In this document: in pieces, positions 1-64,000 of the stretch
Numbering within the stretch: the stretch's first letter is position 1
How the letters are laid out: every line of letters begins with the position of its first letter
Source: Flavobacteriales bacterium
GTDB taxonomy: Bacteria; Bacteroidota; Bacteroidia; Flavobacteriales_G; Salibacteraceae
Direction: 5' to 3'
Length of the DNA stretch: 64,000 nucleotides
Assembly: GCA_020435995.1 (NCBI GenBank)
Contig: JAGQYO010000007.1
Location: 1 to 64,000 of the forward strand
Notes under the pieces: model-generated
The model's input: only the letters and a program-made list of their open reading frames with translations
What the model was told of the DNA's origin: nothing
The model's database searches: none
Translations under genes and position numbers: made by a program

Positions 1-1
1 C

Positions 2-1225
2 AACAAAATGATACAGCAAGTAGCTTCTATTTCTGCTAACAATGATGAAGTAATTGGAACTTTGATCGCTGAAGCAATGGCTAAGGTGAAGAAAGAAGGT
101 GTGATCACGGTTGAAGAAGCAAAAGGAACTGACACTACAGTTGATGTAGTTGAAGGAATGCAATTCGATAGAGGTTATATTTCTCCATACTTCGTTACCA
201 ATGCAGAGAAAATGATTTCTGAATTGGAGAACCCATATATCTTGATTCACGACAAGAAGATTTCTACCATGAAAGATCTTCTTCCTGTACTTGAGAAAAC
301 AGCTCAAACAGGTCGTGGTCTTTTAATTATTGCAGAAGATGTTGACGGTGAAGCTTTGGCTACCTTAGTGGTAAACAAACTTCGTGGTTCGTTGAAAATT
401 GGTGCTGTAAAAGCTCCAGGATTTGGTGATAGAAGAAAAGCCATGCTTGAGGATATCGCAATTCTAACTGGTGGAGTTGTTATTTCTGAAGAGCAAGGTC
501 GTAAGTTAGAAGATGCTACGTTGGAAGACTTAGGTACTTGTGAGAAAATCGAAATGGACAAGGACAACACCACTATTGTAAATGGTGCTGGTTCTAAAGA
601 AGCGATTGTTGCTCGTACCAATCAAATCAAAGCACAAATAGAAACTACTACTTCAGATTATGATAAAGAAAAATTGCAAGAGCGATTGGCTAAGTTAGCT
701 GGTGGTGTTGCGGTTCTTTATATCGGTGCTGCTACCGAAGTAGAAATGAAGGAAAAGAAAGACAGGGTTGACGATGCATTAGCTGCAACTCGTGCTGCTG
801 TTGAAGAAGGTATTGTACCCGGTGGTGGAGTAGCTTTAATTCGTGCAATCGATGCCCTTGAAGGACTTGAAGGTGTGAATGAAGACGAAACTACAGGTAT
901 CAACATTATCCGTAAGGCTTTAGAATCTCCATTGCGTCAGATTATAAAGAATGCAGGTGGCGAAGGTGCCGTTGTGGTTCAGAAAATTAGAGAAGGTAAA
1001 GGAGATTTTGGTTACAACGCTCGTACAAACGTTTACGAAAACTTACTTGCAGCTGGGGTTATTGACCCAACTAAAGTAACTCGTGTTGCTTTAGAGCATG
1101 CTGCGTCAATTTCAGGTATGTTCTTAACTACTGAGTGTGTTCTTTCTGAAGATAAGGACGATGAACCAGCAGGAATGCCACAAATGCCAGGTGGCATGGG
1201 CGGCGGAATGCCAGGTATGATGTAA
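2..1225 (+). CDS. groEL: Chaperonin GroEL (60 kDa), C-terminal part
   Basis: The cytosolic GroEL chaperonin folds proteins inside a double-ring cage with ATP and GroES. The frame is open from the left edge, so roughly the first 140 residues lie outside the window. What remains covers most of the intermediate and apical domains and the second half of the equatorial domain. Visible family signatures include the apical stretch around [13 protein letters not shown], the AALRAA-like segment (here [19 protein letters not shown]) and the disordered C-terminal GGM-rich tail ending [11 protein letters not shown]. groES normally precedes it and would lie off the window. A perfect-stem terminator follows 55 bases after the stop. 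The first ATG in the window is internal and is not the start. Confidence 0.98.
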
Positions 1226-1280
1226 TACCACAAGGTACATTCCTTACAGGCCGGCAATAGCCGAGTCTGACTATATATCA

Positions 1281-1317
1281 AAACCCCTTCTCGAGAAATC
1301 GAGAGGGGGTTTTTTGT
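1281..1317 (+). terminator. Rho-independent terminator of groEL
   Basis: A perfect 14-bp stem (1281-1294 with 1299-1312) closes a GAAA tetraloop and runs into a T-rich tract. It sits 55 bases after the groEL stop and separates that transcript from the next gene. Confidence 0.93.
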
Positions 1318-1382
1318 TTTGGACTTGAAATGCGATTCACAATTGGATTGAGAATTCGTTGATCAATATGTAGCAATAAATA

Positions 1383-1414
1383 TTGAGAATCGCTGGATTA
1401 TTTATTTAGCTTTG
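1383..1414 (+). promoter_or_regulatory. Bacteroidota-type promoter before the secreted paralogue pair
   Basis: TAGCTTTG at 1407-1414 is an exact match to the -7 consensus TAnnTTTG. A TTG at 1383-1385 lies 21 bases upstream at the usual -33 distance. Transcription would start a few bases before the first ATG (1426) or its in-frame alternative (1435). Confidence 0.5.
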
Positions 1415-1425
1415 AATGCATTAAA

Positions 1426-2913
1426 ATGCTGACTATGAGAATAACATCGATTATTTTTTTGTTTTCTTCACTGATTTGCCAAAGTGTAGTTTCCCAAAAT
1501 TCATTTTACAAGTATCTCTATCACGGATACAATAGCGGTCGGAATTACGGGATAAGTGAGGCGATAGTCCTTAACGGCGATACCTTAATTACTGAGGAAG
1601 GTGTTAGTGGTCATGGGGTAAATAGCTCAAGTCTTTCTTTCTTTGATGCTCATGGAAGAAATTTTGACCATTACTTTCCACGAGACACTTCATTCATTCC
1701 AGATTCTTTAGGGCCTCATGGCTCTTCTCGACCAATAAAAACACAACACGGATATTTGGCTTCCTTTGATTACGGTTGGTATGAAAAAACTTTGGTCTCT
1801 GGATTGGCCAATTATGATCATAATGGAGAGTTAATTTGGTTTCATCCATTGACCTTGCAAAATCAGCCCTTTCTAGCTCAGTCTAATGCAAAATATGGAA
1901 CATTGGTATCTCTAGGTCACGACACCCTACATTATTACAACCTCAACGGTATCTTAATCAATAAGATGCCTTATAATAATATAATTAAAATCAGCAGAAG
2001 AAAGAGTGTAGAAGTGATTGAGGCTTCAGACGAACAGGGTTATATTTTTATCAGCAATAAAAATGACTCGTGCCAGCTAATAAAAATTGATTCCAATGGC
2101 CAGAAAAGCAGTGACTCGTTGATTATTGGACTCAATATTTTAGATTTTAAAATATCTAATAACTCCCTAATAACCGTAGAGTCAGACACATCGATTCAGG
2201 TTGTATTTCGAGATTTAGATTTTAATGAATTATATCGTTATTCTTTTACTAATCAGTACCCATTGACGTATGGCCAAATTATTCTCAAGGATTCTCTAGT
2301 TACACTAGTCGTTTATAATAATGTTGATGGAATAAAGTACGGCACTCGTAATATTCCAGAGATTAGAGTTATAAACCTAAAAGGGAAATATCTTAGAAGG
2401 AGGTACCTTAGATATAATGGCGGATATATGGGTATTATTCCTTGGAATGCAATCGGAATATTGGTAAATGGAATAGACTACACTTCGGATAACGGCTACT
2501 TCATGACATTAGGAATGGAAGCTGGCACATTGGATAGGCAGTTTGGTATTCTTAAATCGGACAGCAATATCATGGCAAATGATACCATTCAAGTTCCTGC
2601 AATTCGGTTGTATCTCAATATATGGGATACGGTACTAACGACCATGCCAATGGACACTCTTTCTTTTAAAGAATTCTCAAATAAGAACTCAGTGATTGTT
2701 TTTCCCAATCCTTCAAATGACTGGATACAGATTCAACCTGACCTTCCTATAAAATCAAGTTACCAAATATTTGATTTAAGTGGCCTTTTGGTGCAAAAAA
2801 GCCAATTGAATGAAACCCAAAGAATCGATATTTCTAATCTAAGTACTGGTGGGTATCTATTACAAATTCATGCTTCAGAAGGAGTGCTCCGCAAAAAACT
2901 GATAAAAGAATGA
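1426..2913 (+). CDS. Secreted protein with type IX secretion sorting domain (paralogue 1)
   Basis: Function of the body is unknown. A signal peptide occupies about residues 1-24, with a hydrophobic core and a likely cut after VVSQ. The start may be Met4 (1435), which gives a more typical signal peptide. Residues 421-495 form a type A C-terminal sorting domain: it opens with VIVFPNPSND, has an IFDLSG strand and ends in a basic strand (RKKLIKE). This tail directs export through the type IX system and anchoring or release at the surface. The central region of about 400 residues is rich in short strands and Asn/Asp turns, as in beta-propeller or repeat adhesins, but I cannot assign a fold. It overlaps the next gene by ATGA, and that gene encodes a diverged copy of identical length. 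Confidence 0.85.
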   Translation: MLTMRITSIIFLFSSLICQSVVSQNSFYKYLYHGYNSGRNYGISEAIVLNGDTLITEEGVSGHGVNSSSLSFFDAHGRNFDHYFPRDTSFIPDSLGPHGSSRPIKTQHGYLASFDYGWYEKTLVSGLANYDHNGELIWFHPLTLQNQPFLAQSNAKYGTLVSLGHDTLHYYNLNGILINKMPYNNIIKISRRKSVEVIEASDEQGYIFISNKNDSCQLIKIDSNGQKSSDSLIIGLNILDFKISNNSLITVESDTSIQVVFRDLDFNELYRYSFTNQYPLTYGQIILKDSLVTLVVYNNVDGIKYGTRNIPEIRVINLKGKYLRRRYLRYNGGYMGIIPWNAIGILVNGIDYTSDNGYFMTLGMEAGTLDRQFGILKSDSNIMANDTIQVPAIRLYLNIWDTVLTTMPMDTLSFKEFSNKNSVIVFPNPSNDWIQIQPDLPIKSSYQIFDLSGLLVQKSQLNETQRIDISNLSTGGYLLQIHASEGVLRKKLIKE

Positions 2914-4397
2914 AGTTCAACCTCACGATTTTTTTTAGTTTGATCTCGTTCACCTTAATTGGACAAAGTACCTTTAAAAAACTAATACATCAAACAGATC
3001 CTACAGGAAGAAGTACCGCATACATTGGTAGCGTCTTTTTAGAAAACAACAATCTAGCTGGAAATAAGGAAATTGTTGGCAGGGGTGTTTATGCCCAAAC
3101 ACAATATTTATATAGTCCAAATGGAGATTATTTAAAAACAATTGAACATCCTAAGGACTCCCTAGTTCCTTATGCAGTACCAGAAGAATATGAATATGGA
3201 CCCTGGAAATCAGAGCATGGCTTTCTGGTATCATACTCCTATTCAACTGGGGCAAAGCGCTATTTTTTCACGGTTAAATATGATACTCTCGGAAATGCTG
3301 TGTGGAAGGCGGACACTTTAAGAGTTTATAATAGTGTGTTTAGCGAGTCATATGGTGAATTTATTGAAGGAACTAAAGATTATAAAGCCTCTACCTATTT
3401 AAGACTTGACAAAAAAGGGAAAACCGTTTGGAAAAAAGACTTTCAAGATTCAACATCAATTATTTCACCCAAAAGCAAAGGCTTATGCGTTCAAGGTAAT
3501 TTAGCATATATCTACTTTTCTAATGGCGTTGATAGTTCAGAAATAATCAAGGTAGATACAAATGGAACTATTTTAAAAACCACATTTTTCAGTAGTACAA
3601 ATCTGGTTCGAATGGTTTCAATAGATTCGAATTTCGTGTTAGTAAGTCAAGGTAAAAGCCCACGTCTTTCGTTGAGGAATCAAGATTTTACAGTAATCAA
3701 TCATTATGATTATTTAGATAGCTTTTCAATTTCATTCCAAGATATTAAATTGACTTCTAAAGGCCTTTTGGTATACTCAGTTTTTAGTGTAAACCCTAAA
3801 GTTTACGGATTGTCAAAAATTCCCGAGCTAAGGCTTTTAGACAAAAATTTGAATTACAATTTCCGTCGATATTTTAGAATAAATGAATTTGACACAATCC
3901 CGGAAAATGATGATAATTCCTTTTCTGTGAATATCCGTACCTACCAAGAAGACGCCAAGTCTGGCTACCGAATCTTTATTCAATCGGGTGGTCAAAAACC
4001 AAATTATGCCCCATTTGCTAGCTACCACCTACTCAAAACTGATCCTTTCTTAAATGTTAATGATTCTATCCAACTTGGAGGCACGATAAGGCTGTTCGAA
4101 TTCGACAGCACTCTTATTCCACTAAATCCCATTTCAATAGGAATGATTGAAGGTATTCCTTCTACTCTAGGTCTTAAAATATTTCCTAACCCAACTCATA
4201 ACCAGTTTTCCATTTTAGGACTTACGCAAAACCAACTAGTAGAATTGACCATTTACGATTTAAAAGGGGGCGTGGTATTTAACGAAATAGGCGGCCCAAC
4301 AAATTCGGAGTTTGAACATAATCTACAGAAAGGACTTTATGTTTATGAAATAAAATCTGACAACTCAATTCACAAAGGAAAATTGGTGGTGGATTAG
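2910..4397 (+). CDS. Secreted protein with type IX secretion sorting domain (paralogue 2)
   Basis: This is a tandem paralogue of the preceding gene and is also 495 residues long. The two share conserved landmarks in the same order: the N-terminal FYKYLYH / FKKLIHQ segment after the signal peptide, a central KIPE/NIPE-LR strand, an RRYxRxN segment and the C-terminal sorting domain. The signal peptide ends near residue 19 (LIGQ). The sorting domain spans about residues 422-495 and starts LKIFPNPTHN, ending KGKLVVD. The ATG overlaps the stop of paralogue 1 (ATGA at 2910-2913), so the two are translationally coupled. They are likely cell-surface or released proteins delivered by the PorU/PorV machinery encoded 27 kb away. 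Substrate or ligand is unknown. Confidence 0.85.
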   Translation: MKFNLTIFFSLISFTLIGQSTFKKLIHQTDPTGRSTAYIGSVFLENNNLAGNKEIVGRGVYAQTQYLYSPNGDYLKTIEHPKDSLVPYAVPEEYEYGPWKSEHGFLVSYSYSTGAKRYFFTVKYDTLGNAVWKADTLRVYNSVFSESYGEFIEGTKDYKASTYLRLDKKGKTVWKKDFQDSTSIISPKSKGLCVQGNLAYIYFSNGVDSSEIIKVDTNGTILKTTFFSSTNLVRMVSIDSNFVLVSQGKSPRLSLRNQDFTVINHYDYLDSFSISFQDIKLTSKGLLVYSVFSVNPKVYGLSKIPELRLLDKNLNYNFRRYFRINEFDTIPENDDNSFSVNIRTYQEDAKSGYRIFIQSGGQKPNYAPFASYHLLKTDPFLNVNDSIQLGGTIRLFEFDSTLIPLNPISIGMIEGIPSTLGLKIFPNPTHNQFSILGLTQNQLVELTIYDLKGGVVFNEIGGPTNSEFEHNLQKGLYVYEIKSDNSIHKGKLVVD

Positions 4398-4565
4398 GTC
4401 TTAATTGGGGAGATAAATCACAATTTCGGAAAAGCGCTTATCATTTGGGATTTTCTCTTTGGCACATTCTATTTACCAAAGGACACTTCTGTTTCTATGG
4501 TTGGTGTAAAAGACATTGAAGATCCAATTGGTATTAAAATTCATTTTTGGTTTCCTTTTAAATAA
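4398..4565 (+). pseudogene. Relic: C-terminal end of a sterol desaturase/fatty acid hydroxylase-like gene
   Basis: Immediately after the TAG stop of the secreted protein, the same frame stays open for 55 codons to TAA at 4563. The translation contains NFGKALIIWDFLFGTFYLPKD. This resembles the end of the sterol desaturase / fatty acid hydroxylase superfamily, where the last histidine cluster is followed by an N(Y/F)G...WDxLFGT(F/Y) signature. There is no start codon, and the eight-histidine catalytic core is absent, so this is a decayed 3' fragment, or conceivably an out-of-context read-through tail. It lies just upstream of the HMG-CoA reductase operon and may be the remains of a former member of that lipid cluster. 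Confidence 0.55.
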
Positions 4566-4623
4566 ATTTAGCAGAAATAAAACCCTCCTGCCATGGACTT
4601 TCAATGAGCCAGAAAAAATGTTC

Positions 4624-4631
4624 TACTTTTC
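4624..4631 (+). promoter_or_regulatory. Possible promoter of the HMG-CoA reductase operon
   Basis: TACTTTTC matches seven of the eight positions of TAnnTTTG (last base C). It lies 28 bases before the first ATG of the seven-gene operon. It is the best candidate in the 93-base gap after the hydroxylase relic, but only a near match. Confidence 0.3.
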
Positions 4632-4658
4632 CTACTTCATTTTATCCTCTTAAGTGCT

Positions 4659-5939
4659 ATGGCAAACAATCAGAATCGTGTAAAACACCTCATTGACAAA
4701 ATAGAACAAGAAAAAACGTTTGAGGAGTTCCTTCCTCAACTCGCTCCACTTTCTGCCGAAGAGCTAGGTCAGTTACCCAACAACTCTATCGATTACAAAC
4801 CAACTGCCGAGGGATTGAGCAACCGAATAGGTTTGCTCAAAGAAATAAAAGCCGATTTGGCTCATGTAACTGGCATTAAAAAAGTGAGCGACCCTAATTT
4901 TTTTAATGGCAACATCGAAAATTTTATTGGCATGGCTCAAATTCCAATTGGTTTGGCGGGGCCACTTTTGGTTAGGGGCACACACGCACAAGGTGATTTT
5001 TATATCCCAATGGCTACAACCGAAGGTGCTTTGGTTGCATCGTATAGCCGTGGCATGAAGGTAAGCAGGCTCAGTGGCGGCATTACTTCCATTTGTTTGG
5101 ATGAAGGCGTACAACGAAGCCCGTTTTATAAATTCAGAACCATTCCTGAGGCAGGTATTTTTATCAAGTGGGTTCATACACAATTGGATACTTTCCACGA
5201 AATCGTAAAGGCATCCAGTAGATTTGCTTCGCTCAACGAAGTAAAAACCAACCTCCAAGGAAACAGCGTGATTCTCACCTTCGATTATTCCACAGGAGAT
5301 GCCTCTGGACAAAACATGGTGACCATTTGCACCGATAAAATTTGCAAGCACATTGCGGCCAATTTTGAGATCACACCGCTCGAATGGTATATCGAAAGCA
5401 ATTACTCCGGCGATAAAAAAGCCACAGCACTTTCATTCTCTAATGTAAGAGGCAAAAAGGTAAGTGCCGAATTGGTTATACCTCGTACCTTGGTTGAAGA
5501 CGTTTTAAAAACCACGCCTGAGCAAGTTTCAAAATATTGGCAATCGTCTACCTTGGCAGTGGTTCAAAGTGGCGCCATAGGAGCACAAGGTCACGTAGCG
5601 AATGGACTCACAGCCCTGTTTATTGCTTGCGGCCAAGATGTGGCTTGCATTTCAGAATCGTCTATTGGCCTCACCCGAATGGAAGTGAACCACAACGGAG
5701 ATTTATATACTTCACTTACACTTCCTTCACTTATTGTAGGCACAATTGGTGGCGGTACAGGCTTGCCAACTCAAAAAGAATGTTTGGGATTGTTGGATTG
5801 CGTTGGAGTGGGCAAAGCCAAAAAATTTGCAGAGATCTGTGCTGCAGTCGCTTTGTGTGGGGAAATTTCCATTGCTGCAGCCATGTCTGTCGATCATTTC
5901 ACAACTGCTCATCAGAACCTCGGGCGAAAAAAAGACTAA
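4659..5939 (+). CDS. Hydroxymethylglutaryl-CoA reductase (class I-like)
   Basis: Reduces HMG-CoA to mevalonate and CoA with two NAD(P)H in the cytosol. The 426-residue protein shows all family landmarks: ENFIG at 87-91, the catalytic Glu122 in ATTEGALVAS, the DASGQNM cofactor motif at 214-220, the catalytic lysine within DKK at 252-254, Asp327 in GQDVA, the glycine-rich GTIGGGTGLPTQ at 361-372 and the C-terminal His418. The DKK and GTIGGGTG motifs resemble class I enzymes more than class II degradative ones. It has no membrane anchor. It is the first gene of a seven-gene operon; its stop overlaps the next start (TAATG). No other mevalonate-pathway gene is visible here, while the MEP gene ispF is, so the role of mevalonate in this cell is unclear. 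Confidence 0.93.
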   Translation: MANNQNRVKHLIDKIEQEKTFEEFLPQLAPLSAEELGQLPNNSIDYKPTAEGLSNRIGLLKEIKADLAHVTGIKKVSDPNFFNGNIENFIGMAQIPIGLAGPLLVRGTHAQGDFYIPMATTEGALVASYSRGMKVSRLSGGITSICLDEGVQRSPFYKFRTIPEAGIFIKWVHTQLDTFHEIVKASSRFASLNEVKTNLQGNSVILTFDYSTGDASGQNMVTICTDKICKHIAANFEITPLEWYIESNYSGDKKATALSFSNVRGKKVSAELVIPRTLVEDVLKTTPEQVSKYWQSSTLAVVQSGAIGAQGHVANGLTALFIACGQDVACISESSIGLTRMEVNHNGDLYTSLTLPSLIVGTIGGGTGLPTQKECLGLLDCVGVGKAKKFAEICAAVALCGEISIAAAMSVDHFTTAHQNLGRKKD

Positions 5940-6874
5940 TGGCCGTTCAAAATACCGATCCTTTTTACAAACGAATTTTTCAATACCAGAAAGAGCGATT
6001 CCCTGTTTTGGGCCACGGAGTTTTAATTTCTGCTTTTACATTTTCTGCGGTTTCCTATTCCAGAATCTGCAGAGGTGCCGAAGGTTTTATTCCAATTAAA
6101 GATTTTCTGATTGGTATATGGGCTACCATCACTTTATTTATGTTGGTTCGGATTTTCGATGAATTTAAAGACAAAGAAGATGACGCCAAATACCGAAGTT
6201 ACTTACCCGTACCTCGTGGATTAGTAAGTTTAAAAGAACTTCAAAACATCGCTTGGATTATTGCCATTGCACAAGTAATCGGCATCGCATTTCTTCAAAG
6301 CGAAATGTTGTTGCTTTATGCGGTGGTATTGGGCTACCTGATGCTCATGCGGGTAGAATTTTTTATTCCTGAATGGCTCAAAAACCATCACCTCATCTAC
6401 ATTGGCTCACACATGGTTATCATTCCATTAATTGATATTTATTCAAGCGGATTAGATTGGCTGCTCAGTGGCGCTTCCTTTCATATTGGACTGTTTTGGT
6501 TTTTTGGTGTGTCATTTTGCAACGGCTTGGTTCTGGAGTTCGGTCGAAAACTGAGAACGCCTGCCACTGAAGAAGAAGGCGTGCTTTCCTACACCAAATT
6601 TTTCGGGCAAAAAAGAGGCACTTTAGTTTGGATAGGTACATTGATGCTTACCGCGCTTATCGCAATTGGGGCTAGCCATTTTGCTGGTTACGGAAACGCA
6701 ATTGTTTGGCCTATTCTCATTATCGTCATTTGTTCATCCATTCCCGGCTGGATATTTTTAAAACAACCCACAGCCAAGCTTTCCAAAGTAATTGAATACG
6801 TCTCAGCGGCTTGGACCATTCTAATGTATTTGGCTTTAGGTGGTATTCCTATGATTTCAAAACTCGTTAGCTAG
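5939..6874 (+). CDS. UbiA-family membrane prenyltransferase
   Basis: Members transfer a prenyl group from a prenyl diphosphate to an acceptor within the membrane. The protein has 311 residues and about eight hydrophobic segments. The first Asp-rich motif lies at residues 74-82 (DEFKDKEDD) and is followed by YRSYLPVPRG, the conserved Arg region after it. The second acidic site is replaced by an EFGRKLRTPATEEE stretch (200-213), where aspartates are substituted by glutamates. Acceptor and donor cannot be read from sequence. The start was set at 5939, where the ATG overlaps the HMG-CoA reductase stop. A longer upstream open frame only shadows the reductase. The context suggests the prenyl diphosphate supply and acceptor come from the same operon. 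Confidence 0.85.
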   Translation: MAVQNTDPFYKRIFQYQKERFPVLGHGVLISAFTFSAVSYSRICRGAEGFIPIKDFLIGIWATITLFMLVRIFDEFKDKEDDAKYRSYLPVPRGLVSLKELQNIAWIIAIAQVIGIAFLQSEMLLLYAVVLGYLMLMRVEFFIPEWLKNHHLIYIGSHMVIIPLIDIYSSGLDWLLSGASFHIGLFWFFGVSFCNGLVLEFGRKLRTPATEEEGVLSYTKFFGQKRGTLVWIGTLMLTALIAIGASHFAGYGNAIVWPILIIVICSSIPGWIFLKQPTAKLSKVIEYVSAAWTILMYLALGGIPMISKLVS

Positions 6875-9426
6875 TGCCAATCATTCTCCATATCGGCAAT
6901 TTGCACGACCAACCTATTAGTGTTGGGGGCAAAGCTTCTAATTTGCTGAAGTTGTCACAGTTTGGAGTGAAGGTTCCCAAATGGTTGGTGATTCCCAATA
7001 CTTATTTCGAGGCTCAAATAAGTAAAGATGGAATAGATAAAATAAGCACCAAACTGATAAAAGAAATTGAGACTTATTTTGGTTCGACTTCAAAAGATCG
7101 TTCTTACGCAGTACGTTCTTCTGGCGCCCAAGAAGATGGAAGCCAACATTCTTTTGCAGGTCAGTTTAAAACAAACTTGTATGTGCCTTTTTCGAAATTG
7201 GGTGAGAGCATTTTGGATGTGTACTATTCTGCGAACTCAGAGCATATTCAAGCTTACCGTAAGGAAAACAATTTGGCCCATCACGCTGAAATGAATGTGA
7301 TTGTTCAAGAAATGATTCCTTCCGAAGTGGCGGGAGTAGGTTTTGGAATCAATCCTGTTTCGGGCGACCCTTTTACCAAAGTTATTTCGTCAGTTTTTGG
7401 GCTTGGAGAAGGGTTGGTTTCGGGCAAATTAGACGCCGATACTTATTACGTAAGTCCTTCAGGAATTAAGTCGAAGCTCCTGACTAAAACCCACCAGTTT
7501 ATTCAAAGTCCGGAAGGATTTGGTGTAATTAAAAGCGATGTTTCGGAACATTTACAATCCACATCTTCACTGACCAACGAGCAACTTTTAGAAATTTCTA
7601 AGGTGCTTGATTTGCTACAACAAAAGCTAAACTCGCCGCAGGATATCGAATTTGCTTATTTCAATAACGAACTCTTTTTATTACAAACCCGTCCGATTAC
7701 CACGGTTAATAATTCAACCGGCGAATACACCTTGTGGGACAACAGCAACATTATCGAATCTTATCCAGGCATTACCACGCCCCTCACCTACTCGTTTATT
7801 CTCAAAATGTACGAAATGGTGTACAAACAATTTGTAGGGTTGTTGGGAGTAAGTCAAGCAGAGATTCAGCAACATTCCATCATTTTCGAAAACACCTTGG
7901 GATTAGTACGAGGCAGGGTTTATTACAACTTGCTTCACTGGTACAAAATGCTGGCTATGGTTCCGGGATACTCGATCAACGCCGAATTTATGGAGCAAAT
8001 GATGGGTGTAAAAGAACGTTTTGTGCTTCAAGAAAAGTTTGGAATGAACAAGGGCTTGGCTTGGTGGCGAAGTATTAAAATGATTGTGAATTTAATTCGA
8101 TTGTTTTCCAGTCTTAAAAAGGAGCGCAATAGATTCCAAAAACAGCTCAATCAAATAATTTCAACCTACAAAGCCATCGATTTTAAAGCACTACCTCCAA
8201 AGGAAATAGTTCAACATTATTTAGAATTTGAAGAATCACTCTTGCTCAAATGGAGGGCGCCACTCATCAATGATTTTTTTGCGATGATTTGGTTTGGACT
8301 TTTGAGAAAACAAACAGAAAAACATTTTCCGGATTTATCCAATATTCACAACGATTTGTTATGTGGAAACGACGACATTATTTCGGTAGAACCTATCCAC
8401 CAATGTATTGCCATTTCAAATCTCATCTCGGGTGAATCAAAATTCAAAGACTTGTTTTTAAACCAATCCTCACATCAAATTTGGGAAGCAATAAAAAAAA
8501 AAGAATTTGAAGAAATCAGAATAGCCATAGAATCCTACATCGATCAATTTGGAGAAAGATGTGTGGGAGAATTGAAATTAGAGACGGTATCTTATTCTCA
8601 AAATCCATTGTTGTTTGTACAGGTTATCCAATCGTATGTGAAACAAGGAATCACGGTCAAAAAGCAATCTTCAAAACTCGAAAAAGACATTAGAAACGAA
8701 GCTGAAAAAGAGGTAAGCGCGAAGTTTAAAGAAAAGCGCTTGGCAAATTGGTGGTTCAATTATGTACTCCGCCAAGCCCGTGATTTAATAAGCAACCGCG
8801 AAAACCTGCGATATGAGAGAACGAGGGGATTTGGAATGGTGAGAAATATGTTTTCGGCTTTGGGAGAAAAGCTCGAACTGGAAGGGAAAATCACTAATGC
8901 TACAGATGTTTTCTATTTAGAATTGGAAGAGATTAAAACATTGGCCAAGGGAAATTGGAACCCTGAATTTGAAGGTAGAATCGCTGAACGAAAATTAGAA
9001 TTTGAAGCTTATCGAAAGCAAGAGCCGCCACAAGAACGATTTTTTACTTTTGGCAATGATTTCTCAGATGAGCGAATTTATTCAACCGAAAAACTTGAAA
9101 TTCTTGATGGTAAGTTGCAGGGAATTGGTTGTTGCCCCGGAAGGGTAAAAGGAAAGGTGCGAGTTGTCCTCGACCCAAAAGAATTGGATTCATTAGATGG
9201 CGATATCCTCGTTACTTCCAGTACCGACCCTGGCTGGGTAACGCTCTTCCCTACTGCATCGGCCATTATTGTTGAAAGAGGAAGTTTGCTGAGCCATTCG
9301 GCGATTGTTTCAAGGGAAATGGGAATTCCTTGCATTGTAAGTGTAACGGGTTTGCTACGCACACTCAAAACTGGTGACATAGTAGAAATGAATGGAAGCA
9401 CGGGAATCATAACTTTGATTGAATGA
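6874..9426 (+). CDS. PEP synthase/rifampin phosphotransferase-like dikinase
   Basis: A three-part phosphotransferase of 850 residues. The N-terminal PPDK/PEP-synthase ATP-grasp region (1-280) shows GGKASNLLKL (18-27), RSSGAQEDGSQHSFAG (81-96), VQEMIPSEVAGVGF and the closing LLQTRPITT. The middle of about 450 residues is not conserved with PEP synthase. A C-terminal swivelling domain carries the phosphohistidine His808 in GSLLSHSAIVSREMGIP. The pyruvate/PEP TIM barrel is absent. This architecture matches rifampin phosphotransferase (ATP + acceptor-OH to AMP + Pi + phosphorylated acceptor) rather than PEP synthase. The GTG start overlaps the UbiA stop (TAGTG). The family relation is secure. That the acceptor is a hydrophobic alcohol or lipid is my inference from the neighbours. 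Confidence 0.85.
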   Translation: MPIILHIGNLHDQPISVGGKASNLLKLSQFGVKVPKWLVIPNTYFEAQISKDGIDKISTKLIKEIETYFGSTSKDRSYAVRSSGAQEDGSQHSFAGQFKTNLYVPFSKLGESILDVYYSANSEHIQAYRKENNLAHHAEMNVIVQEMIPSEVAGVGFGINPVSGDPFTKVISSVFGLGEGLVSGKLDADTYYVSPSGIKSKLLTKTHQFIQSPEGFGVIKSDVSEHLQSTSSLTNEQLLEISKVLDLLQQKLNSPQDIEFAYFNNELFLLQTRPITTVNNSTGEYTLWDNSNIIESYPGITTPLTYSFILKMYEMVYKQFVGLLGVSQAEIQQHSIIFENTLGLVRGRVYYNLLHWYKMLAMVPGYSINAEFMEQMMGVKERFVLQEKFGMNKGLAWWRSIKMIVNLIRLFSSLKKERNRFQKQLNQIISTYKAIDFKALPPKEIVQHYLEFEESLLLKWRAPLINDFFAMIWFGLLRKQTEKHFPDLSNIHNDLLCGNDDIISVEPIHQCIAISNLISGESKFKDLFLNQSSHQIWEAIKKKEFEEIRIAIESYIDQFGERCVGELKLETVSYSQNPLLFVQVIQSYVKQGITVKKQSSKLEKDIRNEAEKEVSAKFKEKRLANWWFNYVLRQARDLISNRENLRYERTRGFGMVRNMFSALGEKLELEGKITNATDVFYLELEEIKTLAKGNWNPEFEGRIAERKLEFEAYRKQEPPQERFFTFGNDFSDERIYSTEKLEILDGKLQGIGCCPGRVKGKVRVVLDPKELDSLDGDILVTSSTDPGWVTLFPTASAIIVERGSLLSHSAIVSREMGIPCIVSVTGLLRTLKTGDIVEMNGSTGIITLIE

Positions 9427-10508
9427 GTAAAACACAACTGGATACTGTAAGGCACGATTATATCCGATATGCCAATTGCTGGGAAGATCCAGATGCGCTT
9501 TTGAAGGTACTAGATTTAAAACCGGGGAATAGAATTTTGTCTATTGGATCAGCAGGAGACAATAGTTTTTCGATGCTTACCAAAAATCCAAGCATGGTAG
9601 TTGCCGTAGATATCAATCATGTTCAATTGGAACTCATTCATTTGAAAAAAGCCGCTTTTCAAACTTTGGAATACAATTCCTTTCTTCAGTTTCTTGGGTT
9701 TGCTGATGGGAATCGAGCGCAACTTTATCAGAAAGTTCGCACTGCGCTTCCAGAAGAATCACAAAAATTCTGGGATGCTCGTCAAACAGAAATTGTAAAT
9801 AGGATTATTTATCAAGGAAAGTTCGAGCGCTACTTTGAGCTATTCAGAACCAAGCTTTTGCCGCTGATTCATTCTAAGAAAAACATCGAAAAGCTATTTG
9901 AGTTCAAAACTGCAGAAGCCCAGAAATCATTTTATCAAAATACTTGGAACAACTGGCGATGGCGATTGCTGTTTAAGGTGTTTTTCAGCAAGTTTGTGAT
10001 GGGTAAATTCGGAAGAGACCCAAAATTTTTGAATGAAGTAAAAGTTCCCGTTGCTGAGTTCATTTTTAACCAAGCAGAAACTCACTTGGAGTCAATTGAA
10101 TGTCAGGCTAATTATTTTCTTCAGTTCATTTTAACTGGTCGGTTTAAAACACATCTACCCCATTATGCGCGACCCGAGAATTTTAATTCAATTAAAGAAA
10201 ACTTAGACAAACTGGTTATTTTTCATGGCTTGGCAGAAGATGCGTTTAAAGAACATTCAGATTTCGATAGGTTTAACCTTTCCAATATTTTTGAATATAT
10301 GGATACAGAACTTTTCAAAATAGTAGGTGATAGTTTTATTAAAAACTCAGCTTCAAAAGCACGCATCGCGTATTGGAATTTGATGGTTCCGCGAAACTTG
10401 GCTGACGTATTCACTGAACTTAAAGATGAATCCATGCTTTCTGCTTCCATTAAAAAATCTGACAAAGGCTTTTTCTATTCCAAACTCGTGGTCAACGAAT
10501 TAAAATGA
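9423..10508 (+). CDS. DUF3419/BtaA-like S-adenosylmethionine 3-amino-3-carboxypropyl transferase
   Basis: BtaA moves the 3-amino-3-carboxypropyl group of SAM to the hydroxyl of diacylglycerol, making the homoserine ether headgroup of betaine lipids. The 361-residue protein shows family marks: WEDPDALL near residue 20, the SAM-binding ILSIGSAGDNSFSML (38-52), VVAVDINHVQLELIHLKKAA (59-78) and DRFNLSNIFEYMD (282-294). The partner methyltransferase BtaB, which makes the trimethylated betaine, is not present in this operon or window. The product may therefore keep a free or otherwise modified amino group. The start overlaps the upstream stop by ATGA. The acceptor could be diacylglycerol or another alcohol made by the operon. 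Confidence 0.88.
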   Translation: MSKTQLDTVRHDYIRYANCWEDPDALLKVLDLKPGNRILSIGSAGDNSFSMLTKNPSMVVAVDINHVQLELIHLKKAAFQTLEYNSFLQFLGFADGNRAQLYQKVRTALPEESQKFWDARQTEIVNRIIYQGKFERYFELFRTKLLPLIHSKKNIEKLFEFKTAEAQKSFYQNTWNNWRWRLLFKVFFSKFVMGKFGRDPKFLNEVKVPVAEFIFNQAETHLESIECQANYFLQFILTGRFKTHLPHYARPENFNSIKENLDKLVIFHGLAEDAFKEHSDFDRFNLSNIFEYMDTELFKIVGDSFIKNSASKARIAYWNLMVPRNLADVFTELKDESMLSASIKKSDKGFFYSKLVVNELK

Positions 10509-11179
10509 GCCAGAGCCTTTTAAATACCATTTATCTAGCGGGAGTTTTTCTTTTACTTTTTGCTTCGGCCGAATTATTATATCACAAATTCAAAGTACAG
10601 GCCGAGCTCACAAGAAAATACGTTCATTTTTCTACCGGAATTCTCACGCTGCTTTTTCCTCCCCTGATCAACAATCATTGGCTTGTACTTGCACTATGCA
10701 CTAGTTTTCTTGTCATTCTTTTAACCAGCATCCGATTTTCACTTTTACCTTCCATTAACGCGGTGGATAGAGTTACCCGAGGAAGCATGCTCTACCCTAT
10801 TGTTGTTTATTCAGCCTACCTCACTTTTAGCTATTTTGGGCATTATGCATATTACTACATTCCGATTTTAATCCTTGCCATTTGCGATCCTATTGCCGCA
10901 TTGGTAGGCAAACGATGGCCAATAGGCAAATACGCGATCTTCGGCTACTCCAAAACGCTTACAGGTTCTTCGGCCTTTTTTGTTTCTGCTGTTCTCCTTT
11001 GTGGGTTTCTTTTGGTCGTTTTTGAATCCATTTCTATAAGTTCAGGAATCATGATTTCTTTCGCGGTTGGACTTACTACTACATTGGCAGAGGCCGTTAC
11101 TCATAGAGGCTTTGACAACCTCACCATTCCAGGGATTGCGATTATAACGCTCATGTGTTTTCAAACTCATCTAACATAA
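10505..11179 (+). CDS. CTP-dependent phytol/dolichol kinase-like membrane protein
   Basis: Relatives are membrane kinases or cytidylyltransferases that use CTP: dolichol kinase, phytol kinase VTE5 and yeast diacylglycerol kinase. The 224 residues contain about seven hydrophobic segments. They also hold the family motifs RKYVH (37-41), CDPIAALVGKRWP (127-139), KTLTGS (150-155) and EAVTHRGFDNLTIP (196-209). Such enzymes phosphorylate a lipid alcohol at the membrane. Together with the UbiA protein and the phosphotransferase upstream, this resembles the plant logic of activating phytol by two phosphorylations before prenyl transfer, but that is inference. ATGA overlap with the upstream gene. Confidence 0.83.
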   Translation: MSQSLLNTIYLAGVFLLLFASAELLYHKFKVQAELTRKYVHFSTGILTLLFPPLINNHWLVLALCTSFLVILLTSIRFSLLPSINAVDRVTRGSMLYPIVVYSAYLTFSYFGHYAYYYIPILILAICDPIAALVGKRWPIGKYAIFGYSKTLTGSSAFFVSAVLLCGFLLVVFESISISSGIMISFAVGLTTTLAEAVTHRGFDNLTIPGIAIITLMCFQTHLT

Positions 11180-12195
11180 TGGAGAGGGAGTTTGAAGTAA
11201 TTTTTACAATGCCTGGCGAGGAGGATTATTATCTCTTCGATGAAACGCTAGCTTCAATATTCCCTGTGCTGGGGCCTGCGGAGCAATATCGGCATAGGCT
11301 CAGTTCAAATTATTTAATTCAATGTCTTGTATTGTTGTCTCAAAATCAACCCATCGCCCGATGTGCCATTTATTTTAATCCAAATATGGAATTGGAATCC
11401 GAAAAGGTGGCTTGTATTGGAAGTTTCGAAAGTGTAAATAATCAAAATGTAAGCTCTTTTTTGTTGAACACTGCGATTGAATATTGCCGAAAAAACGAAA
11501 TCAAAAAAGTAATTGGACCCATGGAGGGCTCCACTTGGAACAGTTACCGGTTTAAAACCAACGACGAAAATCGACCCTATTTTATGGAGCCATTCCACCC
11601 TCTTTATTACAACGATTTATTTCGGGAAGTAGGTTTTAGCCCTTTGGCACAATACGAAACAACCATTGACCAAACTCTTAAATATGATGCCTCGCTTTTG
11701 AATAAAATGGAAGCAGGATTCAAAAAACAAGGTGCCAAATTGAAGAATCTAAATCTAGAAGACTTTGAAAACCAGCTTACTGAAATAGCTAATTTGAGCA
11801 ACCGAGCATTTGCTAAAAACCACTTCTTTACTCCAATTTCAGTTTCAGATTTTGTAGAACAATTCAACAAAATCAAACATCTTATCAATCCAAAATTGGT
11901 TTGGCTGATGTACGACCAACAAGATAAACTACAAGCATTTGGCTTTGGCATCAAAGACTATTTCGACCCGTTGAATGAAACGGCAATTCTAAAAACGTTG
12001 GCCCGAGAAATTGACGCTCCCTTCGCTGGAGTTGGGGTATTCCTTCGGCAAAAAATCATTCAATCGGCAATGGAGTTGGGGTTTTCAAAAATGATTTATG
12101 CTTACATGCACACAGATAATTTTTCGTTCAAAAAAGCCGAAGAATTGGCACCAACAAAATACAGGTCTTACGCACTATATTCGAAAGACCTATGA
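11179..12195 (+). CDS. GNAT-family N-acyltransferase
   Basis: A 338-residue cytosolic protein related to GNAT-fold acyltransferases of the YghO-like group. The conserved block GPMEGSTWNSYRF (113-125) is followed by a MEPFHPLYYNDLFREVGF stretch (136-153) as in that group. A second GNAT-like half follows, with GVGVFLRQKIIQSAM near residue 290 and an AYMHTDN turn. Substrate is unknown; it could acylate the amino group installed by the BtaA-like enzyme. I chose the ATG at 11179, which overlaps the previous stop as TAATG, in line with every other junction in this operon. An in-frame ATG at 11155 would create a longer overlap. Confidence 0.72.
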   Translation: MEREFEVIFTMPGEEDYYLFDETLASIFPVLGPAEQYRHRLSSNYLIQCLVLLSQNQPIARCAIYFNPNMELESEKVACIGSFESVNNQNVSSFLLNTAIEYCRKNEIKKVIGPMEGSTWNSYRFKTNDENRPYFMEPFHPLYYNDLFREVGFSPLAQYETTIDQTLKYDASLLNKMEAGFKKQGAKLKNLNLEDFENQLTEIANLSNRAFAKNHFFTPISVSDFVEQFNKIKHLINPKLVWLMYDQQDKLQAFGFGIKDYFDPLNETAILKTLAREIDAPFAGVGVFLRQKIIQSAMELGFSKMIYAYMHTDNFSFKKAEELAPTKYRSYALYSKDL

Positions 12196-13697
12196 ACATA
12201 GCCGAACTCTTTTTTAACGCCGCCGAAAAATTTCCAAGCCATGTCGCGATTGTAGATCCAAAGAGATCGATTACATATACCCAACTCAAACAAGAAGTAG
12301 CAGCGACCGCCATAAATTTTTCTCAAAAAGGAATAAAATCTGGCGATCGTGTGTTGGTTTTTGTTCCCATGTCCATCGACCTCTACAGAATTGTACTGGC
12401 CCTTTTTTCCATTGGGGCCACAGCCGTTTTTCTCGACGAATGGGTAAACTTAAAACGCCTCCGGCTTTGCTGCCAATTGGCAGATTGTAAGGCCATTATC
12501 GGAGGAGCGAAAGTTCAAATTTTTTCATGGGTTTTTAAAGAATTGCGGGTGATTCCAATTAAACTCAACTTGCAATTTCCGAAATCACCTTCAGAAAAGT
12601 TAGCGGTTCTTTCGGTTGAGCCAACCCAAAGCGCGCTCATTACTTTTACCACCGGTAGCACCGGAACCCCAAAGGCCGCCGATAGATCGCATGCTTTTTT
12701 AAAAGAGCAGTTCGAAGCTTTGCTTGATGAAATTGAACCAACTTCTAAGGATATTGACATGCCACTTTTGCCCATTGTGCTATTTATGAATTTGGGAGTA
12801 GGTTGCACTTCGGTAATTCCTGGAATTAAAACTTCAAAACCAGACAAAATCAAGCCCGCGCATATTTATAAATGGTTCAACGACCAACATGTAACTCGCT
12901 TTACAGCCTCTCCAGCATTTGTAAAATTGATAGCCGGCTATTGCATTAATTCGAACAAAACAACGAATAACATCAAGAAGATTTTTACAGGTGGTGCGCC
13001 TGTATTCCCTCAAGAAGCCAAGTTGATAGGTGATGCTTTCCCAAATGCACAATTCAAAATTGTATATGGTTCTACTGAAGCCGAACCCATTAGCTCAACC
13101 ATGAGACATACATTGCTAAATACTGATTTGGAAAATGACGGAGGGCTTTTCGTAGGGGAGCCTTATCACAAAGCTCAGGTAAAAATAATTTCTATTTCTG
13201 ATTCCAATATTGAGTTAAAACATTCACAGTCGCTTAAAGAATATGAAATACAGAATGGTGAGATTGGCGAAATCATCGTGAGTGGACCACACGTGCTAGA
13301 CCGATATTTCCAAAACGAAGAAGCCTTAAAAAGAAACAAAATATGGGAAGAAAAACGGGTTTGGCACCGAACAGGCGATGCTGGTTTTTTCAAAAACGAA
13401 CATCTGTATTTAGTAGGCCGTTGCAACCAATTGATTTATCGAAATGACAAGATTATTTCGCCATTTGTGATAGAAAATATTCTTTCGAACTTAAACGGAA
13501 TAACGTTAGGAACGGTACTGGAAATCAACCAAAAAATAGTGCTTGTACTAGAAACCAAATTGAGTAGAGCAGAAGTAGCAAGCGGGCTTCCCAAGCTCGA
13601 TTATGATGATATTAAGCTAGTCAAACACATTCCACGCGATCCACGACACAATTCTAAGATTGATTATGGAGGGTTAGGTAAAATGGTGCTTGGGTAA
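12192..13697 (+). CDS. AMP-forming acyl ligase, OleC-like
   Basis: An ANL-superfamily adenylating enzyme of 501 residues. The P-loop TTGSTGTPK is at 153-161, the A5 motif YGSTEAEPI at 292-300, the ribose-binding HRTGDAGFF at 392-400, GRCNQLIYRND around 409-419 and a C-terminal catalytic Lys in HNSKIDYGG. Several stretches resemble OleC, the ligase that forms beta-lactones in long-chain olefin synthesis: the PLLPIVLFMNLGVGCTSVIP region, the VTRFTASPAFV segment and the TEAEPISS turn. OleA, OleB and OleD partners are missing, so olefin synthesis is unlikely here. It may activate a carboxylate, possibly that of the aminocarboxypropyl group. The last gene of the operon; ATGA overlap upstream, no clear hairpin after it. 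Confidence 0.82.
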   Translation: MNIAELFFNAAEKFPSHVAIVDPKRSITYTQLKQEVAATAINFSQKGIKSGDRVLVFVPMSIDLYRIVLALFSIGATAVFLDEWVNLKRLRLCCQLADCKAIIGGAKVQIFSWVFKELRVIPIKLNLQFPKSPSEKLAVLSVEPTQSALITFTTGSTGTPKAADRSHAFLKEQFEALLDEIEPTSKDIDMPLLPIVLFMNLGVGCTSVIPGIKTSKPDKIKPAHIYKWFNDQHVTRFTASPAFVKLIAGYCINSNKTTNNIKKIFTGGAPVFPQEAKLIGDAFPNAQFKIVYGSTEAEPISSTMRHTLLNTDLENDGGLFVGEPYHKAQVKIISISDSNIELKHSQSLKEYEIQNGEIGEIIVSGPHVLDRYFQNEEALKRNKIWEEKRVWHRTGDAGFFKNEHLYLVGRCNQLIYRNDKIISPFVIENILSNLNGITLGTVLEINQKIVLVLETKLSRAEVASGLPKLDYDDIKLVKHIPRDPRHNSKIDYGGLGKMVLG

Positions 13698-13763
13698 CCC
13701 GTAAACCTTGATTTATTAGCTGATAATTCCAAAAAGTTAAGCGTTTAAGTAAGAATAAAAAAG

Positions 13764-13794
13764 TTTCCATATAAGCCAACTTTTCCTACTTTTG
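13764..13794 (+). promoter_or_regulatory. Promoter of the toxin-antitoxin pair
   Basis: TACTTTTG at 13787-13794 matches the -7 consensus TAnnTTTG, and a TTTC at 13764-13767 lies 19 bases upstream at the -33 position. The toxin ATG is 19 bases downstream. Confidence 0.55.
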
Positions 13795-13812
13795 TAATAT
13801 GCTCTAAATTTT

Positions 13813-14145
13813 ATGACTAAGAAATTTGATGTAATACTTCTTGAAGATGCTCTTGACTTTATCGAGTCAATTGACTTAAAGACAAGAGCAAAAATTTACT
13901 ACAACATTGACAAAGCCAGAGAAGTTAATGACCCGAAAATATTCAAGAAATTGACACATGAGATTTGGGAGTTTAGAACAAAATATAACGGCCTTCAATA
14001 TCGATTGTTTGCGTTTTGGGATAAAACTGAAAAAGTCGAAACTTTGGTTATATCAACACATGGAATCGTTAAAAAAGTGGACAAAGTTCCATTAAAAGAA
14101 ATTGAAAAAGCAATGAAAATTAGATCTGATTATTTTGACTTATAA
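13813..14145 (+). CDS. HigB-like toxin (RelE/ParE superfamily, Gp49-like)
   Basis: A 110-residue basic protein of the phage-derived Gp49/HigB group. These toxins are ribosome-dependent or free mRNA interferases. Recognisable features are the EIWEFRTKYNGLQYRLFAFWD core, where Arg and Tyr residues contribute to the RNase surface, and the helix VKKVDKVPLKEIEKA that typically follows a STHG turn. It is followed after 11 bases by an XRE-type antitoxin, which is the order usual for HigBA. It sits in an accessory stretch between the lipid operon and a protease cassette, consistent with mobile origin. The cognate promoter directly precedes it. Activity is unproven. Confidence 0.85.
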   Translation: MTKKFDVILLEDALDFIESIDLKTRAKIYYNIDKAREVNDPKIFKKLTHEIWEFRTKYNGLQYRLFAFWDKTEKVETLVISTHGIVKKVDKVPLKEIEKAMKIRSDYFDL

Positions 14146-14156
14146 AACTCGAAACG

Positions 14157-14489
14157 ATGAAAGCTAAAGGAAAAAAAATGAAAATGATGACTCTTGAAGA
14201 ATTGAAGGACAGAGACATTGGAAAAGTCGGAACTATTGAAAGAGACAAGTATGAGTTTGACTTGAAAATGGATATTCTGGGAGAAATGATAAAGACCGTT
14301 AGAAAAGAAAGACACTTAACCCAAGAACAACTAGGAATGTTGGTTGGCGTTCAAAAATCTCAAATTTCGAAACTCGAACGAAACACAAAAAATGTAACCA
14401 TAGAAACCATTTTGAAAGTATTTAACGCTTTAAAAGCTAATGTAAAATTCTCGGTACAAATGGATCTCATTGATTTGAATATTGCTTAA
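14157..14489 (+). CDS. HigA-like antitoxin, XRE-type helix-turn-helix
   Basis: A 110-residue protein with an N-terminal stretch of about 40 charged residues and a Cro/C1-type helix-turn-helix at about residues 42-100. The latter shows IKTVRKERHLTQEQLGMLVG, KSQISKLERN and TIETILKVFNAL. It should neutralise the upstream toxin and repress their shared promoter. An earlier internal Met (residue 7, MKMMTLEELKD) could be the true start because the first residues are mostly lysine. Stop is TAA at 14487. Confidence 0.85.
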   Translation: MKAKGKKMKMMTLEELKDRDIGKVGTIERDKYEFDLKMDILGEMIKTVRKERHLTQEQLGMLVGVQKSQISKLERNTKNVTIETILKVFNALKANVKFSVQMDLIDLNIA

Positions 14490-14500
14490 AATAGTCCGGA

Positions 14501-14602
14501 CATGTTGCATCTGAAAAAACAATAAATTTGGATTGGTTTGGGTCAGTTTGGAATCAGTATATCTTGGCCAATGAAATTCGAACTATTGAACAGAATAAAT
14601 AA
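14501..14602 (+). other. Possible gene relic (33 codons, no start)
   Basis: Between the antitoxin and the protease, one frame stays open to TAA at 14600. It has a protein-like composition, ending SVWNQYILANEIRTIEQNK, with Trp and Tyr residues unusual in random AT-rich sequence. There is no start codon or promoter. I do not recognise the family; it may be the 3' end of a gene removed when the neighbouring cassette was acquired. Confidence 0.22.
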
Positions 14603-14672
14603 AACCCTAATTATCAAAAACTTAAACTCCAACGATAAAAATGGCTAACAGCACATGTATTGTTGGCCAAAC

Positions 14673-14687
14673 GTTATGTGCCATTAT
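14673..14687 (+). repeat. Left inverted repeat flanking the protease gene pair
   Basis: GTTATGTGCCATTAT here matches the reverse complement of 15781-15795 at 13 of 15 positions. The pair brackets the two genes at 14717-15784. Just upstream, GGCTAACAGCAC...GTTGGCC (14643-14667) adds a partly palindromic segment. The arrangement recalls gene-cassette recombination sites or a non-autonomous mobile unit. Confidence 0.4.
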
Positions 14688-14716
14688 AAACGACAAAAAA
14701 CAGACAAAACAAAAAT

Positions 14717-15577
14717 ATGAAACCAATTTTTGACTCAACAATTCACGAGATTCTCAATGAACGTCTTAACAAACTTGAAGTTCATTTTAATTCAGACTTT
14801 TTATTTTACTATGGTCCTATAACAGACACATTAGACAAACCATTTCGGGACTTAATTGAAGAATTAAAAGCAGAATCCGATACGAAAGAAACATTATTCA
14901 TTGTTCTAAATACGCCTGGTGGTAGTGCTGAGACAGTAGAAAGATTAGTAAAAATCACAAGACACCATTACACAGAAGTAAATTTTATAGTTCCTGATTC
15001 TGCGTACTCGGCAGGAACTATCTTTTGCTTATCGGGCGACAGAATTTTCATGGACTATTCTTCTTCATTAGGGCCTATTGATCCTCAAGTTTACAATGGA
15101 AAGAACTGGGTTCCTGCACTTGGATATCTTGATAAAGTTGAAGAGCTAATTAACAAGTCCGTTGCCGGGACAATATCTCAGGCAGAATTGTTAATGTTAA
15201 GGGAACAAGATTTAGCAATGTTACGAAGACACGAGCAAGCAAGAGATTTGACTGTTGCTTTATTAAAAGAATGGTTAGTTAAATACAAATTCAAAAATTG
15301 GAATGCTCACAACTCGACTGGTTTGCCAGTAACACCTGTTGAAAAAGAAACAAGAGCAACAGAAATAGCTAGAGACTTAGGTGACAATAAACTATGGCAC
15401 TCTCACGGTAGGTCAATCGGTGTTGCAGCTTTAACTCACATATTAAAACTGAAAATTGAAGACTACTCAACAGACCCAATCCTGACTAAATTAATTCGTG
15501 ACTACAACGACTTGATTTGCCAGTATATCACAAGAAACGGTGGAGAAATATTCTTTCATACTAAAAAATTCATTTAA
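14717..15577 (+). CDS. Serine dehydrogenase proteinase-like (SDH_sah, ClpP/SppA fold)
   Basis: A 286-residue crotonase/ClpP-fold protease of the SDH_sah family. NTPGGSAE (65-72) forms the oxyanion-hole turn. The nucleophile is likely Ser98 in SAYSAGT, where the family's SAGT-like turn sits, and SLGPIDPQ (117-124) is the conserved segment after it. The C-terminal half is helical, with a HSHGRSIGV motif near residue 228. Relatives associate with membranes or act as cytosolic peptidases, some in the neighbourhood of defence or mobile genes. It has no signal peptide. The gene is followed after 9 bases by a small coiled-coil gene. Both are framed by inverted repeats, consistent with horizontal acquisition. 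Natural substrate unknown. Confidence 0.78.
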   Translation: MKPIFDSTIHEILNERLNKLEVHFNSDFLFYYGPITDTLDKPFRDLIEELKAESDTKETLFIVLNTPGGSAETVERLVKITRHHYTEVNFIVPDSAYSAGTIFCLSGDRIFMDYSSSLGPIDPQVYNGKNWVPALGYLDKVEELINKSVAGTISQAELLMLREQDLAMLRRHEQARDLTVALLKEWLVKYKFKNWNAHNSTGLPVTPVEKETRATEIARDLGDNKLWHSHGRSIGVAALTHILKLKIEDYSTDPILTKLIRDYNDLICQYITRNGGEIFFHTKKFI

Positions 15578-15586
15578 TTTGGAGCC

Positions 15587-15784
15587 ATGAAAAACATAGC
15601 AGACAAACTCGAAGAAATTAAAAATCAGACAGATGTCGAAAAGGCTAAGTTTGAACAATTGAGAAGATTTGAAGATACTATTAAAAATCTTGAAAAGATT
15701 TTGACATTAGAGAAACCAACCTACAGCTTCCCACAAGTTGACACAATAGGTAAGCAGACATACACTTCCTTGAACAAAAAATAA
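15587..15784 (+). CDS. Small coiled-coil hypothetical protein
   Basis: A 65-residue protein I do not recognise. Residues 1-45 are strongly helical, charged and heptad-like (KLEEIKNQ, EKAKFEQLRRFEDTIKNLEKI). The tail is polar with Pro and Thr. It begins 9 bases after the protease stop and probably shares its message, so it may be a partner or regulator of that enzyme. The stop codon lies inside the right inverted repeat. Confidence 0.55.
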   Translation: MKNIADKLEEIKNQTDVEKAKFEQLRRFEDTIKNLEKILTLEKPTYSFPQVDTIGKQTYTSLNKK

Positions 15785-15795
15785 CGGCACACAAC
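15781..15795 (+). repeat. Right inverted repeat flanking the protease gene pair
   Basis: ATAACGGCACACAAC is the reverse complement of the left copy at 14673-14687 with two mismatches. The 140 bases beyond it hold further structure: ACGTCA/TGACGT (15805-15810 with 15818-15823) forms a 6-bp stem, and AACGGC (15783-15788) recurs inverted as GCCGTT near 15914-15919. Nothing in 15785-16010 looks coding. The whole resembles a cassette-end recombination site, but the core sites of a classical integron attC are imperfect. Confidence 0.38.
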
Positions 15796-16010
15796 ACACG
15801 TTTTACGTCATGCGGGGTGACGTGCTTACATTCAAATTCAGTTTCCCAGTTGAGCTTTTGTGGTAGTTTGACAGTTTTGTGCTCCGAAAAACCGTACGAA
15901 CGCAAAGCATGGGAGCCGTTGGCGTTTTATAACCTATACCCCATAATTTAAAAATTCAATCCAACCACCCTTTCAATTATTAACCCCTACCATTTCCCTC
16001 CAACTTCCCC

Positions 16011-16018
16011 TACATTTG
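16011..16018 (+). promoter_or_regulatory. Promoter of the membrane glycosyltransferase gene
   Basis: TACATTTG is an exact match to TAnnTTTG and lies 20 bases before the TTG start at 16038. No convincing -33 TTTG is seen. Confidence 0.45.
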
Positions 16019-16037
16019 AAGTTAGCATTTTCAAAAC

Positions 16038-17369
16038 TTGAAACGTCCACTACTCTCCATATTTTTATTGGCATTCGCGCTTCGCGTGGTTTATGCGGGG
16101 ATTGTGTTTTTTGTAAATCCCGATTCGATCTTTCAATTCGATTCTTGGAGTTACCTTAACATAGCGAACAATGTACTTGAAAGTGGAATCTATAGCCGTG
16201 ATGCAGCGGCCCCATTTATCATTGATAGTACGCGCACACCGTTTTATCCATTTTTTTTAGGCCTGTTTGTTCACTTTGGGTTGCCCAGTTGGACCATTAT
16301 TTTAGCTCAAATAGTGGTCTCTAGTTTCACCACTTGCTTGATTTACATGGTTACCCAAACGCTCCGCTTAACTCAAAAAGCTGGGGTTATAGCAGCTCTA
16401 CTTTTCGCAATAGATCCGGTTTCTATATTTTTTAGCAACACCATTCTTACTGAAACACTTTTTACTTTTTTGCTCGTGTTGGGCATTTATTATTTTATTC
16501 GGGCTCTTAAATTCCACGAACACCGAAGCCTTTATGCTACCGCACTTATCTTGAGTTTCGCTACACTTTGCCGGCCAGTTTCGCTTTATCTCATTCCAGT
16601 TTTAGGATTAGCTTATCTGCTCTCTCGTCGCATCAAGCCTGTTTATATTTTCAAGCAGGGTCTTGTTTTTACCGCAATTTGCGCAATAATATTGGGGCCT
16701 TGGTTTATGCGAAACAAAATGGAATTTGGTCGTGCTTTTTATTGTTCTATTTCCGAGATCAACATGTTGCATTACACTTGTATGACCATAAAAAGCGAAG
16801 TAGAAAATCGACCAAAACATGAAATTAGTAGGGCGTATTTTTCTAAGGACCTCGGTTATTTAAACTACTACGAAGATTCCGCGGCTATAGTCCACTTCCG
16901 AGATTTTGTACACACCGAAACATGGCGCTTGGTTTCTGAAAATCCGGCGATATTTGGAAAGCTGGCCTTAAAAAGCACATTTCATTTTTTCGCCAAACCC
17001 CTCCGCTCCTACTTCGACCATCAATTGTTTGATATCCTCAATTATGAGCCTGTTGCAAGTGTACAGTCAACATCCAATTCCAGTATGTTAAATAAAACCT
17101 TGGCTTCCACCTCCAAAACAACACTTACATTGGTCGCCTTTCAAATTCTCCTTTTAATTTTTACCTATGGCGCTATTCTCTTTTCGATAAAATGGTGGTA
17201 TAAAAATTCATTTGAAGTGTTTTTATTCTTGCTCCTCATCCTGTCCTATTTCGCCTTTACGGCCACATTTGCCGATGTGGATGCTAGATTCAGAATGCCC
17301 GTGATTCCACTCTTACTTATTTTAGCCGCACCTTCCTTCGAAAATTGCTTGAAAAAAGCCGAAAGTTGA
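16038..17369 (+). CDS. Membrane glycosyltransferase, GT39/ArnT-like (PMT family 2)
   Basis: A polytopic protein of 443 residues, with about ten hydrophobic segments. It belongs to the GT-C superfamily that transfers a sugar from a polyprenyl-phosphate carrier on the outer face of the inner membrane. The first periplasmic loop holds the acidic FQFDSWSYLNIANN segment (residues 33-46), in the position of the catalytic Asp. A STRTPFYPFFLG block and a second-loop FSNTILTETLF stretch are typical of the family. Acceptor (lipid A, protein or glycan) is unknown. The start is TTG, preceded by a well-placed promoter. The next gene begins 3 bases after the stop. Confidence 0.78.
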   Translation: MKRPLLSIFLLAFALRVVYAGIVFFVNPDSIFQFDSWSYLNIANNVLESGIYSRDAAAPFIIDSTRTPFYPFFLGLFVHFGLPSWTIILAQIVVSSFTTCLIYMVTQTLRLTQKAGVIAALLFAIDPVSIFFSNTILTETLFTFLLVLGIYYFIRALKFHEHRSLYATALILSFATLCRPVSLYLIPVLGLAYLLSRRIKPVYIFKQGLVFTAICAIILGPWFMRNKMEFGRAFYCSISEINMLHYTCMTIKSEVENRPKHEISRAYFSKDLGYLNYYEDSAAIVHFRDFVHTETWRLVSENPAIFGKLALKSTFHFFAKPLRSYFDHQLFDILNYEPVASVQSTSNSSMLNKTLASTSKTTLTLVAFQILLLIFTYGAILFSIKWWYKNSFEVFLFLLLILSYFAFTATFADVDARFRMPVIPLLLILAAPSFENCLKKAES

Positions 17370-17372
17370 GTT

Positions 17373-18053
17373 ATGAGAAGAGATAAAAAAAGAGATGCAG
17401 ATATGCTCTACCTCCTTTTGGCAGCACTGTTTATTGCCGCATTGGTTACTTGCAACCTCATCGCCAATAAATTTATCACAGTTGACTTGGGGTTCAAATC
17501 ATTCATTATTTCAGCGGGCGTACTTCCCTACCCCATCACATTTTTAATTACCGATATACTCTCCGAGATTTACGGTCGCAAAAAAACCAATGCTGTAGTT
17601 TATGCAGGGCTTTTTGCCTCGGTATTTACCTTGCTTATTTTGTATCTAGGTCACCAGTTTCCGGCTATTGTAGGTTCGCCAGTGGGTGACGAAGTCTACG
17701 CAACGGTATTTGCCAACTCATGGCGAATTGTATTTGCTTCAATGGTTGCCTATCTATTTGCCCAATTGGTTGATATACGTCTGTATCATTTCTGGAAAAA
17801 ACTCACCAAGGGAAAACATTTGTGGCTTCGCAATAATGGATCTACAATTCTCTCGCAGCTCATCGATTCGGCTTTGGTAGTATTTGTACTCTTCGCAGGC
17901 GTTAAATCTACTAGCGAAATGGGCGATATAATTGCTGATGGTTGGATGTTTAAAGCTGGTTGTGCATTACTCGACACACCGCTCTTCTATTTATCAGTGT
18001 TTGCGATTCGCCGGTATTTTGGTCTAAAAGGCCACCAAGAGTTAAGTTATTAA
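17373..18053 (+). CDS. Queuosine precursor transporter (YhhQ/VUT family)
   Basis: Imports preQ0/preQ1 for queuosine tRNA modification across the inner membrane. The 226-residue protein has six hydrophobic segments. Typical motifs of the DUF165/VUT family are ITDILSEIYGRKKTNAVVYAG, the NSWRIVFASMVAYLFAQLVD segment and, near the C terminus, a NNGSTILSQLIDS block. It begins 3 bases after the glycosyltransferase stop. The Met at residue 11 (MLYLLLAALF) is an alternative start. Confidence 0.88.
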   Translation: MRRDKKRDADMLYLLLAALFIAALVTCNLIANKFITVDLGFKSFIISAGVLPYPITFLITDILSEIYGRKKTNAVVYAGLFASVFTLLILYLGHQFPAIVGSPVGDEVYATVFANSWRIVFASMVAYLFAQLVDIRLYHFWKKLTKGKHLWLRNNGSTILSQLIDSALVVFVLFAGVKSTSEMGDIIADGWMFKAGCALLDTPLFYLSVFAIRRYFGLKGHQELSY

Positions 18054-18114
18054 AATATCGACCTCACCGTCTGTTAACAGACCTAAACATGCTTTTAGAA
18101 AAAGGCAAATTGGC

Positions 18115-18122
18115 TACATTTG
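18115..18122 (+). promoter_or_regulatory. Promoter of dsbD
   Basis: TACATTTG matches TAnnTTTG exactly and lies 26 bases before the dsbD ATG, within a 94-base gap after the transporter gene. Confidence 0.5.
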
Positions 18123-18147
18123 ACCACTTGATTCAAAAAGCTCTTAC

Positions 18148-20604
18148 ATGTTAAAAAAATGGATGACCATTTGTCTGGTTTTTATCGCTACTATTAGCTA
18201 TAGCCAGATACTCACTCCCGTAAAATGGTCTTTCGAGTCCAAAGCGGTTAATGAAAATACGTTTGACTTGCTTTTTACAGCCAAAATGGACCCGCATTGG
18301 CATATTTATTCCACCACCCTTTCGCCCGATGAAGGCCCTGTTCCCACGTCATTTGATTTTAAATTACCAGCAGGTGTAGAGCTGGTAGGTAAAATAAAGG
18401 AGCCCAAACCCAAAAAAGAATACGACAAGAATTTCGAAATGGAATTGCTCTATTTTGAGAACAAAGCGGTATTTACCCAGCGTGTAAAAATCACATCCGA
18501 TGTTAGTAAAGTATCTGGCGAGCTCACCTATATGGTGTGCGATGAGTCGAAATGCCTCCCCCCTGAATATCTAGATTTTTCATTTGACTTAAAAACTGAG
18601 CCTGTAAAAGCAGACATAAAAGCCGAGAACAAAACCGAGGAAGAGAATGAAGCAACAGAACCGACATCTACATTCGGTGGTACCCAGCCTACAGCAGCTT
18701 TAGCTAGCAACTCATCTGAGGTTTATAATCCAGTTTCATGGGAGTTTGGCCAAAAAGACTTGGGAAATGGCGAATACGAAATCACCATGAAAGCCAGCAT
18801 CGAAAAAGGATGGCACTTATACTCTCAAAAATTGACCAGAGACGATGGCCCCGTAGCTACGGAATTTCGCTATTTCAATGACGCCAAAGAATTTGAGCTT
18901 ATAGGAGAAACGGAAGAAAAAGGAGAATTACACACTGAATTCGACCCCAACTTTAACATGGAATTGGCCTACTTCGAAAAGGAAGTTTCCTTCGTGCAAA
19001 AAGTAAAAGCTACCCCAGGCACCAATGTGATCAAAGGTGATGTGTACTTTATGGTATGTGATGCTGAAAAATGCCTTCCCCCTGAAACTGTTGAATTTGA
19101 AATAGAAATAAGCAAGGCAACCGTTTCGGAATCGGCACCAAAAAAAGAAAGGACCTCCTATTTAAAAATACTTCTTTACAGCTTCTTGGGTGGCTTGGCA
19201 GCGCTTCTCACACCATGTGTGTTTCCGATGATTCCAATGACGGTTAGTTTCTTTACAAAGCAGAGTAAAACAAGAGCCGAAGGAATAAAGAAAGGAGTAA
19301 CTTATGGTGCTTCCATCGTACTTATTTACGTGTTGTGTAGTGTTCCTTTTCACTTATTTGATTCCGTAAGCCCCGACATTTTCAATGAGATGGCAACCAA
19401 TCCGATTCTAAACCTTTTCTTCTTTGGAATCTTCATGATTTTCGCCATTTCATTTCTCGGTGCGTTTGAACTTACACTTCCTTCATCTTGGGTAAACAAA
19501 GCCGATGCAAATGCGGATAAGGGTGGATTGATTGGAATTTTCTTCATGGCTCTTACGCTCATTTTGGTGTCATTTTCTTGCACCGGCCCAGCGCTGGGCT
19601 TGTTGTTAGGTAGTGTATTGTCCACCACTGGAGGTGCTATGTACCTCACTGTTGGTTTGCTCGGATTTGGGTTGGGACTGGCGCTTCCTTTCGGACTTTT
19701 TGCGGCTTTTCCCGGTTGGTTAAATTCTCTTCCATCATCTGGCGGCTGGTTAAACTCGGTAAAAGTTGTTTTTGGATTCGTTGAACTTGCATTCGCCTTC
19801 AAATTTTTATCAAACGCCGATTTAGTCACTCAATCTGGATACCTGACCCGTGAAGTATTTATTGCCATTTGGATTGCTATATCAATGGTTCTCACGCTCT
19901 ATTTACTTGGCTTTATTAGACTCCCACACGATTCCAAAATAGAAAAGCTATCAGTGGGAAGAACATTATTTGCGACCTTAACTTTTACCTTTACGCTGTA
20001 CTTAATTCCAGGATTATGGGGAGCACCATTGAAATTAATAGCTGGGTTTCCACCGCCTATGTTTTATTCTGAAAGCCCCAATGGTGTAGGAAAATCAGCT
20101 ACGATGATTTCGGCAGGAGGAAGTACAACTCACACTAGCAATGCATCACACTCGAGCTGCCCACACAATTTAAATTGCTTCCACGACTACGATGAGGGAA
20201 TGGCCTATGCCAAAGAAGTTGGGTTGCCTGTTATGCTGGATTTCACAGGATGGGCTTGTGTAAATTGCAGAAAAATGGAAGAGCAAGTTTGGGCGGAGGC
20301 CCCTGTATTACAGCGAATGCGTGAAAATGTAGTACTCGTATCGCTTTATGTAGATGAAAAATCTGAACTCCCTGAAAGTGAAAAATATGTTTCGCCTACT
20401 ACGGGTAAAAAAATTAAAACCATAGGCAACAAATGGAGCGACTTTCAGATAAAAATGTACCAATCCAACACACAGCCATATTATGTGATTCTCGATCACG
20501 AAGGAAACCAATTGATTGAAAATGCTTCTTACGACCCTGATGTAGACAAATTTGTAGACTGGCTCGACAGGGGCTTTGCAAAATTTAAATCAGGTAAAAA
20601 ATAG
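18148..20604 (+). CDS. dsbD: Thiol:disulfide interchange protein DsbD with duplicated N-terminal domain
   Basis: Carries electrons from cytosolic thioredoxin through the membrane to periplasmic substrates. Order: signal peptide (1-20), first DsbD-alpha-like domain with a Cys131/Cys136 pair in CDESKCLPP, an acidic linker (150-190), a second alpha-like domain with Cys304/Cys309 in CDAEKCLPP, then an eight-helix core (340-635) with Cys357 in [10 protein letters not shown] and Cys478 in SFSCTGP. The C-terminal thioredoxin-like domain has the redox motif CVNC (704-707). The duplicated alpha domain raises the length to 818 residues against about 565 for E. coli DsbD. A small Cys/His-rich insert ([10 protein letters not shown], 668-677) precedes the thioredoxin domain. 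gmhA starts 5 bases after the stop. Confidence 0.93.
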
Positions 20605-20609
20605 TTGCC

Positions 20610-21182
20610 ATGGATCTCATTCGACAGCAATTTGAGCAAGCACAGCAAGTTCTTAGTGAATTTTCTACACCCGAGAACTACGCCTTAATTGAGCAAGCTG
20701 GCGATAAACTAGCCAAGGCGCTACTAGCCGGAAATAAAATTATTTCATGTGGAAACGGAGGTTCTATGAGCGATGCCATGCACTTTGCCGAAGAACTCTC
20801 TGGAAAATATCGCAATCATCGCAAAGCACTGGCCGCTATTTCTATTTCAGATTCTGGTCATATTACTTGTGTAGGCAATGACTACGGTTACGATTTTGTG
20901 TTTTCTCGATTTGTAGAAGCACTCGGCCAATCAGGCGATGTTTTGCTAGCTATAAGTACAAGCGGCAACTCCAACAATGTGATTGAGGCAGCCAAAGCAG
21001 CTCACTCTATTGGAATGTCAGTGATTGGCCTTACTGGAAAAGATGGAGGAATACTAGCAGAACACTGTGATGTAGAAATCCGTGCTCCAAAATCAGATTA
21101 CGCAGATCGCGTTCAAGAAATTCATATTAAGGTGATTCATTCCTTGATTGGGTATATTGAAAATAAGATGTTGTGTGTTTAA
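20610..21182 (+). CDS. gmhA: Sedoheptulose 7-phosphate isomerase
   Basis: Converts sedoheptulose 7-phosphate to D-glycero-D-manno-heptose 7-phosphate, the first step of LPS heptose synthesis. At 190 residues it matches the E. coli GmhA length. Its SIS-domain signatures are [16 protein letters not shown] (48-63), which includes the substrate-binding Ser/His residues, and [16 protein letters not shown] (112-127). The final helix carries the [13 protein letters not shown] block with conserved His. The later pathway enzyme rfaE2 lies 22 kb downstream on the other strand. It follows dsbD closely and is probably on its transcript. Confidence 0.92.
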
Positions 21183-21235
21183 TTTTTAATGTTGAATTCC
21201 ACTAAATAAAAATTCAGTATTCAACATTCAAAATT
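21181..21235. repeat. AT-rich intergenic palindrome
   Basis: AATGTTGAAT (21188-21197) pairs perfectly with ATTCAACATT (21219-21228), and the flanks extend it to 16 of 17 pairs. The loop is 21 bases. It starts at the gmhA stop. There is no T tract beyond it, so it may be a weak bidirectional terminator or a member of an intergenic repeat family. Confidence 0.5.
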
Positions 21236-21252
21236 TTACTAAGCGATAATTT

Positions 21253-21260
21253 TACCTTTG
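21253..21260 (+). promoter_or_regulatory. Promoter of the GT2 glycosyltransferase
   Basis: TACCTTTG matches TAnnTTTG exactly, 20 bases before the ATG at 21280. Confidence 0.5.
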
Positions 21261-21279
21261 CCCTCAAATTAAACAAGGC

Positions 21280-22026
21280 ATGATTAAAGGAAAAAAAGTA
21301 GTGGTGGTAATGCCCGCCTACAACGCCTCCAAAACACTTGAAAAAACCTACAAAGAAATTGACTTCGATATTGTTGATGAAGTCATTCTGGTAGATGATC
21401 ATAGCCCCGACGATACCAGTGAAGTAGCAAAAAAGATTGGGATCAAACACGTGATTCGCCACGACCAAAACAAAGGCTATGGCGGAAACCAAAAAACCTG
21501 CTACAACAAAGCCCTTGAACTCGGTGCCGATATCGTCATCATGGTTCACCCTGATTACCAATACACTCCTCTCCTTATTCCAAGCATTGCTCACATAATT
21601 GCCAATGACCTCTACCCCGCGGTTTTGGCTTCTCGAATACTTGGAAAAGGTGCGCTAAAAGGTGGAATGCCTATGTATAAGTACATTGCTAATCGGTTTT
21701 TAACCTTGTTCCAAAATATCTTGATGAACCAAAAACTTTCGGAATACCACTCAGGTTATCGGGCATTTTCAAAAGAAGTTTTGCAGGGGATCAATTACAA
21801 CATCAATTCAGATGATTTTGTCTTCGACAACCAAATGCTTGCCCAGATTTTTTACGCAGGTTTCGAAATTGGTGAGGTCACTTGTCCTACTAAATATTTT
21901 GAGGAGGCTTCGAGCATCAACTTCAAAAGGAGCTCAGTATATGGAATTGGCGTTTTGATTACCAGTTGCACTTATTTCTTAAATAAAGTAGGTCTACTAA
22001 AATCGAAAATGTTTCATCAAAAATAA
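21280..22026 (+). CDS. Family 2 glycosyltransferase (dolichyl-phosphate sugar synthase-like)
   Basis: A 248-residue cytosolic GT-A transferase resembling polyprenyl-phosphate mannose/glucose synthases. It opens with VVVMPAYNASKTLEKT, has the DDHSPDDT (38-45) nucleotide-sugar motif, the HDQNKGYGGN segment and a VHPDYQYT (DXD-like) site near residues 90-97. The SEYHSGYRAFSKEVL acceptor-side motif lies near 149-163. No membrane helix follows. It may supply polyprenyl-phosphate sugar for the GT39-type membrane enzymes in this window. Its own promoter precedes it. The 204 bases after its stop hold nothing I can identify. Confidence 0.85.
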   Translation: MIKGKKVVVVMPAYNASKTLEKTYKEIDFDIVDEVILVDDHSPDDTSEVAKKIGIKHVIRHDQNKGYGGNQKTCYNKALELGADIVIMVHPDYQYTPLLIPSIAHIIANDLYPAVLASRILGKGALKGGMPMYKYIANRFLTLFQNILMNQKLSEYHSGYRAFSKEVLQGINYNINSDDFVFDNQMLAQIFYAGFEIGEVTCPTKYFEEASSINFKRSSVYGIGVLITSCTYFLNKVGLLKSKMFHQK

Positions 22027-22230
22027 AAACGAGTTATTAAGTTCGAGTTTCCAAAGTCAAGCGTTCTATACGTTTCATGAAGAAAGGAAGGAATTGCTGT
22101 TATTATTCAATTCGAATATCGAGTGACCGAAATTAGGCTCAACTTATTCCAAGATTATGATGTTTACTTTGGAATGAAATCCTAAATAATTTGGATAATT
22201 ATAGATCGATTAGGAGTAAAAATAAATTAG

Positions 22231-22485
22231 TTAAACCTCTAACTTAAAATTCACCGCTTCCACAGCCCTTATATCAGGTACAGCTCTTAGAATGGCCTCT
22301 TCAACCCCAGCCTTGAAGGTCATGTTGTTCATGGAGCAGCTGGTACAAGCCCCTTTGAGTTCGACACGGGCAACGTTTTCATCAGTAATTTCAACTAATT
22401 CCAAATCACCTCCATCTTCGCGAACAAACGTTCTAATATCATCTAAGGCCAAATTTACCCTCGCATACAAATCTATTGAACTCAT
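22231..22485 (-). CDS. NifU-like iron-sulfur scaffold (Nfu domain)
   Basis: An 84-residue stand-alone NifU C-terminal domain. It carries Fe-S clusters to apoproteins, using the CTSC motif (Cys47, Cys50) in GACTSCSMNN. The VREDGGDLELVEI opening is typical. It lies 37 bases downstream of the mrp-type ATPase gene on the same strand, and pairing of these two Fe-S assembly genes supports the role. Confidence 0.93.
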   Translation of the reverse strand: MSSIDLYARVNLALDDIRTFVREDGGDLELVEITDENVARVELKGACTSCSMNNMTFKAGVEEAILRAVPDIRAVEAVNFKLEV

Positions 22486-22522
22486 AAGTCTACTTTGAAA
22501 GTGCTAAGGTAAGGTATCTTCT

Positions 22523-23584
22523 TTATTTAGAAAGAATCTTGATAAGAGAATCACACATTTCATCGAAAGCTTTGGCTTGAGGTGTTCCTTCTTGCAAAAC
22601 TGCTGGCCTTCCTACATCACCACTTTCACGTATACTTTGCACCAACGGGATTTGGGCAATCAGTGGAACGCCCATTTTATCCGCCAATTCTTTTGCGCCA
22701 TCTTTTCCAAATATGTAATACTTGTTATCTGGAAGTTCTGCGGGTGTAAACCAACTCATGTTTTCAATAAGTCCAAATACAGGCACTTTTATCGAATCCA
22801 TTTGAAACATATTAATTCCTTTTCGGGCATCGGCCAATGCAACTGGTTGTGGGGTGCTCACGATTACCGCACCTGATAAAGGAACCGATTGAACAATACT
22901 CAAATGCACATCTCCAGTTCCAGGAGGCAGATCAATAAACATATAATCCAATTCGCCCCATTCTACATCTTTCACCATTTGGTCCAAGGCTTTAGAAGCC
23001 ATGGGGCCTCGCCAAACGATCGCCTGATTAACATCAGCAAAAAAACCAATAGACAATATCTTAACACCATAAGACTCAACTGGCGTCATCACTTGTTTAC
23101 CATTAACCTCCGCTACGCCAGGCTTTTGATCTTGCACATCAAACATTATAGGAGCACTTGGGCCATAAATATCTGCATCGATCAGTCCTACTTTAAAACC
23201 TCGTTTAGCCAATCCGGCAGCTAAATTTGCCGTAATGGTTGACTTTCCTACACCACCCTTACCCGATGCGATCGCTACAATATGCTTCACTCCAGGAAGT
23301 ACTTTTCGCAAAACAGGGTCAGCCTGGTTGTCCTTGTTCAAAGGAACTACGGTTATATCCACTTGAAGGTCATTCGATATTTTAAGTTTCAATTGATGTT
23401 CGCAAGCTTCTTCCATTCTTTTGCGGCTATGCATTGCTGGGTTGCTCACTTGTACAACAAACTTCACCGTGTTATCATTAATCTCGATTCCCGAAACTAA
23501 TCCCAACGAAACCACGTCTTTTTTTAAGTCTGGCTCCATTACAAATGATAAGGCGTGCATTACTTTTTCAGTAGTCAATTCCAT
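22523..23584 (-). CDS. Mrp/NBP35-family Fe-S carrier ATPase
   Basis: A cytosolic P-loop ATPase that binds and delivers Fe-S clusters (ApbC/Mrp). Residues 1-85 form a MIP18/DUF59 domain (VMEPDLKKDVVSLGLV). The deviant Walker A GKGGVGKST is at 108-116, and a DADIYGPSAP switch and a DLPPGTGDVHLS Walker-B-like stretch follow. At 353 residues it is the usual length for the family. Followed by nfu, preceded by ATL and trmB on the same strand after a 50-base gap. Confidence 0.93.
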   Translation of the reverse strand: MELTTEKVMHALSFVMEPDLKKDVVSLGLVSGIEINDNTVKFVVQVSNPAMHSRKRMEEACEHQLKLKISNDLQVDITVVPLNKDNQADPVLRKVLPGVKHIVAIASGKGGVGKSTITANLAAGLAKRGFKVGLIDADIYGPSAPIMFDVQDQKPGVAEVNGKQVMTPVESYGVKILSIGFFADVNQAIVWRGPMASKALDQMVKDVEWGELDYMFIDLPPGTGDVHLSIVQSVPLSGAVIVSTPQPVALADARKGINMFQMDSIKVPVFGLIENMSWFTPAELPDNKYYIFGKDGAKELADKMGVPLIAQIPLVQSIRESGDVGRPAVLQEGTPQAKAFDEMCDSLIKILSK

Positions 23585-23634
23585 AATTCAATTAATGTTT
23601 CAATATAATTCAACTTTAAGGACACTCATTCTCC

Positions 23635-23976
23635 TTACAAAGTCAGTTCGGTATTGGGATCCCAAAAGTGATTTTTAAAATTAATTATTTGATCGTTTTC
23701 GATCTTTATTCCTTCAGATTCGAGCAACTCTTGCATTGTATAAGGACTTTCAAAATGATGTTTACCTGTTAAAAGTCCGTTTCGATTCACAACCCGTTGC
23801 GCGGGAACAGGTGGATCTTGGCCATGCGCTGCATTCATTGCCCATCCCACCATTCGGGCAGCACGACCAATACTCAAATACTTGGCAATAGCACCATACG
23901 ATGTAACTCTTCCCTCGGGAATAAGTCTCACTACATCGTAAACATCATTAAAAAAAGAACTTTGATCTTTACTCAA
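23635..23976 (-). CDS. Alkyltransferase-like protein (ATL, MGMT family without catalytic Cys)
   Basis: A 113-residue MGMT-fold protein. The reactive PCHR motif of O6-alkylguanine transferases is replaced by PAQR (58-61), so it cannot accept alkyl groups and instead should flag O6-alkylguanine for nucleotide excision repair. Helix-turn-helix residues (GRVTSYGAIAKYL) and the Arg finger region RAARMVGWAMN are conserved. It begins 4 bases before the trmB stop (ATGA overlap). Confidence 0.85.
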   Translation of the reverse strand: MSKDQSSFFNDVYDVVRLIPEGRVTSYGAIAKYLSIGRAARMVGWAMNAAHGQDPPVPAQRVVNRNGLLTGKHHFESPYTMQELLESEGIKIENDQIINFKNHFWDPNTELTL

Positions 23977-24677
23977 ACCCGAAATTTGATATAGGTAATG
24001 ATGTGACCTTTTTCCGTAAAAACACCTTCGTAATAGGTTTTTATATTAAGAATTTCTTGGGTATCAAGATCGTATTTTTCGATGCTGCTTCCGTACAAAT
24101 CTGGTGTATGATCCACTAATTCGTAACCGTACAAATTTACCTCATCTAAGGTGAAATTGTAAAGAAAAGCGCTATCGGTTTTGAGGTGGATTAATCCATT
24201 CGGTTTTAAAAACTGGCGGTAACGGTCAATAAACAACTTAGAGGTCAACCTCTTCCTGGCTCGGTTCTCACGCTCTTGTGGGTCTGGAAAAGTGATCCAT
24301 ATTTCATCTACCTCGCCTTCGGCAAAAAAGGCCGAGATAAAATCAATCCGAGTTCTAAGAAATGCAACGTTTTTTAACCCAGTTTCCAAGGCTTCTTTGG
24401 CGCCAAACCAAATTCGCGCGCCCTTAATATCCATTCCGATGAAATTTTTGTTGGGGAACTTTCTTCCCATTCCAACCGAGTATTCACCTTTTCCACAGCC
24501 CAATTCAAGCACAATTGGATGGTTATTTTTAAATACTTGTGAGTTCCAGTTTCCTGCCAAGGGATGCCTTTTTACACCTCCAATAGCCCTATCAAAAAAA
24601 GCCTCCATTTCGGGTTCGAAGGCATTCGGGAATTTTTGCATATCCGCAAAGCGGAGTAATTTCTTTTTTCGTCCCAC
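23973..24677 (-). CDS. trmB: tRNA (guanine-N7)-methyltransferase
   Basis: Methylates G46 of tRNA with SAM. The 234-residue protein has motif I LELGCGKGEYSVG (54-66), MDIKGARIW and the catalytic FPDPQERENRARKRLTS stretch; TrmB enzymes typically have PDPWxKxRHxKRRL at this position. The start is GTG, overlapping the SDR stop by one base as TAGTG. ATL follows with ATGA overlap. Confidence 0.92.
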   Translation of the reverse strand: MGRKKKLLRFADMQKFPNAFEPEMEAFFDRAIGGVKRHPLAGNWNSQVFKNNHPIVLELGCGKGEYSVGMGRKFPNKNFIGMDIKGARIWFGAKEALETGLKNVAFLRTRIDFISAFFAEGEVDEIWITFPDPQERENRARKRLTSKLFIDRYRQFLKPNGLIHLKTDSAFLYNFTLDEVNLYGYELVDHTPDLYGSSIEKYDLDTQEILNIKTYYEGVFTEKGHIITYIKFRV

Positions 24678-25372
24678 TACAAATTTGGGTTGATGGGTTT
24701 TATCTCTAATTCTTCCACCATTCCATTGCTCGTTATGGCCATCATTACTCCATTGGCTACATCCTCGGGCTGCACAAATTCTTGCACCGGTGCTTCAATT
24801 CCATCCCAGCTCGATGTATTGGTTGACCCAGGAAGTATGGCCGTAACTTTTACATTAAAATTTCGCAAGTCATCGCGCAATAGTTTGGTATAAGTGTACA
24901 AGGCATGCTTCGAAATGCTGTAAGAAACTGCATTTTTTCTCGTTTTTTTACTTAAAACCGAACAAATATTAATGATATGGCCGCTGCCTTTTTTCTTAAA
25001 TTCTGGGACAAATGGTTGGGTTAATCGCACCGCGCTCATAAAATTGATGTTCATCATTTCTTCGAGGCGTTTTTCATTAAAATGGTCAATAGCATCTTCT
25101 TCATAAGAGCCGACATTATTAACCAATACATCAATGTTGCCCCAATAATTAATAAAAGTATCTGCAAAATTTCGGGTTTCGAATTTCTGTGAAAAATCGC
25201 AGGATTTGGTGATAACTTCTAAATGAGGATAAATTGCCTTAATTTCTCTACTCAAATATTCTAAGTCTTGCAAATTTCTAGAGCCCAAACCAAGGTCGTA
25301 ACCCGCACCAGCAAGCGCCATTACGATTGATCTCCCAATTCCCTTTGTTGCTCCCGTCACAATTGCTTTCAT
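24677..25372 (-). CDS. Short-chain dehydrogenase/reductase
   Basis: A 231-residue Rossmann-fold oxidoreductase. The NAD(P)-binding TGATKGIG is at the N terminus, NNVG is the core stabilising motif, and the catalytic Tyr and Lys lie in YSISKH. Substrate unknown; the length and the EELEIKPINPNL tail resemble 3-ketoacyl reductase-like members found beside trmB in Bacteroidota. The start was placed at the Met directly before KAIVTGATKGIG, not the ATG 45 bases upstream. First gene of the minus-strand run SDR-trmB-ATL-mrp-nfu. Confidence 0.83.
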   Translation of the reverse strand: MKAIVTGATKGIGRSIVMALAGAGYDLGLGSRNLQDLEYLSREIKAIYPHLEVITKSCDFSQKFETRNFADTFINYWGNIDVLVNNVGSYEEDAIDHFNEKRLEEMMNINFMSAVRLTQPFVPEFKKKGSGHIINICSVLSKKTRKNAVSYSISKHALYTYTKLLRDDLRNFNVKVTAILPGSTNTSSWDGIEAPVQEFVQPEDVANGVMMAITSNGMVEELEIKPINPNL

Positions 25373-25426
25373 ACCCACAAATGTAATTAACCAAGTCCCT
25401 ACATCTGTCGGTTTCATCCGCTATTC

Positions 25427-25434
25427 TACATTTG
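25427..25434 (+). promoter_or_regulatory. Promoter of the MurG-like glycosyltransferase, nearly leaderless
   Basis: TACATTTG is an exact TAnnTTTG match. It ends only 7 bases before the ATG at 25442, which would leave a 5' leader of a few bases at most. No clear -33 element at standard spacing. Confidence 0.4.
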
Positions 25435-25441
25435 ACATCGA

Positions 25442-26503
25442 ATGGCCAAAAAGAAAATTTTATTTGGGGTGTTGAATTGGGGTTTAGGCCACGCAACGCA
25501 ATCTGCATTGGTTATCAATTGGCTCATTAAACAAAATTTTGAGGTACATATAGCAAGTGATGATGCCGCAATGCAATATTTAAAAATTGAATTTCCTGCT
25601 TGTCGTTTTATAGATTTACCGGGTTATAATGTTTCGTATTCGCATAAGGGATTCTTTTTGTTTGGAAAAATATTATGGCAGTTGCCAAAAATCTGGAGTG
25701 CCATTCGCTCGGAACACCAATTCGTTTCAGAACTAAATGAGAAAGAAAATTATGATTTCATCATTTCTCATAATCGCTACGGTGTTTATTTACACAGTAC
25801 ACCCTCAGTGATAATTTGCCATCAAACTTGGGTAAGCTCAAAATACTTTGAAGGTCTTGTGAATTTTTTTCATCGCAAATTACTTGCTCGCTTCAATGAA
25901 ATTTGGGTACCAGATTTTACCAATTCAATTGACTCTCTCACTGGAAAACTAGGTCATTGTCAAACAGGGGTTCCTCAGATATATTTGGGATCACTCACCA
26001 CTGAATTTACAGATAAGCCTATAGCCAAATATGATTTTGCCGCAATTTTGTCGGGACCTGAACCACAGAGAAGTATTTTAGAATCAATCGTTGTTACACG
26101 TTTTGAAAACCTCAGTAAAAAAAAGGTTTTATTGGTCAGAGGAACTCAAATTCGGAGCAATAAAAAATATGCTTTTGATAGCATCGATTTTTGTTCGTCT
26201 GAAACTATTCGTGAAGTTATTGAGAATACTGATTGCGTTATTGGGAGGTCTGGTTACAGCAGCATCATGAATTATTATTCGTCGGGAGTTAAGGCAATTC
26301 TCGTTCCTACACCAGGACAAGGCGAGCAAGAATACCTAGCAGAATGGAATAAAAAAAATGAAAACATAAGTGTGGTTTATCAAGATAAATTGATGACGGC
26401 AAACCTCATCAAGATTGCCGAGAACCTCAAAAAAAGGCAAAAAAATAACCTCAATCAATGGAAAGAGGTCATTCAAAATCGAATGAGTATTCTTTTATCC
26501 TAA
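25442..26503 (+). CDS. GT28/MurG-like glycosyltransferase
   Basis: A 353-residue GT-B fold protein. It starts KKILFGVLNWGLGHATQSALV, with the glycine-rich GLGHATQ turn of this family, and the C-terminal half carries GRSGYSSIMNYYSSGVKAILVPTPGQGEQEYLAEW, the nucleotide-sugar loop. It is a conserved uncharacterised glycosyltransferase in Bacteroidota, not MurG itself. It is transcribed divergently from the SDR operon. Confidence 0.78.
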   Translation: MAKKKILFGVLNWGLGHATQSALVINWLIKQNFEVHIASDDAAMQYLKIEFPACRFIDLPGYNVSYSHKGFFLFGKILWQLPKIWSAIRSEHQFVSELNEKENYDFIISHNRYGVYLHSTPSVIICHQTWVSSKYFEGLVNFFHRKLLARFNEIWVPDFTNSIDSLTGKLGHCQTGVPQIYLGSLTTEFTDKPIAKYDFAAILSGPEPQRSILESIVVTRFENLSKKKVLLVRGTQIRSNKKYAFDSIDFCSSETIREVIENTDCVIGRSGYSSIMNYYSSGVKAILVPTPGQGEQEYLAEWNKKNENISVVYQDKLMTANLIKIAENLKKRQKNNLNQWKEVIQNRMSILLS

Positions 26504-26508
26504 ACCAA

Positions 26509-27738
26509 TTAAACCAACATGGTTACTGGATTTTCAACAAACTTTTTGAAAGTCTGAAGAAAGATGGCACCACTCGCGCCATCAACTGTTCTGTGATCGC
26601 AGGTTAAGGTAACTTTCATTACGTTTCCTACTGTGAGTTGTCCGTTTCTAACTACGGGCTCTTCTTTGATAGCCCCAACTGCCAATATGCAAGACTCAGG
26701 AGCATTGAGAATCGACGTAAATTGTTCGATTCCAAACATGCCCAAATTAGACACCGTAAAGGTATTTCCTTGAAGTTCTTCCAAGGTTATTTTCTTACTT
26801 TGTGCTTTTCCCGAGAACTCTTTTACCTCTGAAGAAATTTGAGAAAGCGATTTTTGATCCGCAAATTTCACAACGGGTACCAAAAGCCCATCTTCTACTG
26901 CCATTGCAACACCAACACTTACATGGTGATTCATCCTCACGCTATTGGTCTCGCTAATCCAAGATGTATTCACATTTGGATGCACTCTGAGCGCTGAGGC
27001 TACTGCCTTAATAACGATATCATTAAAGGATATTTTTACTTCAGAAGCTTCATTCAAACTCTTCCGAGCCTGAATGGTGTTATCCATATCAAGTGAAATT
27101 GTTAAATAGAAATGAGGAGCGGAAAACTGGTTCTTTGTTAAACTCTTAGCTATGGTCTTCCTCATTTGCGAGGCAGGAGTATCCGTATAAGACTCTGTTG
27201 CTGAAGCGACTAAAGCTGGAGCAACACTCGGAGAGAAATTATCAATATCTCTTTTTACAATTCTCCCGCCTTCGCCAGAGCCTTGCACTGATCTAATATC
27301 AATTCCTTTGTCTTGGGCCAATTTCCTAGCCAAAGGAGATGCCTTCAACCTACCACCACTTTCTGATGCAACCGGGGCAGTCTGAGCAGGTGTTGAGGTA
27401 GTTGGTGCTGTTGTGTTCTCTTGTTTTTTGTCTTCCGTAGGAGCTTCAGTTTTAGTAGCTGAAGCAGCATCATCTTTTAGCAATGCACTAATATCTTCAC
27501 CTTTTTTACCTAAAATCGCCAAAATGGAATCCACAGGCGCAGCCTTTCCTTTTTCTACACCAATATGTAATAAAACCCCATCCTGAAAAGATTCGAATTC
27601 CATGGTAGCTTTATCTGTTTCGATATCAGCCAAAAGCTCTCCAGATTCTACTACATCCCCTACTTTTTTGTGCCACTCTGCTACTACACCTTCTTCCATG
27701 GTGTCGCTCAATTTGGGCATTCTAACTACTTCAGCCAT
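26509..27738 (-). CDS. pdhC: Pyruvate dehydrogenase E2, dihydrolipoyl acetyltransferase
   Basis: Transfers acetyl from lipoate to CoA. The 409-residue protein has a lipoyl domain at 1-78 with the lipoylated Lys in DIETDKATMEFES, an Ala/Thr/Pro-rich linker (95-130), a peripheral subunit-binding domain (ASPLARKLAQDKGIDIRSVQGSGEGGRIVKRDI region) and a C-terminal acyltransferase domain with the conserved DHRTVDGASGA active site. A single lipoyl domain is present. It follows the E1-alpha gene after 8 bases. The E1-beta and E3 genes are not in the window. Confidence 0.94.
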   Translation of the reverse strand: MAEVVRMPKLSDTMEEGVVAEWHKKVGDVVESGELLADIETDKATMEFESFQDGVLLHIGVEKGKAAPVDSILAILGKKGEDISALLKDDAASATKTEAPTEDKKQENTTAPTTSTPAQTAPVASESGGRLKASPLARKLAQDKGIDIRSVQGSGEGGRIVKRDIDNFSPSVAPALVASATESYTDTPASQMRKTIAKSLTKNQFSAPHFYLTISLDMDNTIQARKSLNEASEVKISFNDIVIKAVASALRVHPNVNTSWISETNSVRMNHHVSVGVAMAVEDGLLVPVVKFADQKSLSQISSEVKEFSGKAQSKKITLEELQGNTFTVSNLGMFGIEQFTSILNAPESCILAVGAIKEEPVVRNGQLTVGNVMKVTLTCDHRTVDGASGAIFLQTFKKFVENPVTMLV

Positions 27739-27746
27739 AAATTCTC

Positions 27747-28751
27747 TTATTCAGTTACGTAAGGATAATCTTCTTGCATGTAAACATCTTTGTACAATTC
27801 CGACGGATCTGGCAGTGGTGAATTTTCTGCAAATTCTACTGACTCGTCTACCAAGGCTTTTACCCTATCCTGAATTGCCTCGATTTGTTTTTCGGTCGCG
27901 TATTTGTTCTTAATTATAGTATCAAGCACCTTGTCTATTGGATCCTGATTTTGCCAATTCTTTACTTCTTCCTTGGTTCGATACTTTTGTGGGTCAGACA
28001 TAGAGTGTCCCTTGTAGCGATAAGTTCGAATATCCAATAAAGTAGGTCCATTGCCTTTGCGCGCATGATCACAAGCCCTCGCAATAGCCTCGTGAACGGC
28101 CTCTACGGTCATACCATCAACTGACTCCGATGGCATTTCATAAGAATCACCCATTTTAGACAAATCAGTAACGTTGGTAGTACGCTGAACCGAGGTTCCC
28201 ATTGCGTAATTGTTATTTTCAATAATAAAAATGACTGGCAGCTTCCAGGTCATGGCCATGTTAAATGTCTCATGGAGGGCGCCCTGACGAGCAGCACCGT
28301 CCCCAAAAGAGCAAAAGGCTACATTCTTTGTTCCTTTGTATTTTTCGGCAAAGGCAATACCTGCACCCATAGGAATTTGAGCACCAACAATACCATGTCC
28401 TCCCATCATATTCAACTCCTTGTCGAACATGTGCATGGAGCCCCCTTTGCCTTTAGAACAACCTGTGGCTTTACCGTATAATTCTGCCATTACAAACTTT
28501 GGATGCATTCCCAATCCCAATGGATGTGCATGATCTCGATATGCAGTAATGTGTTTGTCATCCTTGGTACAAGCTGAAATGGTACCTGCTACTACAGCTT
28601 CTTGCCCGATATATAAATGGCAAAAACCACCAAATTTTTGTTGGATATAAAGCTGCCCGCATTTCTCTTCAAATTTTCGCATCAAAAGCATTGATTCATA
28701 CCACTTAAGGTATTGAGCTTTCGAAAATTTAGAACCTCCTGATTTTGCCAT
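27747..28751 (-). CDS. pdhA: Pyruvate dehydrogenase E1 alpha subunit
   Basis: Thiamine-diphosphate-dependent decarboxylation of pyruvate with E1-beta. The 334-residue protein has the ThDP motif GDGAARQGALHETFNMA...FIIENN, the GKGGSMHMF loop and the regulatory-type RYKGHSMSDPQ segment. I used the ATG at 28751, which gives MAKSGGSKFSK; a longer in-frame ATG at 28775 adds eight residues upstream and would overlap the promoter. Confidence 0.94.
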   Translation of the reverse strand: MAKSGGSKFSKAQYLKWYESMLLMRKFEEKCGQLYIQQKFGGFCHLYIGQEAVVAGTISACTKDDKHITAYRDHAHPLGLGMHPKFVMAELYGKATGCSKGKGGSMHMFDKELNMMGGHGIVGAQIPMGAGIAFAEKYKGTKNVAFCSFGDGAARQGALHETFNMAMTWKLPVIFIIENNNYAMGTSVQRTTNVTDLSKMGDSYEMPSESVDGMTVEAVHEAIARACDHARKGNGPTLLDIRTYRYKGHSMSDPQKYRTKEEVKNWQNQDPIDKVLDTIIKNKYATEKQIEAIQDRVKALVDESVEFAENSPLPDPSELYKDVYMQEDYPYVTE

Positions 28752-28772
28752 AAAAACTGCCGTTAAGGTGGG

Positions 28773-28780
28773 CAAATTTA
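28773..28780 (-). promoter_or_regulatory. Promoter of pdhA-pdhC
   Basis: On the minus strand the site reads TAAATTTG, an exact TAnnTTTG match, 21 bases before the pdhA ATG. Confidence 0.5.
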
Positions 28781-28832
28781 TACAAATTGGGTTGGTAACG
28801 GGATGCCTTATCCGAGTATTGTTTGTGTTGAT

Positions 28833-29318
28833 TTACTTCTTTGGAGGCATTTTGAAACGAAATGGCAATAAAGCATTGATTCCGTTGACAGCCATAATCT
28901 TTTCATCGCTGGCCATAAGTACCCTAATTGCGTTTTGATGTATATCTTCATACTCTGCCATTACCTGCCTGCAAGCACCACAAGGTGTAACGGGTGTAGA
29001 CAAATCGAGTTTTGCAGAGTGCGCATAAACCGCGATTTTAGTAAATGACTTTCCAGGAAATGCAGCACCAGCCGAAAACATAGCCACACGCTCAGCACAT
29101 AAACCACTTGGATAGGCCGCATTTTCTTGGTTGCTACCCGTTACAATGGTGCCATCCGATAGCAACAGGGCCGCACCTACATTAAAATGTGAATAAGGCG
29201 CATAAGCACGGGTAGCCACATCTTTGGCCGCTAAAACTAAATTTTTCTCTTCGGATGAAAGATCAGAAATGTCCGCAACCGTTTCTAGTTCTATGCTAAT
29301 GATTTGTTTTTGGCTCAT
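28833..29318 (-). CDS. cdd: Cytidine deaminase
   Basis: Deaminates cytidine and deoxycytidine. The 161-residue length and the CAE motif (74-76) with PCGAC (112-116) indicate the small tetrameric type, with three Cys zinc ligands. Substrate residues FNVGAAL and NQENAAYPSG are conserved. It overlaps the ispF stop by four bases. Confidence 0.92.
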   Translation of the reverse strand: MSQKQIISIELETVADISDLSSEEKNLVLAAKDVATRAYAPYSHFNVGAALLLSDGTIVTGSNQENAAYPSGLCAERVAMFSAGAAFPGKSFTKIAVYAHSAKLDLSTPVTPCGACRQVMAEYEDIHQNAIRVLMASDEKIMAVNGINALLPFRFKMPPKK

Positions 29319-29794
29319 AGCTTTTTGATTAAAACAACAGCGTATGCTTTGATTCCTTCTTCCCTTCCGGCAAAACCTAATTTTTCGCTGGTAGTAGCTT
29401 TTATCGAAACTTGTTCAGTGGAGGTGTTCAAGATTTCTGAGATGACCTTAATCATGGAAGGAATATGTGGGTTTACTTTGGGCTTTTCTAGCACAATGGT
29501 GCAGTCAATATTCCCAATTTGATAGCCTCTGGAACTCATTAAATCATATACTCCTGCGAGTAAACCTTTGCTATCTGCACCTTTGTATTTAGGATCGGTA
29601 TCTGGAAAATGAAACCCAATATCTCTTAAGTTGGCAGCTCCTAAGATGGCATCACAAATAGCGTGGATGAGCACATCAGCATCTGAGTGCCCTAAGGCGC
29701 CTTTGACAGATTCAAGTCTAATTCCACCAAGCCAGAGGTCTCTACCTTCAACTAATTGGTGAATGTCGTACCCAAATCCAATTCTAAAATCCAT
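29315..29794 (-). CDS. ispF: 2-C-methyl-D-erythritol 2,4-cyclodiphosphate synthase
   Basis: A trimeric zinc enzyme of the MEP isoprenoid pathway. The 159-residue protein begins MDFRIGFGYDIHQL, with metal ligands Asp10, His12 and His44, and contains GHSDADVLIHAICDA. It is the MEP marker in a genome that also encodes HMG-CoA reductase. Overlap TAATG with porV upstream and 4 bases with cdd downstream, so the three form an operon. Confidence 0.95.
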   Translation of the reverse strand: MDFRIGFGYDIHQLVEGRDLWLGGIRLESVKGALGHSDADVLIHAICDAILGAANLRDIGFHFPDTDPKYKGADSKGLLAGVYDLMSSRGYQIGNIDCTIVLEKPKVNPHIPSMIKVISEILNTSTEQVSIKATTSEKLGFAGREEGIKAYAVVLIKKL

Positions 29795-31137
29795 TAATTG
29801 CCGGTATTCACGCCTTGAGTTCCTGAGCTGTTACCTGATTTATTGGCCGAGTTTTGAGCAAAATTCAGTAATAAAGTAAATCTCAAAGTATTTTGCAATG
29901 GAGATTGCTGAGCGCTTTTTCCAAAATAAGCAGGAATAAGGTATGAAAAATCTAACCCAAAAACATTGTATCTAAATCCCGCACCTAGGTTGAAGTACTT
30001 TCTATTCCCTTTAAGCTCATGTTCCCAGAAATAGCCCGTGCGAATGGCGAACAAATCATCATACCAATATTCTAACCCAGCACCCCAGCTTATTTCTCTC
30101 ATCTCTTCTTTGAATACACTTCCATCTTCTACTTTGTAAACATCGTTTTCCTCGATGTAGTTTCCTTTGTCGTCTCTTAGCGGATTTCCCGGGGCATCAT
30201 TAAACGAAGTAAACATTCCTTCCACAACCGGTCGATCTGGATCCTTACCAGCTCCAATTACAAAGTTGTCTCCATCAAGAATTGGCTGTCCGGCAGCGTC
30301 AGTCTTGTAAATAGGTGGTGTAGGTACCATCAATTTATTAAAATCTACGTGTACCGAAATTTTGTTGTAATCATCCACATTATACGTGAATCTTGGTCCG
30401 AGTCTTAAGTTAATTGGAAGGAAATCTTTTTTCTGAGTATTGGAGTATGAAATTTTACCGCCAATATTAGAGATGGAAAGACCAGCCGCAATTTCTGATT
30501 TACGGTCTCCCACTTTTATTCTGTTGTTGCGATAATAAACCCCTAAATCTGCAGCGACCATTTGACCAGGTTTGGTACTCGACCCCTGAACGGCAATGCC
30601 ACCAGTTAAATTTGAATGGATGTATTTCAATGTAAATGATCCTGAGAAATCTTTTGACAATTTTGCAGCAACTGCTCCATCAATTGAAAACTCATTAGGA
30701 TTGAAAGTTCTCAAGTCATTTCCAAACTCATCAGTAAACTGAATATCACCTAATGAAAAGTATTTAATAGCCATGCCCAAAGTGATCACCTCGCTCATTT
30801 TATAAAAACCCGACATGTAGCTTAGGCTGATATCTGGAACTAAGTTACGCAACCAAGGTGTATAGCTTAGTGAAAAGCCTGATTTTTCTTCGATAAACGC
30901 TAGCTTCGAGGCATTCCAGTGCATTGAATTGGCATCTGGAGCCGTTGCAACACCGGCATCACCCATGGCACCCGCTCTCGAATCTGGCGCTATTAACAAA
31001 AAGGGAACTGCCGTTGTGATGGTGTTTAGCCTATCTCCTCCAGCAATCTCGTTAGCTGTAATACTTCCCTGCCCATGGACATGGTTGGATCCAATTGTGA
31101 ACCCAAGTATTATTAGAAATGTATTTAGGTTTCTCAT
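29794..31137 (-). CDS. porV: Type IX secretion outer membrane protein PorV (LptO)
   Basis: An outer-membrane beta-barrel that brings cargo from the translocon to the PorU sortase. The 447-residue protein starts with a signal peptide (ending near HVHGQ). It shows the family block LLIAPDSRAGAMGDAGVATAPDANS, then alternating amphipathic strands and a C-terminal barrel end (NTLRFTLLLNFAQ). The chosen start is the ATG at 31137; an upstream ATG at 31155 lies within the promoter. It is downstream of porU on the same strand, as expected for these partners. Confidence 0.93.
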   Translation of the reverse strand: MRNLNTFLIILGFTIGSNHVHGQGSITANEIAGGDRLNTITTAVPFLLIAPDSRAGAMGDAGVATAPDANSMHWNASKLAFIEEKSGFSLSYTPWLRNLVPDISLSYMSGFYKMSEVITLGMAIKYFSLGDIQFTDEFGNDLRTFNPNEFSIDGAVAAKLSKDFSGSFTLKYIHSNLTGGIAVQGSSTKPGQMVAADLGVYYRNNRIKVGDRKSEIAAGLSISNIGGKISYSNTQKKDFLPINLRLGPRFTYNVDDYNKISVHVDFNKLMVPTPPIYKTDAAGQPILDGDNFVIGAGKDPDRPVVEGMFTSFNDAPGNPLRDDKGNYIEENDVYKVEDGSVFKEEMREISWGAGLEYWYDDLFAIRTGYFWEHELKGNRKYFNLGAGFRYNVFGLDFSYLIPAYFGKSAQQSPLQNTLRFTLLLNFAQNSANKSGNSSGTQGVNTGN

Positions 31138-31152
31138 TTTTTCAAAAGTGTG

Positions 31153-31160
31153 CAAATATA
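31153..31160 (-). promoter_or_regulatory. Promoter of porV-ispF-cdd
   Basis: The minus strand reads TATATTTG, an exact TAnnTTTG match, 15 bases before the porV ATG and inside the 45-base gap after porU. It would uncouple porV from porU. Confidence 0.45.
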
Positions 31161-31182
31161 CAGTTAAATAAAATCAAGCTTT

Positions 31183-34100
31183 TTAATTGAGTATGACCAA
31201 TTTCTCAAATTTATCGGCTACTTCACCAGTCGGTGCTTTCACCATAACACGATAAACATAAACTCCTTTTCCTATTTTATCTCCAAAGTCGTCGAGTCCG
31301 TCCCATTTAATTGGACCTATTCTAAAGCCCGTAGAATTAAAATGCCCGTCGACTGTTTTGACCACCCGTCCCGAAATAGTAAATACTTGAATTCGTACAA
31401 ATAAATCCTGATCGGGATAATTATGCTCAAAATAAAAAGACGTATTGGTTGTAAATGGGTTGGGGTAGTTCAATACGTGGTCGAGTGCCAAGGTAGCACT
31501 CGATGACACCACAAACTCAATTTTTTCTTCGCCTGAGTTGTTATACACATCCCATGCTTTTACCCTTAGGGTATGTTTTCCTTCGGAAAGGCCTTTTAAA
31601 GGGTAGTTAACTTGCCCGTTTTGATATGAGTTTAAATTCGATTCGTAATATTCATTTAAAACTATTTCTGATTCGGTTTTTTCATCAACTACAGCAATTA
31701 AGTCGTGACCTATTCCATTACCACTTACATTAATACCATTGTCATCAAAAAACTTAGCAAAGATCTTTGGGTTTTGATCAGTCAATCCACCATTTACAAA
31801 AGTAGAATCATTCATAAAAAGATCTATTTGTGGGCCGATTTGGTCGGCACTTGGGTCTCCAACTTGGCCTCCTACCGTAATCAAAGTATCAAACCCAGCC
31901 GCGTCAAATATTCCATTTTCGGCGTAATAGCTTATTTTCCCTAACCCATAATTCAGGTCAATATCTTTTGGCACTACAAAAGTGAATTGAAAGATGCCAT
32001 TTGATACAGACGCCTTACCTCGGAAAAGCACCCTGTTTCTTGAGCTAAAATTAAAAGAGCCCGCTCCGTCATTATTTAGGGTTTCAATTTCCGACTTCTT
32101 ATCATAAACAAGGGGATAAACGGTTCCGTTAAATCCGGTCATCCTAGCTCCTGTAATGTGATGAATTACCTCACCAGATATGGTTACTTTCTGCAATGCT
32201 CCTATTGTATCTGGACGAGAAGTGGTTCTAATCTTTTCTTTTGGATAATTGAGTTTCAGGGCCGGATCTCCTAACAATGCAAACACCCTTGAATTATTGG
32301 TGAGGGTAGTCGAGTTCGCTTTTGTCATTCTTATTATATCGCCCAATCTCGGCATTTCACCATTAATTTCTTGATAAGCTACCTTATTAAAAGCTACGGC
32401 CAATGCCTTATTTGGCGTAGAGTAAACCAATCGTGTAGTCGAAAGCAATCCTATTCCTGCTCCATCTGGGTTTAGAAAAACAAACTCACCGGCTGACGTT
32501 CTTTTTGGATCATCAAAACGAGAAAATTCGCACGTAGCTGTAACAAATAGCGGCATGTTATTCGGATTCGACCACTTGTTTATTTGAGAAACTTCCAAAA
32601 TGCGTTCATGTGCCCAACCCAATTCCCCGCCATGACCTATATAATTAATAGTAAGGCTTCCGAGCTGTACTGCATCATCTATGGCTCTGTTTACGTCAGG
32701 GTATCTCTGCCCTCCGGCAGTTGATCTCTGCGGATAGGCATCAAGAAAAATCTTGCTTACATTATATTGCGGATAGGTCCGATCTACCGTATCGGCGAGT
32801 TGATTGGCATCGCGCATGTGAATATTGCCATCTTGATCATCCCCCACGTAAGTCACCCTATTGCGCCAAGCGTGCATGGATGCCTTTGAGTTATAATTCA
32901 ATACTTTATCTACAGCCGTAGCCGCCTCTCGGGCATTTTTTACGGGAAATCTGCCCACACCAACTTGCATTATGCCAGATGCTAACACGCCGTCATAATC
33001 AGGGCTCAAAAAACCGATGTAATCATCCGAGGCCAAAGATTCGGTGGGTCTAATTGAATTTGGTGTTTGATATATGGGCACATAATTCGTGTTTCCAGAT
33101 ATCCTGTATTTATAATCATAGGAAGCATCACCAAAAAGAAGTACATACCTCAATAGTTTGTTTGTATCAATTTTTCCTAAATCATAAATATTCCGTAAAA
33201 ACAATTTTATTGCACTTACATCCTGCCTTCCTGAACTATATTCATTGTAAATCTTCTGCGGAGTTGTTATTAAAACAGTAAGCCCATCCTTTTCTTCGTG
33301 ATATTTAGCGATGTCTTCAGCATTAGAAATAAATTGGGGAGCCGAAATGATTACCATTACGGGCAGGGAGGCGGCCTCGGCATGCAAGTTTTGATTTGCT
33401 ATTGGAAAAGCCATATCTGGATTTGTTAAATTGGGTTCTGAAAATGCGACAAATTCACGCAACGTATCACCCATACAAGTAAAGGACAAACTTGATCCAG
33501 ATATTGAAAATCCTTGGTTGATTGCCCCCCTCGGGTCAGTTATATCCCAAATAGAAACAGTAGAATTAATATCCTGAAGGGAATAGGTTACATTGGATTG
33601 GCCTACTTCGGACTCTAAACTTCTGAATGCCATTTGCGGCCCAACAAATCTCAAAAAACGTGAGCAGTTCACCTGTACCCTATCTATCCATGCATTGGAT
33701 TCTCCACCAGCTTTGGCAAAACTCAGGGTGACACCAAATTTTGACGAAGCGGGGTTACCAACAATGTCCATCGAGTCGATTCTTGCAAAATCGGCTGTAT
33801 AGTCACCACTGACCGTTCCACCCGTTAAGGATCCTGAACCAATTCCTCCAGCTACAGCCGATAATGTACTTGCGGAATTTACGCTTCGTAGAGCTGCTGA
33901 AATGTGAACAGTAGCTTGCCGAGTTGTTACAATATTCGGAAAATTGAAATCAAACGAATGGCTGTTCTTAATTCCGAAGTTTTGCCCAAACCACATTCGT
34001 CCCGAAGAAATTAAGTTTGACAAATCAGACTCTACCACATCAAAATCGTTGTACACGGTAATGTTTTTCACTCCACCAGTTGCAGAAGAACGGTTGTTTA

Positions 34101-34974
34101 TTCTTTTTGGTGTTCCGCTACCACCATCGAAGGTGAGAAAATAATAATTGGTATCTGAGTAAAAGTTGTGTACGTATTTAAACGAACTACCACGTTTATA
34201 CCATTTATGAGGCCCTTCTCCATAAAAGACAATCATGTCATTTTTATCAAATCGACCATCTTGGTCTCCTTTTAATAAAATGGGATTTTCGACCAAATCA
34301 TCGTAAAACGTATCACCATTTCTCTCTGGAAGAACACCTCCACCATTGCCATAAATACGCACATTTCTAAAATCTACGTTTTTCAGGTTTACTCCCGCCT
34401 TACTCAAGAAATCATAGTCTAGTTTGTAAATTTGAGATTTCGAAACACCAATTTTAATCCAATTTCCGCCTGACAGCACCGAAGCGCCTTTCCAAGAGTT
34501 TCTTGAACTTCGGCTATTGGCAGCTGTACTCGACTCGAATGATATATCGAATGAAGTAATTTTTTCAAGCTGACCTTTGTTTACTAGAGGCACCAAAGTC
34601 ACCTCGGCAAAATACCTCCCCCTATTCTCAAATATTCTACTGCTAACGTTTAAATAAGAACTGCTGCTTTTAATATCACCTAATGCTGCTATTTCATCTG
34701 AACTTAATCTAGAAGATTGGATATTGGAAATTTTTGGTTGTACTTGGCTTACATTGCCCGAAACTTCCTTTCTGAGAATTAACCTCGGCAACCTATCCAC
34801 AGAAAAGTCATGCGCAGCACCACTAAAATCCAAATATGTAAAAGATTTTCCTTCAAATGAATTATCCAAACGCGGTCCAAGCCACTTAATTTCCACATGT
34901 TCCTGCGCCCAAGAAGCTGGCGTCAAAAACATCATAAAAAGCAATGTGCAACTAAGTTGATTTAACTTTACCAC
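31183..34974 (-). CDS. porU: Type IX secretion sortase PorU (C25 peptidase)
   Basis: A gingipain-like cysteine protease of 1263 residues that removes the C-terminal sorting domain of cargo at the outer membrane and attaches it to lipopolysaccharide. Catalytic His781 lies in YIGHGGELGW and Cys815 in TATCEFSRFDDP. Residues 1-24 are a signal peptide. The N-terminal region of about 500 residues precedes the catalytic domain. The C-terminal part ends in a sorting-domain-like module starting LNYPNPFTTNT. It is the upstream partner of porV. The promoter TACGTTTG lies just before its ATG. Confidence 0.95.
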   Translation of the reverse strand: MVKLNQLSCTLLFMMFLTPASWAQEHVEIKWLGPRLDNSFEGKSFTYLDFSGAAHDFSVDRLPRLILRKEVSGNVSQVQPKISNIQSSRLSSDEIAALGDIKSSSSYLNVSSRIFENRGRYFAEVTLVPLVNKGQLEKITSFDISFESSTAANSRSSRNSWKGASVLSGGNWIKIGVSKSQIYKLDYDFLSKAGVNLKNVDFRNVRIYGNGGGVLPERNGDTFYDDLVENPILLKGDQDGRFDKNDMIVFYGEGPHKWYKRGSSFKYVHNFYSDTNYYFLTFDGGSGTPKRINNRSSATGGVKNITVYNDFDVVESDLSNLISSGRMWFGQNFGIKNSHSFDFNFPNIVTTRQATVHISAALRSVNSASTLSAVAGGIGSGSLTGGTVSGDYTADFARIDSMDIVGNPASSKFGVTLSFAKAGGESNAWIDRVQVNCSRFLRFVGPQMAFRSLESEVGQSNVTYSLQDINSTVSIWDITDPRGAINQGFSISGSSLSFTCMGDTLREFVAFSEPNLTNPDMAFPIANQNLHAEAASLPVMVIISAPQFISNAEDIAKYHEEKDGLTVLITTPQKIYNEYSSGRQDVSAIKLFLRNIYDLGKIDTNKLLRYVLLFGDASYDYKYRISGNTNYVPIYQTPNSIRPTESLASDDYIGFLSPDYDGVLASGIMQVGVGRFPVKNAREAATAVDKVLNYNSKASMHAWRNRVTYVGDDQDGNIHMRDANQLADTVDRTYPQYNVSKIFLDAYPQRSTAGGQRYPDVNRAIDDAVQLGSLTINYIGHGGELGWAHERILEVSQINKWSNPNNMPLFVTATCEFSRFDDPKRTSAGEFVFLNPDGAGIGLLSTTRLVYSTPNKALAVAFNKVAYQEINGEMPRLGDIIRMTKANSTTLTNNSRVFALLGDPALKLNYPKEKIRTTSRPDTIGALQKVTISGEVIHHITGARMTGFNGTVYPLVYDKKSEIETLNNDGAGSFNFSSRNRVLFRGKASVSNGIFQFTFVVPKDIDLNYGLGKISYYAENGIFDAAGFDTLITVGGQVGDPSADQIGPQIDLFMNDSTFVNGGLTDQNPKIFAKFFDDNGINVSGNGIGHDLIAVVDEKTESEIVLNEYYESNLNSYQNGQVNYPLKGLSEGKHTLRVKAWDVYNNSGEEKIEFVVSSSATLALDHVLNYPNPFTTNTSFYFEHNYPDQDLFVRIQVFTISGRVVKTVDGHFNSTGFRIGPIKWDGLDDFGDKIGKGVYVYRVMVKAPTGEVADKFEKLVILN

Positions 34975-34990
34975 AATAATTATTTGGTTT

Positions 34991-34998
34991 CAAACGTA
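34991..34998 (-). promoter_or_regulatory. Promoter of porU
   Basis: The minus strand reads TACGTTTG, matching TAnnTTTG exactly, 16 bases before the porU start. No -33 element at standard spacing was recognised. Confidence 0.5.
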
Positions 34999-35147
34999 AT
35001 CACTCAAACTGTAATATGGCGAAAAACGCCACAAATTATTCAATATTGCGTAGAGGTCAATCTTTTAATCCAAATAAGTACTCTTAAATAATGGGATTTA
35101 AGATTGAAAATATTTCGTATAATTGCCAATTAGATAAGCATGGGATT

Positions 35148-36152
35148 ATGACGTTAAGTCACTTGAGAAAAGTTTTTTTTCTTCTTGCGGGAATGGTTTG
35201 TGTTGGTGAAAGTGCGTTTGCTCAGGATCCGATATTCTCACAATTCTACGCCAACCCATTATACCTTAACCCAGCATTAGCCGGGGTCGAGAGGTGTCCA
35301 AGGGTAATTTTAAACTATCGAAATCAGTGGCCAGGAATAGACAATGGCGGCGGGAATTATGTTACCTATAGCGCATCCTACGATCAGCATGTTGATGCCT
35401 TAAGTGGCGGACTTGGTTTGTTGCTTTTGCACGACCGAGAAGGAGCAAATGGGATTTTCAAAACCACAAGAGCATCGTTAATTTATTCTTACAATTTGGC
35501 CGTTAATAGAAAACTTTCAATGAGATTTGGATTGGAAGCCACTTATTTCAATAAGGCCATTGATTGGAGTCAGCTGACTTTTGGAGATATGATAGACGAG
35601 CGTTATGGCTTTATATACCCTACAAATGAAACGCCGGTAAATTCTAGTGTTCAAAATGTTGACTTCTCAGGAGGTTGGTTGGCTTACACCAAGTTTTTTT
35701 ATGGAGGTTTCGCAGTTCATCATCTTACCGAGCCCAATGAAACATTTCTTTTGGGAGAAGAGACAAAACTTCCTAGAAAATTAACGGCGCACATGGGTTT
35801 TGTATTACCAATAAACAAAAGATATCCCAAAGAAGGAGCCATATCTCCTAATATTTTGTTTCAGCAACAAGGCCAAGAATTTTCGGGAAATCCAAATGCG
35901 CGTCAATTGTATCTGGGTATGTATGGCTACAAAGGCCCTATAGTAGGTGGTATATGGTATAGAGCTAAGGATGCTTTTATAGTTCTTGTTGGTATCCATA
36001 CTGATTATTTACGTTTTGGATATAGCTACGACATCACTACTTCAAAATTGACAAATGAATCAGGTGGTTCTCATGAAATTTCATTAGCACTGTTATTTGA
36101 TTGTAAGCCACAACGTAAGCGATTTAGACCCATTGCTTGCCCTAAATTCTAA
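35148..36152 (+). CDS. PorP/SprF-family type IX secretion membrane protein
   Basis: An outer-membrane beta-barrel of the PorP/SprF family, which binds sortase-independent (type B) cargo at the translocon. The 334-residue mature region opens with DPIFSQFYANPLYLNPALAG, the family signature, after a signal peptide ending VGESAFAQ. A GLGLLLLHDREG strand and a C-terminal ISLALLFD barrel strand follow. I chose the ATG at 35148, with a standard signal peptide; an in-frame ATG at 35091 would add 19 residues. It is divergent from porU and followed by gldJ. Confidence 0.88.
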   Translation: MTLSHLRKVFFLLAGMVCVGESAFAQDPIFSQFYANPLYLNPALAGVERCPRVILNYRNQWPGIDNGGGNYVTYSASYDQHVDALSGGLGLLLLHDREGANGIFKTTRASLIYSYNLAVNRKLSMRFGLEATYFNKAIDWSQLTFGDMIDERYGFIYPTNETPVNSSVQNVDFSGGWLAYTKFFYGGFAVHHLTEPNETFLLGEETKLPRKLTAHMGFVLPINKRYPKEGAISPNILFQQQGQEFSGNPNARQLYLGMYGYKGPIVGGIWYRAKDAFIVLVGIHTDYLRFGYSYDITTSKLTNESGGSHEISLALLFDCKPQRKRFRPIACPKF

Positions 36153-36167
36153 ATTTCAAAATACTAT

Positions 36168-36175
36168 TATATTTG
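36168..36175 (+). promoter_or_regulatory. Promoter of gldJ
   Basis: TATATTTG matches TAnnTTTG exactly and lies 30 bases before the gldJ ATG at 36206. The TTG at 36173, which would extend the frame, lies inside this element. Confidence 0.5.
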
Positions 36176-36205
36176 AACCGGCGTTATTGCCTTAAATCTA
36201 GTACA

Positions 36206-37690
36206 ATGAAAACACTTAAATTATTTAGTTTTTTCAGCCTTATCGGACTCTTAACCTCATGTGGTTTAGAGCAATCATCTTCAACAGGCTGGAATTATAA
36301 TGATCAAAAAAATGGTGGTTTTCAAAAAATGCCATTTGAAGAGCAGGAAACTGGTCCTAACTTGGTATTAATTGAAGGTGGAACATTCACCATGGGAAGA
36401 GTCGAACAAGACGTTTCGTATGAATGGAATAATTATCCAAAACGTGCCTCAGTTTCTTCTTTCTATATGGACGAAACGGAAGTAACCAATAACTTTTGGT
36501 TGGAATACTTGTATTGGCTTAAAAGAGTTTACGGCTTTGATTACCCCGAAGTAGTTACGAAGGCATTGCCAGATACTTTAGTTTGGAGAAGTAAATTAGC
36601 ATACAATGAACCTTATGTCGATTATTACCTACGTCACCCTGCATACAGAGATTATCCAGTAGTAGGTGTTACTTGGCGTCAAGCAAGTGATTTCTGTCTA
36701 TGGCGAACAGATAGGGTTAATGAGCATATCATGGTTCGTGAGGGCATTCTTGAGCATTATTTAGATCAAGTAGGTGAAGATAACTTTAATACTGATGCTT
36801 ACTTAGCTGGACAGTATGAAAGTGGTAAAAAAATAGAAGGATTGCCCGATTTCAGCCCAAATGGAACTGGGTATAGAAGAGTTAGAATGGAAGATGGAAT
36901 ACTTCTTCCTAAGTACCGACTCCCAACTGAGGCTGAGTGGGAATATGCCGCTTATGGTTTAATTGGAAACTCATTAGGAGAGCGTATTATTGAAAAAAGA
37001 ATTTGGCCATGGAACGGTCACGCAGTAAGAAATCCTGAAGAAAAGTACATAGGTAGTATGATGGCCAACTTTAAAAGAGGTCGAGGTGATAATATGGGTA
37101 TTGCAGGCAAGCTGAATGACAACGCCGATGTTACTAACCCTGTGTATGCCTATTGGCCAAACGATTACGGATTGTACAACATGGCAGGTAACGTGAGTGA
37201 GTGGGTTATGGACATTTACCGACCGCTTAGCAGTGAAGATAATGACGATTTCAGACCATTTAGAGGTAACGTTTTTGAAAAACTACTTGTAGATGAAGAA
37301 GGTTTTATCGCGGAAAAAGATTCATTAGGTAGACTGCAGAAAGTTGCCGTGACTGAAGAAGAAAACCTTGATAGAAGAAATTACCAGAGATCGGACAACA
37401 TCAACTTCTTAGATGGTGATTACGAGTCTCATATTGATCAGTCTCATTGGAAGGAATTTGAAAACACTGATGAGAAACTTACAGAAACTACCTACATGTA
37501 TGAGTATGGTAAAAAATCTCTTATTCAAGATGACACTCGGGTATATAAAGGTGGCAGCTGGAGAGATAGAGCCTATTACATGAACCCTGGAACACGAAGA
37601 GCGCTTGAAGAAACCCAACGTACCTCTTATATTGGATTTAGGTGTGCAATGGACCGTGTTGGAAGTCCAACAGGTCTTGGTGGAAATTGA
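36206..37690 (+). CDS. gldJ: Gliding motility lipoprotein GldJ
   Basis: A lipoprotein with a formylglycine-generating-enzyme (SUMF1) fold that stabilises GldK and the gliding/secretion machinery. The 494-residue protein begins with a lipobox LLTSC (Cys about residue 19). It has LIEGGTFTMGR, YRLPTEAEWEYAAYG and GNVSEWVMDIYRP stretches of the SUMF1 fold, and ends VYKGGSWRDRAYYMNPGTRRAL...GFRCAMD. A charged insertion near residues 350-430 matches the long GldJ form. It lies beside porU/porV and murF, as often seen in Flavobacteriales. Confidence 0.94.
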   Translation: MKTLKLFSFFSLIGLLTSCGLEQSSSTGWNYNDQKNGGFQKMPFEEQETGPNLVLIEGGTFTMGRVEQDVSYEWNNYPKRASVSSFYMDETEVTNNFWLEYLYWLKRVYGFDYPEVVTKALPDTLVWRSKLAYNEPYVDYYLRHPAYRDYPVVGVTWRQASDFCLWRTDRVNEHIMVREGILEHYLDQVGEDNFNTDAYLAGQYESGKKIEGLPDFSPNGTGYRRVRMEDGILLPKYRLPTEAEWEYAAYGLIGNSLGERIIEKRIWPWNGHAVRNPEEKYIGSMMANFKRGRGDNMGIAGKLNDNADVTNPVYAYWPNDYGLYNMAGNVSEWVMDIYRPLSSEDNDDFRPFRGNVFEKLLVDEEGFIAEKDSLGRLQKVAVTEEENLDRRNYQRSDNINFLDGDYESHIDQSHWKEFENTDEKLTETTYMYEYGKKSLIQDDTRVYKGGSWRDRAYYMNPGTRRALEETQRTSYIGFRCAMDRVGSPTGLGGN

Positions 37691-37716
37691 TTTAATCAAA
37701 ACATGATTTGATATTG

Positions 37717-37748
37717 AAAAAAGCTTCTCCTTTGGGGAAGCTTTTTTA
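37717..37748 (+). terminator. Terminator between gldJ and murF
   Basis: A 14-bp stem with one T-G wobble (37717-37730 with 37734-37747) around a TTT loop. Its 3' arm ends in a T tract that stops 6 bases before the murF ATG. murF must then be read from its own start site or by readthrough. Confidence 0.85.
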
Positions 37749-37753
37749 TTTAT

Positions 37754-39019
37754 ATGAATTCGAACTTATACAATCTGTTTCAAGAGTGCCACCACGTGGT
37801 TTGCACCGATACAAGAAAGATTATTCCTAACTCTTTATTCTTTGCCCTAAAGGGAGAAAACTTCAATGGCAACCAATTCGCAACGGCTGCATTAGAAAGT
37901 GGGGCTAAATACGCTGTGATAGACGAGGAGGAATATCTTATTGATGAAAAAACTATTCTCGTTTCTGACGTATTAAAAAGCCTTCAGAGTTTAGCCAATG
38001 AATACCGATTAACTTTAAACATTCCAATAATAGGGATCACAGGATCCAATGGAAAAACCACCTCTAAAGAATTAATCGGTCGTGTGTTAAGCCGAAAATA
38101 CCGCGTTCACGTTACCCCCGGAAATTTCAACAATCACATTGGCTTGCCCCTAACCATACTTAGTGCACCACCAAATTCAGAAATGCTGTTGCTCGAAATG
38201 GGAGATAACCATCCAGGCGAAATCAATCATCTTTGTGAAATAGCAGACCCTACTCATGGATTAATTACCAATGTAGGTAAAGATCATATCGAAGGATTTG
38301 GGTCCTTTGAAGCAAACAGACTGGCCAAAAAAGAATTATTCGATTATTTAAATGCTCACGGCGGGATATGTTTTGTGCCTAAATTCGAGTCTGATGTGGT
38401 GAAAATGGTCCCACCGAGAGCAAAGAAAATTAGCCTTGGGAATGAGCTTAAACCAGAATTATCAAATCCCTTTGTTCGTTATTCGAATGCTAGTAAAAAA
38501 ATGATTACCACCCATTTTATAGGTGACTATAATTTCAAGAATATTGAGATGGCTTACTCCATTGGAAAGCACTTTAAGGTAGATGAACAGCTTATTCATG
38601 AAGCAATCGCGAGTTACACGCCTCAAAACAACCGATCACAATTTATCGAAACCAAAACCAATTCTATTTTTCTGGATGCCTACAATGCCAATCCATCTTC
38701 GGTTGATCTGGCACTTCAAAGTTTTGCAAAGCAGAAGCTCAAAGTGCATCGAATCGCCATTTTGGGAGATATGCTGGAGCTCGGAAATGTGAGCAATGAA
38801 GAACACGAAAGAATCATTGAACAAGTTAATCAGACCTCCATTACCCCATACTTTGTAGGTAAAGAATATGGGAAATTAGCACATCCCAAAAAGGGGAAAT
38901 TCTTCTTGGACAGGTTTGAGCTTATTGAGTTCCTAAAAAATAGTCCAATTACAAATAGTCAAGTCCTTATTAAAGGATCAAGAGGAATAAGACTTGAAGA
39001 AGTATTAGCATACCTATAA
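37754..39019 (+). CDS. murF: UDP-N-acetylmuramoyl-tripeptide--D-alanyl-D-alanine ligase
   Basis: Adds D-Ala-D-Ala to the peptidoglycan precursor in the cytosol. The 421-residue protein has an N-terminal UDP-binding domain (DTRKIIPNSLFFALKGENFNG), the P-loop GITGSNGKTTSKEL (94-107), the ATP/Mg region LLLEMGDNHPGEIN and a C-terminal DAYNANPSS motif. No clear ribosome site precedes the ATG because the gldJ terminator ends directly before it. The 3' end overlaps the converging glyS by 6 bases. Confidence 0.95.
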   Translation: MNSNLYNLFQECHHVVCTDTRKIIPNSLFFALKGENFNGNQFATAALESGAKYAVIDEEEYLIDEKTILVSDVLKSLQSLANEYRLTLNIPIIGITGSNGKTTSKELIGRVLSRKYRVHVTPGNFNNHIGLPLTILSAPPNSEMLLLEMGDNHPGEINHLCEIADPTHGLITNVGKDHIEGFGSFEANRLAKKELFDYLNAHGGICFVPKFESDVVKMVPPRAKKISLGNELKPELSNPFVRYSNASKKMITTHFIGDYNFKNIEMAYSIGKHFKVDEQLIHEAIASYTPQNNRSQFIETKTNSIFLDAYNANPSSVDLALQSFAKQKLKVHRIAILGDMLELGNVSNEEHERIIEQVNQTSITPYFVGKEYGKLAHPKKGKFFLDRFELIEFLKNSPITNSQVLIKGSRGIRLEEVLAYL

Positions 39020-40558
39020 CTTCGCCAACAAGACATTCATGTTAGTCTTGGCATTCAAGGTGCTTTTTAGCTCCGAAACGGAAACCCTAATTTGAGTCAT
39101 TGAATCTCGTTCACGAAGGGTTACTGTGTTATCCTCCAGAGTTTGGTGATCAACGGTTACACAATAAGGCGTACCAATGGCATCTTGTCTTCTATACCTT
39201 TTGCCAATCGCATCTTTTTCGTCGTACTGAAGGTTAAAATCGTACCTCAATTCATTTAATATTTCTGTTCCTTTTTCGGGAAGCCCGTCTTTTTTTAATA
39301 AGGGCAGAATGGCACATTTAACGGGGGCTAATGGGGCTGGAATTCTTAAAACCGTTCGTTCGCTTCCGTCTTCTAGTTTCTCTTCACAAAGCGAAGAAGA
39401 AAGTACGGCCAAAAACATTCTATCCAGACCAATTGAAGTTTCAATCACGTAAGGTATGTAGTTCTTATTTTCAACAGGGTCGAAATATTGAAGTTTCTTT
39501 CCAGACGCCTCTTCGTGACTTTTTAAGTCAAAATCGGTACGCGAATGAATACCTTCAAGCTCCTTAAACCCCATAGGGAAGTCAAACTCAATATCACAAG
39601 CTGCGTTGGCGTAATGGGCCAATTTAATGTGATCATGAATTCGGTAATTTTCTTCGCCCATTCCCAAGGCATTATGCCATTTCATCCGGGATTCTTTCCA
39701 GTACTCGTACCATGCCATTTCTTCTCCGGGTTTCACAAAAAACTGCATTTCCATCTGTTCAAATTCCCGCATTCTGAAAATAAACTGCCTTGCAACTATC
39801 TCATTTCTAAAAGCTTTTCCTGTTTGGGCTATGCCAAAAGGGATTTTCATTCTACCTGTTTTCTGAACATTTAAAAAATTCACGAAAATTCCTTGACAAG
39901 TCTCTGGTCTTAAGTAGATTTTGCTTGCATCATCAGTAGTTGAACCTAGTTCGGTACTAAACATTAAGTTAAATTGCCTTACATCGGTCCAATTTGAGGT
40001 GCCACTAATTGGGCAAACTATTCCTAGTTCTTCAATCAATTTCTTGAGTCCACCTAAGTTATCCGAAGCTAAAAGATCTCTCATTTTAGAACTTACCTCA
40101 TCGATTTTCTCTTGGTAACCTACCACTCGTGGGTTAGTTTTCACAAACATTTCCTTGTCGAAATTCTCACCAAATCTTGATTCGGCCTTGGTCACCTCTT
40201 TTTGAATCTTTTGAATGCGAATTTTTTCCATGTAGTCCTCCAACAAAACATCAGCTCGGTAGCGTTTTTTACTGTCTTTGTTGTCAATTAATGGATCGTT
40301 GAATGCATCAACGTGGCCAGAAGCTTTCCAGGTAGTGGGGTGCATGAAAATAGCAGCATCAATCCCCACGATGTTGTCATTGAGCTGCACCATAGACTTC
40401 CACCAATACTCTCGAATGTTTTTCTTCAACTCCGCACCATATTGGCCATAATCATAAGTTGCACTTAGTCCATCATATATTTCACTAGAAGGGAAAACAA
40501 ACCCGTATTCTTTTGAATGGGAAATTATTCTTTTCAGTAAATCATCGCCTGTAGCCAT
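39014..40558 (-). CDS. glyS: Glycyl-tRNA synthetase (dimeric type)
   Basis: Charges tRNA-Gly. The 514-residue class II enzyme is the single-chain alpha2 type. It has the N-terminal SSEIYDGLSATYDYGQYGAE motif, motif 2 around FRNEIVARQFIFRMREFEQ and a motif 3-like segment YVIETSIGLDRM. The C-terminal anticodon-binding domain begins near KCAILPLLKKDG. Convergent with murF. Confidence 0.95.
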   Translation of the reverse strand: MATGDDLLKRIISHSKEYGFVFPSSEIYDGLSATYDYGQYGAELKKNIREYWWKSMVQLNDNIVGIDAAIFMHPTTWKASGHVDAFNDPLIDNKDSKKRYRADVLLEDYMEKIRIQKIQKEVTKAESRFGENFDKEMFVKTNPRVVGYQEKIDEVSSKMRDLLASDNLGGLKKLIEELGIVCPISGTSNWTDVRQFNLMFSTELGSTTDDASKIYLRPETCQGIFVNFLNVQKTGRMKIPFGIAQTGKAFRNEIVARQFIFRMREFEQMEMQFFVKPGEEMAWYEYWKESRMKWHNALGMGEENYRIHDHIKLAHYANAACDIEFDFPMGFKELEGIHSRTDFDLKSHEEASGKKLQYFDPVENKNYIPYVIETSIGLDRMFLAVLSSSLCEEKLEDGSERTVLRIPAPLAPVKCAILPLLKKDGLPEKGTEILNELRYDFNLQYDEKDAIGKRYRRQDAIGTPYCVTVDHQTLEDNTVTLRERDSMTQIRVSVSELKSTLNAKTNMNVLLAKL

Positions 40559-40611
40559 CTTTTCTTCAATTAGGCTGCAAGTTTACAATGAAATAAAGGA
40601 GAATCGAATGA

Positions 40612-41256
40612 CTATTGCCATCTTTTACTCAATGCGAGAAACTCAGACAAAATCATTGCGGTAGCACCCCAAACCTTGTGACCATTGATGTTAAAAGCTG
40701 GCGCTTTGATGGTGTAATTTCTATTGCCCGAAATGAATGACTCTTGAACAACCCTTGGGTCAGCCATAAAATCTATTAAATCCACTTCCAATATGGAGCA
40801 AACTTCAACTGGGTCGGGGGTTATTTTTAGTTGCTGATGGGAATAAGCCAAAAGAGGTTGTACAAAAAAACTACTTGGTGGAATGAATACTGGTGTTAGA
40901 TTTCCTACTATGTCTATTTCGCTTTTTGACACTCCTATTTCTTCTTCAAATTCGCGCAAAGCAGTAGCTCTTAAATCTACATCGTGGGTTTCCTTTTTTC
41001 CACCAGGTAGACTGATCTGGCCACTGTGAGGGCCACTATAACAATTGCGCTCCATCAAAACGAAATGAGGTCTTTCCATTTTTGGATAAAGACATAACAG
41101 CACTGCACTTTCTAAAATTGGCTTTGGATGATCGTTCATGGCTTTTTCCAAAGAAGTTCTGCCCCTAGGTGACATTAAGTCCTGAGCTTCAGAGCCAGGC
41201 AAACCTACGGTCATAGATTCTTGAATTACTTTTAGAAATTCACTATAGGGAGTCAA
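40612..41256 (-). CDS. Nudix hydrolase, CoA pyrophosphatase-like (NudL)
   Basis: A 214-residue Nudix enzyme. The Nudix box runs from GGKKETHDVDLRATAL into REFEEEIG, with the catalytic glutamates present. The stretch RNCYSGPHSGQISLPGGK is typical of CoA diphosphatases of the YeaB/NudL group, which split CoA into phosphopantetheine and 3',5'-ADP. Last gene of the minus-strand run panC to nudL; its start overlaps radA by 4 bases. Confidence 0.85.
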   Translation of the reverse strand: MTPYSEFLKVIQESMTVGLPGSEAQDLMSPRGRTSLEKAMNDHPKPILESAVLLCLYPKMERPHFVLMERNCYSGPHSGQISLPGGKKETHDVDLRATALREFEEEIGVSKSEIDIVGNLTPVFIPPSSFFVQPLLAYSHQQLKITPDPVEVCSILEVDLIDFMADPRVVQESFISGNRNYTIKAPAFNINGHKVWGATAMILSEFLALSKRWQ

Positions 41257-42605
41257 GCGAAAAGTAAATTGAAAACATCTCCGATGCGCTTGTTCGAAAT
41301 CACCTCAATGTTTTTTGATTTTACTACGGAAGAATAACCAGAAACAAAAATACGCTCGAATCCGAGTTTCTCTGCCTCTACAATTCTTTGGTCTAATCGG
41401 CTTACAGGCCTAACTTCTCCAGATAAACCGATTTCGGCTGCAAAACAATCCTTCGTAGAAATCGCAATATCCTCACTTGAGGAAAGAATCGCTGCAATTA
41501 CACCTAAATCGATCGCGGGATCATCCACCCTGAGCCCTCCTGCCATGTTAAGAAACACATCTTTTGCGCCGAGTCGAAAGCCCATTCGTTTTTCTAAAAC
41601 AGCAAGCAGCATAGACAAACGGCGCAAATCAAAGCCAGTACAACTTCTTTGTGGCGTGCCATATACTGCAGAGCTGACTAAGGCTTGGGATTCGATAAGG
41701 AGCGGTCGCATTCCTTCAATCGACGCAGAAATAGCAATACCGCTGTATGCCTCATCTCTATTTCCTATGAGTACTTCTGATGGGTTTCTTACTTCAATCA
41801 ATCCTTTTTCAGTCATTTCAAAAATGCCGAGTTCGTTAGTAGAGCCAAAGCGATTTTTTACCGACCGTATGATGCGATAAACGTGGTTGCGCTGCCCTTC
41901 AAATGACAGAACCGTATCTACCATGTGCTCTAGCACTTTGGGCCCAGCAATATTGCCATCTTTGGTAATGTGTCCTACAAGGATTATTGGTATGTTATTT
42001 TGCTTGGAAAAATGCATGAACTCAGCTGTACATTCCCTGATTTGAGAAATACTACCAGGAGTACTTTCAAGATGGCTACTTTCAAGTGTTTGAACTGAAT
42101 CAATAATGACCAATTCAGGTTGAACTTGGTTGATTTGATGAATAATTTTTTCAGTGTTGGTTTCTGAGTAGATATAACACAATTCATTTGCGTTTTCTAA
42201 ACGCTCGGCCCTCATCTTTATCTGCTGGCCACTTTCTTCGCCTGAAACATACATCACTTTTCGACCCTTTAAGAGAAGCGCGAGTTGTAACAATATTGTA
42301 GACTTTCCTATTCCAGGTTCACCGCCTAATAAACTCAGGGAACCAGGAACAATTCCGCCACCAAATACCCTGTTTAATTCTTGAATTGGCAGTGGTAACC
42401 TTGGCTGAGCATGAGGAGAAATTTCATGAATTTGGATGGGTTTGGTCTCAACTTTTAAATTTTCGTTGTGGTATTTCTCTTTTTTAGAAACAATGAGTTC
42501 TTCAACTATTGTATTCCATTCGCCACAAGAACTGCATTTCCCCATCCATTTGGAAAAAGAAGCGCCACAACTCTGGCAATTGTAAACCGATTTTGCCTTA
42601 GCCAC
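41253..42605 (-). CDS. radA: DNA repair protein RadA
   Basis: A RecA-like helicase that extends recombination branches. The 450-residue protein has a C4 zinc finger (CQSCGASFSKWMGKCSSCG, Cys8-Cys25 region), Walker A GEPGIGKST, a KNRFGSTNELGIF stretch with the RadA-specific KNRFG motif and a Lon-like C-terminal domain. Both overlaps are within the operon: 8 bases with rfaE2 upstream and 4 with nudL downstream. Confidence 0.95.
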   Translation of the reverse strand: MAKAKSVYNCQSCGASFSKWMGKCSSCGEWNTIVEELIVSKKEKYHNENLKVETKPIQIHEISPHAQPRLPLPIQELNRVFGGGIVPGSLSLLGGEPGIGKSTILLQLALLLKGRKVMYVSGEESGQQIKMRAERLENANELCYIYSETNTEKIIHQINQVQPELVIIDSVQTLESSHLESTPGSISQIRECTAEFMHFSKQNNIPIILVGHITKDGNIAGPKVLEHMVDTVLSFEGQRNHVYRIIRSVKNRFGSTNELGIFEMTEKGLIEVRNPSEVLIGNRDEAYSGIAISASIEGMRPLLIESQALVSSAVYGTPQRSCTGFDLRRLSMLLAVLEKRMGFRLGAKDVFLNMAGGLRVDDPAIDLGVIAAILSSSEDIAISTKDCFAAEIGLSGEVRPVSRLDQRIVEAEKLGFERIFVSGYSSVVKSKNIEVISNKRIGDVFNLLFA

Positions 42606-43128
42606 CTTTCAGGGAGTTCAGTATTTTCATTTCTATTGCCGATGTAGAATAGCCCTCTACGAACGGAATGGTAAGTACCTTGCCCTGATATCCTCTCACT
42701 TCGTTAGAACCAACTATGTAACTCTTTTTAGATGAATTTAATTCACCTACATCATAATCCCCCCCTTTAACGAGTACATCTGGTTTTATCAATTCAATTA
42801 ATCGCAATGGAGTTTCATCATCAAACTCCACAATCGCATCAACAAAATGTAATGACGCCATAATCAAGGACCTGCTCTCAAAACTCTGAATTGGCCGGGC
42901 AATCCCTTTATTAAGTGATTTGACTGAATTATCAGAATTTACGGCTACTATTAAGACATCTCCTAAGTCGCGGGCTTTAGATAAATAATCAATGTGTCCC
43001 GCATGCATAAGGTCAAAGCAGCCATTGGTAAAAACTATTTTATTATCAGTTAACCTCCAACGACAAAGCTGGCGAATCAATCCTTCTTCCGAAAATATCT
43101 TTCTATGAATTATTTCAAGCTGGTTCAT
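42598..43128 (-). CDS. rfaE2: D-glycero-beta-D-manno-heptose 1-phosphate adenylyltransferase (RfaE2)
   Basis: Activates heptose 1-phosphate to ADP-heptose. The 176-residue protein is the stand-alone nucleotidyltransferase domain, with TNGCFDLMHAGHIDYL as the HxGH-type signature and VEGYSTSAIEMKIL as the ISSTxIR-like end. The kinase domain (RfaE1) fused to it in E. coli HldE is not here and must lie elsewhere. It may work with gmhA at 20610. It overlaps the UPF0104 gene by 14 bases. Confidence 0.9.
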   Translation of the reverse strand: MNQLEIIHRKIFSEEGLIRQLCRWRLTDNKIVFTNGCFDLMHAGHIDYLSKARDLGDVLIVAVNSDNSVKSLNKGIARPIQSFESRSLIMASLHFVDAIVEFDDETPLRLIELIKPDVLVKGGDYDVGELNSSKKSYIVGSNEVRGYQGKVLTIPFVEGYSTSAIEMKILNSLKGG

Positions 43129-44119
43129 CTTGAAATTGTCTATTATATATAGGCATTAACATAAATGAAAGAGCTCCAAAGAAGAGCAAAAGAACTGTCT
43201 GAGCCGCCCAAACTATCCAACCAAATGCACCACCAGTATTTTTATCTACTTCATAAAGCATGAGTACGGCTTGAATAGCCAACGGGTAGGCGCCAATGCC
43301 TCCATTGGTCAACACAATGGTAAAGCCGCCCAATACAAAGCCTGTAAGAATGCCTCCAAAAGGTACTCCGCTGGTTTCGGGAAGGCTAAAAAAGCAGACA
43401 TAAAACATGGCAACATACATTAGCCAAATAAATATGGTATGTCCAATGAACTCCCATTTTTGTTTCATTTTCAAAATAGAAATCACCCCCTCAAATAAGC
43501 CGTAAATAAATCCTCTTATTTTGACAAGTAAGGGATGCTGAAATGACTTATTAAAAAACAAAAACAGAAGTGATCCACCTCCACCAAAAAGAAGAATTAC
43601 AAGCACCAACAAAACACCCATCGAAAATTTGGATTTAATAGCTTCAGCTATTTCAAACACCATCCCACCAATCACTTCCATTTGAATAAACACCACAGCA
43701 ATGGTTACCAAAATCAAAATAATCAAATCCGCGATTCGCTCTGCAATAACAGTCCCCAAGAGCTTTTCAAATGGAATTTTCTCGTATTTGGTCATTACTC
43801 CACATCTCGTAAATTCTCCAAGTCTAGGCACCGCCAAGTTTACCAAATACGCAATCATAACGGCAAAGAAACTGTTCCAATATTTAGGTTTATAACCAAG
43901 TGGACTTAGGGTAAAACTCCATCTGTAGGCTCGGCTCAAATGGCTTAACATAGCAAACAAAAAAGACAGGAGAATCCACCAATAATTGGCACTTTCAAAT
44001 GACCCATAAATTTGATTCAGGTCATCATCACTTAAGTCTTTAATAAAATACCAAATTAGAAATACCCCAAGAGCTAGCGGTAGTACCACTTTGAAAAGCG
44101 TCGCTATTCTCTTCATCAA
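43115..44119 (-). CDS. UPF0104/AglD-like membrane protein (LPG-synthase TM family)
   Basis: A 334-residue inner-membrane protein with about eight hydrophobic segments, from the lysylphosphatidylglycerol-synthase TM-region family. Typical segments are YWWILLSFLFAMLSHLSRAYRW, the PRLGEFTRCGVMTKYEKIPFEK loop and TNGGIGAYPLAIQ near the C terminus. Relatives are proposed lipid flippases or transporters. It has no soluble aminoacyl-transfer domain, so it is not MprF. It is between panD and rfaE2 on one operon. Confidence 0.85.
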   Translation of the reverse strand: MMKRIATLFKVVLPLALGVFLIWYFIKDLSDDDLNQIYGSFESANYWWILLSFLFAMLSHLSRAYRWSFTLSPLGYKPKYWNSFFAVMIAYLVNLAVPRLGEFTRCGVMTKYEKIPFEKLLGTVIAERIADLIILILVTIAVVFIQMEVIGGMVFEIAEAIKSKFSMGVLLVLVILLFGGGGSLLFLFFNKSFQHPLLVKIRGFIYGLFEGVISILKMKQKWEFIGHTIFIWLMYVAMFYVCFFSLPETSGVPFGGILTGFVLGGFTIVLTNGGIGAYPLAIQAVLMLYEVDKNTGGAFGWIVWAAQTVLLLFFGALSFMLMPIYNRQFQDEPA

Positions 44120-44120
44120 A

Positions 44121-44471
44121 CTATTTTAGCGTGTTATTGGTTTCATTAGGGAAAACAATCGAAGGCTTGAAAGATTTCGCCTCTTCAAAATCCATAATTG
44201 CGTAAGAAATAATAATGATGATATCATTTACAGATACACGACGGGCGGCAGGCCCATTCAAGCAAACTTCACCTGAATTTTCCTTGCCAGTAATTACATA
44301 CGTTTCAAGGCGTTCACCATTATTTACATTCACAATTTGAACTTTTTCGCCCTCTATTAGGTTCGAAGCCCTCATTAGCACAGGATCAATGGTGATACTG
44401 CCTATATAATTCAAATCCGCCTCGGTTACCTTAACCCGGTGGATTTTGGATTTCATGACTTGCACTTGCAT
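44121..44471 (-). CDS. panD: Aspartate 1-decarboxylase
   Basis: Makes beta-alanine for pantothenate. The 116-residue proenzyme self-cleaves between Gly24 and Ser25 (YIGSITID) to form its pyruvoyl cofactor. [26 protein letters not shown] and [12 protein letters not shown] are family motifs. It stands 28 bases after panC. Confidence 0.96.
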
Positions 44472-44499
44472 ACGGGCTGCAAAATTAATATTCTGTTGC

Positions 44500-45339
44500 T
44501 TACAAAGCCATGTTGTCGATTAACCTAACTGAACCAACAAAAGCCGCAACAAATACCCGAGAACAACCTGATTTCCAGTCTGATAACTTTAATAAGTTAC
44601 GATCGTCCAAAATTTCGAGGTATTCCAGTCTCAATCCATTGACCTTATTTAACTCAATACGAAGGAGCTCGGCTGTTTCATTTGGTGCGTTTTGTTGCTT
44701 TAATTGTTTGCCTAACCCTAAGACCTTTGGAATTTGAATGGCAATTTGATAATCATCCGAATTTAATCTCATATTTCTCGAGCTTAAAGCTAAGCCATTG
44801 TCATCTCTATCAGTAGCGCATGGAATAATTTCCATACTAGGGTATCTATTTTTTGCTAATTCTTTGATGATCAATAATTGCTGAAAATCTTTTTCGCCAA
44901 AATACGCCTTAGTGGGTGTAATGGCAGAGAAAAACAAATCGACTACGGTTATCATTCCATTGAAGTGCCCAGGTCGAAATTTTCCTTCCATCACCGAATC
45001 ATAATTTGATATGTCAAAATCCAACAGTCGAACACCAGACGGATACATATCCTCAACTGATGGCACAAACACCATATCACATCCAGATTCCTTAAGTTTT
45101 AAAACATCAGACTCTAGTGTATTTGGATAATTGTTAAAGTCTTCTTGGTTATTAAATTGAGCGGGATTAACAAATATTGATACAACTACAACATCGTTTT
45201 CGCTTTTCGCCTTTAATATCAACCCTATATGTCCTTTGTGTAAGGCTCCCATTGTAGGGACAAATCCAACAGAATTACCCTCTTTCAATTGATTCAGGCA
45301 ATATTCTGATGCCTCAGACCTTGAATAAACTACTTTCAC
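44500..45339 (-). CDS. panC: Pantothenate synthetase
   Basis: Joins pantoate and beta-alanine with ATP. The 279-residue protein has [15 protein letters not shown] (HIGH-type), [24 protein letters not shown] and LSSRNMRL (KMSKS-like) motifs. It heads the minus-strand operon panC-panD-UPF0104-rfaE2-radA-nudL; panB is not in the window. No exact TAnnTTTG element was seen upstream. Confidence 0.96.
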
Positions 45340-45381
45340 AACTACGAAGGTCGCTAATTAGTGCAACCAAGCACCTATTCC

Positions 45382-45414
45382 TTTGGAAAATTCGCTATTT
45401 TTTCCTTACTTTTG
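45382..45414 (+). promoter_or_regulatory. Strong promoter match before the GT5 operon
   Basis: TTTG at 45382-45385 and TACTTTTG at 45407-45414 are separated by 21 bases, which meets the full Bacteroidota consensus. The ATG follows 29 bases after the -7 element. Confidence 0.75.
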
Positions 45415-45443
45415 CATTGAATTTTCAAAATTAGTTCTTAAAT

Positions 45444-46271
45444 ATGACGAAAGCGAGGGTGTTGTACGTAACACAGGCCATGGAGCCTTATTTACCGGAA
45501 GGAGAACTTACTACCAAATGCAGAGAACTGCCTCAAGCAATACAAGAAAGAGGAAAAGAAATTAGAAACTTTATGCCTCGATATGGCTCGATTAACGAAA
45601 GAAGACATCAACTTCATGAGGTTATTCGGCTATCGGGAATGAATTTAGTTATTGATGATCACGATCATCCGTTGATTATTAAAGTTGCTTCAATTCCGCA
45701 AGCCAAAATGCAGGTTTATTTTATCGATAATGAAGAATTCTTTAAAAGGAAGTCGGACTTAACAGATAATGACGGAAAAGCTCATTCTGACAACGATGAA
45801 AGGATGATATTCTTTTGTAAGGGTGTAGCAGAAACTATTAAAAAATTGGGCTGGGCACCGGACATCATTCATTGCCATGGATGGTTTTCTTCTCTGTTAC
45901 CTATGTTTATTAAAAACGTGTACAAGGATGAGCCATTGTTCGCGAATTCAAAGGTGCTGTATTCTATGTACAACAATCATCCAAAGCAAAAAGTAAATAA
46001 AAAGCTTCATAAGAAATTGGAGTTTGAAAATATAAATCCTGAGTACCTCGAAGGTTTAAAAGACCCTGAATACGATAATTTGCATAAAATGGGTGCTATG
46101 TTTTCCGATGCCGTGATTTTTGGAAGCGATGACATCAGCGATGATGTAAAAAAGTACATTACTGAGCAAGACAAACCTTCAATGGAATTTACTGGCCTTG
46201 AAGACTTCGTAGAAGCCTATGATAAATTCTATGATATGGTTTTGGAAAATGACACAGTATTAGCAGACTAG
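45444..46271 (+). CDS. Glycogen/starch synthase-like protein, N-terminal GT5 domain only
   Basis: A 275-residue protein homologous to the N-terminal half of family 5 glycogen synthases (ARVLYVTQAMEPYLPEGELTTKCRELP; IIHCHGWFSSLLPMFI). The second Rossmann domain with the ADP-glucose site is absent, so complete glycogen synthase activity is doubtful. In the usual KTGGL motif near the start, the residues here are EGELTT, so a key Lys-Thr-Gly is lost. Similar short proteins sit next to panC in other Bacteroidota. First gene of the run to glmS. Confidence 0.8.
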   Translation: MTKARVLYVTQAMEPYLPEGELTTKCRELPQAIQERGKEIRNFMPRYGSINERRHQLHEVIRLSGMNLVIDDHDHPLIIKVASIPQAKMQVYFIDNEEFFKRKSDLTDNDGKAHSDNDERMIFFCKGVAETIKKLGWAPDIIHCHGWFSSLLPMFIKNVYKDEPLFANSKVLYSMYNNHPKQKVNKKLHKKLEFENINPEYLEGLKDPEYDNLHKMGAMFSDAVIFGSDDISDDVKKYITEQDKPSMEFTGLEDFVEAYDKFYDMVLENDTVLAD

Positions 46272-46285
46272 TTAGGCTAGTTCAT

Positions 46286-47596
46286 ATGGAATTCAAAACA
46301 AAGGTTAACTTGATTCGGCCCCTTCTTGGGGTCGTTCTCATTATGGCCTTTATCGGTGCCTGTAAGAAAAAAGAAGATCCGTTTATTGGGATAGAAGTTC
46401 AGCCCGAAAACAACCAACTTGGGTTGTTGACCACGGATACTTTTATTATTCAATGTGTTACTTTAAAATTGGATTCGAGTAGAGCAGATAATTCAAAACT
46501 CGGCGTTATTGGTAGTTATCAAGATCCCGTTTTTGGATTAACAAAAACGGCTACTGCCCTCCAGTATAGATTAGCCTCTGAAAATACTGAAATTGATGCT
46601 CTGAAAAATCACAGAATAGATTCTGCCGTTTTAACCCTAGTTTATTCGGGTTATTATGGAACGTTGGAAAAACAGTCTTTTGGCGTGTATGAGATAACTG
46701 AAGACCTTAACTCTACACGGAAATACCCAACAAGTTACAATTTATCTGTTTCCTCAAATCCTATTGGCCGCATTACAGACTTTACTCCAGACTTTAAAAG
46801 CATCCCTGTTATTTACGACACACCAGAACGACCTGAAATCAGAATTAGATTAGACTCTAGTTTTGCTAGAAAATTGGTTGATGTTGACCCCTCAGTGTAC
46901 CGAACAAATGAAAACTTTCTGGCTAATTTCAAGGGGTTTCTTATACAAGCAGAAAACACCTCACAGGCAAGTAGAACGGGCGCACAATTAATGTTTAATT
47001 TACTTGATGAATATACACGATTGACACTTTATTTCACTGAAAATGGTGGCCCTAGAGGCAAACTAGATTACTTGATAAACGATAAGTCTGTTCGATTTAT
47101 ACTCAATCAAAATGACTACACAAGTAGTGAAGTTGAACGTGCATTTGGGGATCAGTCAATTGGGGATCAAAAAATTTATATCCAATCGCTGGCTGGAACC
47201 TATGTTAAAATTCAAACGCCCGATATATCTAGAATAGCCAGAAATGGTCCTGTAATTATTAATAAAGCAGAATTGGAATTACCCATTTCGAGTGATGCCA
47301 CTGCCACATACCAACCCATTGGTCAGCTGTTCGCTTTTAGAGAAGATGAAACTGGAAAACTCTATGACACACCTGATAAGGGTGAATTACATTACGATGG
47401 TAAATTCAACACCACTACCAACTCGTATCACATTGGATTAACCAGATATTTTCAGCAAATTTTGACAGGAAAAGTTAGTAATAACGTATTAGTTTTGAGG
47501 GAGCTTGGAGAAAGCTATGGGCGATCAGAATTATCGGGCCCCAAGGCATCTACAAAGCCAATGAAACTTGTAGTAACATATACTCCAACATATTAA
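46286..47596 (+). CDS. DUF4270 lipoprotein
   Basis: A 436-residue lipoprotein with lipobox FIGAC (Cys at about residue 26) followed by KKK and a DPFIGIEVQPENNQLG stretch. Its beta-rich body matches the DUF4270 family of Bacteroidota, whose function is unknown. It begins 14 bases after the GT5 gene and 13 bases before glmS, so it is co-transcribed with them. Confidence 0.83.
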   Translation: MEFKTKVNLIRPLLGVVLIMAFIGACKKKEDPFIGIEVQPENNQLGLLTTDTFIIQCVTLKLDSSRADNSKLGVIGSYQDPVFGLTKTATALQYRLASENTEIDALKNHRIDSAVLTLVYSGYYGTLEKQSFGVYEITEDLNSTRKYPTSYNLSVSSNPIGRITDFTPDFKSIPVIYDTPERPEIRIRLDSSFARKLVDVDPSVYRTNENFLANFKGFLIQAENTSQASRTGAQLMFNLLDEYTRLTLYFTENGGPRGKLDYLINDKSVRFILNQNDYTSSEVERAFGDQSIGDQKIYIQSLAGTYVKIQTPDISRIARNGPVIINKAELELPISSDATATYQPIGQLFAFREDETGKLYDTPDKGELHYDGKFNTTTNSYHIGLTRYFQQILTGKVSNNVLVLRELGESYGRSELSGPKASTKPMKLVVTYTPTY

Positions 47597-47609
47597 ATAA
47601 CAATAGCTT

Positions 47610-49448
47610 ATGTGCGGAATAGTAGGATATATAGGATCGCGTCAAGCATATCCAATTCTTTTAAAAGGATTAAAAAGATTAGAGTATCGTGGTTATGACA
47701 GTGCGGGAATTGCCGTTCTGAATCATTCCATCAATAATTTTAAATGTAAGGGAAAGGTCTCTGACCTTGAGGCTCATGTTGGCACTCAGGATACCTCTGG
47801 AAGCCGTGGTATTGGACACACAAGATGGGCAACGCATGGCGAGCCAAACGATGTTAATTCACATCCACATTTTTCTCAATCTGGTAATATTATTCTCATT
47901 CATAATGGAATAATTGAAAACTATGCCAGTATTAAAGAAGCTTTGATAAGGAAGGGATTTGTTTTTAAAAGTGAAACGGATACCGAGGTGCTTGTAAACT
48001 TTATTGAGGATATTTACTTAACAGAAAAAATTCCCTTAGAAGAAGCAGTGCGAAAAGCGCTCAACCATGTGGCAGGAGCGTATGCTATTGTAGTTATGTC
48101 GGAAGATAGCCCTAACCAGTTGATTGCGGCACGAAAAAGTAGCCCACTCGTGATCGGAGTAGGTGAACAAGAATTTTTTATTGCCTCAGATGCGACGCCT
48201 ATTATTGAGTATACCAAAAACGTGGTATACCTTGAAGACGAAGAAATTGCTGTAGTTTCTCCAGGAAAAAGCATCAACTTATTCAACATTAAAAAAGAAA
48301 GCAAATCTCCTTATATTCAAGAGGTCGCCATGAATCTTGAAGCCATTGAGAAAGGCGGCTATGAGCATTTCATGCTTAAGGAAATTTATGAGCAGCCCCG
48401 GTCAATTGAAGATTCAATGAGGGGTAGGCTCAGGGCTAGCGCTGGCTTAGTTTCTTTGGGAGGAATATCCGAATACGATCAAAAATTAAAAAATGCAAAA
48501 CGAATTATTATAGTTGCATGTGGTACAAGTTGGCACGCCGGATTAGTAGGCGAATACCTAATTGAAGATTACGCCAGAATACCAGTTGAAGTAGAATATG
48601 CGTCTGAGTTTAGATACCGTAACCCCATCATCGGCGAAAATGATATCGTGTTGGCCATATCTCAATCTGGTGAAACTGCGGATACCTTGGCGGCAATAGA
48701 ATTGGCCAAATCCAAAGGAGCTACGGTAATTGGAGTTTGTAATGTGGTAGGGTCGTCAATTTCCAGGGCAACACATGCGGGTAGTTATACACACGCAGGC
48801 CCAGAAATAGGTGTGGCGAGCACAAAAGCATTTACGGCTCAAATAACTGTTTTGACTTTATTAGCCTTGAGTATAGCGCGACAAAAAGGGTCAATGTCTG
48901 ATTCAAGATATCGTCAATTGTTAGCAGAGGTAGAGTCTATTCCTGGCTTGGTAAAACGATGTTTAGAATCTGATGTAAAAATTCAAGCTATAGCTGACAG
49001 ATTTAAGAATGCCAGTAATTTCCTCTATTTAGGAAGAGGATATTCGTTTCCAGTAGCATTGGAAGGTGCACTCAAGCTCAAAGAAATTTCTTATATTCAT
49101 GCAGAAGGCTATCCAGCTGCCGAGATGAAACACGGACCTATTGCCCTTATTGATGAAGAGATGCCCGTGGTGGTAATTGCAACCAAGGGCCCATCTTACG
49201 AGAAGGTTGTTAGTAATATTCAGGAAGTAAAAGCGCGAAAGGGTGTTGTAATTGCAATTGTAACGGAAGGCGATAAAGACGTGACTGAAATGGCTGATTA
49301 CACCATCGAAGTTCCAGAAATTGAGGAATCACTTGTCCCCTTTTTGTCTGTTGTACCGCTTCAATTACTTTCGTACCACATAGCTGTATTGAGGGGCTGT
49401 AACGTTGATCAACCTCGAAATTTAGCTAAGTCTGTAACTGTAGAATAA
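47610..49448 (+). CDS. glmS: Glutamine--fructose-6-phosphate aminotransferase
   Basis: Makes glucosamine 6-phosphate for peptidoglycan and LPS. The 612-residue protein keeps the N-terminal nucleophile Cys2 (MCGIVGYIGSR) and the glutaminase motifs LKRLEYRGYDSAGIA and GHTRWATHG. Two SIS domains follow (VACGTSWHAGL; LGRGYSFPVALEGALKLKEI). The C terminus DQPRNLAKSVTVE is typical. No riboswitch-like leader is visible in the 13-base gap before it. A small lipoprotein gene overlaps the stop (TAATG). Confidence 0.97.
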   Translation: MCGIVGYIGSRQAYPILLKGLKRLEYRGYDSAGIAVLNHSINNFKCKGKVSDLEAHVGTQDTSGSRGIGHTRWATHGEPNDVNSHPHFSQSGNIILIHNGIIENYASIKEALIRKGFVFKSETDTEVLVNFIEDIYLTEKIPLEEAVRKALNHVAGAYAIVVMSEDSPNQLIAARKSSPLVIGVGEQEFFIASDATPIIEYTKNVVYLEDEEIAVVSPGKSINLFNIKKESKSPYIQEVAMNLEAIEKGGYEHFMLKEIYEQPRSIEDSMRGRLRASAGLVSLGGISEYDQKLKNAKRIIIVACGTSWHAGLVGEYLIEDYARIPVEVEYASEFRYRNPIIGENDIVLAISQSGETADTLAAIELAKSKGATVIGVCNVVGSSISRATHAGSYTHAGPEIGVASTKAFTAQITVLTLLALSIARQKGSMSDSRYRQLLAEVESIPGLVKRCLESDVKIQAIADRFKNASNFLYLGRGYSFPVALEGALKLKEISYIHAEGYPAAEMKHGPIALIDEEMPVVVIATKGPSYEKVVSNIQEVKARKGVVIAIVTEGDKDVTEMADYTIEVPEIEESLVPFLSVVPLQLLSYHIAVLRGCNVDQPRNLAKSVTVE

Positions 49449-49660
49449 TGAGCAGAATTGTTATTATTTGTTCGTTTTCGCTCTTGACGATGGTGACCGC
49501 ATGTGGAGACACGAATCGCGAAAACGCCATGAGTCAAGAAGAGCTAAAAGTGCTATCTAAGGAAGTAATGAGCCCAGATTTAAAGGCGGAAAAGTCCTCG
49601 ATTTCGGATAGTTTAAAACTAAATGATTCTCTAATTGTTCTTGAAGAGATAGCTGAATAA
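49448..49660 (+). CDS. Small lipoprotein
   Basis: A 70-residue protein with a signal peptide and lipobox MVTAC (Cys about residue 19), then a charged Ser-rich tail. I do not recognise a family. Its ATG overlaps the glmS stop (TAATG), so it is translationally coupled. Its end abuts the converging gamma-carbonic-anhydrase gene with no gap. Confidence 0.6.
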   Translation: MSRIVIICSFSLLTMVTACGDTNRENAMSQEELKVLSKEVMSPDLKAEKSSISDSLKLNDSLIVLEEIAE

Positions 49661-50176
49661 CTATTCTTTAAACCAACTAGCGTACAACATATAATTATGT
49701 GCAATACGCTCTACTTCTCCTTTGAATAATTCAGGAGATAGGTCTTTTATCTTTTTGGCAGGAACTCCTCCGAATAGTGAGCCACTTGGAACAACGGTGT
49801 TCGCCAACACCACCGAGCCGGCAGCAATTAGGCAATTCTCCTCGATAATGGCATTATCCATCACTATGGCACCCATTCCAATAAGTACATTGTCATGAAT
49901 GGTACAACCGTGTACAAGTGCATTATGGCCAATCGAAACATTGTTTCCTATTGATGTACAGGCCCTTTCAAATGTGCCATGAATCACAGCGCCATCTTGC
50001 ACATTTACCCGATTTCCCATTCTTATGGAATTAACATCACCCCTAACAACTGCACTGTACCAAACACTACAATCGTCTCCCATGACGATATCACCTATTA
50101 AAGTTGCGTTTTCAGCAAAAAAACAATTTTCACCATGCTTAGGAGTATATCCTCTAACTACTTTAATCAATGCCAT
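49661..50176 (-). CDS. Gamma-carbonic-anhydrase-like hexapeptide-repeat protein
   Basis: A left-handed beta-helix trimer of 171 residues. The zinc ligands His66, His84 and His89 lie in VIHGTFE, SIGHNALVHGC. The first part has the GENCFFAENATLIGDIVMGDD hexapeptide turns. Relatives are YrdA/PaaY-type proteins of uncertain activity. I chose the ATG at 50176 (MALIKVVRGY); upstream in-frame Met at 50218 adds an unlikely 14-residue extension. Confidence 0.88.
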   Translation of the reverse strand: MALIKVVRGYTPKHGENCFFAENATLIGDIVMGDDCSVWYSAVVRGDVNSIRMGNRVNVQDGAVIHGTFERACTSIGNNVSIGHNALVHGCTIHDNVLIGMGAIVMDNAIIEENCLIAAGSVVLANTVVPSGSLFGGVPAKKIKDLSPELFKGEVERIAHNYMLYASWFKE

Positions 50177-50194
50177 AATTTTGAGATTTAGATT

Positions 50195-50202
50195 CAAAAA
50201 TA
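50195..50202 (-). promoter_or_regulatory. Promoter of the gamma-carbonic-anhydrase-like gene
   Basis: The minus strand reads TATTTTTG, an exact TAnnTTTG match, 18 bases before the ATG at 50176. Confidence 0.45.
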
Positions 50203-50257
50203 TGTCTTTATCAAGCACGGCTCATAAGAGATTACTTTACTTTAGCAGGTTCATTTT

Positions 50258-51412
50258 ATGCTGGATTTAAGCCCCCATATAAACTCATTGCTCTTTAGCC
50301 ACGATTGCGTGGTTGTGGCTGGTTTAGGCGGGTTTGTGTCAAACCCACACAGTGCCGAATTGAATAAAACGAAGCTTAGATTAACACCTCCTTACAAGGA
50401 AATAGGTTTCAATTCGAGGTTAACCAAAAATGATGGCTTGCTTGCTAAAGAAATAGAAGACAAGTTAAATATCTCCTATCCAGAAGCTAATTCTTTAATC
50501 GAGGAATTTGTAAGCAATGTGCGAAAGTCTTTGGTCGAATCGAATCAATTTGAATTTAAAGATGTAGGATTACTGTATTACGACATGAGCAGGAATCTAA
50601 GGTTTCGTCAGAATGGAACCGTTAATTTCTCCTTAAACTCCTTTGGTTTATCTTCTGTTTCAGCGTTTCCTATTAAGTCGAAAAGTGAGCCAATTACGAA
50701 GCAAGCAGAGGGCACCGTCACACCAATTTTAGCAGTACCCGAAACAAAACCTGAAGAAGAAAGAGAAGTAATTAATATAGCAGAAGCCGAAGTCAGGGAG
50801 AAGAGGAGCGCTATTAACTGGAAACAAATTTCGGTTGCTTCCGCTTGCTTGTTGATACTGTTGTACGCTATTTGGATTCCCACTCATATGGATTCATTAA
50901 AAGATGATGACTTTCAAGTTTCTGATCTTAACCCATTCAAAGAAACTGTTTGTAACAGTTATGAATTGCGATTGGATTTACCAGAAGTAATCTCAATCCC
51001 AAAGGAGGAAAATATACTTAAATTACCCAGCAAGGATTTATTAGATCTTGAGTATTATAATGTTTCATTTTTTGATGAAAATGACGAGAATTTTGACCCG
51101 TCTAAATTAATTACCATAAAACTTCGAAACTTTCCAGCAGAGGCAGCAACAACGCGAGTAGTTGGAAGCTATACGGCATCTTACCCAGGTATGAAATACT
51201 ATATAATTGGAGGATGTTTTAGCCTGGAGTCTAATGCCGTGCACTATGTACAAAAACTTCGAAATGAAGGATATGATGCGGCCATAGTGGATATTTACAA
51301 GGGCTTGTTCAGGGTAGCTATCAACGCCTACGAATCAAAGGAAGAAGCACTTTTAGACCTCGATCCAATAAGGCAAAAATTACTTGAAGGGGCTTGGATT
51401 GCCAAAATATAG
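50258..51412 (+). CDS. HU-domain/SPOR-domain membrane protein
   Basis: A 384-residue protein of the Bacteroidota type with CCDC81-like prokaryotic HU domains (1-130; GLGGFVSNPHSAELNKT, SLVESNQFEFKDVGLLYYD). A linker and a single membrane helix near 190-206 follow, then a C-terminal SPOR domain at about 308-384 (KYYIIGGCFSLESNAVHYVQ). SPOR domains bind denuded peptidoglycan at division sites. The HU part may bind DNA or a partner in the cytosol, which suggests a link between chromosome and envelope. A terminator lies after it on the converging strand. Confidence 0.8.
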   Translation: MLDLSPHINSLLFSHDCVVVAGLGGFVSNPHSAELNKTKLRLTPPYKEIGFNSRLTKNDGLLAKEIEDKLNISYPEANSLIEEFVSNVRKSLVESNQFEFKDVGLLYYDMSRNLRFRQNGTVNFSLNSFGLSSVSAFPIKSKSEPITKQAEGTVTPILAVPETKPEEEREVINIAEAEVREKRSAINWKQISVASACLLILLYAIWIPTHMDSLKDDDFQVSDLNPFKETVCNSYELRLDLPEVISIPKEENILKLPSKDLLDLEYYNVSFFDENDENFDPSKLITIKLRNFPAEAATTRVVGSYTASYPGMKYYIIGGCFSLESNAVHYVQKLRNEGYDAAIVDIYKGLFRVAINAYESKEEALLDLDPIRQKLLEGAWIAKI

Positions 51413-51417
51413 CCCAT

Positions 51418-51442
51418 AAAAAAACCCCAACATTCGTTGAGG
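51418..51442 (-). terminator. Terminator downstream of rpoD
   Basis: CCCCAAC (51425-51431) pairs with GTTGAGG (51436-51442) with one mismatch around a 4-base loop. Read on the minus strand it is followed by an eight-base T tract. It lies between the converging SPOR and rpoD genes and could act for both. Confidence 0.75.
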
Positions 51443-51468
51443 CTTTAAAATTTAAATTCTACTACTTA

Positions 51469-52329
51469 TTATAAATAGTGCTTCAGAAAGTTTGAATTGG
51501 TTTTCTTTCTTAAACCACGAAGTGCTTTTTCTCTAATCTGGCGAATTCTTTCTCTGGTTAATCCCAAACTATTTGCGATTTCTTCCAAAGTCATAGGCGT
51601 TCTACCATTTAAGCCAAAGGACAATCGAATAACCTCAGCTTCTCTTGGTTTAAGCGAAACCAAAACTCTCTCAATGTCCTTACACAAAGATTCACGCATC
51701 ATCTCGTCAGCCGGGTTTTTAGAATTCCCGTTCGACAAAACATTTAAAAGTGAGTTTTCTTCACCGTCAATCAAAGGTGCATCTACCGAAACTTGCTTCT
51801 GAGAATAAGTAACCAAGTCACTTACGCTATCCGCATTAGTTTCTAAGAGTTGCGAAATTTCATCGTGTGATGGTGCTCTCTCGTACTCTTGTTCTAGTTT
51901 AGAAAAAGCCGAAGCTACTTTTTGAATTGCAGAAACCTTGTTCAAAGGCAGACGAACAACTCTCGAGTTTTCTGCAATTGCTTGCATGATACTCTGACGA
52001 ATCCACCAAACTGCGTATGAAATAAATTTAAATCCTTTGGTTTCATCAAATCTTTTGGCCGCTGTAATCAGTCCGATATTCCCTTCAGCAATCAAATCCT
52101 CCAAAGTCAAACCATGACCCTGATATTGTTTTGCCACCGAAATAACGAAACGAAGGTTAGCGTTAACTAATTTATTTAGAGCGAGCTCATCACCTTGTTT
52201 GATGCGTTTTGCTAACTCAACTTCTTCCTCCGCGGTGATCATTTCTTCTTTAGAAACATCACTTAGGTATTTATCAATAGATTTTGAATCTCGGTTTGTT
52301 AGCTGTTTAGAAATCTTAAGTTGTCTCAT
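51469..52329 (-). CDS. rpoD: Primary sigma factor RpoD
   Basis: The 286-residue vegetative sigma factor lacks region 1.1 and the spacer of E. coli sigma70. It retains region 1.2 (DKYLSDVSKEEM), 2.1-2.4 (NLRFVISVAKQYQGHGLTLEDLIAEGNIGL...SYAVWWIRQSIMQAI), region 3 and 4.2 (TLEEIANSLGLTRERIRQIREKALRGLR). Such sigma factors direct Bacteroidota promoters with a TAnnTTTG -7 element, which is common in this window. The upstream region 52330-52472 holds TACTTTCG at 52419-52426 on its strand, a one-mismatch variant. Confidence 0.96.
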   Translation of the reverse strand: MRQLKISKQLTNRDSKSIDKYLSDVSKEEMITAEEEVELAKRIKQGDELALNKLVNANLRFVISVAKQYQGHGLTLEDLIAEGNIGLITAAKRFDETKGFKFISYAVWWIRQSIMQAIAENSRVVRLPLNKVSAIQKVASAFSKLEQEYERAPSHDEISQLLETNADSVSDLVTYSQKQVSVDAPLIDGEENSLLNVLSNGNSKNPADEMMRESLCKDIERVLVSLKPREAEVIRLSFGLNGRTPMTLEEIANSLGLTRERIRQIREKALRGLRKKTNSNFLKHYL

Positions 52330-52472
52330 GGGCGAAAAATAGAATTAACGAGCCTGTTAAATTACGATTAATAATAGTAAATCCAAATTTGATTTTACCC
52401 TTTGCTTTTTTGAAGCTGCGAAAGTACGGTATTTTTTATCCAGATTTACGAGAGTTTTTACTACAAAGCGGG

Positions 52473-52838
52473 TTAAATTACGGTCTCGATCGATAAAGGT
52501 TTGTTTTTATCGGAAATAATTATGGATCTGGCCAATGTTCCATTTTTTAAAATCCTTAATTCCATTTTTGGCTCACCTTTTAGCAGGGTAACTTCCATTC
52601 TCGCTTGGCTCCCTTTTTTCATATTTTCAATAATTGGTGAATACCAGCGCTCTGGCCCTCTTTCTCCAGTACTTACTGATGCTTCTGATTGGTCTAGATA
52701 AACAACAGAAAAAGTAGCTTGACTTTCTTCTTGAGGCAATACAACATATTGCACCTCATAATATACGTCATCCTCTTTTATGCAAGACGAGCAACAGACA
52801 AATACAAGCGAAAAGAATAGAATGATCTTAGAAAACAT
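52473..52838 (-). CDS. Small putative lipoprotein
   Basis: A 121-residue protein with a signal peptide and lipobox CCSSC (Cys about residue 18). The body is beta-strand-rich (VYYEVQYVVLPQEESQATFSVVYL), and I cannot assign a family. I set the start at 52838, where the lipoprotein signal peptide begins; a longer frame exists from 52922. It is divergent from the membrane-protein gene at 52888. Confidence 0.62.
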   Translation of the reverse strand: MFSKIILFFSLVFVCCSSCIKEDDVYYEVQYVVLPQEESQATFSVVYLDQSEASVSTGERGPERWYSPIIENMKKGSQARMEVTLLKGEPKMELRILKNGTLARSIIISDKNKPLSIETVI

Positions 52839-52861
52839 GGAATTGAACTTGACGTTTAAAT

Positions 52862-52869
52862 TACCTTTG
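52862..52869 (+). promoter_or_regulatory. Promoter of the 143-residue membrane protein
   Basis: TACCTTTG matches TAnnTTTG exactly and lies 18 bases before the ATG at 52888. Confidence 0.5.
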
Positions 52870-52874
52870 CCCGT

Positions 52875-52882
52875 CAAAATTA
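52875..52882 (-). promoter_or_regulatory. Divergent promoter of the small lipoprotein
   Basis: The minus strand reads TAATTTTG, matching TAnnTTTG. It lies 36 bases before the lipoprotein start and 6 bases from the opposing promoter. The two transcripts could be mutually exclusive. Confidence 0.4.
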
Positions 52883-52887
52883 CACAC

Positions 52888-53319
52888 ATGTACACTGGAA
52901 TTTTACATTTACACAGAACCATCGCTTATTTGGCACTCATTTTAGTGTTTGTGGTTATGGTAAAATCACTTTATGGTTTTATTAATCGCAAACCGCACAC
53001 AGAAGGCGATAGAAAACTAGGTCTGTTTGCACTTATCGGAAGTCACCTGCAACTTCTTGCGGGATTGACTCTTTATTTCGCAGCAGGATATGTTGGAATG
53101 TGGTCGAATATGTCTGAAATAATGAAAGATGCTGATTTGCGCTTTAAAATCATTGAGCATCCTTTTATGATGATTATTGGTATTGTTTTTATTACCGTGG
53201 GATACAGCCAATCCAAAAAAGCAACAGATGATTTGAAGAAACATCGCTTAAAAGGTGTTTTCTTTTTACTCGGCTTGGCCTGTTTTTTAGCCAGCACTCC
53301 TTGGGATAGACTGTTTTAG
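52888..53319 (+). CDS. Small four-helix membrane protein
   Basis: A 143-residue protein with four hydrophobic segments (LHLHRTIAYLALILVFVV, LGLFALIGSHLQLLAGLTLYF, PFMMIIGIVFITVGYSQ, FFLLGLACFLASTPWDRLF). The conserved His residues in the first two helices (HLHRT, GSHLQL) and the EHPFMMI third are reminiscent of small cytochrome-b-like membrane proteins; I cannot name it. The ATG at 52888 was chosen because it follows its promoter; the frame is open upstream only antisense to the lipoprotein. hflX begins 2 bases after its stop. Confidence 0.72.
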   Translation: MYTGILHLHRTIAYLALILVFVVMVKSLYGFINRKPHTEGDRKLGLFALIGSHLQLLAGLTLYFAAGYVGMWSNMSEIMKDADLRFKIIEHPFMMIIGIVFITVGYSQSKKATDDLKKHRLKGVFFLLGLACFLASTPWDRLF

Positions 53320-53321
53320 AT

Positions 53322-54509
53322 TTGAATAGTACCTCTACAGAAAAAGAAACGGCGGTTCTGATTGGGCTGATTACACAGGATCAATCTGAAACACAAGTAA
53401 CTGAATATTTAGATGAACTTGCTTTCTTAGCCGAAACAGCGGGTATCTCTACTGTAAAACGATTTACGCAAAAGCTGGCTCACCCCGATGTACACTCCTT
53501 TGTAGGAAAAGGGAAGCTCCAAGAGATTCAGCAATATGTAGAAGAAAACAAAATAGACTTTCTCATATTTGACGACGACCTATCCCCTTCTCAACTTCGA
53601 AACGTCGAAAAGGAAACCAAAAAAAGAATATTTGATCGAAGCTTGCTTATTCTAGACATTTTTCAAATGCGAGCTCAATCTGCCCAGAGTAAAACCCAAG
53701 TCGATTTGGCACGCTATCAATACCTCTTGCCTAGATTAACAAAAATGTGGAGCCACCTTGAAAGGCAAAGGGGTGGAACTGGGACCAGAGGTGGTGCTGG
53801 AGAAAAAGAAATTGAAACGGATAGGAGAATGATCCGAAAAAAAATATCCCAACTAGAGGAAAAGCTTAAAGAAATCGACAAACAAAACTTTATCCAACGA
53901 AAAAATCGAGGACAAATGGTCCGAATTTCATTGGTGGGATACACCAATGTGGGTAAATCTACCATCATGAACTTACTAAGTAAGTCGAACGTTTTTGCCG
54001 AAAACAAACTCTTTGCAACTTTAGATACTACGGTTCGAAAGGTCGTGATTCAGAACCTTCCATTTTTACTTTCTGATACTGTTGGATTTATTCGAAAACT
54101 TCCACATCAATTGGTCGAATCGTTTAAATCAACGCTTGATGAGGTGCGAGAATCCGATATTCTTATCCATGTGGTTGATATTTCGCATCCCAACTTTGAA
54201 GATCATATTCAAGTAGTAAACAATACACTGCAAGAACTTGACTCTCAGGACAAACCAACAATTTTGTTATTCAATAAAATTGACCAGTACAGACATCTAG
54301 ATGAAGGTGAATTTGACTACACTGGAAACGAAAAGCAAAACATCTCCCTTATCGACCTAAAAAACACTTGGATGGCCAATACACAAACCGATTGTTTGTT
54401 TGTTTCGGCAAGTGAAAAAATTAATTTTCAAGAATTTAGGGATCTTTTATATGAAAAGGTGAAGGATGTTTATGAAACGAAATATCCGTATCAACACTTT
54501 CTATATTAA
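53322..54509 (+). CDS. hflX: Ribosome-associated GTPase HflX
   Basis: A GTPase that splits stalled ribosomes. The 395-residue protein has an N-terminal HflX domain (THPDVHSFVGKGKL-like LAHPDVHSFVGKGK), the GGAGEKEIETDRR linker, the P-loop GYTNVGKST, DTVGFIRKLPHQLVESFKST and NKID. The start is TTG. It follows the small membrane protein by 2 bases and is probably co-transcribed. Confidence 0.95.
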   Translation: MNSTSTEKETAVLIGLITQDQSETQVTEYLDELAFLAETAGISTVKRFTQKLAHPDVHSFVGKGKLQEIQQYVEENKIDFLIFDDDLSPSQLRNVEKETKKRIFDRSLLILDIFQMRAQSAQSKTQVDLARYQYLLPRLTKMWSHLERQRGGTGTRGGAGEKEIETDRRMIRKKISQLEEKLKEIDKQNFIQRKNRGQMVRISLVGYTNVGKSTIMNLLSKSNVFAENKLFATLDTTVRKVVIQNLPFLLSDTVGFIRKLPHQLVESFKSTLDEVRESDILIHVVDISHPNFEDHIQVVNNTLQELDSQDKPTILLFNKIDQYRHLDEGEFDYTGNEKQNISLIDLKNTWMANTQTDCLFVSASEKINFQEFRDLLYEKVKDVYETKYPYQHFLY

Positions 54510-54844
54510 ATAAAATAGCCCGAGATTGCTCTCAGGCCATTTAGATGGAATATTGATCTACTATTTATAGGCAAAACTGTTTCAAGCTTTTGTCAGGTTT
54601 ACTTGAAATTTTGTTTGAAAGAGATAAAAGTGGAATTCATTTTTGAAATAAATAGCAGACTTGTTTGAATTGGTATAATTTCTTTGCGAAGAGGAGGTTA
54701 TTTTTCACGAAAGCATCGGCAAAGAGCCTAATCAACCTATGAGTTCGAGGTTTACAAATAAGTAAAATTTGTTTCCTATGCTTTTTGACAAAAAAAAAGA
54801 GCCACAACAAACTGTGGCTCTTCCATACATTCTTCTGTTTCTAT
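54510..54844. other. 335-base intergenic gap between hflX and the acyl-CoA dehydrogenase gene
   Basis: Convergent ends meet here. GCCCGAGA/TCTCAGGC at 54526-54545 forms a weak stem without a T tract and may help end hflX. The last 30 bases hold the acyl-CoA dehydrogenase terminator. The middle, about 54550-54785, shows nothing I can identify: no good open frame, tRNA or repeat. Confidence 0.6.
54790..54821 (-). terminator. Terminator of the acyl-CoA dehydrogenase gene
   Basis: A perfect 9-bp stem (AGAGCCACA at 54798-54806 with TGTGGCTCT at 54813-54821). On the minus strand it is followed by a tract of eight T, 23 bases after the acyl-CoA dehydrogenase stop. Confidence 0.93.
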
Positions 54845-55987
54845 TTAGTCTTGTAAGATTCCTCTAGAGATTACAATTTTTTGAACCTCAGAAGTACCTT
54901 CATAAATCTGGGTAATTTTAGCATCACGCATCATTCTCTCTACGTGATACTCTTTTACAAAACCATAACCACCATGAATTTGAACTGCCTCAATGGTGGT
55001 ATCCATCGCCACTTTAGATGCATATAACTTTGCCATGGCACTCGCCTGCCCGTATGGCAATCCTTGATCCTTTAACCAAGCACTTCTATAAACCAATAAA
55101 CGCGCTGCTTCAATTTCGGTGGCCATATCTGCCAACTTGAATTGAATGGCTTGGTGTTTTGAAATTTCCTTTCCAAAGGCTTTCCTTTCTTTGGAATATG
55201 CTGTTGCTAATTCAAATGCACCTGTTGCAATTCCCAACGCCTGAGATGCAACTCCAATTCTTCCGCCTTCTAAGGTTTTCATAGCGAATTTGAACCCAAA
55301 TCCGTCTTCACCAATTCTGTTTCCTTTTGGAACTTTTACATCATTAAATAACAAGGTGTGGGTGTCGCTTGCACGAATCCCCATTTTGTTTTCTTTAGCT
55401 CCAACTATAAAACCGTCCATTCCACGCTCAACAATAAAGGCGTTGATACCGCGGTGACCTTTTTCAACATCTGTTTGAGCTATTACTATATAAGTAGAAG
55501 CTGATCCACCATTAGTAATCCAATTTTTCGTACCATTTAGCAAATAATAGTCTCCTTTGTCTATCGCTGTGGTTCTTTGAGAAGTAGCATCAGACCCTGC
55601 TTCGGGTTCAGAAAGGCAAAATGCACCTATTTTTTCTCCGGTAGCCAAAGGAACCAAATATTTCAATTTCTGCTCTTCGCTTCCATAAGCCTCTAGTCCA
55701 TAGTTTACCAAAGAATTACAAACAGACACACAAACTGAAGAAGCCGCTTCCACTTTAGAGAATTCCTCCATTGCAATGGCATAGGAAAGAGCGTCCATTC
55801 CGCCACCACCATACTTTGGGTTTACCATCATTCCCAAAAAGCCCAATTCACCTAATTGTCGAATTTGTTCTTTTGGAAACTCCTGCTTATCATCTCTTTC
55901 AATTACTCCTGGCAACAACACATTTTGTGCGAAATCTCTCGCTGCGTCTCTTACAGCCAAGTGCTCTTCAGTTAACTCAAAATTCAT
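54845..55987 (-). CDS. Acyl-CoA dehydrogenase
   Basis: An FAD enzyme that oxidises acyl-CoA to enoyl-CoA. The 380-residue protein has the FAD-binding segments (AFCLSEPEAGSDA; TNGGSASTYI), the GYGFVKEYHVERMMRD region with the family Arg, and the catalytic base Glu in QIYEGTSEVQ near the C terminus. It resembles short/branched-chain acyl-CoA dehydrogenases of amino-acid catabolism, such as isovaleryl- or 2-methylbutyryl-CoA enzymes, but the chain-length choice cannot be read. Confidence 0.93.
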   Translation of the reverse strand: MNFELTEEHLAVRDAARDFAQNVLLPGVIERDDKQEFPKEQIRQLGELGFLGMMVNPKYGGGGMDALSYAIAMEEFSKVEAASSVCVSVCNSLVNYGLEAYGSEEQKLKYLVPLATGEKIGAFCLSEPEAGSDATSQRTTAIDKGDYYLLNGTKNWITNGGSASTYIVIAQTDVEKGHRGINAFIVERGMDGFIVGAKENKMGIRASDTHTLLFNDVKVPKGNRIGEDGFGFKFAMKTLEGGRIGVASQALGIATGAFELATAYSKERKAFGKEISKHQAIQFKLADMATEIEAARLLVYRSAWLKDQGLPYGQASAMAKLYASKVAMDTTIEAVQIHGGYGFVKEYHVERMMRDAKITQIYEGTSEVQKIVISRGILQD

Positions 55988-56012
55988 CTTTTCTCCTTAA
56001 AAAATTGAGGCG

Positions 56013-56020
56013 CAAAGGTA
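56013..56020 (-). promoter_or_regulatory. Promoter of the acyl-CoA dehydrogenase gene
   Basis: The minus strand reads TACCTTTG, an exact TAnnTTTG match, 25 bases before the ATG. A one-mismatch element for anmK (TACCCTTG at 56043-56050) faces the other way. Confidence 0.55.
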
Positions 56021-56059
56021 TCCATTTGCTGAAATAAATATTTACCCTTGTAGACAAGT

Positions 56060-57127
56060 ATGAGTGATAAAAAGAAATGGGAAGTATTAGGTTTAATGTC
56101 AGGTACTTCTCTTGATGGGTTGGACATTGCACACATCCATTTTAAAAAACAAAACAAGCTATGGACATTTGAATTACTTGAAGTTGAAACCTATAAATAT
56201 GATGAGTTTTGGTTCAAAAAACTTTCTCAACCTTACGACATTAAAAATACGCCACGTCTAAATCAGCTAGATATTGAATACGGAGATTTTCTTGGAGAAA
56301 AATGCAATTTCTTTTGTAAAAAGCACCAAATCAATCCTAAATTTATTTGCTCACACGGTCACACTATATTTCACCAACCAGAGCTTGGCTACACACTTCA
56401 AGTAGGTAATGGGCAGCGCATGGCATCTAAAACCAACCGAGTAGTAATCAATAATTTTAGAATGCAAGATGTGCGACTTGGTGGACAAGGTGCACCCTTG
56501 GTGCCGATCGGTGATCTGCATCTCTTTAAGGAATACAACCAATGTTTAAACTTAGGTGGATTTGCTAATATCAGCACCAAATCGGAAAGCGGAATTACGG
56601 CCTATGACATCTGTCCTGTAAATATCGTGCTCAACCAGATAGCTCAAACCTTGGGAAAAAACTTTGACCATGAGGGATTATTCGCAAGATCGGGTAATCT
56701 AATAGATTCACTACTTGAGAAACTTAATCAACTTGGCTATTACAAAGCAAGAGCACCAAAATCTCTGGGTAAAGAGTGGGTAAACGATTGTTTTAATCCA
56801 ATTTTTGAGAATGCTAATCTAGATGCTTCGGATCTTCTTGCTACCCTAACTGAACACATGGCTATCCAAATTGCATGTAGTTTTAAACCCGATTTAAAGG
56901 TGCTCTGCACTGGTGGTGGAGCATACAATACTTATTTAATCGAGCGTATAAAACAACACAGCACCAATTCGGAGTTAATAATACCAAACCAAAAAATCGT
57001 AGAATACAAAGAAGCGCTCATTTTTGGTTTTTTAGGAGTGTTGCGACTAGAGGGCGAATTAAACTGCCTGAGTTCGGTTACTGGAGCCCAGTCAAATCAT
57101 TCATCTGGCGTGATTTGTAGGCCCTAA
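56060..57127 (+). CDS. anmK: Anhydro-N-acetylmuramic acid kinase
   Basis: Recycles peptidoglycan by converting 1,6-anhydro-MurNAc to MurNAc 6-phosphate. The 355-residue ASKHA-fold kinase has the GLMSGTSLDGLDIAH phosphate motif (11-25), CSHGHTIFHQP, DVRLGGQGAPLVPIGD and CTGGGAYNTYL. It is divergent from the acyl-CoA dehydrogenase gene. Confidence 0.93.
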   Translation: MSDKKKWEVLGLMSGTSLDGLDIAHIHFKKQNKLWTFELLEVETYKYDEFWFKKLSQPYDIKNTPRLNQLDIEYGDFLGEKCNFFCKKHQINPKFICSHGHTIFHQPELGYTLQVGNGQRMASKTNRVVINNFRMQDVRLGGQGAPLVPIGDLHLFKEYNQCLNLGGFANISTKSESGITAYDICPVNIVLNQIAQTLGKNFDHEGLFARSGNLIDSLLEKLNQLGYYKARAPKSLGKEWVNDCFNPIFENANLDASDLLATLTEHMAIQIACSFKPDLKVLCTGGGAYNTYLIERIKQHSTNSELIIPNQKIVEYKEALIFGFLGVLRLEGELNCLSSVTGAQSNHSSGVICRP

Positions 57128-57169
57128 ATAATACCCCTTTTTTAGGCCCAAAAAACTTAGAAGCTTTCT

Positions 57170-57177
57170 TACATTTG
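57170..57177 (+). promoter_or_regulatory. Promoter of the amino-acid dehydrogenase gene
   Basis: TACATTTG matches TAnnTTTG exactly, 20 bases before the ATG at 57198. Confidence 0.5.
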
Positions 57178-57197
57178 CGCAAAATTTTGAAATAGGT

Positions 57198-58427
57198 ATG
57201 AAAGACCTCCTTTACAAGTTTGAAAACAAAACTCCAGAAATCGTTTTTGAGTGGCAAGATGCCGAAACTGAAGCGCAGGGTTGGGTAGTAATTAACTCAC
57301 TTCGTGGCGGCGCTGCTGGTGGTGGTACTAGAATGCGAGCGGGACTTGATAAGAGGGAAGTGGAGTCTCTAGCAAAAACAATGGAGGTTAAGTTTACTGT
57401 AGCTGGCCCTGCTATCGGTGGTGCCAAATCTGGGATTAATTTCGACCCAAATGACCCTAGAAAAAAAGGTGTGTTGCAGAGATGGTACAAAGCTGTTGCT
57501 CCATTGTTAAAAAATTATTACGGAACTGGCGGAGACCTAAATGTTGACGAAATTCACGAGGTTATACCCATGACGGAAGATTGTGGTGTTTGGCATCCTC
57601 AAGAAGGCGTTTTTAATGGCCATTTTCAACCTACTGAACCACAAAAAATAAACCGTATTGGGCAATTAAGAAGAGGTGTCCTCAAGGAAATAGAAGATTC
57701 ATATTTTTCTCCAGACACAGGGAGAAAGTATGTAGTTGCCGATATGATTACTGGTTTCGGTGTTGCCGAAAGTGTGAAGCATTACTACAACATTTATGGA
57801 GGAGACCTTAAAGGAAAGAGGGTTATTGTTCAAGGTTGGGGAAATGTTGGCTCGGCCGGCGCATTCTATTTGGCACAAAGCGGAGCCATAATAGTTGGGA
57901 TAATTGACAGGGTCGGAGGCCTTATCAAAGAAGAAGGATTTTCTCTTGAGGAGATTCGTCATCTGTTTTTGAACAAAGAAGGAAACAAACTTGTAGCTGA
58001 AAACATGTTATCATTCGACGAAGTGAATGCAAAAATTTGGGATTTAAATGCACAAGTGTTTATTCCATGTGCTGCGTCAAGATTGATTACACGCGACCAG
58101 ATCGATCGCATGATAAATGCTGGAATGGAAGTGATAGCGGCAGGGGCCAATGTTCCATTTGCTGATCCGCAGATTTTCTTCGGGCCCATAGCCGATTATA
58201 CTGACAATCACATTTCGATTATTCCTGATTTTATATCCAACTGTGGCATGGCACGAGTGTTTTGTTACTTGATGAAAGAAGATCACGTGGATATGAGTGA
58301 CGCAGCGATTTTTGGCGATACTTCCGAAATTATCCGAAAAGCGCTGGTTAAATCTTACGCTAAAAATTCAGACAAAAAGCACATTGCTAAAACTGCATTT
58401 GAAATAGCACTTAATCAATTGGTGTAA
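57198..58427 (+). CDS. Glu/Leu/Phe/Val-type amino acid dehydrogenase
   Basis: A 409-residue oxidative deaminase of the GluDH superfamily. Catalytic Lys residues lie in AAGGGTRMRAG and GGAKSGINFDP. The Rossmann domain carries the NAD(P) loop VQGWGNVGSAGA (G-x-G-x-x-x-A-type) near residue 213, and the domain end EVIAAGANVPF is conserved. Length and motifs fit glutamate or leucine dehydrogenase; I cannot settle the substrate. nhaD begins 19 bases later. Confidence 0.88.
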   Translation: MKDLLYKFENKTPEIVFEWQDAETEAQGWVVINSLRGGAAGGGTRMRAGLDKREVESLAKTMEVKFTVAGPAIGGAKSGINFDPNDPRKKGVLQRWYKAVAPLLKNYYGTGGDLNVDEIHEVIPMTEDCGVWHPQEGVFNGHFQPTEPQKINRIGQLRRGVLKEIEDSYFSPDTGRKYVVADMITGFGVAESVKHYYNIYGGDLKGKRVIVQGWGNVGSAGAFYLAQSGAIIVGIIDRVGGLIKEEGFSLEEIRHLFLNKEGNKLVAENMLSFDEVNAKIWDLNAQVFIPCAASRLITRDQIDRMINAGMEVIAAGANVPFADPQIFFGPIADYTDNHISIIPDFISNCGMARVFCYLMKEDHVDMSDAAIFGDTSEIIRKALVKSYAKNSDKKHIAKTAFEIALNQLV

Positions 58428-58446
58428 TATTCTTTAAGTCAATATT

Positions 58447-59787
58447 ATGGGTGGCTGGGAAATAGTAATGGTATTAATTTTTGTAGTGGGTTACCTTGGG
58501 ATTGCCATGGAGCATCCACTCCAGATAGATAAGGCGGCTACGGCAATTTTGATTGGCGTACTTTGTTGGACCGCATTTGTGATTGGGGCACCACGTATAA
58601 TTGACCCCGCCCTTATTCCTGATGGAAATTTTTTCCATTACATCGTTCACGACCACAAAAGTGGACTCATGTTTCACTTAGGTGAAATTGCCTCTATTCT
58701 GTTTTTTCTACTGGGTGCCATGACCATTGTGGAGCTTATAGACGCCTACGAAGGTTTTTCAGTAGTTACTAGCCGAATTAAAACAACGAATAAGGTCGTT
58801 CTTATGTGGACCCTATGCATTGTTGCATTCTTCTTTTCTGCTGTATTGGATAACCTTACAACGGCAATAGTGATGGCCGCATTGCTCAAAAAACTTATTC
58901 GAAACCGTAAAGTCATGTGGCTTTATGCCGGTATGATTGTAATTGCCGCAAATGCTGGTGGTGCGTGGTCGCCAATTGGCGATGTCACTACTATTATGCT
59001 TTGGATTGGCGGACAAGTGACTGCTGCCAACATTGTTAAAATGGTTTTTATTCCTAGCTTAGTTTGTTTGCTTGTACCACTTATATTTTTATCGTTTAGA
59101 CTAAAAGGAACTGTATCCAGACCTCCTGCGGAAGAAAAAAATAGCGAACACCCGACAACCATTCAACCTTGGGAACAAAAATTAGTTTTTATCCTTGGCG
59201 TATCTGTTTTGCTTTTCGTACCTGTGTTTAAAACAATCACTCATCTCCCCCCATTTATGGGTATCCTTTTAGGTTTAGGAGTCCTTTGGGTGGTAACCGC
59301 AATATTGAATAGAAACAAACCAAAATATGCCTTAGATGAAGCTACGGTTGAAGGGGTTCTTACTAAAATTGATACCCCAAGTGTACTCTTCTTCCTAGGG
59401 ATACTATTAGCCGTAGGTAGTTTGCAATCGGCGGGCCAATTAAACCTAATGGCGGGCTTGCTAGATGAATATATTGGTGACCTCTATCTTGTGAATTTGG
59501 TTATAGGATTACTTTCATCAATTGTGGATAACGTTCCATTGGTAGCTGCGGCAATTGGTATGTACCCCATTATACCAGATACAGTATATGCCACGGATGG
59601 TAAATTCTGGGAGTTTCTGGCGTATTGTGCTGGAACGGGCGGAAGTTGCTTAATTATTGGGTCTGCAGCTGGCGTTGCTATTATGGGAATTCTAAAAATA
59701 GATTTTATCTGGTATTTTAAAAATATCTCCTTCCTCGCGCTTTTAGGATATTTAAGTGGTGCCGCTACTTATTATTTCATGTTTTAA
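58447..59787 (+). CDS. nhaD: Sodium:proton antiporter NhaD
   Basis: A membrane Na+/H+ antiporter of 446 residues with 11-13 hydrophobic segments. Family motifs are SAVLDNLTTAIVMAALLKKL, VIAANAGGAWSPIGDVTTIM (a conserved GD in the transport path), IVDNVPLVAAAIGMYP and TGGSCLIIGSAAGVA. It suggests Na+-based bioenergetics of a marine or saline organism. Follows the amino-acid dehydrogenase closely. Confidence 0.93.
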   Translation: MGGWEIVMVLIFVVGYLGIAMEHPLQIDKAATAILIGVLCWTAFVIGAPRIIDPALIPDGNFFHYIVHDHKSGLMFHLGEIASILFFLLGAMTIVELIDAYEGFSVVTSRIKTTNKVVLMWTLCIVAFFFSAVLDNLTTAIVMAALLKKLIRNRKVMWLYAGMIVIAANAGGAWSPIGDVTTIMLWIGGQVTAANIVKMVFIPSLVCLLVPLIFLSFRLKGTVSRPPAEEKNSEHPTTIQPWEQKLVFILGVSVLLFVPVFKTITHLPPFMGILLGLGVLWVVTAILNRNKPKYALDEATVEGVLTKIDTPSVLFFLGILLAVGSLQSAGQLNLMAGLLDEYIGDLYLVNLVIGLLSSIVDNVPLVAAAIGMYPIIPDTVYATDGKFWEFLAYCAGTGGSCLIIGSAAGVAIMGILKIDFIWYFKNISFLALLGYLSGAATYYFMF

Positions 59788-59910
59788 GCGCCCCTGATTC
59801 TTGGTCTTTTGTATTAACACGGCTTTGTGAGTAGAATTCGAATTCTGCCTAGTTAACTCACCTTCATACAATCATCTTTGTTTATTGCGAATAAATAGAC
59901 AAAGACTTTT

Positions 59911-60615
59911 ATGACAACTCCCTTTTTTCTACAAATAAGCGTAGATCCCGAAACTGTTGAAGCCGCCGGAGAAGCAGCATCTACAATTGAAACAATTTCT
60001 ATACTTGAATTAATTGCTGGTGGTGGCTGGTATATCATGGCACCATTGGGGATCCTTTCTATTGTAGCCGTATATATTTTCATCGAAAGGTTTTTGGCTA
60101 TTCAAAAGGCTTCAATACTCGATCCTAAGTTTATGAATCAAATGAGAGATTTTATCTACGAAGGAAAAATGGATGCGGCAAAAGAATTATGCAAAAAACG
60201 TTCAACCCCATTTAGCAGAATGCTGCAAAAAGGAGTCAATCGCATAGGAAAACCTCTTGGCGACATAAGTACTGCTATAGAAAACGTTGGAAAATTAGAG
60301 ATTTACAATTTAGAGCAGGGACTTTCTACATTAGCCACCATTGCCGGAGCCGCACCAATGATAGGATTCCTAGGCACCGTAATCGGTATGATTAATACAT
60401 TTCACGAGATGTATGCCGCTGGAAACAGTGTCGAAATTTCTAATCTTTCGGGTGGAATTATGCAGGCTATGGTTACCACAGCAGCTGGATTAGTAATCGG
60501 TATTATTGCCTACATTGGTTACAATTTATTGGTTGCCAAAGTGGATAAAGTCATTCACAAAATGGAGGCTACTTCATTAGAATTTATGGATCTATTACAA
60601 GAACCCGCAAAATAA
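59911..60615 (+). CDS. ExbB/TolQ/MotA-type proton channel
   Basis: The proton-channel subunit that powers TonB or a similar transducer. The 234-residue protein has a first helix at about 37-57 (GGWYIMAPLGILSIVAVYIFIERF), then a cytoplasmic loop, and two more helices (TIAGAAPMIGFLGTVIGMINTFHEM; MVTTAAGLVIGIIAYIGYNLLVAKVD). The GTVxGM and Thr residues are typical. It is followed by exbD and tonB-like genes. Confidence 0.9.
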   Translation: MTTPFFLQISVDPETVEAAGEAASTIETISILELIAGGGWYIMAPLGILSIVAVYIFIERFLAIQKASILDPKFMNQMRDFIYEGKMDAAKELCKKRSTPFSRMLQKGVNRIGKPLGDISTAIENVGKLEIYNLEQGLSTLATIAGAAPMIGFLGTVIGMINTFHEMYAAGNSVEISNLSGGIMQAMVTTAAGLVIGIIAYIGYNLLVAKVDKVIHKMEATSLEFMDLLQEPAK

Positions 60616-60646
60616 AAGGCACCAATTACTAGTTATAAGATAAGCT

Positions 60647-61039
60647 ATGGCAATAAGTTCAAGAAATAAAGTAAGCGTCACCTTTTCGATGTCATCCATG
60701 ACAGATATAGTGTTTTTACTGCTCATCTTCTTCATTATTGTGTCAACCATGGTGAGTCCGAATGCCTTAAAAGTGCTATTACCAAAAAGCTCTGCTAAAA
60801 CAACATCACCACAAACTGTCTCAGTTTCTATTTCCCCTGATATCCAATATTATTTAAATGGTAACCTCATAGACCCCGAAAGCTTAGAAAACGGAATAAA
60901 AAAAGCAGTTGGCGACGCGAAAAAACCAGGGATTGTACTTCATTGCGATAAGAGCGTAGCTATCGAGCACGCCGTTAAAGTAATGGATATTGCAAACAGA
61001 AACAGATTTGAATTGGTACTGGCGACCAAGGCCAAATAA
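60647..61039 (+). CDS. ExbD/TolR-type biopolymer transport protein
   Basis: A 130-residue protein with one N-terminal membrane helix. The proton-carrying Asp lies in SMTDIVFLLLIFFI (Asp about residue 19), and a periplasmic domain follows (LHCDKSVAIEHAVKVMDIA). It works with the channel protein encoded 31 bases upstream. Confidence 0.92.
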   Translation: MAISSRNKVSVTFSMSSMTDIVFLLLIFFIIVSTMVSPNALKVLLPKSSAKTTSPQTVSVSISPDIQYYLNGNLIDPESLENGIKKAVGDAKKPGIVLHCDKSVAIEHAVKVMDIANRNRFELVLATKAK

Positions 61040-61043
61040 TACT

Positions 61044-61880
61044 ATGTATTTCGATACAACAAATAAAAAAAGAGGGTTAGCAGGTACTATACTGGTTCAC
61101 TTGCTCCTGCTCATTTTGTTTATTATCTACGGATTAAACTACCCTGTACCACGCCCAGAAACTGGCATGCTCCTAAATTTCGGCACAAGTGATATGGGTA
61201 GCGGAGAAATTCAGCCTGATGTAGCAGGAGACCCAAGCCCACAAACCGACCCAAATGAAGAAATTATTCCTCCTACTGAAAGCAGTTCGAGCAATGCTCA
61301 AGATGACCAAGTTTTAACCCAAGACGAGATAGAAACTCTTACTACCCCAGAAAATGATGATAGCAAGAAAACGGAGTCTGAAAATGCAACCAAACCAAAG
61401 GATAACTCATCTCAATCTACTACTGAAGAATCAAAAGAACCTAAAAAAGAACCCCAGTTAGACTCCCGATTAAAAAACACCTTAGAAAATGCCTTTAACA
61501 AAGGCGGAGGGTCGGAAGGAGATGACAAAAACAAATCCGGCGATAAAGGAAAAGTAAACGGTGATAAACAGGGCAATTCATATACTGGTGGTACGGGAGG
61601 TAGCGGTGGTGGTAATTATAACCTAGGGGACAGAAACGCCCTAGCCAAAATTAAACCAGACTATACTTGTGAGGAATACGGCATAGTTGTGATTAGCGTT
61701 AGAGTAAACCGAAATGGACAAACTGTTGATGCCAATCTTCAACTCAAAGGCACCTCCAACACAGCTCCCTGTTTGGTAAACCGGGCAAAGGAAGCCGCAC
61801 TTAAAACCAAATGGCAGCCAGACCCCGCCGCACCAGAAATTCAGATTGGCAGCATTACCTACCATTTTGAGCTAAACTAA
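61044..61880 (+). CDS. TonB/TolA-like energy transducer
   Basis: A 278-residue protein with a single membrane helix at about residues 13-32 (VHLLLLILFIIYGL), then a long acidic Ser/Thr/Lys/Glu linker. A Gly-rich GGTGGSGGG patch precedes a C-terminal TonB-like domain with VVISVRVNRNGQTVDANLQL. It should use the ExbB-ExbD proton motive force to act on an outer-membrane receptor. I set the start at 61044, 4 bases after exbD; a longer frame merely overlaps exbD. Confidence 0.83.
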   Translation: MYFDTTNKKRGLAGTILVHLLLLILFIIYGLNYPVPRPETGMLLNFGTSDMGSGEIQPDVAGDPSPQTDPNEEIIPPTESSSSNAQDDQVLTQDEIETLTTPENDDSKKTESENATKPKDNSSQSTTEESKEPKKEPQLDSRLKNTLENAFNKGGGSEGDDKNKSGDKGKVNGDKQGNSYTGGTGGSGGGNYNLGDRNALAKIKPDYTCEEYGIVVISVRVNRNGQTVDANLQLKGTSNTAPCLVNRAKEAALKTKWQPDPAAPEIQIGSITYHFELN

Positions 61881-61993
61881 GCGCTTTACAAAAGTATTTA
61901 GGCCCTACTCTATTTACATGTGCCAACACATTCTTTAATTTAAAGCGATTTAAATCTTAAAGGAAATCAACAGAATTGGTATTATTGACCCAA

Positions 61994-63406
61994 ATGGAAT
62001 ACTGGCACTCAATACTTTATATACTAGCACTTTTGGTTGTCCTTTTTGCATTCGTAAATGGGCATTCAAAAAAGGATATTTGGGTCCTCAACTTCATCAT
62101 ACTGGCATCTTTTATATTGAGAATCACAATTGCAAGCGATCCTTTTTTACATGAGTGGGATGAGCGTTTTCACGCCTTAGTTGCAAAAAATTTGATTAAT
62201 CATCCTCTTACACCCACCTTATATGATTATGCCCCTTTGGGATTCGACGCTCAATCGTGGGTAGGAAGCCATGTTTGGCTGCACAAACAACCCCTTCCAC
62301 TTTGGCTCATGTCTATTTCATTGTACGTTTTAGGAATAAATGAATTAGCACTGCGTTTTCCTTCCATTGTCATAGGTGTGCTTTCCGTATGGCTCACATT
62401 CCAGATAGGTCGTAAGTTATTTAACCGTCATGTTAGTCTCATCGCTGCATTTCTTCATTCTATTCATGGGCTTACACTTGAACTTATAGCAGGTAGAGTT
62501 GCCACCGACCACATTGATATCGCTTTTGCCTTTTTCATAGAATTAGCAATTTATATTGTAGTTTGTCATCGAAAAACTTGGTGGAATTATCTACTCATTG
62601 GAATTTCTGTTGGCTTGGCCATCCTTTGCAAATGGCTACCTGCCTACATTGTACTTGGTATTTACGGGGCTTATAACCTAAACTCAATTCGAACTTTTGA
62701 GTATTGGAAAGGCTTATTCGTTATTGTGTGTGCTTCGGTTTTGGTATTCCTTCCTTGGCAGATCTATATCTTTTCAGAATTTCCCCAGGAAGCAGCTTAT
62801 GAAGCCCAATTCAATTACCGGCATTTTTCCGAAGTATTAGAGGGTCAAACAGGTAGCTGGTATTATTTCATTCATAAAATCGGAACATTATACGGGGAGT
62901 TGATATATGTACCTGTCGTTTGGCTTATTTGGAGAGGTCTTAGAAAATTCAATATAAAACTCTCCATAATTGCACTTTGGATCATTGTTCCAGTAGTTTT
63001 CTTTTCAATTCCCCTCACCAAAATGCAGGGATACATTCTTTTCACCGCACCCGCATTTTTTATCTTAACAGGCCTTTTTATTCAACTCATGAAATACCGT
63101 TTCTACCAAAAAAAAATCATTTATAACCTTATGGTACTTCTTTTAATTGGGCTCCCCGTCAGATATTCTATTGAGCGATTCAAACCTTTTGAGAAAATAG
63201 AAACCCCCGATTGGCGTAGAGAAATAGACATCATTAAGCAATCAAATCAAGGTAAAAAACATCTTGTAGTTTTTAATTTCCATCGACCTATTGAGTGTAT
63301 GTTTTACACCGATTTTTATGCCTATCACCGAATGCCGACAGATAAGGACATACGTATTTTGAAAAAAGAAAACATTGAATTTATAATCTGGAATGACTTA
63401 CACTGA
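61994..63406 (+). CDS. Membrane glycosyltransferase, GT39/ArnT-like (second copy)
   Basis: A polytopic GT-C protein of 470 residues with about ten hydrophobic segments. The acidic loop after the first helices reads LHEWDERFHALVAKNL, carrying the family's catalytic Asp-Glu pair. A HKQPLPLWLMS segment and the ALRFPSIVIGVLSVWLTFQIGRKL stretch are ArnT-like. Acceptor unknown. The start is uncertain: ATG at 61994 (MEYWHS) or TTG at 61976, which has an AAAGGA 10 bases upstream. The next gene folC starts inside its last codons. Confidence 0.8.
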   Translation: MEYWHSILYILALLVVLFAFVNGHSKKDIWVLNFIILASFILRITIASDPFLHEWDERFHALVAKNLINHPLTPTLYDYAPLGFDAQSWVGSHVWLHKQPLPLWLMSISLYVLGINELALRFPSIVIGVLSVWLTFQIGRKLFNRHVSLIAAFLHSIHGLTLELIAGRVATDHIDIAFAFFIELAIYIVVCHRKTWWNYLLIGISVGLAILCKWLPAYIVLGIYGAYNLNSIRTFEYWKGLFVIVCASVLVFLPWQIYIFSEFPQEAAYEAQFNYRHFSEVLEGQTGSWYYFIHKIGTLYGELIYVPVVWLIWRGLRKFNIKLSIIALWIIVPVVFFSIPLTKMQGYILFTAPAFFILTGLFIQLMKYRFYQKKIIYNLMVLLLIGLPVRYSIERFKPFEKIETPDWRREIDIIKQSNQGKKHLVVFNFHRPIECMFYTDFYAYHRMPTDKDIRILKKENIEFIIWNDLH

Positions 63407-64000
63407 AACTTTAGCATACTTATTCAGTCAATTGCCCATGTACCAAAGAGATGGCAAGGCGGCCTACAAAGCTAATTTGGACAACACACATAAGCTTATG
63501 GATTTGTTGGATCATCCTTATCAACAGTTTAAATCCATACATGTAGGTGGCACCAATGGCAAAGGAAGTACATCTCACATGTTGGCCTCTATTTTACAAG
63601 AAAACGGATACAAGGTCGGACTCTATACCTCTCCACATTTAAAGGACTTTAGGGAGCGAATAAGAATCAATGGGGAAATGATTTCTGAAAAAGAAGTAAT
63701 TCGTTTCGTTGACCAACATAGGGTAGAATTTGAAAAAATTGATTTGTCATTCTTTGAGTGGACGGTTGGCCTTTGTTTTAGCTTTTTCGCCGCCCAAAAA
63801 GTAGACTATGCCATAATTGAAGTTGGCATGGGAGGTCGGTTAGACTCTACTAACGTTATTTCTCCTGTACTATCCATCATTACCAACATTGGATTAGATC
63901 ACACACAGTTTTTGGGTGATACCAAAACCAAAATTGCGAGAGAAAAAGCGGGCATAATTAAACCTAAAACCCCAGTGGTAATCGGTAGTTCATTACCCGA
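63393..64000 (+). CDS. folC: Dihydrofolate/folylpolyglutamate synthase, 5' part
   Basis: Adds glutamate to folates. The frame starts ATG at 63393, overlapping the glycosyltransferase end by 14 bases, and runs to the window edge, giving 202 codons. Seen in it are the P-loop VGGTNGKGST (51-60), the folate-binding YTSPHLKDFRERIRI stretch, the acidic IIEVGMGGRLDSTN motif and NIGLDHTQFLGDT. The C-terminal domain lies beyond the window. Confidence 0.95.
   Translation, partial: MTYTETLAYLFSQLPMYQRDGKAAYKANLDNTHKLMDLLDHPYQQFKSIHVGGTNGKGSTSHMLASILQENGYKVGLYTSPHLKDFRERIRINGEMISEKEVIRFVDQHRVEFEKIDLSFFEWTVGLCFSFFAAQKVDYAIIEVGMGGRLDSTNVISPVLSIITNIGLDHTQFLGDTKTKIAREKAGIIKPKTPVVIGSSLP

Follow-up and report, generated by a model that had tools for sequence, protein, structure and literature searches.

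Positions 4659 to 13697 of the window (i.e., the whole 64,000-nucleotide stretch of DNA analysed here) contain seven open reading frames, all on the + strand:

4659..5939, +, class I HMG-CoA-reductase (HMGR) homologue with a rebuilt substrate pocket (PF00368, 8.6e-114)
5939..6874, +, divergent UbiA-family integral membrane transferase (PF01040, 6.9e-10)
6874..9426, +, PEP-synthase/rifampin-phosphotransferase-like ATP-dependent phosphotransferase (PPDK-like), ATP-grasp and swivelling His domain (PPDK_N, 3.1e-51; PEP-utilizers, 5.3e-23)
9423..10508, +, DUF3419 (BtaA-like) SAM-dependent 3-amino-3-carboxypropyl transferase homologue (PF11899, 4.2e-69)
10505..11179, +, membrane protein of the CTP-dependent dolichol/phytol/diacylglycerol kinase type, VTE5/SEC59/DGK1-like (motifs, relative L110_14)
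11179..12195, +, tandem GNAT acyltransferase (AlphaFold model, pLDDT 94.2)
12192..13697, +, AMP-forming acyl ligase, PRK09274-like (PF00501, 1.5e-38; NF006754, 4.6e-103)

Neighbouring genes overlap by 1-4 bases at every junction, and the six junctions read, in gene order, TAATG, TAGTG, ATGA, ATGA, TAATG, and ATGA. Re-reading the open reading frames of the window confirmed the seven overlapping same-strand genes and the junctions described in the initial annotation. Pfam names five of the seven proteins (PF00368, PF01040, PF01326 with PF00391, PF11899, and PF00501); the remaining two, the kinase-like protein and GNAT, match none of its families.

We found that 35 loci, including the window, carry all seven genes in identical order and strand, with median gaps of -4, -4, -4, -4, -1, and -4 bases. 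Since all seven genes keep order and strand in these loci, the operon layout is more than chance. The locus had been read as a single co-translated operon of lipid-type enzymes, and a check for scattered orthologues in relatives bore this reading out, order and coupling being conserved. Full-order loci are found nearly exclusively within Bacteroidota, including the cultured Dyadobacter and Parapedobacter, and a complete alphaproteobacterial plasmid (Roseinatronobacter) carries the full seven-gene set. A rotated order or a six-gene version occurs in other Bacteroidota classes, Clostridia, and WOR-3. GNAT-AMP-HMGR-UbiA-PPDK-DUF3419-kinase (L177-L179 and L181) and PPDK-DUF3419-kinase-GNAT-AMP-HMGR-UbiA (L203) are both rotations of the same circular order, and the clostridial order, DUF3419-kinase-GNAT-AMP-UbiA-PPDK, is without HMGR. 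Within the WOR-3 phylum, this DUF3419 protein is present in 14 of 147 genomes, and these include three of the four genomes that have a cluster-type HMGR (P = 0.0026). Open reading frame calling missed genes lying under longer antisense frames: UbiA in L069 and L077 was found by tblastn, while UbiA and the thioester reductase (TER) of L204, likewise hidden, were recovered separately. Literature searches combining the gene families of the operon returned nothing relevant, and none of the literature mentioning DUF3419 concerns the seven-gene cluster; the earlier statement that no characterised pathway holds this set agrees with the literature searched.

The cluster HMGR shares the fold of class I HMG-CoA reductase, and the catalytic Glu559, Lys691, Asp767, and His866 are kept in all 59 cluster HMGRs aligned. 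Unlike the mevalonate enzyme, all 59 have Arg590 replaced by Ile, Val, or Met, Ser684 by Glu, and Lys735 by Ser, Thr, or Ala (Ile, Glu, and Ser, respectively, in the window), and the same three positions are replaced in the WOR-3 and Roseinatronobacter copies. In human and Arabidopsis HMGR, Lys735 forms a salt bridge with the HMG carboxylate while Arg590 and Ser684 contact the ligand (PMC9500038). The window HMGR lies below the curated cut-off of NCBIfam TIGR00533 (315.9 vs 441.8 bits). The host genome contains DXR (MEP pathway), and a search of it found no HMG-CoA synthase, no mevalonate-diphosphate decarboxylase (MDC), and no second HMGR. Given these presences and absences and the replaced HMG-contact residues, the cluster HMGR is not a mevalonate enzyme, and mevalonate supply was rejected as its role. 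The initial annotation had listed it among lipid and isoprenoid families and given it no step; we propose that it is an acyl-thioester to alcohol reductase. Second, mevalonate-type HMGR copies exist in three genomes (G013, G066, and G074), and their residues stand outside the 59-member pocket alignment; the cluster HMM gives two of them (G066 and G074) 24.5 and 20.0 bits, scores like those of class II enzymes, and does not recover the copy in G013. HMGR is among the most studied enzymes, and a large bacterial branch that retains the catalytic machinery without the HMG pocket would demonstrate that the fold can reduce other thioesters. HMGR matches in such genomes should not be taken as a mevalonate pathway.

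The DUF3419 domain of the window protein scores 234 bits (cut-off 28.2, PF11899), and its model (pLDDT 95.2) has a SAM-binding Rossmann-type fold with weak PDB matches, nicotianamine synthase among them. The BtaA-like transfer step proposed earlier is reasonable. In betaine lipid (DGTS/DGHS) synthesis by BtaA/BtaB, as proposed for the cluster, a DUF3419 protein transfers an aminocarboxypropyl group derived from SAM. However, the window cluster is without a BtaB-like methyltransferase and adds a reductase, a kinase, a ligase, GNAT, UbiA, and a phosphotransferase. Furthermore, the cluster DUF3419 clade is separated in our tree from those beside methyltransferases of approximately 210 amino acids (branch 3.63, 100/100 support), these neighbours being taken as BtaB by size and context only.

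UbiA-family proteins contain two Asp-rich motifs, NDxxDxxxD and DxxxD. The window UbiA passes PF01040 (39.1 bits, cut-off 34.2) and a PDB profile search with it gave no match. Its first motif is DExxDxxxD, with the four catalytic positions invariant across 74 relatives, while the second is replaced by ExxRK...E in 74 of 74. The PPDK-like protein has the architecture of rifampin phosphotransferase (PF01326, ATP-grasp; PF00391, phospho-His swivel), and its phospho-carrier His808 and ATP-site residues are conserved in all 65 relatives. The closest solved structures (5fbs and 5hv1-5hv3) are named 'phosphoenolpyruvate synthase'. It is below the curated cut-off for PEP synthase proper, and rifampin phosphotransferase was rejected as its identity (279.7 vs 999 bits, NCBIfam RIF_Ptrans). 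The prodigiosin ligase PigC likewise combines ATP-grasp and swivelling His domains; the PPDK-like protein differs from it in score (276.8 bits, cut-off 1300) and gene context.

The kinase-like protein contains the conserved motifs RK..H, D..AA..GK, KT..GS, and DN.TIP, with R37, K38, H41, D128, G135, K150, G154, E196, D204, and N205 invariant in 57 relatives. We take RK..H, K[TS]..G, and DN..(I/V)P to be the motifs of the CTP-dependent dolichol/phytol/diacylglycerol kinase family. One relative, L110_14, passes PF01148 (26.3 vs 24 bits), while a 448-aa clostridial form with an extra C-terminal membrane region has no Pfam match. The GNAT model contains two GNAT folds in one chain and, in Foldseek, matches the tandem GNATs 2wpw and 7q3a, MshD (1ozp), and FemX (1xf8), with a best E of 9.6e-14 against tandem-GNAT structures. 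The N-acylation step of the initial annotation is reasonable, and we propose that the tandem GNAT N-acylates the SAM-derived amine. For the AMP-ligase, a role in supplying the activated acyl group is proposed; its A10 Lys489 is conserved in 50 of 52 relatives. The ligase had been called OleC-like, an identity that fails at 180.4 vs 900 bits on OleC models. An olefin beta-lactone synthetase was rejected on this cut-off and on the lack of OleA, OleB, or OleD, none being recognised among the seven genes or recurring neighbours. The distance correlation of the ligase is highest with GNAT (r 0.86), and the two are fused in L105. Together these suggest that the ligase serves GNAT, leaving the source of the reductase's thioester unaccounted for.

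We found that the reductase and kinase are exchanged among relatives. Two loci from two other families (L180 and L204) are ordered TER-DAGK-UbiA-PPDK-GNAT-PSD-DUF3419, where HMGR and the CTP-kinase-like protein are replaced by TER (an NAD_binding_4 protein, PF07993) and a diacylglycerol-type kinase (DAGK). L182 combines TER with a DolK-type kinase and phosphatidylserine decarboxylase (PSD). By sequence, the exchanged reductases and kinases are unrelated enzymes of the same predicted reaction class. A CDP-alcohol phosphotransferase (CDP-OH_P_transf) is added in seven loci, a CdsA-like gene in six, and a CarS-like gene only in L109; the CDP-alcohol and PSD genes belong to a minority of clusters, the window's not among them. 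Alternatively, PSD may remove the carboxyl group of the aminocarboxypropyl unit. Clostridial clusters lack HMGR, and no replacement reductase was recognised in their flanks on inspection by eye; reduction may therefore be optional or done elsewhere. Among other neighbours, an MMPL exporter adjoins DUF3419 in six WOR-3 loci, a P450 gene comes after the cluster in five loci of Crocinitomix type, polyprenyl synthetase genes are near the cluster in L032/L033, and L180 has IDI2-like and polyprenyl synthetase genes.

We hypothesize, at about even confidence, that the operon encodes an unrecognised amino-phospholipid pathway in which a repurposed HMGR performs a thioester-to-alcohol reduction. Its product is probably a polar, likely phosphorylated amino-lipid of the cell envelope and a membrane lipid not described before. 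A tentative mechanism, unlikely to hold exactly as written, would run as follows. UbiA and the PEP-synthase-like phosphotransferase would make or attach a prenyl or alkyl chain, leaving a lipid alcohol; the roles of these two enzymes, like the exact structure of the product, are inferred, and the substrates of both are guesses. The DUF3419 enzyme would transfer the 3-amino-3-carboxypropyl group of SAM to the hydroxyl of this alcohol, and the tandem GNAT would place a fatty acid activated by the AMP-ligase on the amine. The carboxylate, converted to a CoA thioester by the same or another ligase, would then be the substrate of the HMGR-like enzyme or, in relatives, of the NAD_binding_4 thioester reductase. 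Reduction of this thioester to an alcohol would yield N-acyl-O-alkyl-homoserinol, a diradyl alcohol resembling ceramide. The VTE5/DGK1-like kinase (DAGK in relatives) would phosphorylate this compound, and a head group would be attached by CdsA/CarS-like enzymes and CDP-alcohol phosphotransferases encoded within or outside the cluster. A bolder suggestion, which we regard as possible rather than expected, is that SAM-derived homoserinol, with its O-chain from a lipid alcohol, an N-acyl chain, and phosphate on the reduced carboxyl carbon, is a third phospholipid backbone beside glycerol and sphingoid bases, with class I HMGR repurposed for an amino-acyl thioester, in at least four bacterial phyla and on a plasmid. 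Should the proposed lipid be the actual product, a membrane lipid class has been overlooked in common soil and marine Bacteroidota, Clostridia, and uncultured phyla. The cultured hosts Dyadobacter, Parapedobacter, Rhabdobacter, and Roseinatronobacter make this testable.

The reductase might act on another chain. The HMGR-like or FAR-like NAD_binding_4 reductase would convert the ligase's fatty acyl-CoA to a long-chain alcohol, the source of the O-alkyl chain. The lipid then assembled by DUF3419 and GNAT would be an N-acyl-O-alkyl-homoserine whose carboxylate stays free, with a fatty or prenyl alcohol as the substrate of the kinases. We consider this unlikely, even though NAD_binding_4 (PF07993) has a fatty-acyl-CoA-reductase-type fold, the best NCBIfam model for the ligase is 'fatty acid CoA ligase family protein', the ligase and HMGR genes adjoin in rotated orders, and the loss of positively charged HMGR pocket residues fits a chain without carboxylate. 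Ser684 to Glu in all 59 hints at a cationic, not purely aliphatic, substrate, and the route would leave unexplained why DAGK, CdsA, CDP-alcohol, and PSD genes associate with such clusters, a pattern calling for a phosphorylated lipid backbone. A small metabolite, secreted or used in signalling, is a still less probable product than a membrane lipid of this second kind. AMP-ligases, GNATs, and PEP-synthase-like (PigC/RedH-related) enzymes are common in natural-product pathways, and the P450 of the Crocinitomix-type loci would fit, but three integral membrane or lipid-type enzymes, together with the CdsA, CarS, CDP-alcohol phosphotransferase, PSD, DAGK, and MMPL associations, point to a lipid.

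In the initial annotation, an isoprenoid alcohol would be carried to its diphosphate by two kinases in turn (as by VTE5/VTE6), followed by UbiA transfer, the DUF3419 ether, GNAT acylation, and the ligase. HMGR would, on such a route, raise isoprenoid supply. The UbiA with its intact first Mg-diphosphate motif and the polyprenyl synthetase and IDI2-like genes noted above favour this route. We nevertheless regard it as very unlikely: the host uses MEP without HMG-CoA synthase or MDC, the HMGR pocket is rebuilt, and the second enzyme is of the PEP-synthase/rifampin-phosphotransferase type, not a VTE6 homologue. Moreover, relatives fill the kinase slot with DAGK beside phospholipid head-group genes, which makes a late lipid intermediate the more likely substrate of the VTE5-like protein. 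Finally, that ordinary genes (e.g., a mevalonate gene, a quinone prenyltransferase, a PEP synthase, and a betaine-lipid gene) are neighbours by accident is scarcely credible, for every family has ordinary members but order and overlap are kept in 35 loci, with rotations and a plasmid copy elsewhere, and the host has no mevalonate pathway.

The proposed amino-phospholipid pathway has partial counterparts. With sphingolipid/ceramide-1-phosphate synthesis it would share the logic of an amino-alcohol backbone, an N-acyl chain, and then a lipid kinase; its backbone would come from SAM rather than from serine and acyl-CoA, and the cluster itself contains no serine palmitoyltransferase. Archaeal ether-lipid synthesis (GGGPS, DGGGPS/UbiA, CarS, and CDP-alcohol transferases) has in common the UbiA-family transferase, the CarS-like gene of L109, and the CDP-alcohol transferase of seven loci, whereas the cluster has no GGGPS, an altered second UbiA motif, and additional aminocarboxypropyl, N-acyl, and reduction steps. 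The GGGPS homologue PcrB is present in 13 of 20 genomes, unlinked to the cluster. An archaeal-type lipid operon was rejected since GGGPS is unlinked and not universal and CarS-like is confined to one locus. Ornithine and glycine lipids of Bacteroidota are likewise N-acylated, amino-acid-derived polar lipids; here the amino acid would derive from SAM and be modified by reduction and phosphorylation.

Reading the open reading frames of the window places seven genes on one strand at 4659-13697 (+), in the order HMG-CoA reductase (HMGR), UbiA, PPDK/PEP-synthase-like protein, DUF3419 (BtaA-like) protein, dolichol/phytol-kinase-like protein, GNAT and AMP-ligase. The initial annotation had described every junction as a stop/start overlap, and this was borne out. 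Pfam matches within the operon are to HMG-CoA reductase, UbiA, PPDK_N with PEP-utilizers, DUF3419 and AMP-binding. The fifth protein had no match in the Pfam search and contains dolichol/phytol-kinase motifs conserved without exception in 57 relatives; L110_14, a relative encoded at a locus in another record, passes PF01148. The sixth protein, also without a Pfam match, has a predicted model (pLDDT 94.2) that matches tandem GNATs. Unrelated genes flank the operon on both sides. Upstream, 1426-4397 (+) encodes two neighbouring proteins, each exactly 495 aa long; they appear to be surface proteins, with a C-terminal sorting-type domain, that arose by tandem duplication and then diverged. Downstream, two small genes identified by reading their sequences are likely a type II toxin-antitoxin pair:

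13813-14145 (+), RelE/HigB-like 110-aa protein
14157-14489 (+), XRE-type HTH protein

Using an alignment of UbiA, we scanned 84,980 named genomes and found 80 loci. All seven genes occur in identical order on a single strand in 35 loci (the window counted), with median gaps of -4 to -1 bases, and thus the order and coupling noted in the window are kept in other genomes. Eight further loci contain six genes without HMGR, some of which are cut by a contig end. Hosts include the cultured Dyadobacter soli, D. luticola, and Parapedobacter defluvii. Four loci (L177-L179 and L181) have the order GNAT-AMP-HMGR-UbiA-PPDK-DUF3419-kinase, L203 has PPDK-DUF3419-kinase-GNAT-AMP-HMGR-UbiA, and Clostridia (L114, L115, L117, and L120) have DUF3419-kinase-GNAT-AMP-UbiA-PPDK; these are rotations of one circular order. 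Furthermore, a complete plasmid of the alphaproteobacterium Roseinatronobacter sp. S2 contains all seven genes in the window's order, with HMGR spanning the start of the record and the seven annotated as separate generic proteins. The conserved order, the rotations and the complete plasmid set indicate that the seven genes are transferred and inherited together. Many other loci are from metagenome bins, which may be misnamed, while the isolates and the plasmid are independent of binning. The plasmid also has an annotated Fic gene near its cluster (L252, 1655-2854), and a Fic-family gene, assigned by reading, is inserted between DUF3419 and the kinase-like gene in a Flavobacteriales genome (L045). 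A genome of the same class contains a lone relative of the operon GNAT (L035, 9464-10492; 26% identical), with the other operon genes absent.

Our data indicate that the cluster HMGR does not belong to the mevalonate pathway. The host genome (98.9% complete) contains DXR, a marker of the MEP pathway, and has no HMG-CoA synthase, no mevalonate-diphosphate decarboxylase (MDC) and no HMGR besides the operon copy. An MDC homologue was found in 3 of 20 genomes tested, each of which has a second HMGR outside the cluster; of these second HMGRs, two reach no more than 20-25 bits with the cluster HMM, and the one in G013 adjoins MDC. In the WOR-3 genome G072, a cluster-type HMGR is encoded on a different contig. 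Across the WOR-3 phylum, 14 of 147 genomes contain cluster-type DUF3419, including three of the four with cluster-type HMGR (P = 0.0026, phylogeny ignored). Glu559, Asp690, Lys691, Lys692, Asn755, Asp767, and His866 (human numbering) are kept in all 59 cluster HMGRs. In the same 59 proteins, the residues that contact the HMG moiety are replaced: Arg590 by Ile/Val/Met, Ser684 by Glu, and Lys735 by Ser/Ala/Thr. In the plasmid HMGR, reading the alignment by eye gives Ala, Glu, and Ala at these positions. As a result, the pocket is less positively charged and has one additional Glu. From these replacements we infer a thioester substrate that has no HMG carboxylate and may carry a cationic group.

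The general claim of an amino-phospholipid route with a repurposed HMGR is supported by gene context, within which we infer the individual substrates. Characterized DUF3419 homologues (i.e., BtaA) transfer the aminocarboxypropyl group of SAM to a lipid hydroxyl, and the cluster protein would do the same. GNAT would then N-acylate the new amine with an acyl group from the AMP-ligase, the HMGR-like enzyme would reduce the carboxylate thioester to an alcohol, and the kinase would phosphorylate that alcohol. CDP activation and head group addition would come last, where such genes occur, giving a homoserinol-based, ceramide-like phospholipid.

The O-linked chain would come from UbiA and the PEP-synthase-like enzyme. 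An IDI2-like gene (by sequence reading; Pfam gives only FMN_dh) and a polyprenyl synthetase near L180, together with polyprenyl synthetases near L032 and L033, suggest that the donor is an isoprenoid; its identity is uncertain because the second UbiA motif is altered to ExxRK..E in 74 of 74 proteins. A less likely alternative is that the HMGR-like enzyme instead reduces a fatty acyl-CoA to a long-chain alcohol for an O-alkyl chain. L037, from the window's own family, contains only DUF3419, UbiA, PPDK, and GNAT, and this joint absence of HMGR, kinase, and AMP-ligase is as expected if the three form a later module.

Related clusters exchange the enzymes of the proposed homoserinol reduction and phosphorylation. 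Two loci from separate families, L180 and L204, are both arranged as thioester reductase (TER; NAD_binding_4)-diacylglycerol-type kinase (DAGK)-UbiA-PPDK-GNAT-phosphatidylserine decarboxylase (PSD)-DUF3419 and have no HMGR, DolK-like gene, or AMP-ligase, while L182 has TER together with a DolK-like kinase and PSD. The same slots are therefore filled by two unrelated thioester reductases and two unrelated lipid kinases. The aminocarboxypropyl group itself could be the substrate of PSD, and no reductase was recognised, on inspection by eye, in or next to the clostridial clusters. GNAT and AMP-ligase are one fused protein in L105 and have the top pairwise distance correlation among the seven proteins (r 0.86); the AMP-ligase may serve GNAT only. 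A CDP-alcohol phosphotransferase occurs in seven loci and a CdsA-like gene in six, at varying positions, and L109 has a CarS-like gene. An SRPBCC protein lies within or next to ten clusters, a P450 downstream of five, and in six WOR-3 loci DUF3419 has an MMPL-type transporter next to it. In Clostridia and class f57, the kinase-like protein is approximately 450 aa (L115_7, L112_4, L120_5, L177, and others) and extends at its C-terminus into an additional membrane region without a Pfam match.

Searches of a collection of 5.4 million openly available articles turned up no description of the seven-gene set. The enzyme families are each known already; the pathway and the HMGR specificity appear new.

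These families also occur in other contexts. A recurring lipid-type cluster distinct from the seven-gene one (L183, L206, and L208-L210) contains DAGK, a PEMT-type methyltransferase (fused to DUF3419 in L183 and L206), DUF3419, a 370-aa GNAT, an Orn/DAP/Arg decarboxylase-family protein, and a class II aldolase-like protein. Within the WOR-3 phylum (L240, L241, and L245-L247), a squalene/phytoene-synthase-family gene, confirmed by Pfam SQS_PSY in L245, adjoins DUF3419 and the remaining cluster genes are absent. On Streptomyces plasmids (L254, 6578-9421; L255, 6733-9423), PEP-synthase-like relatives have AfsA and an isoprenylcysteine-methyltransferase-like gene as neighbours, which puts this type of phosphotransferase in another pathway setting.
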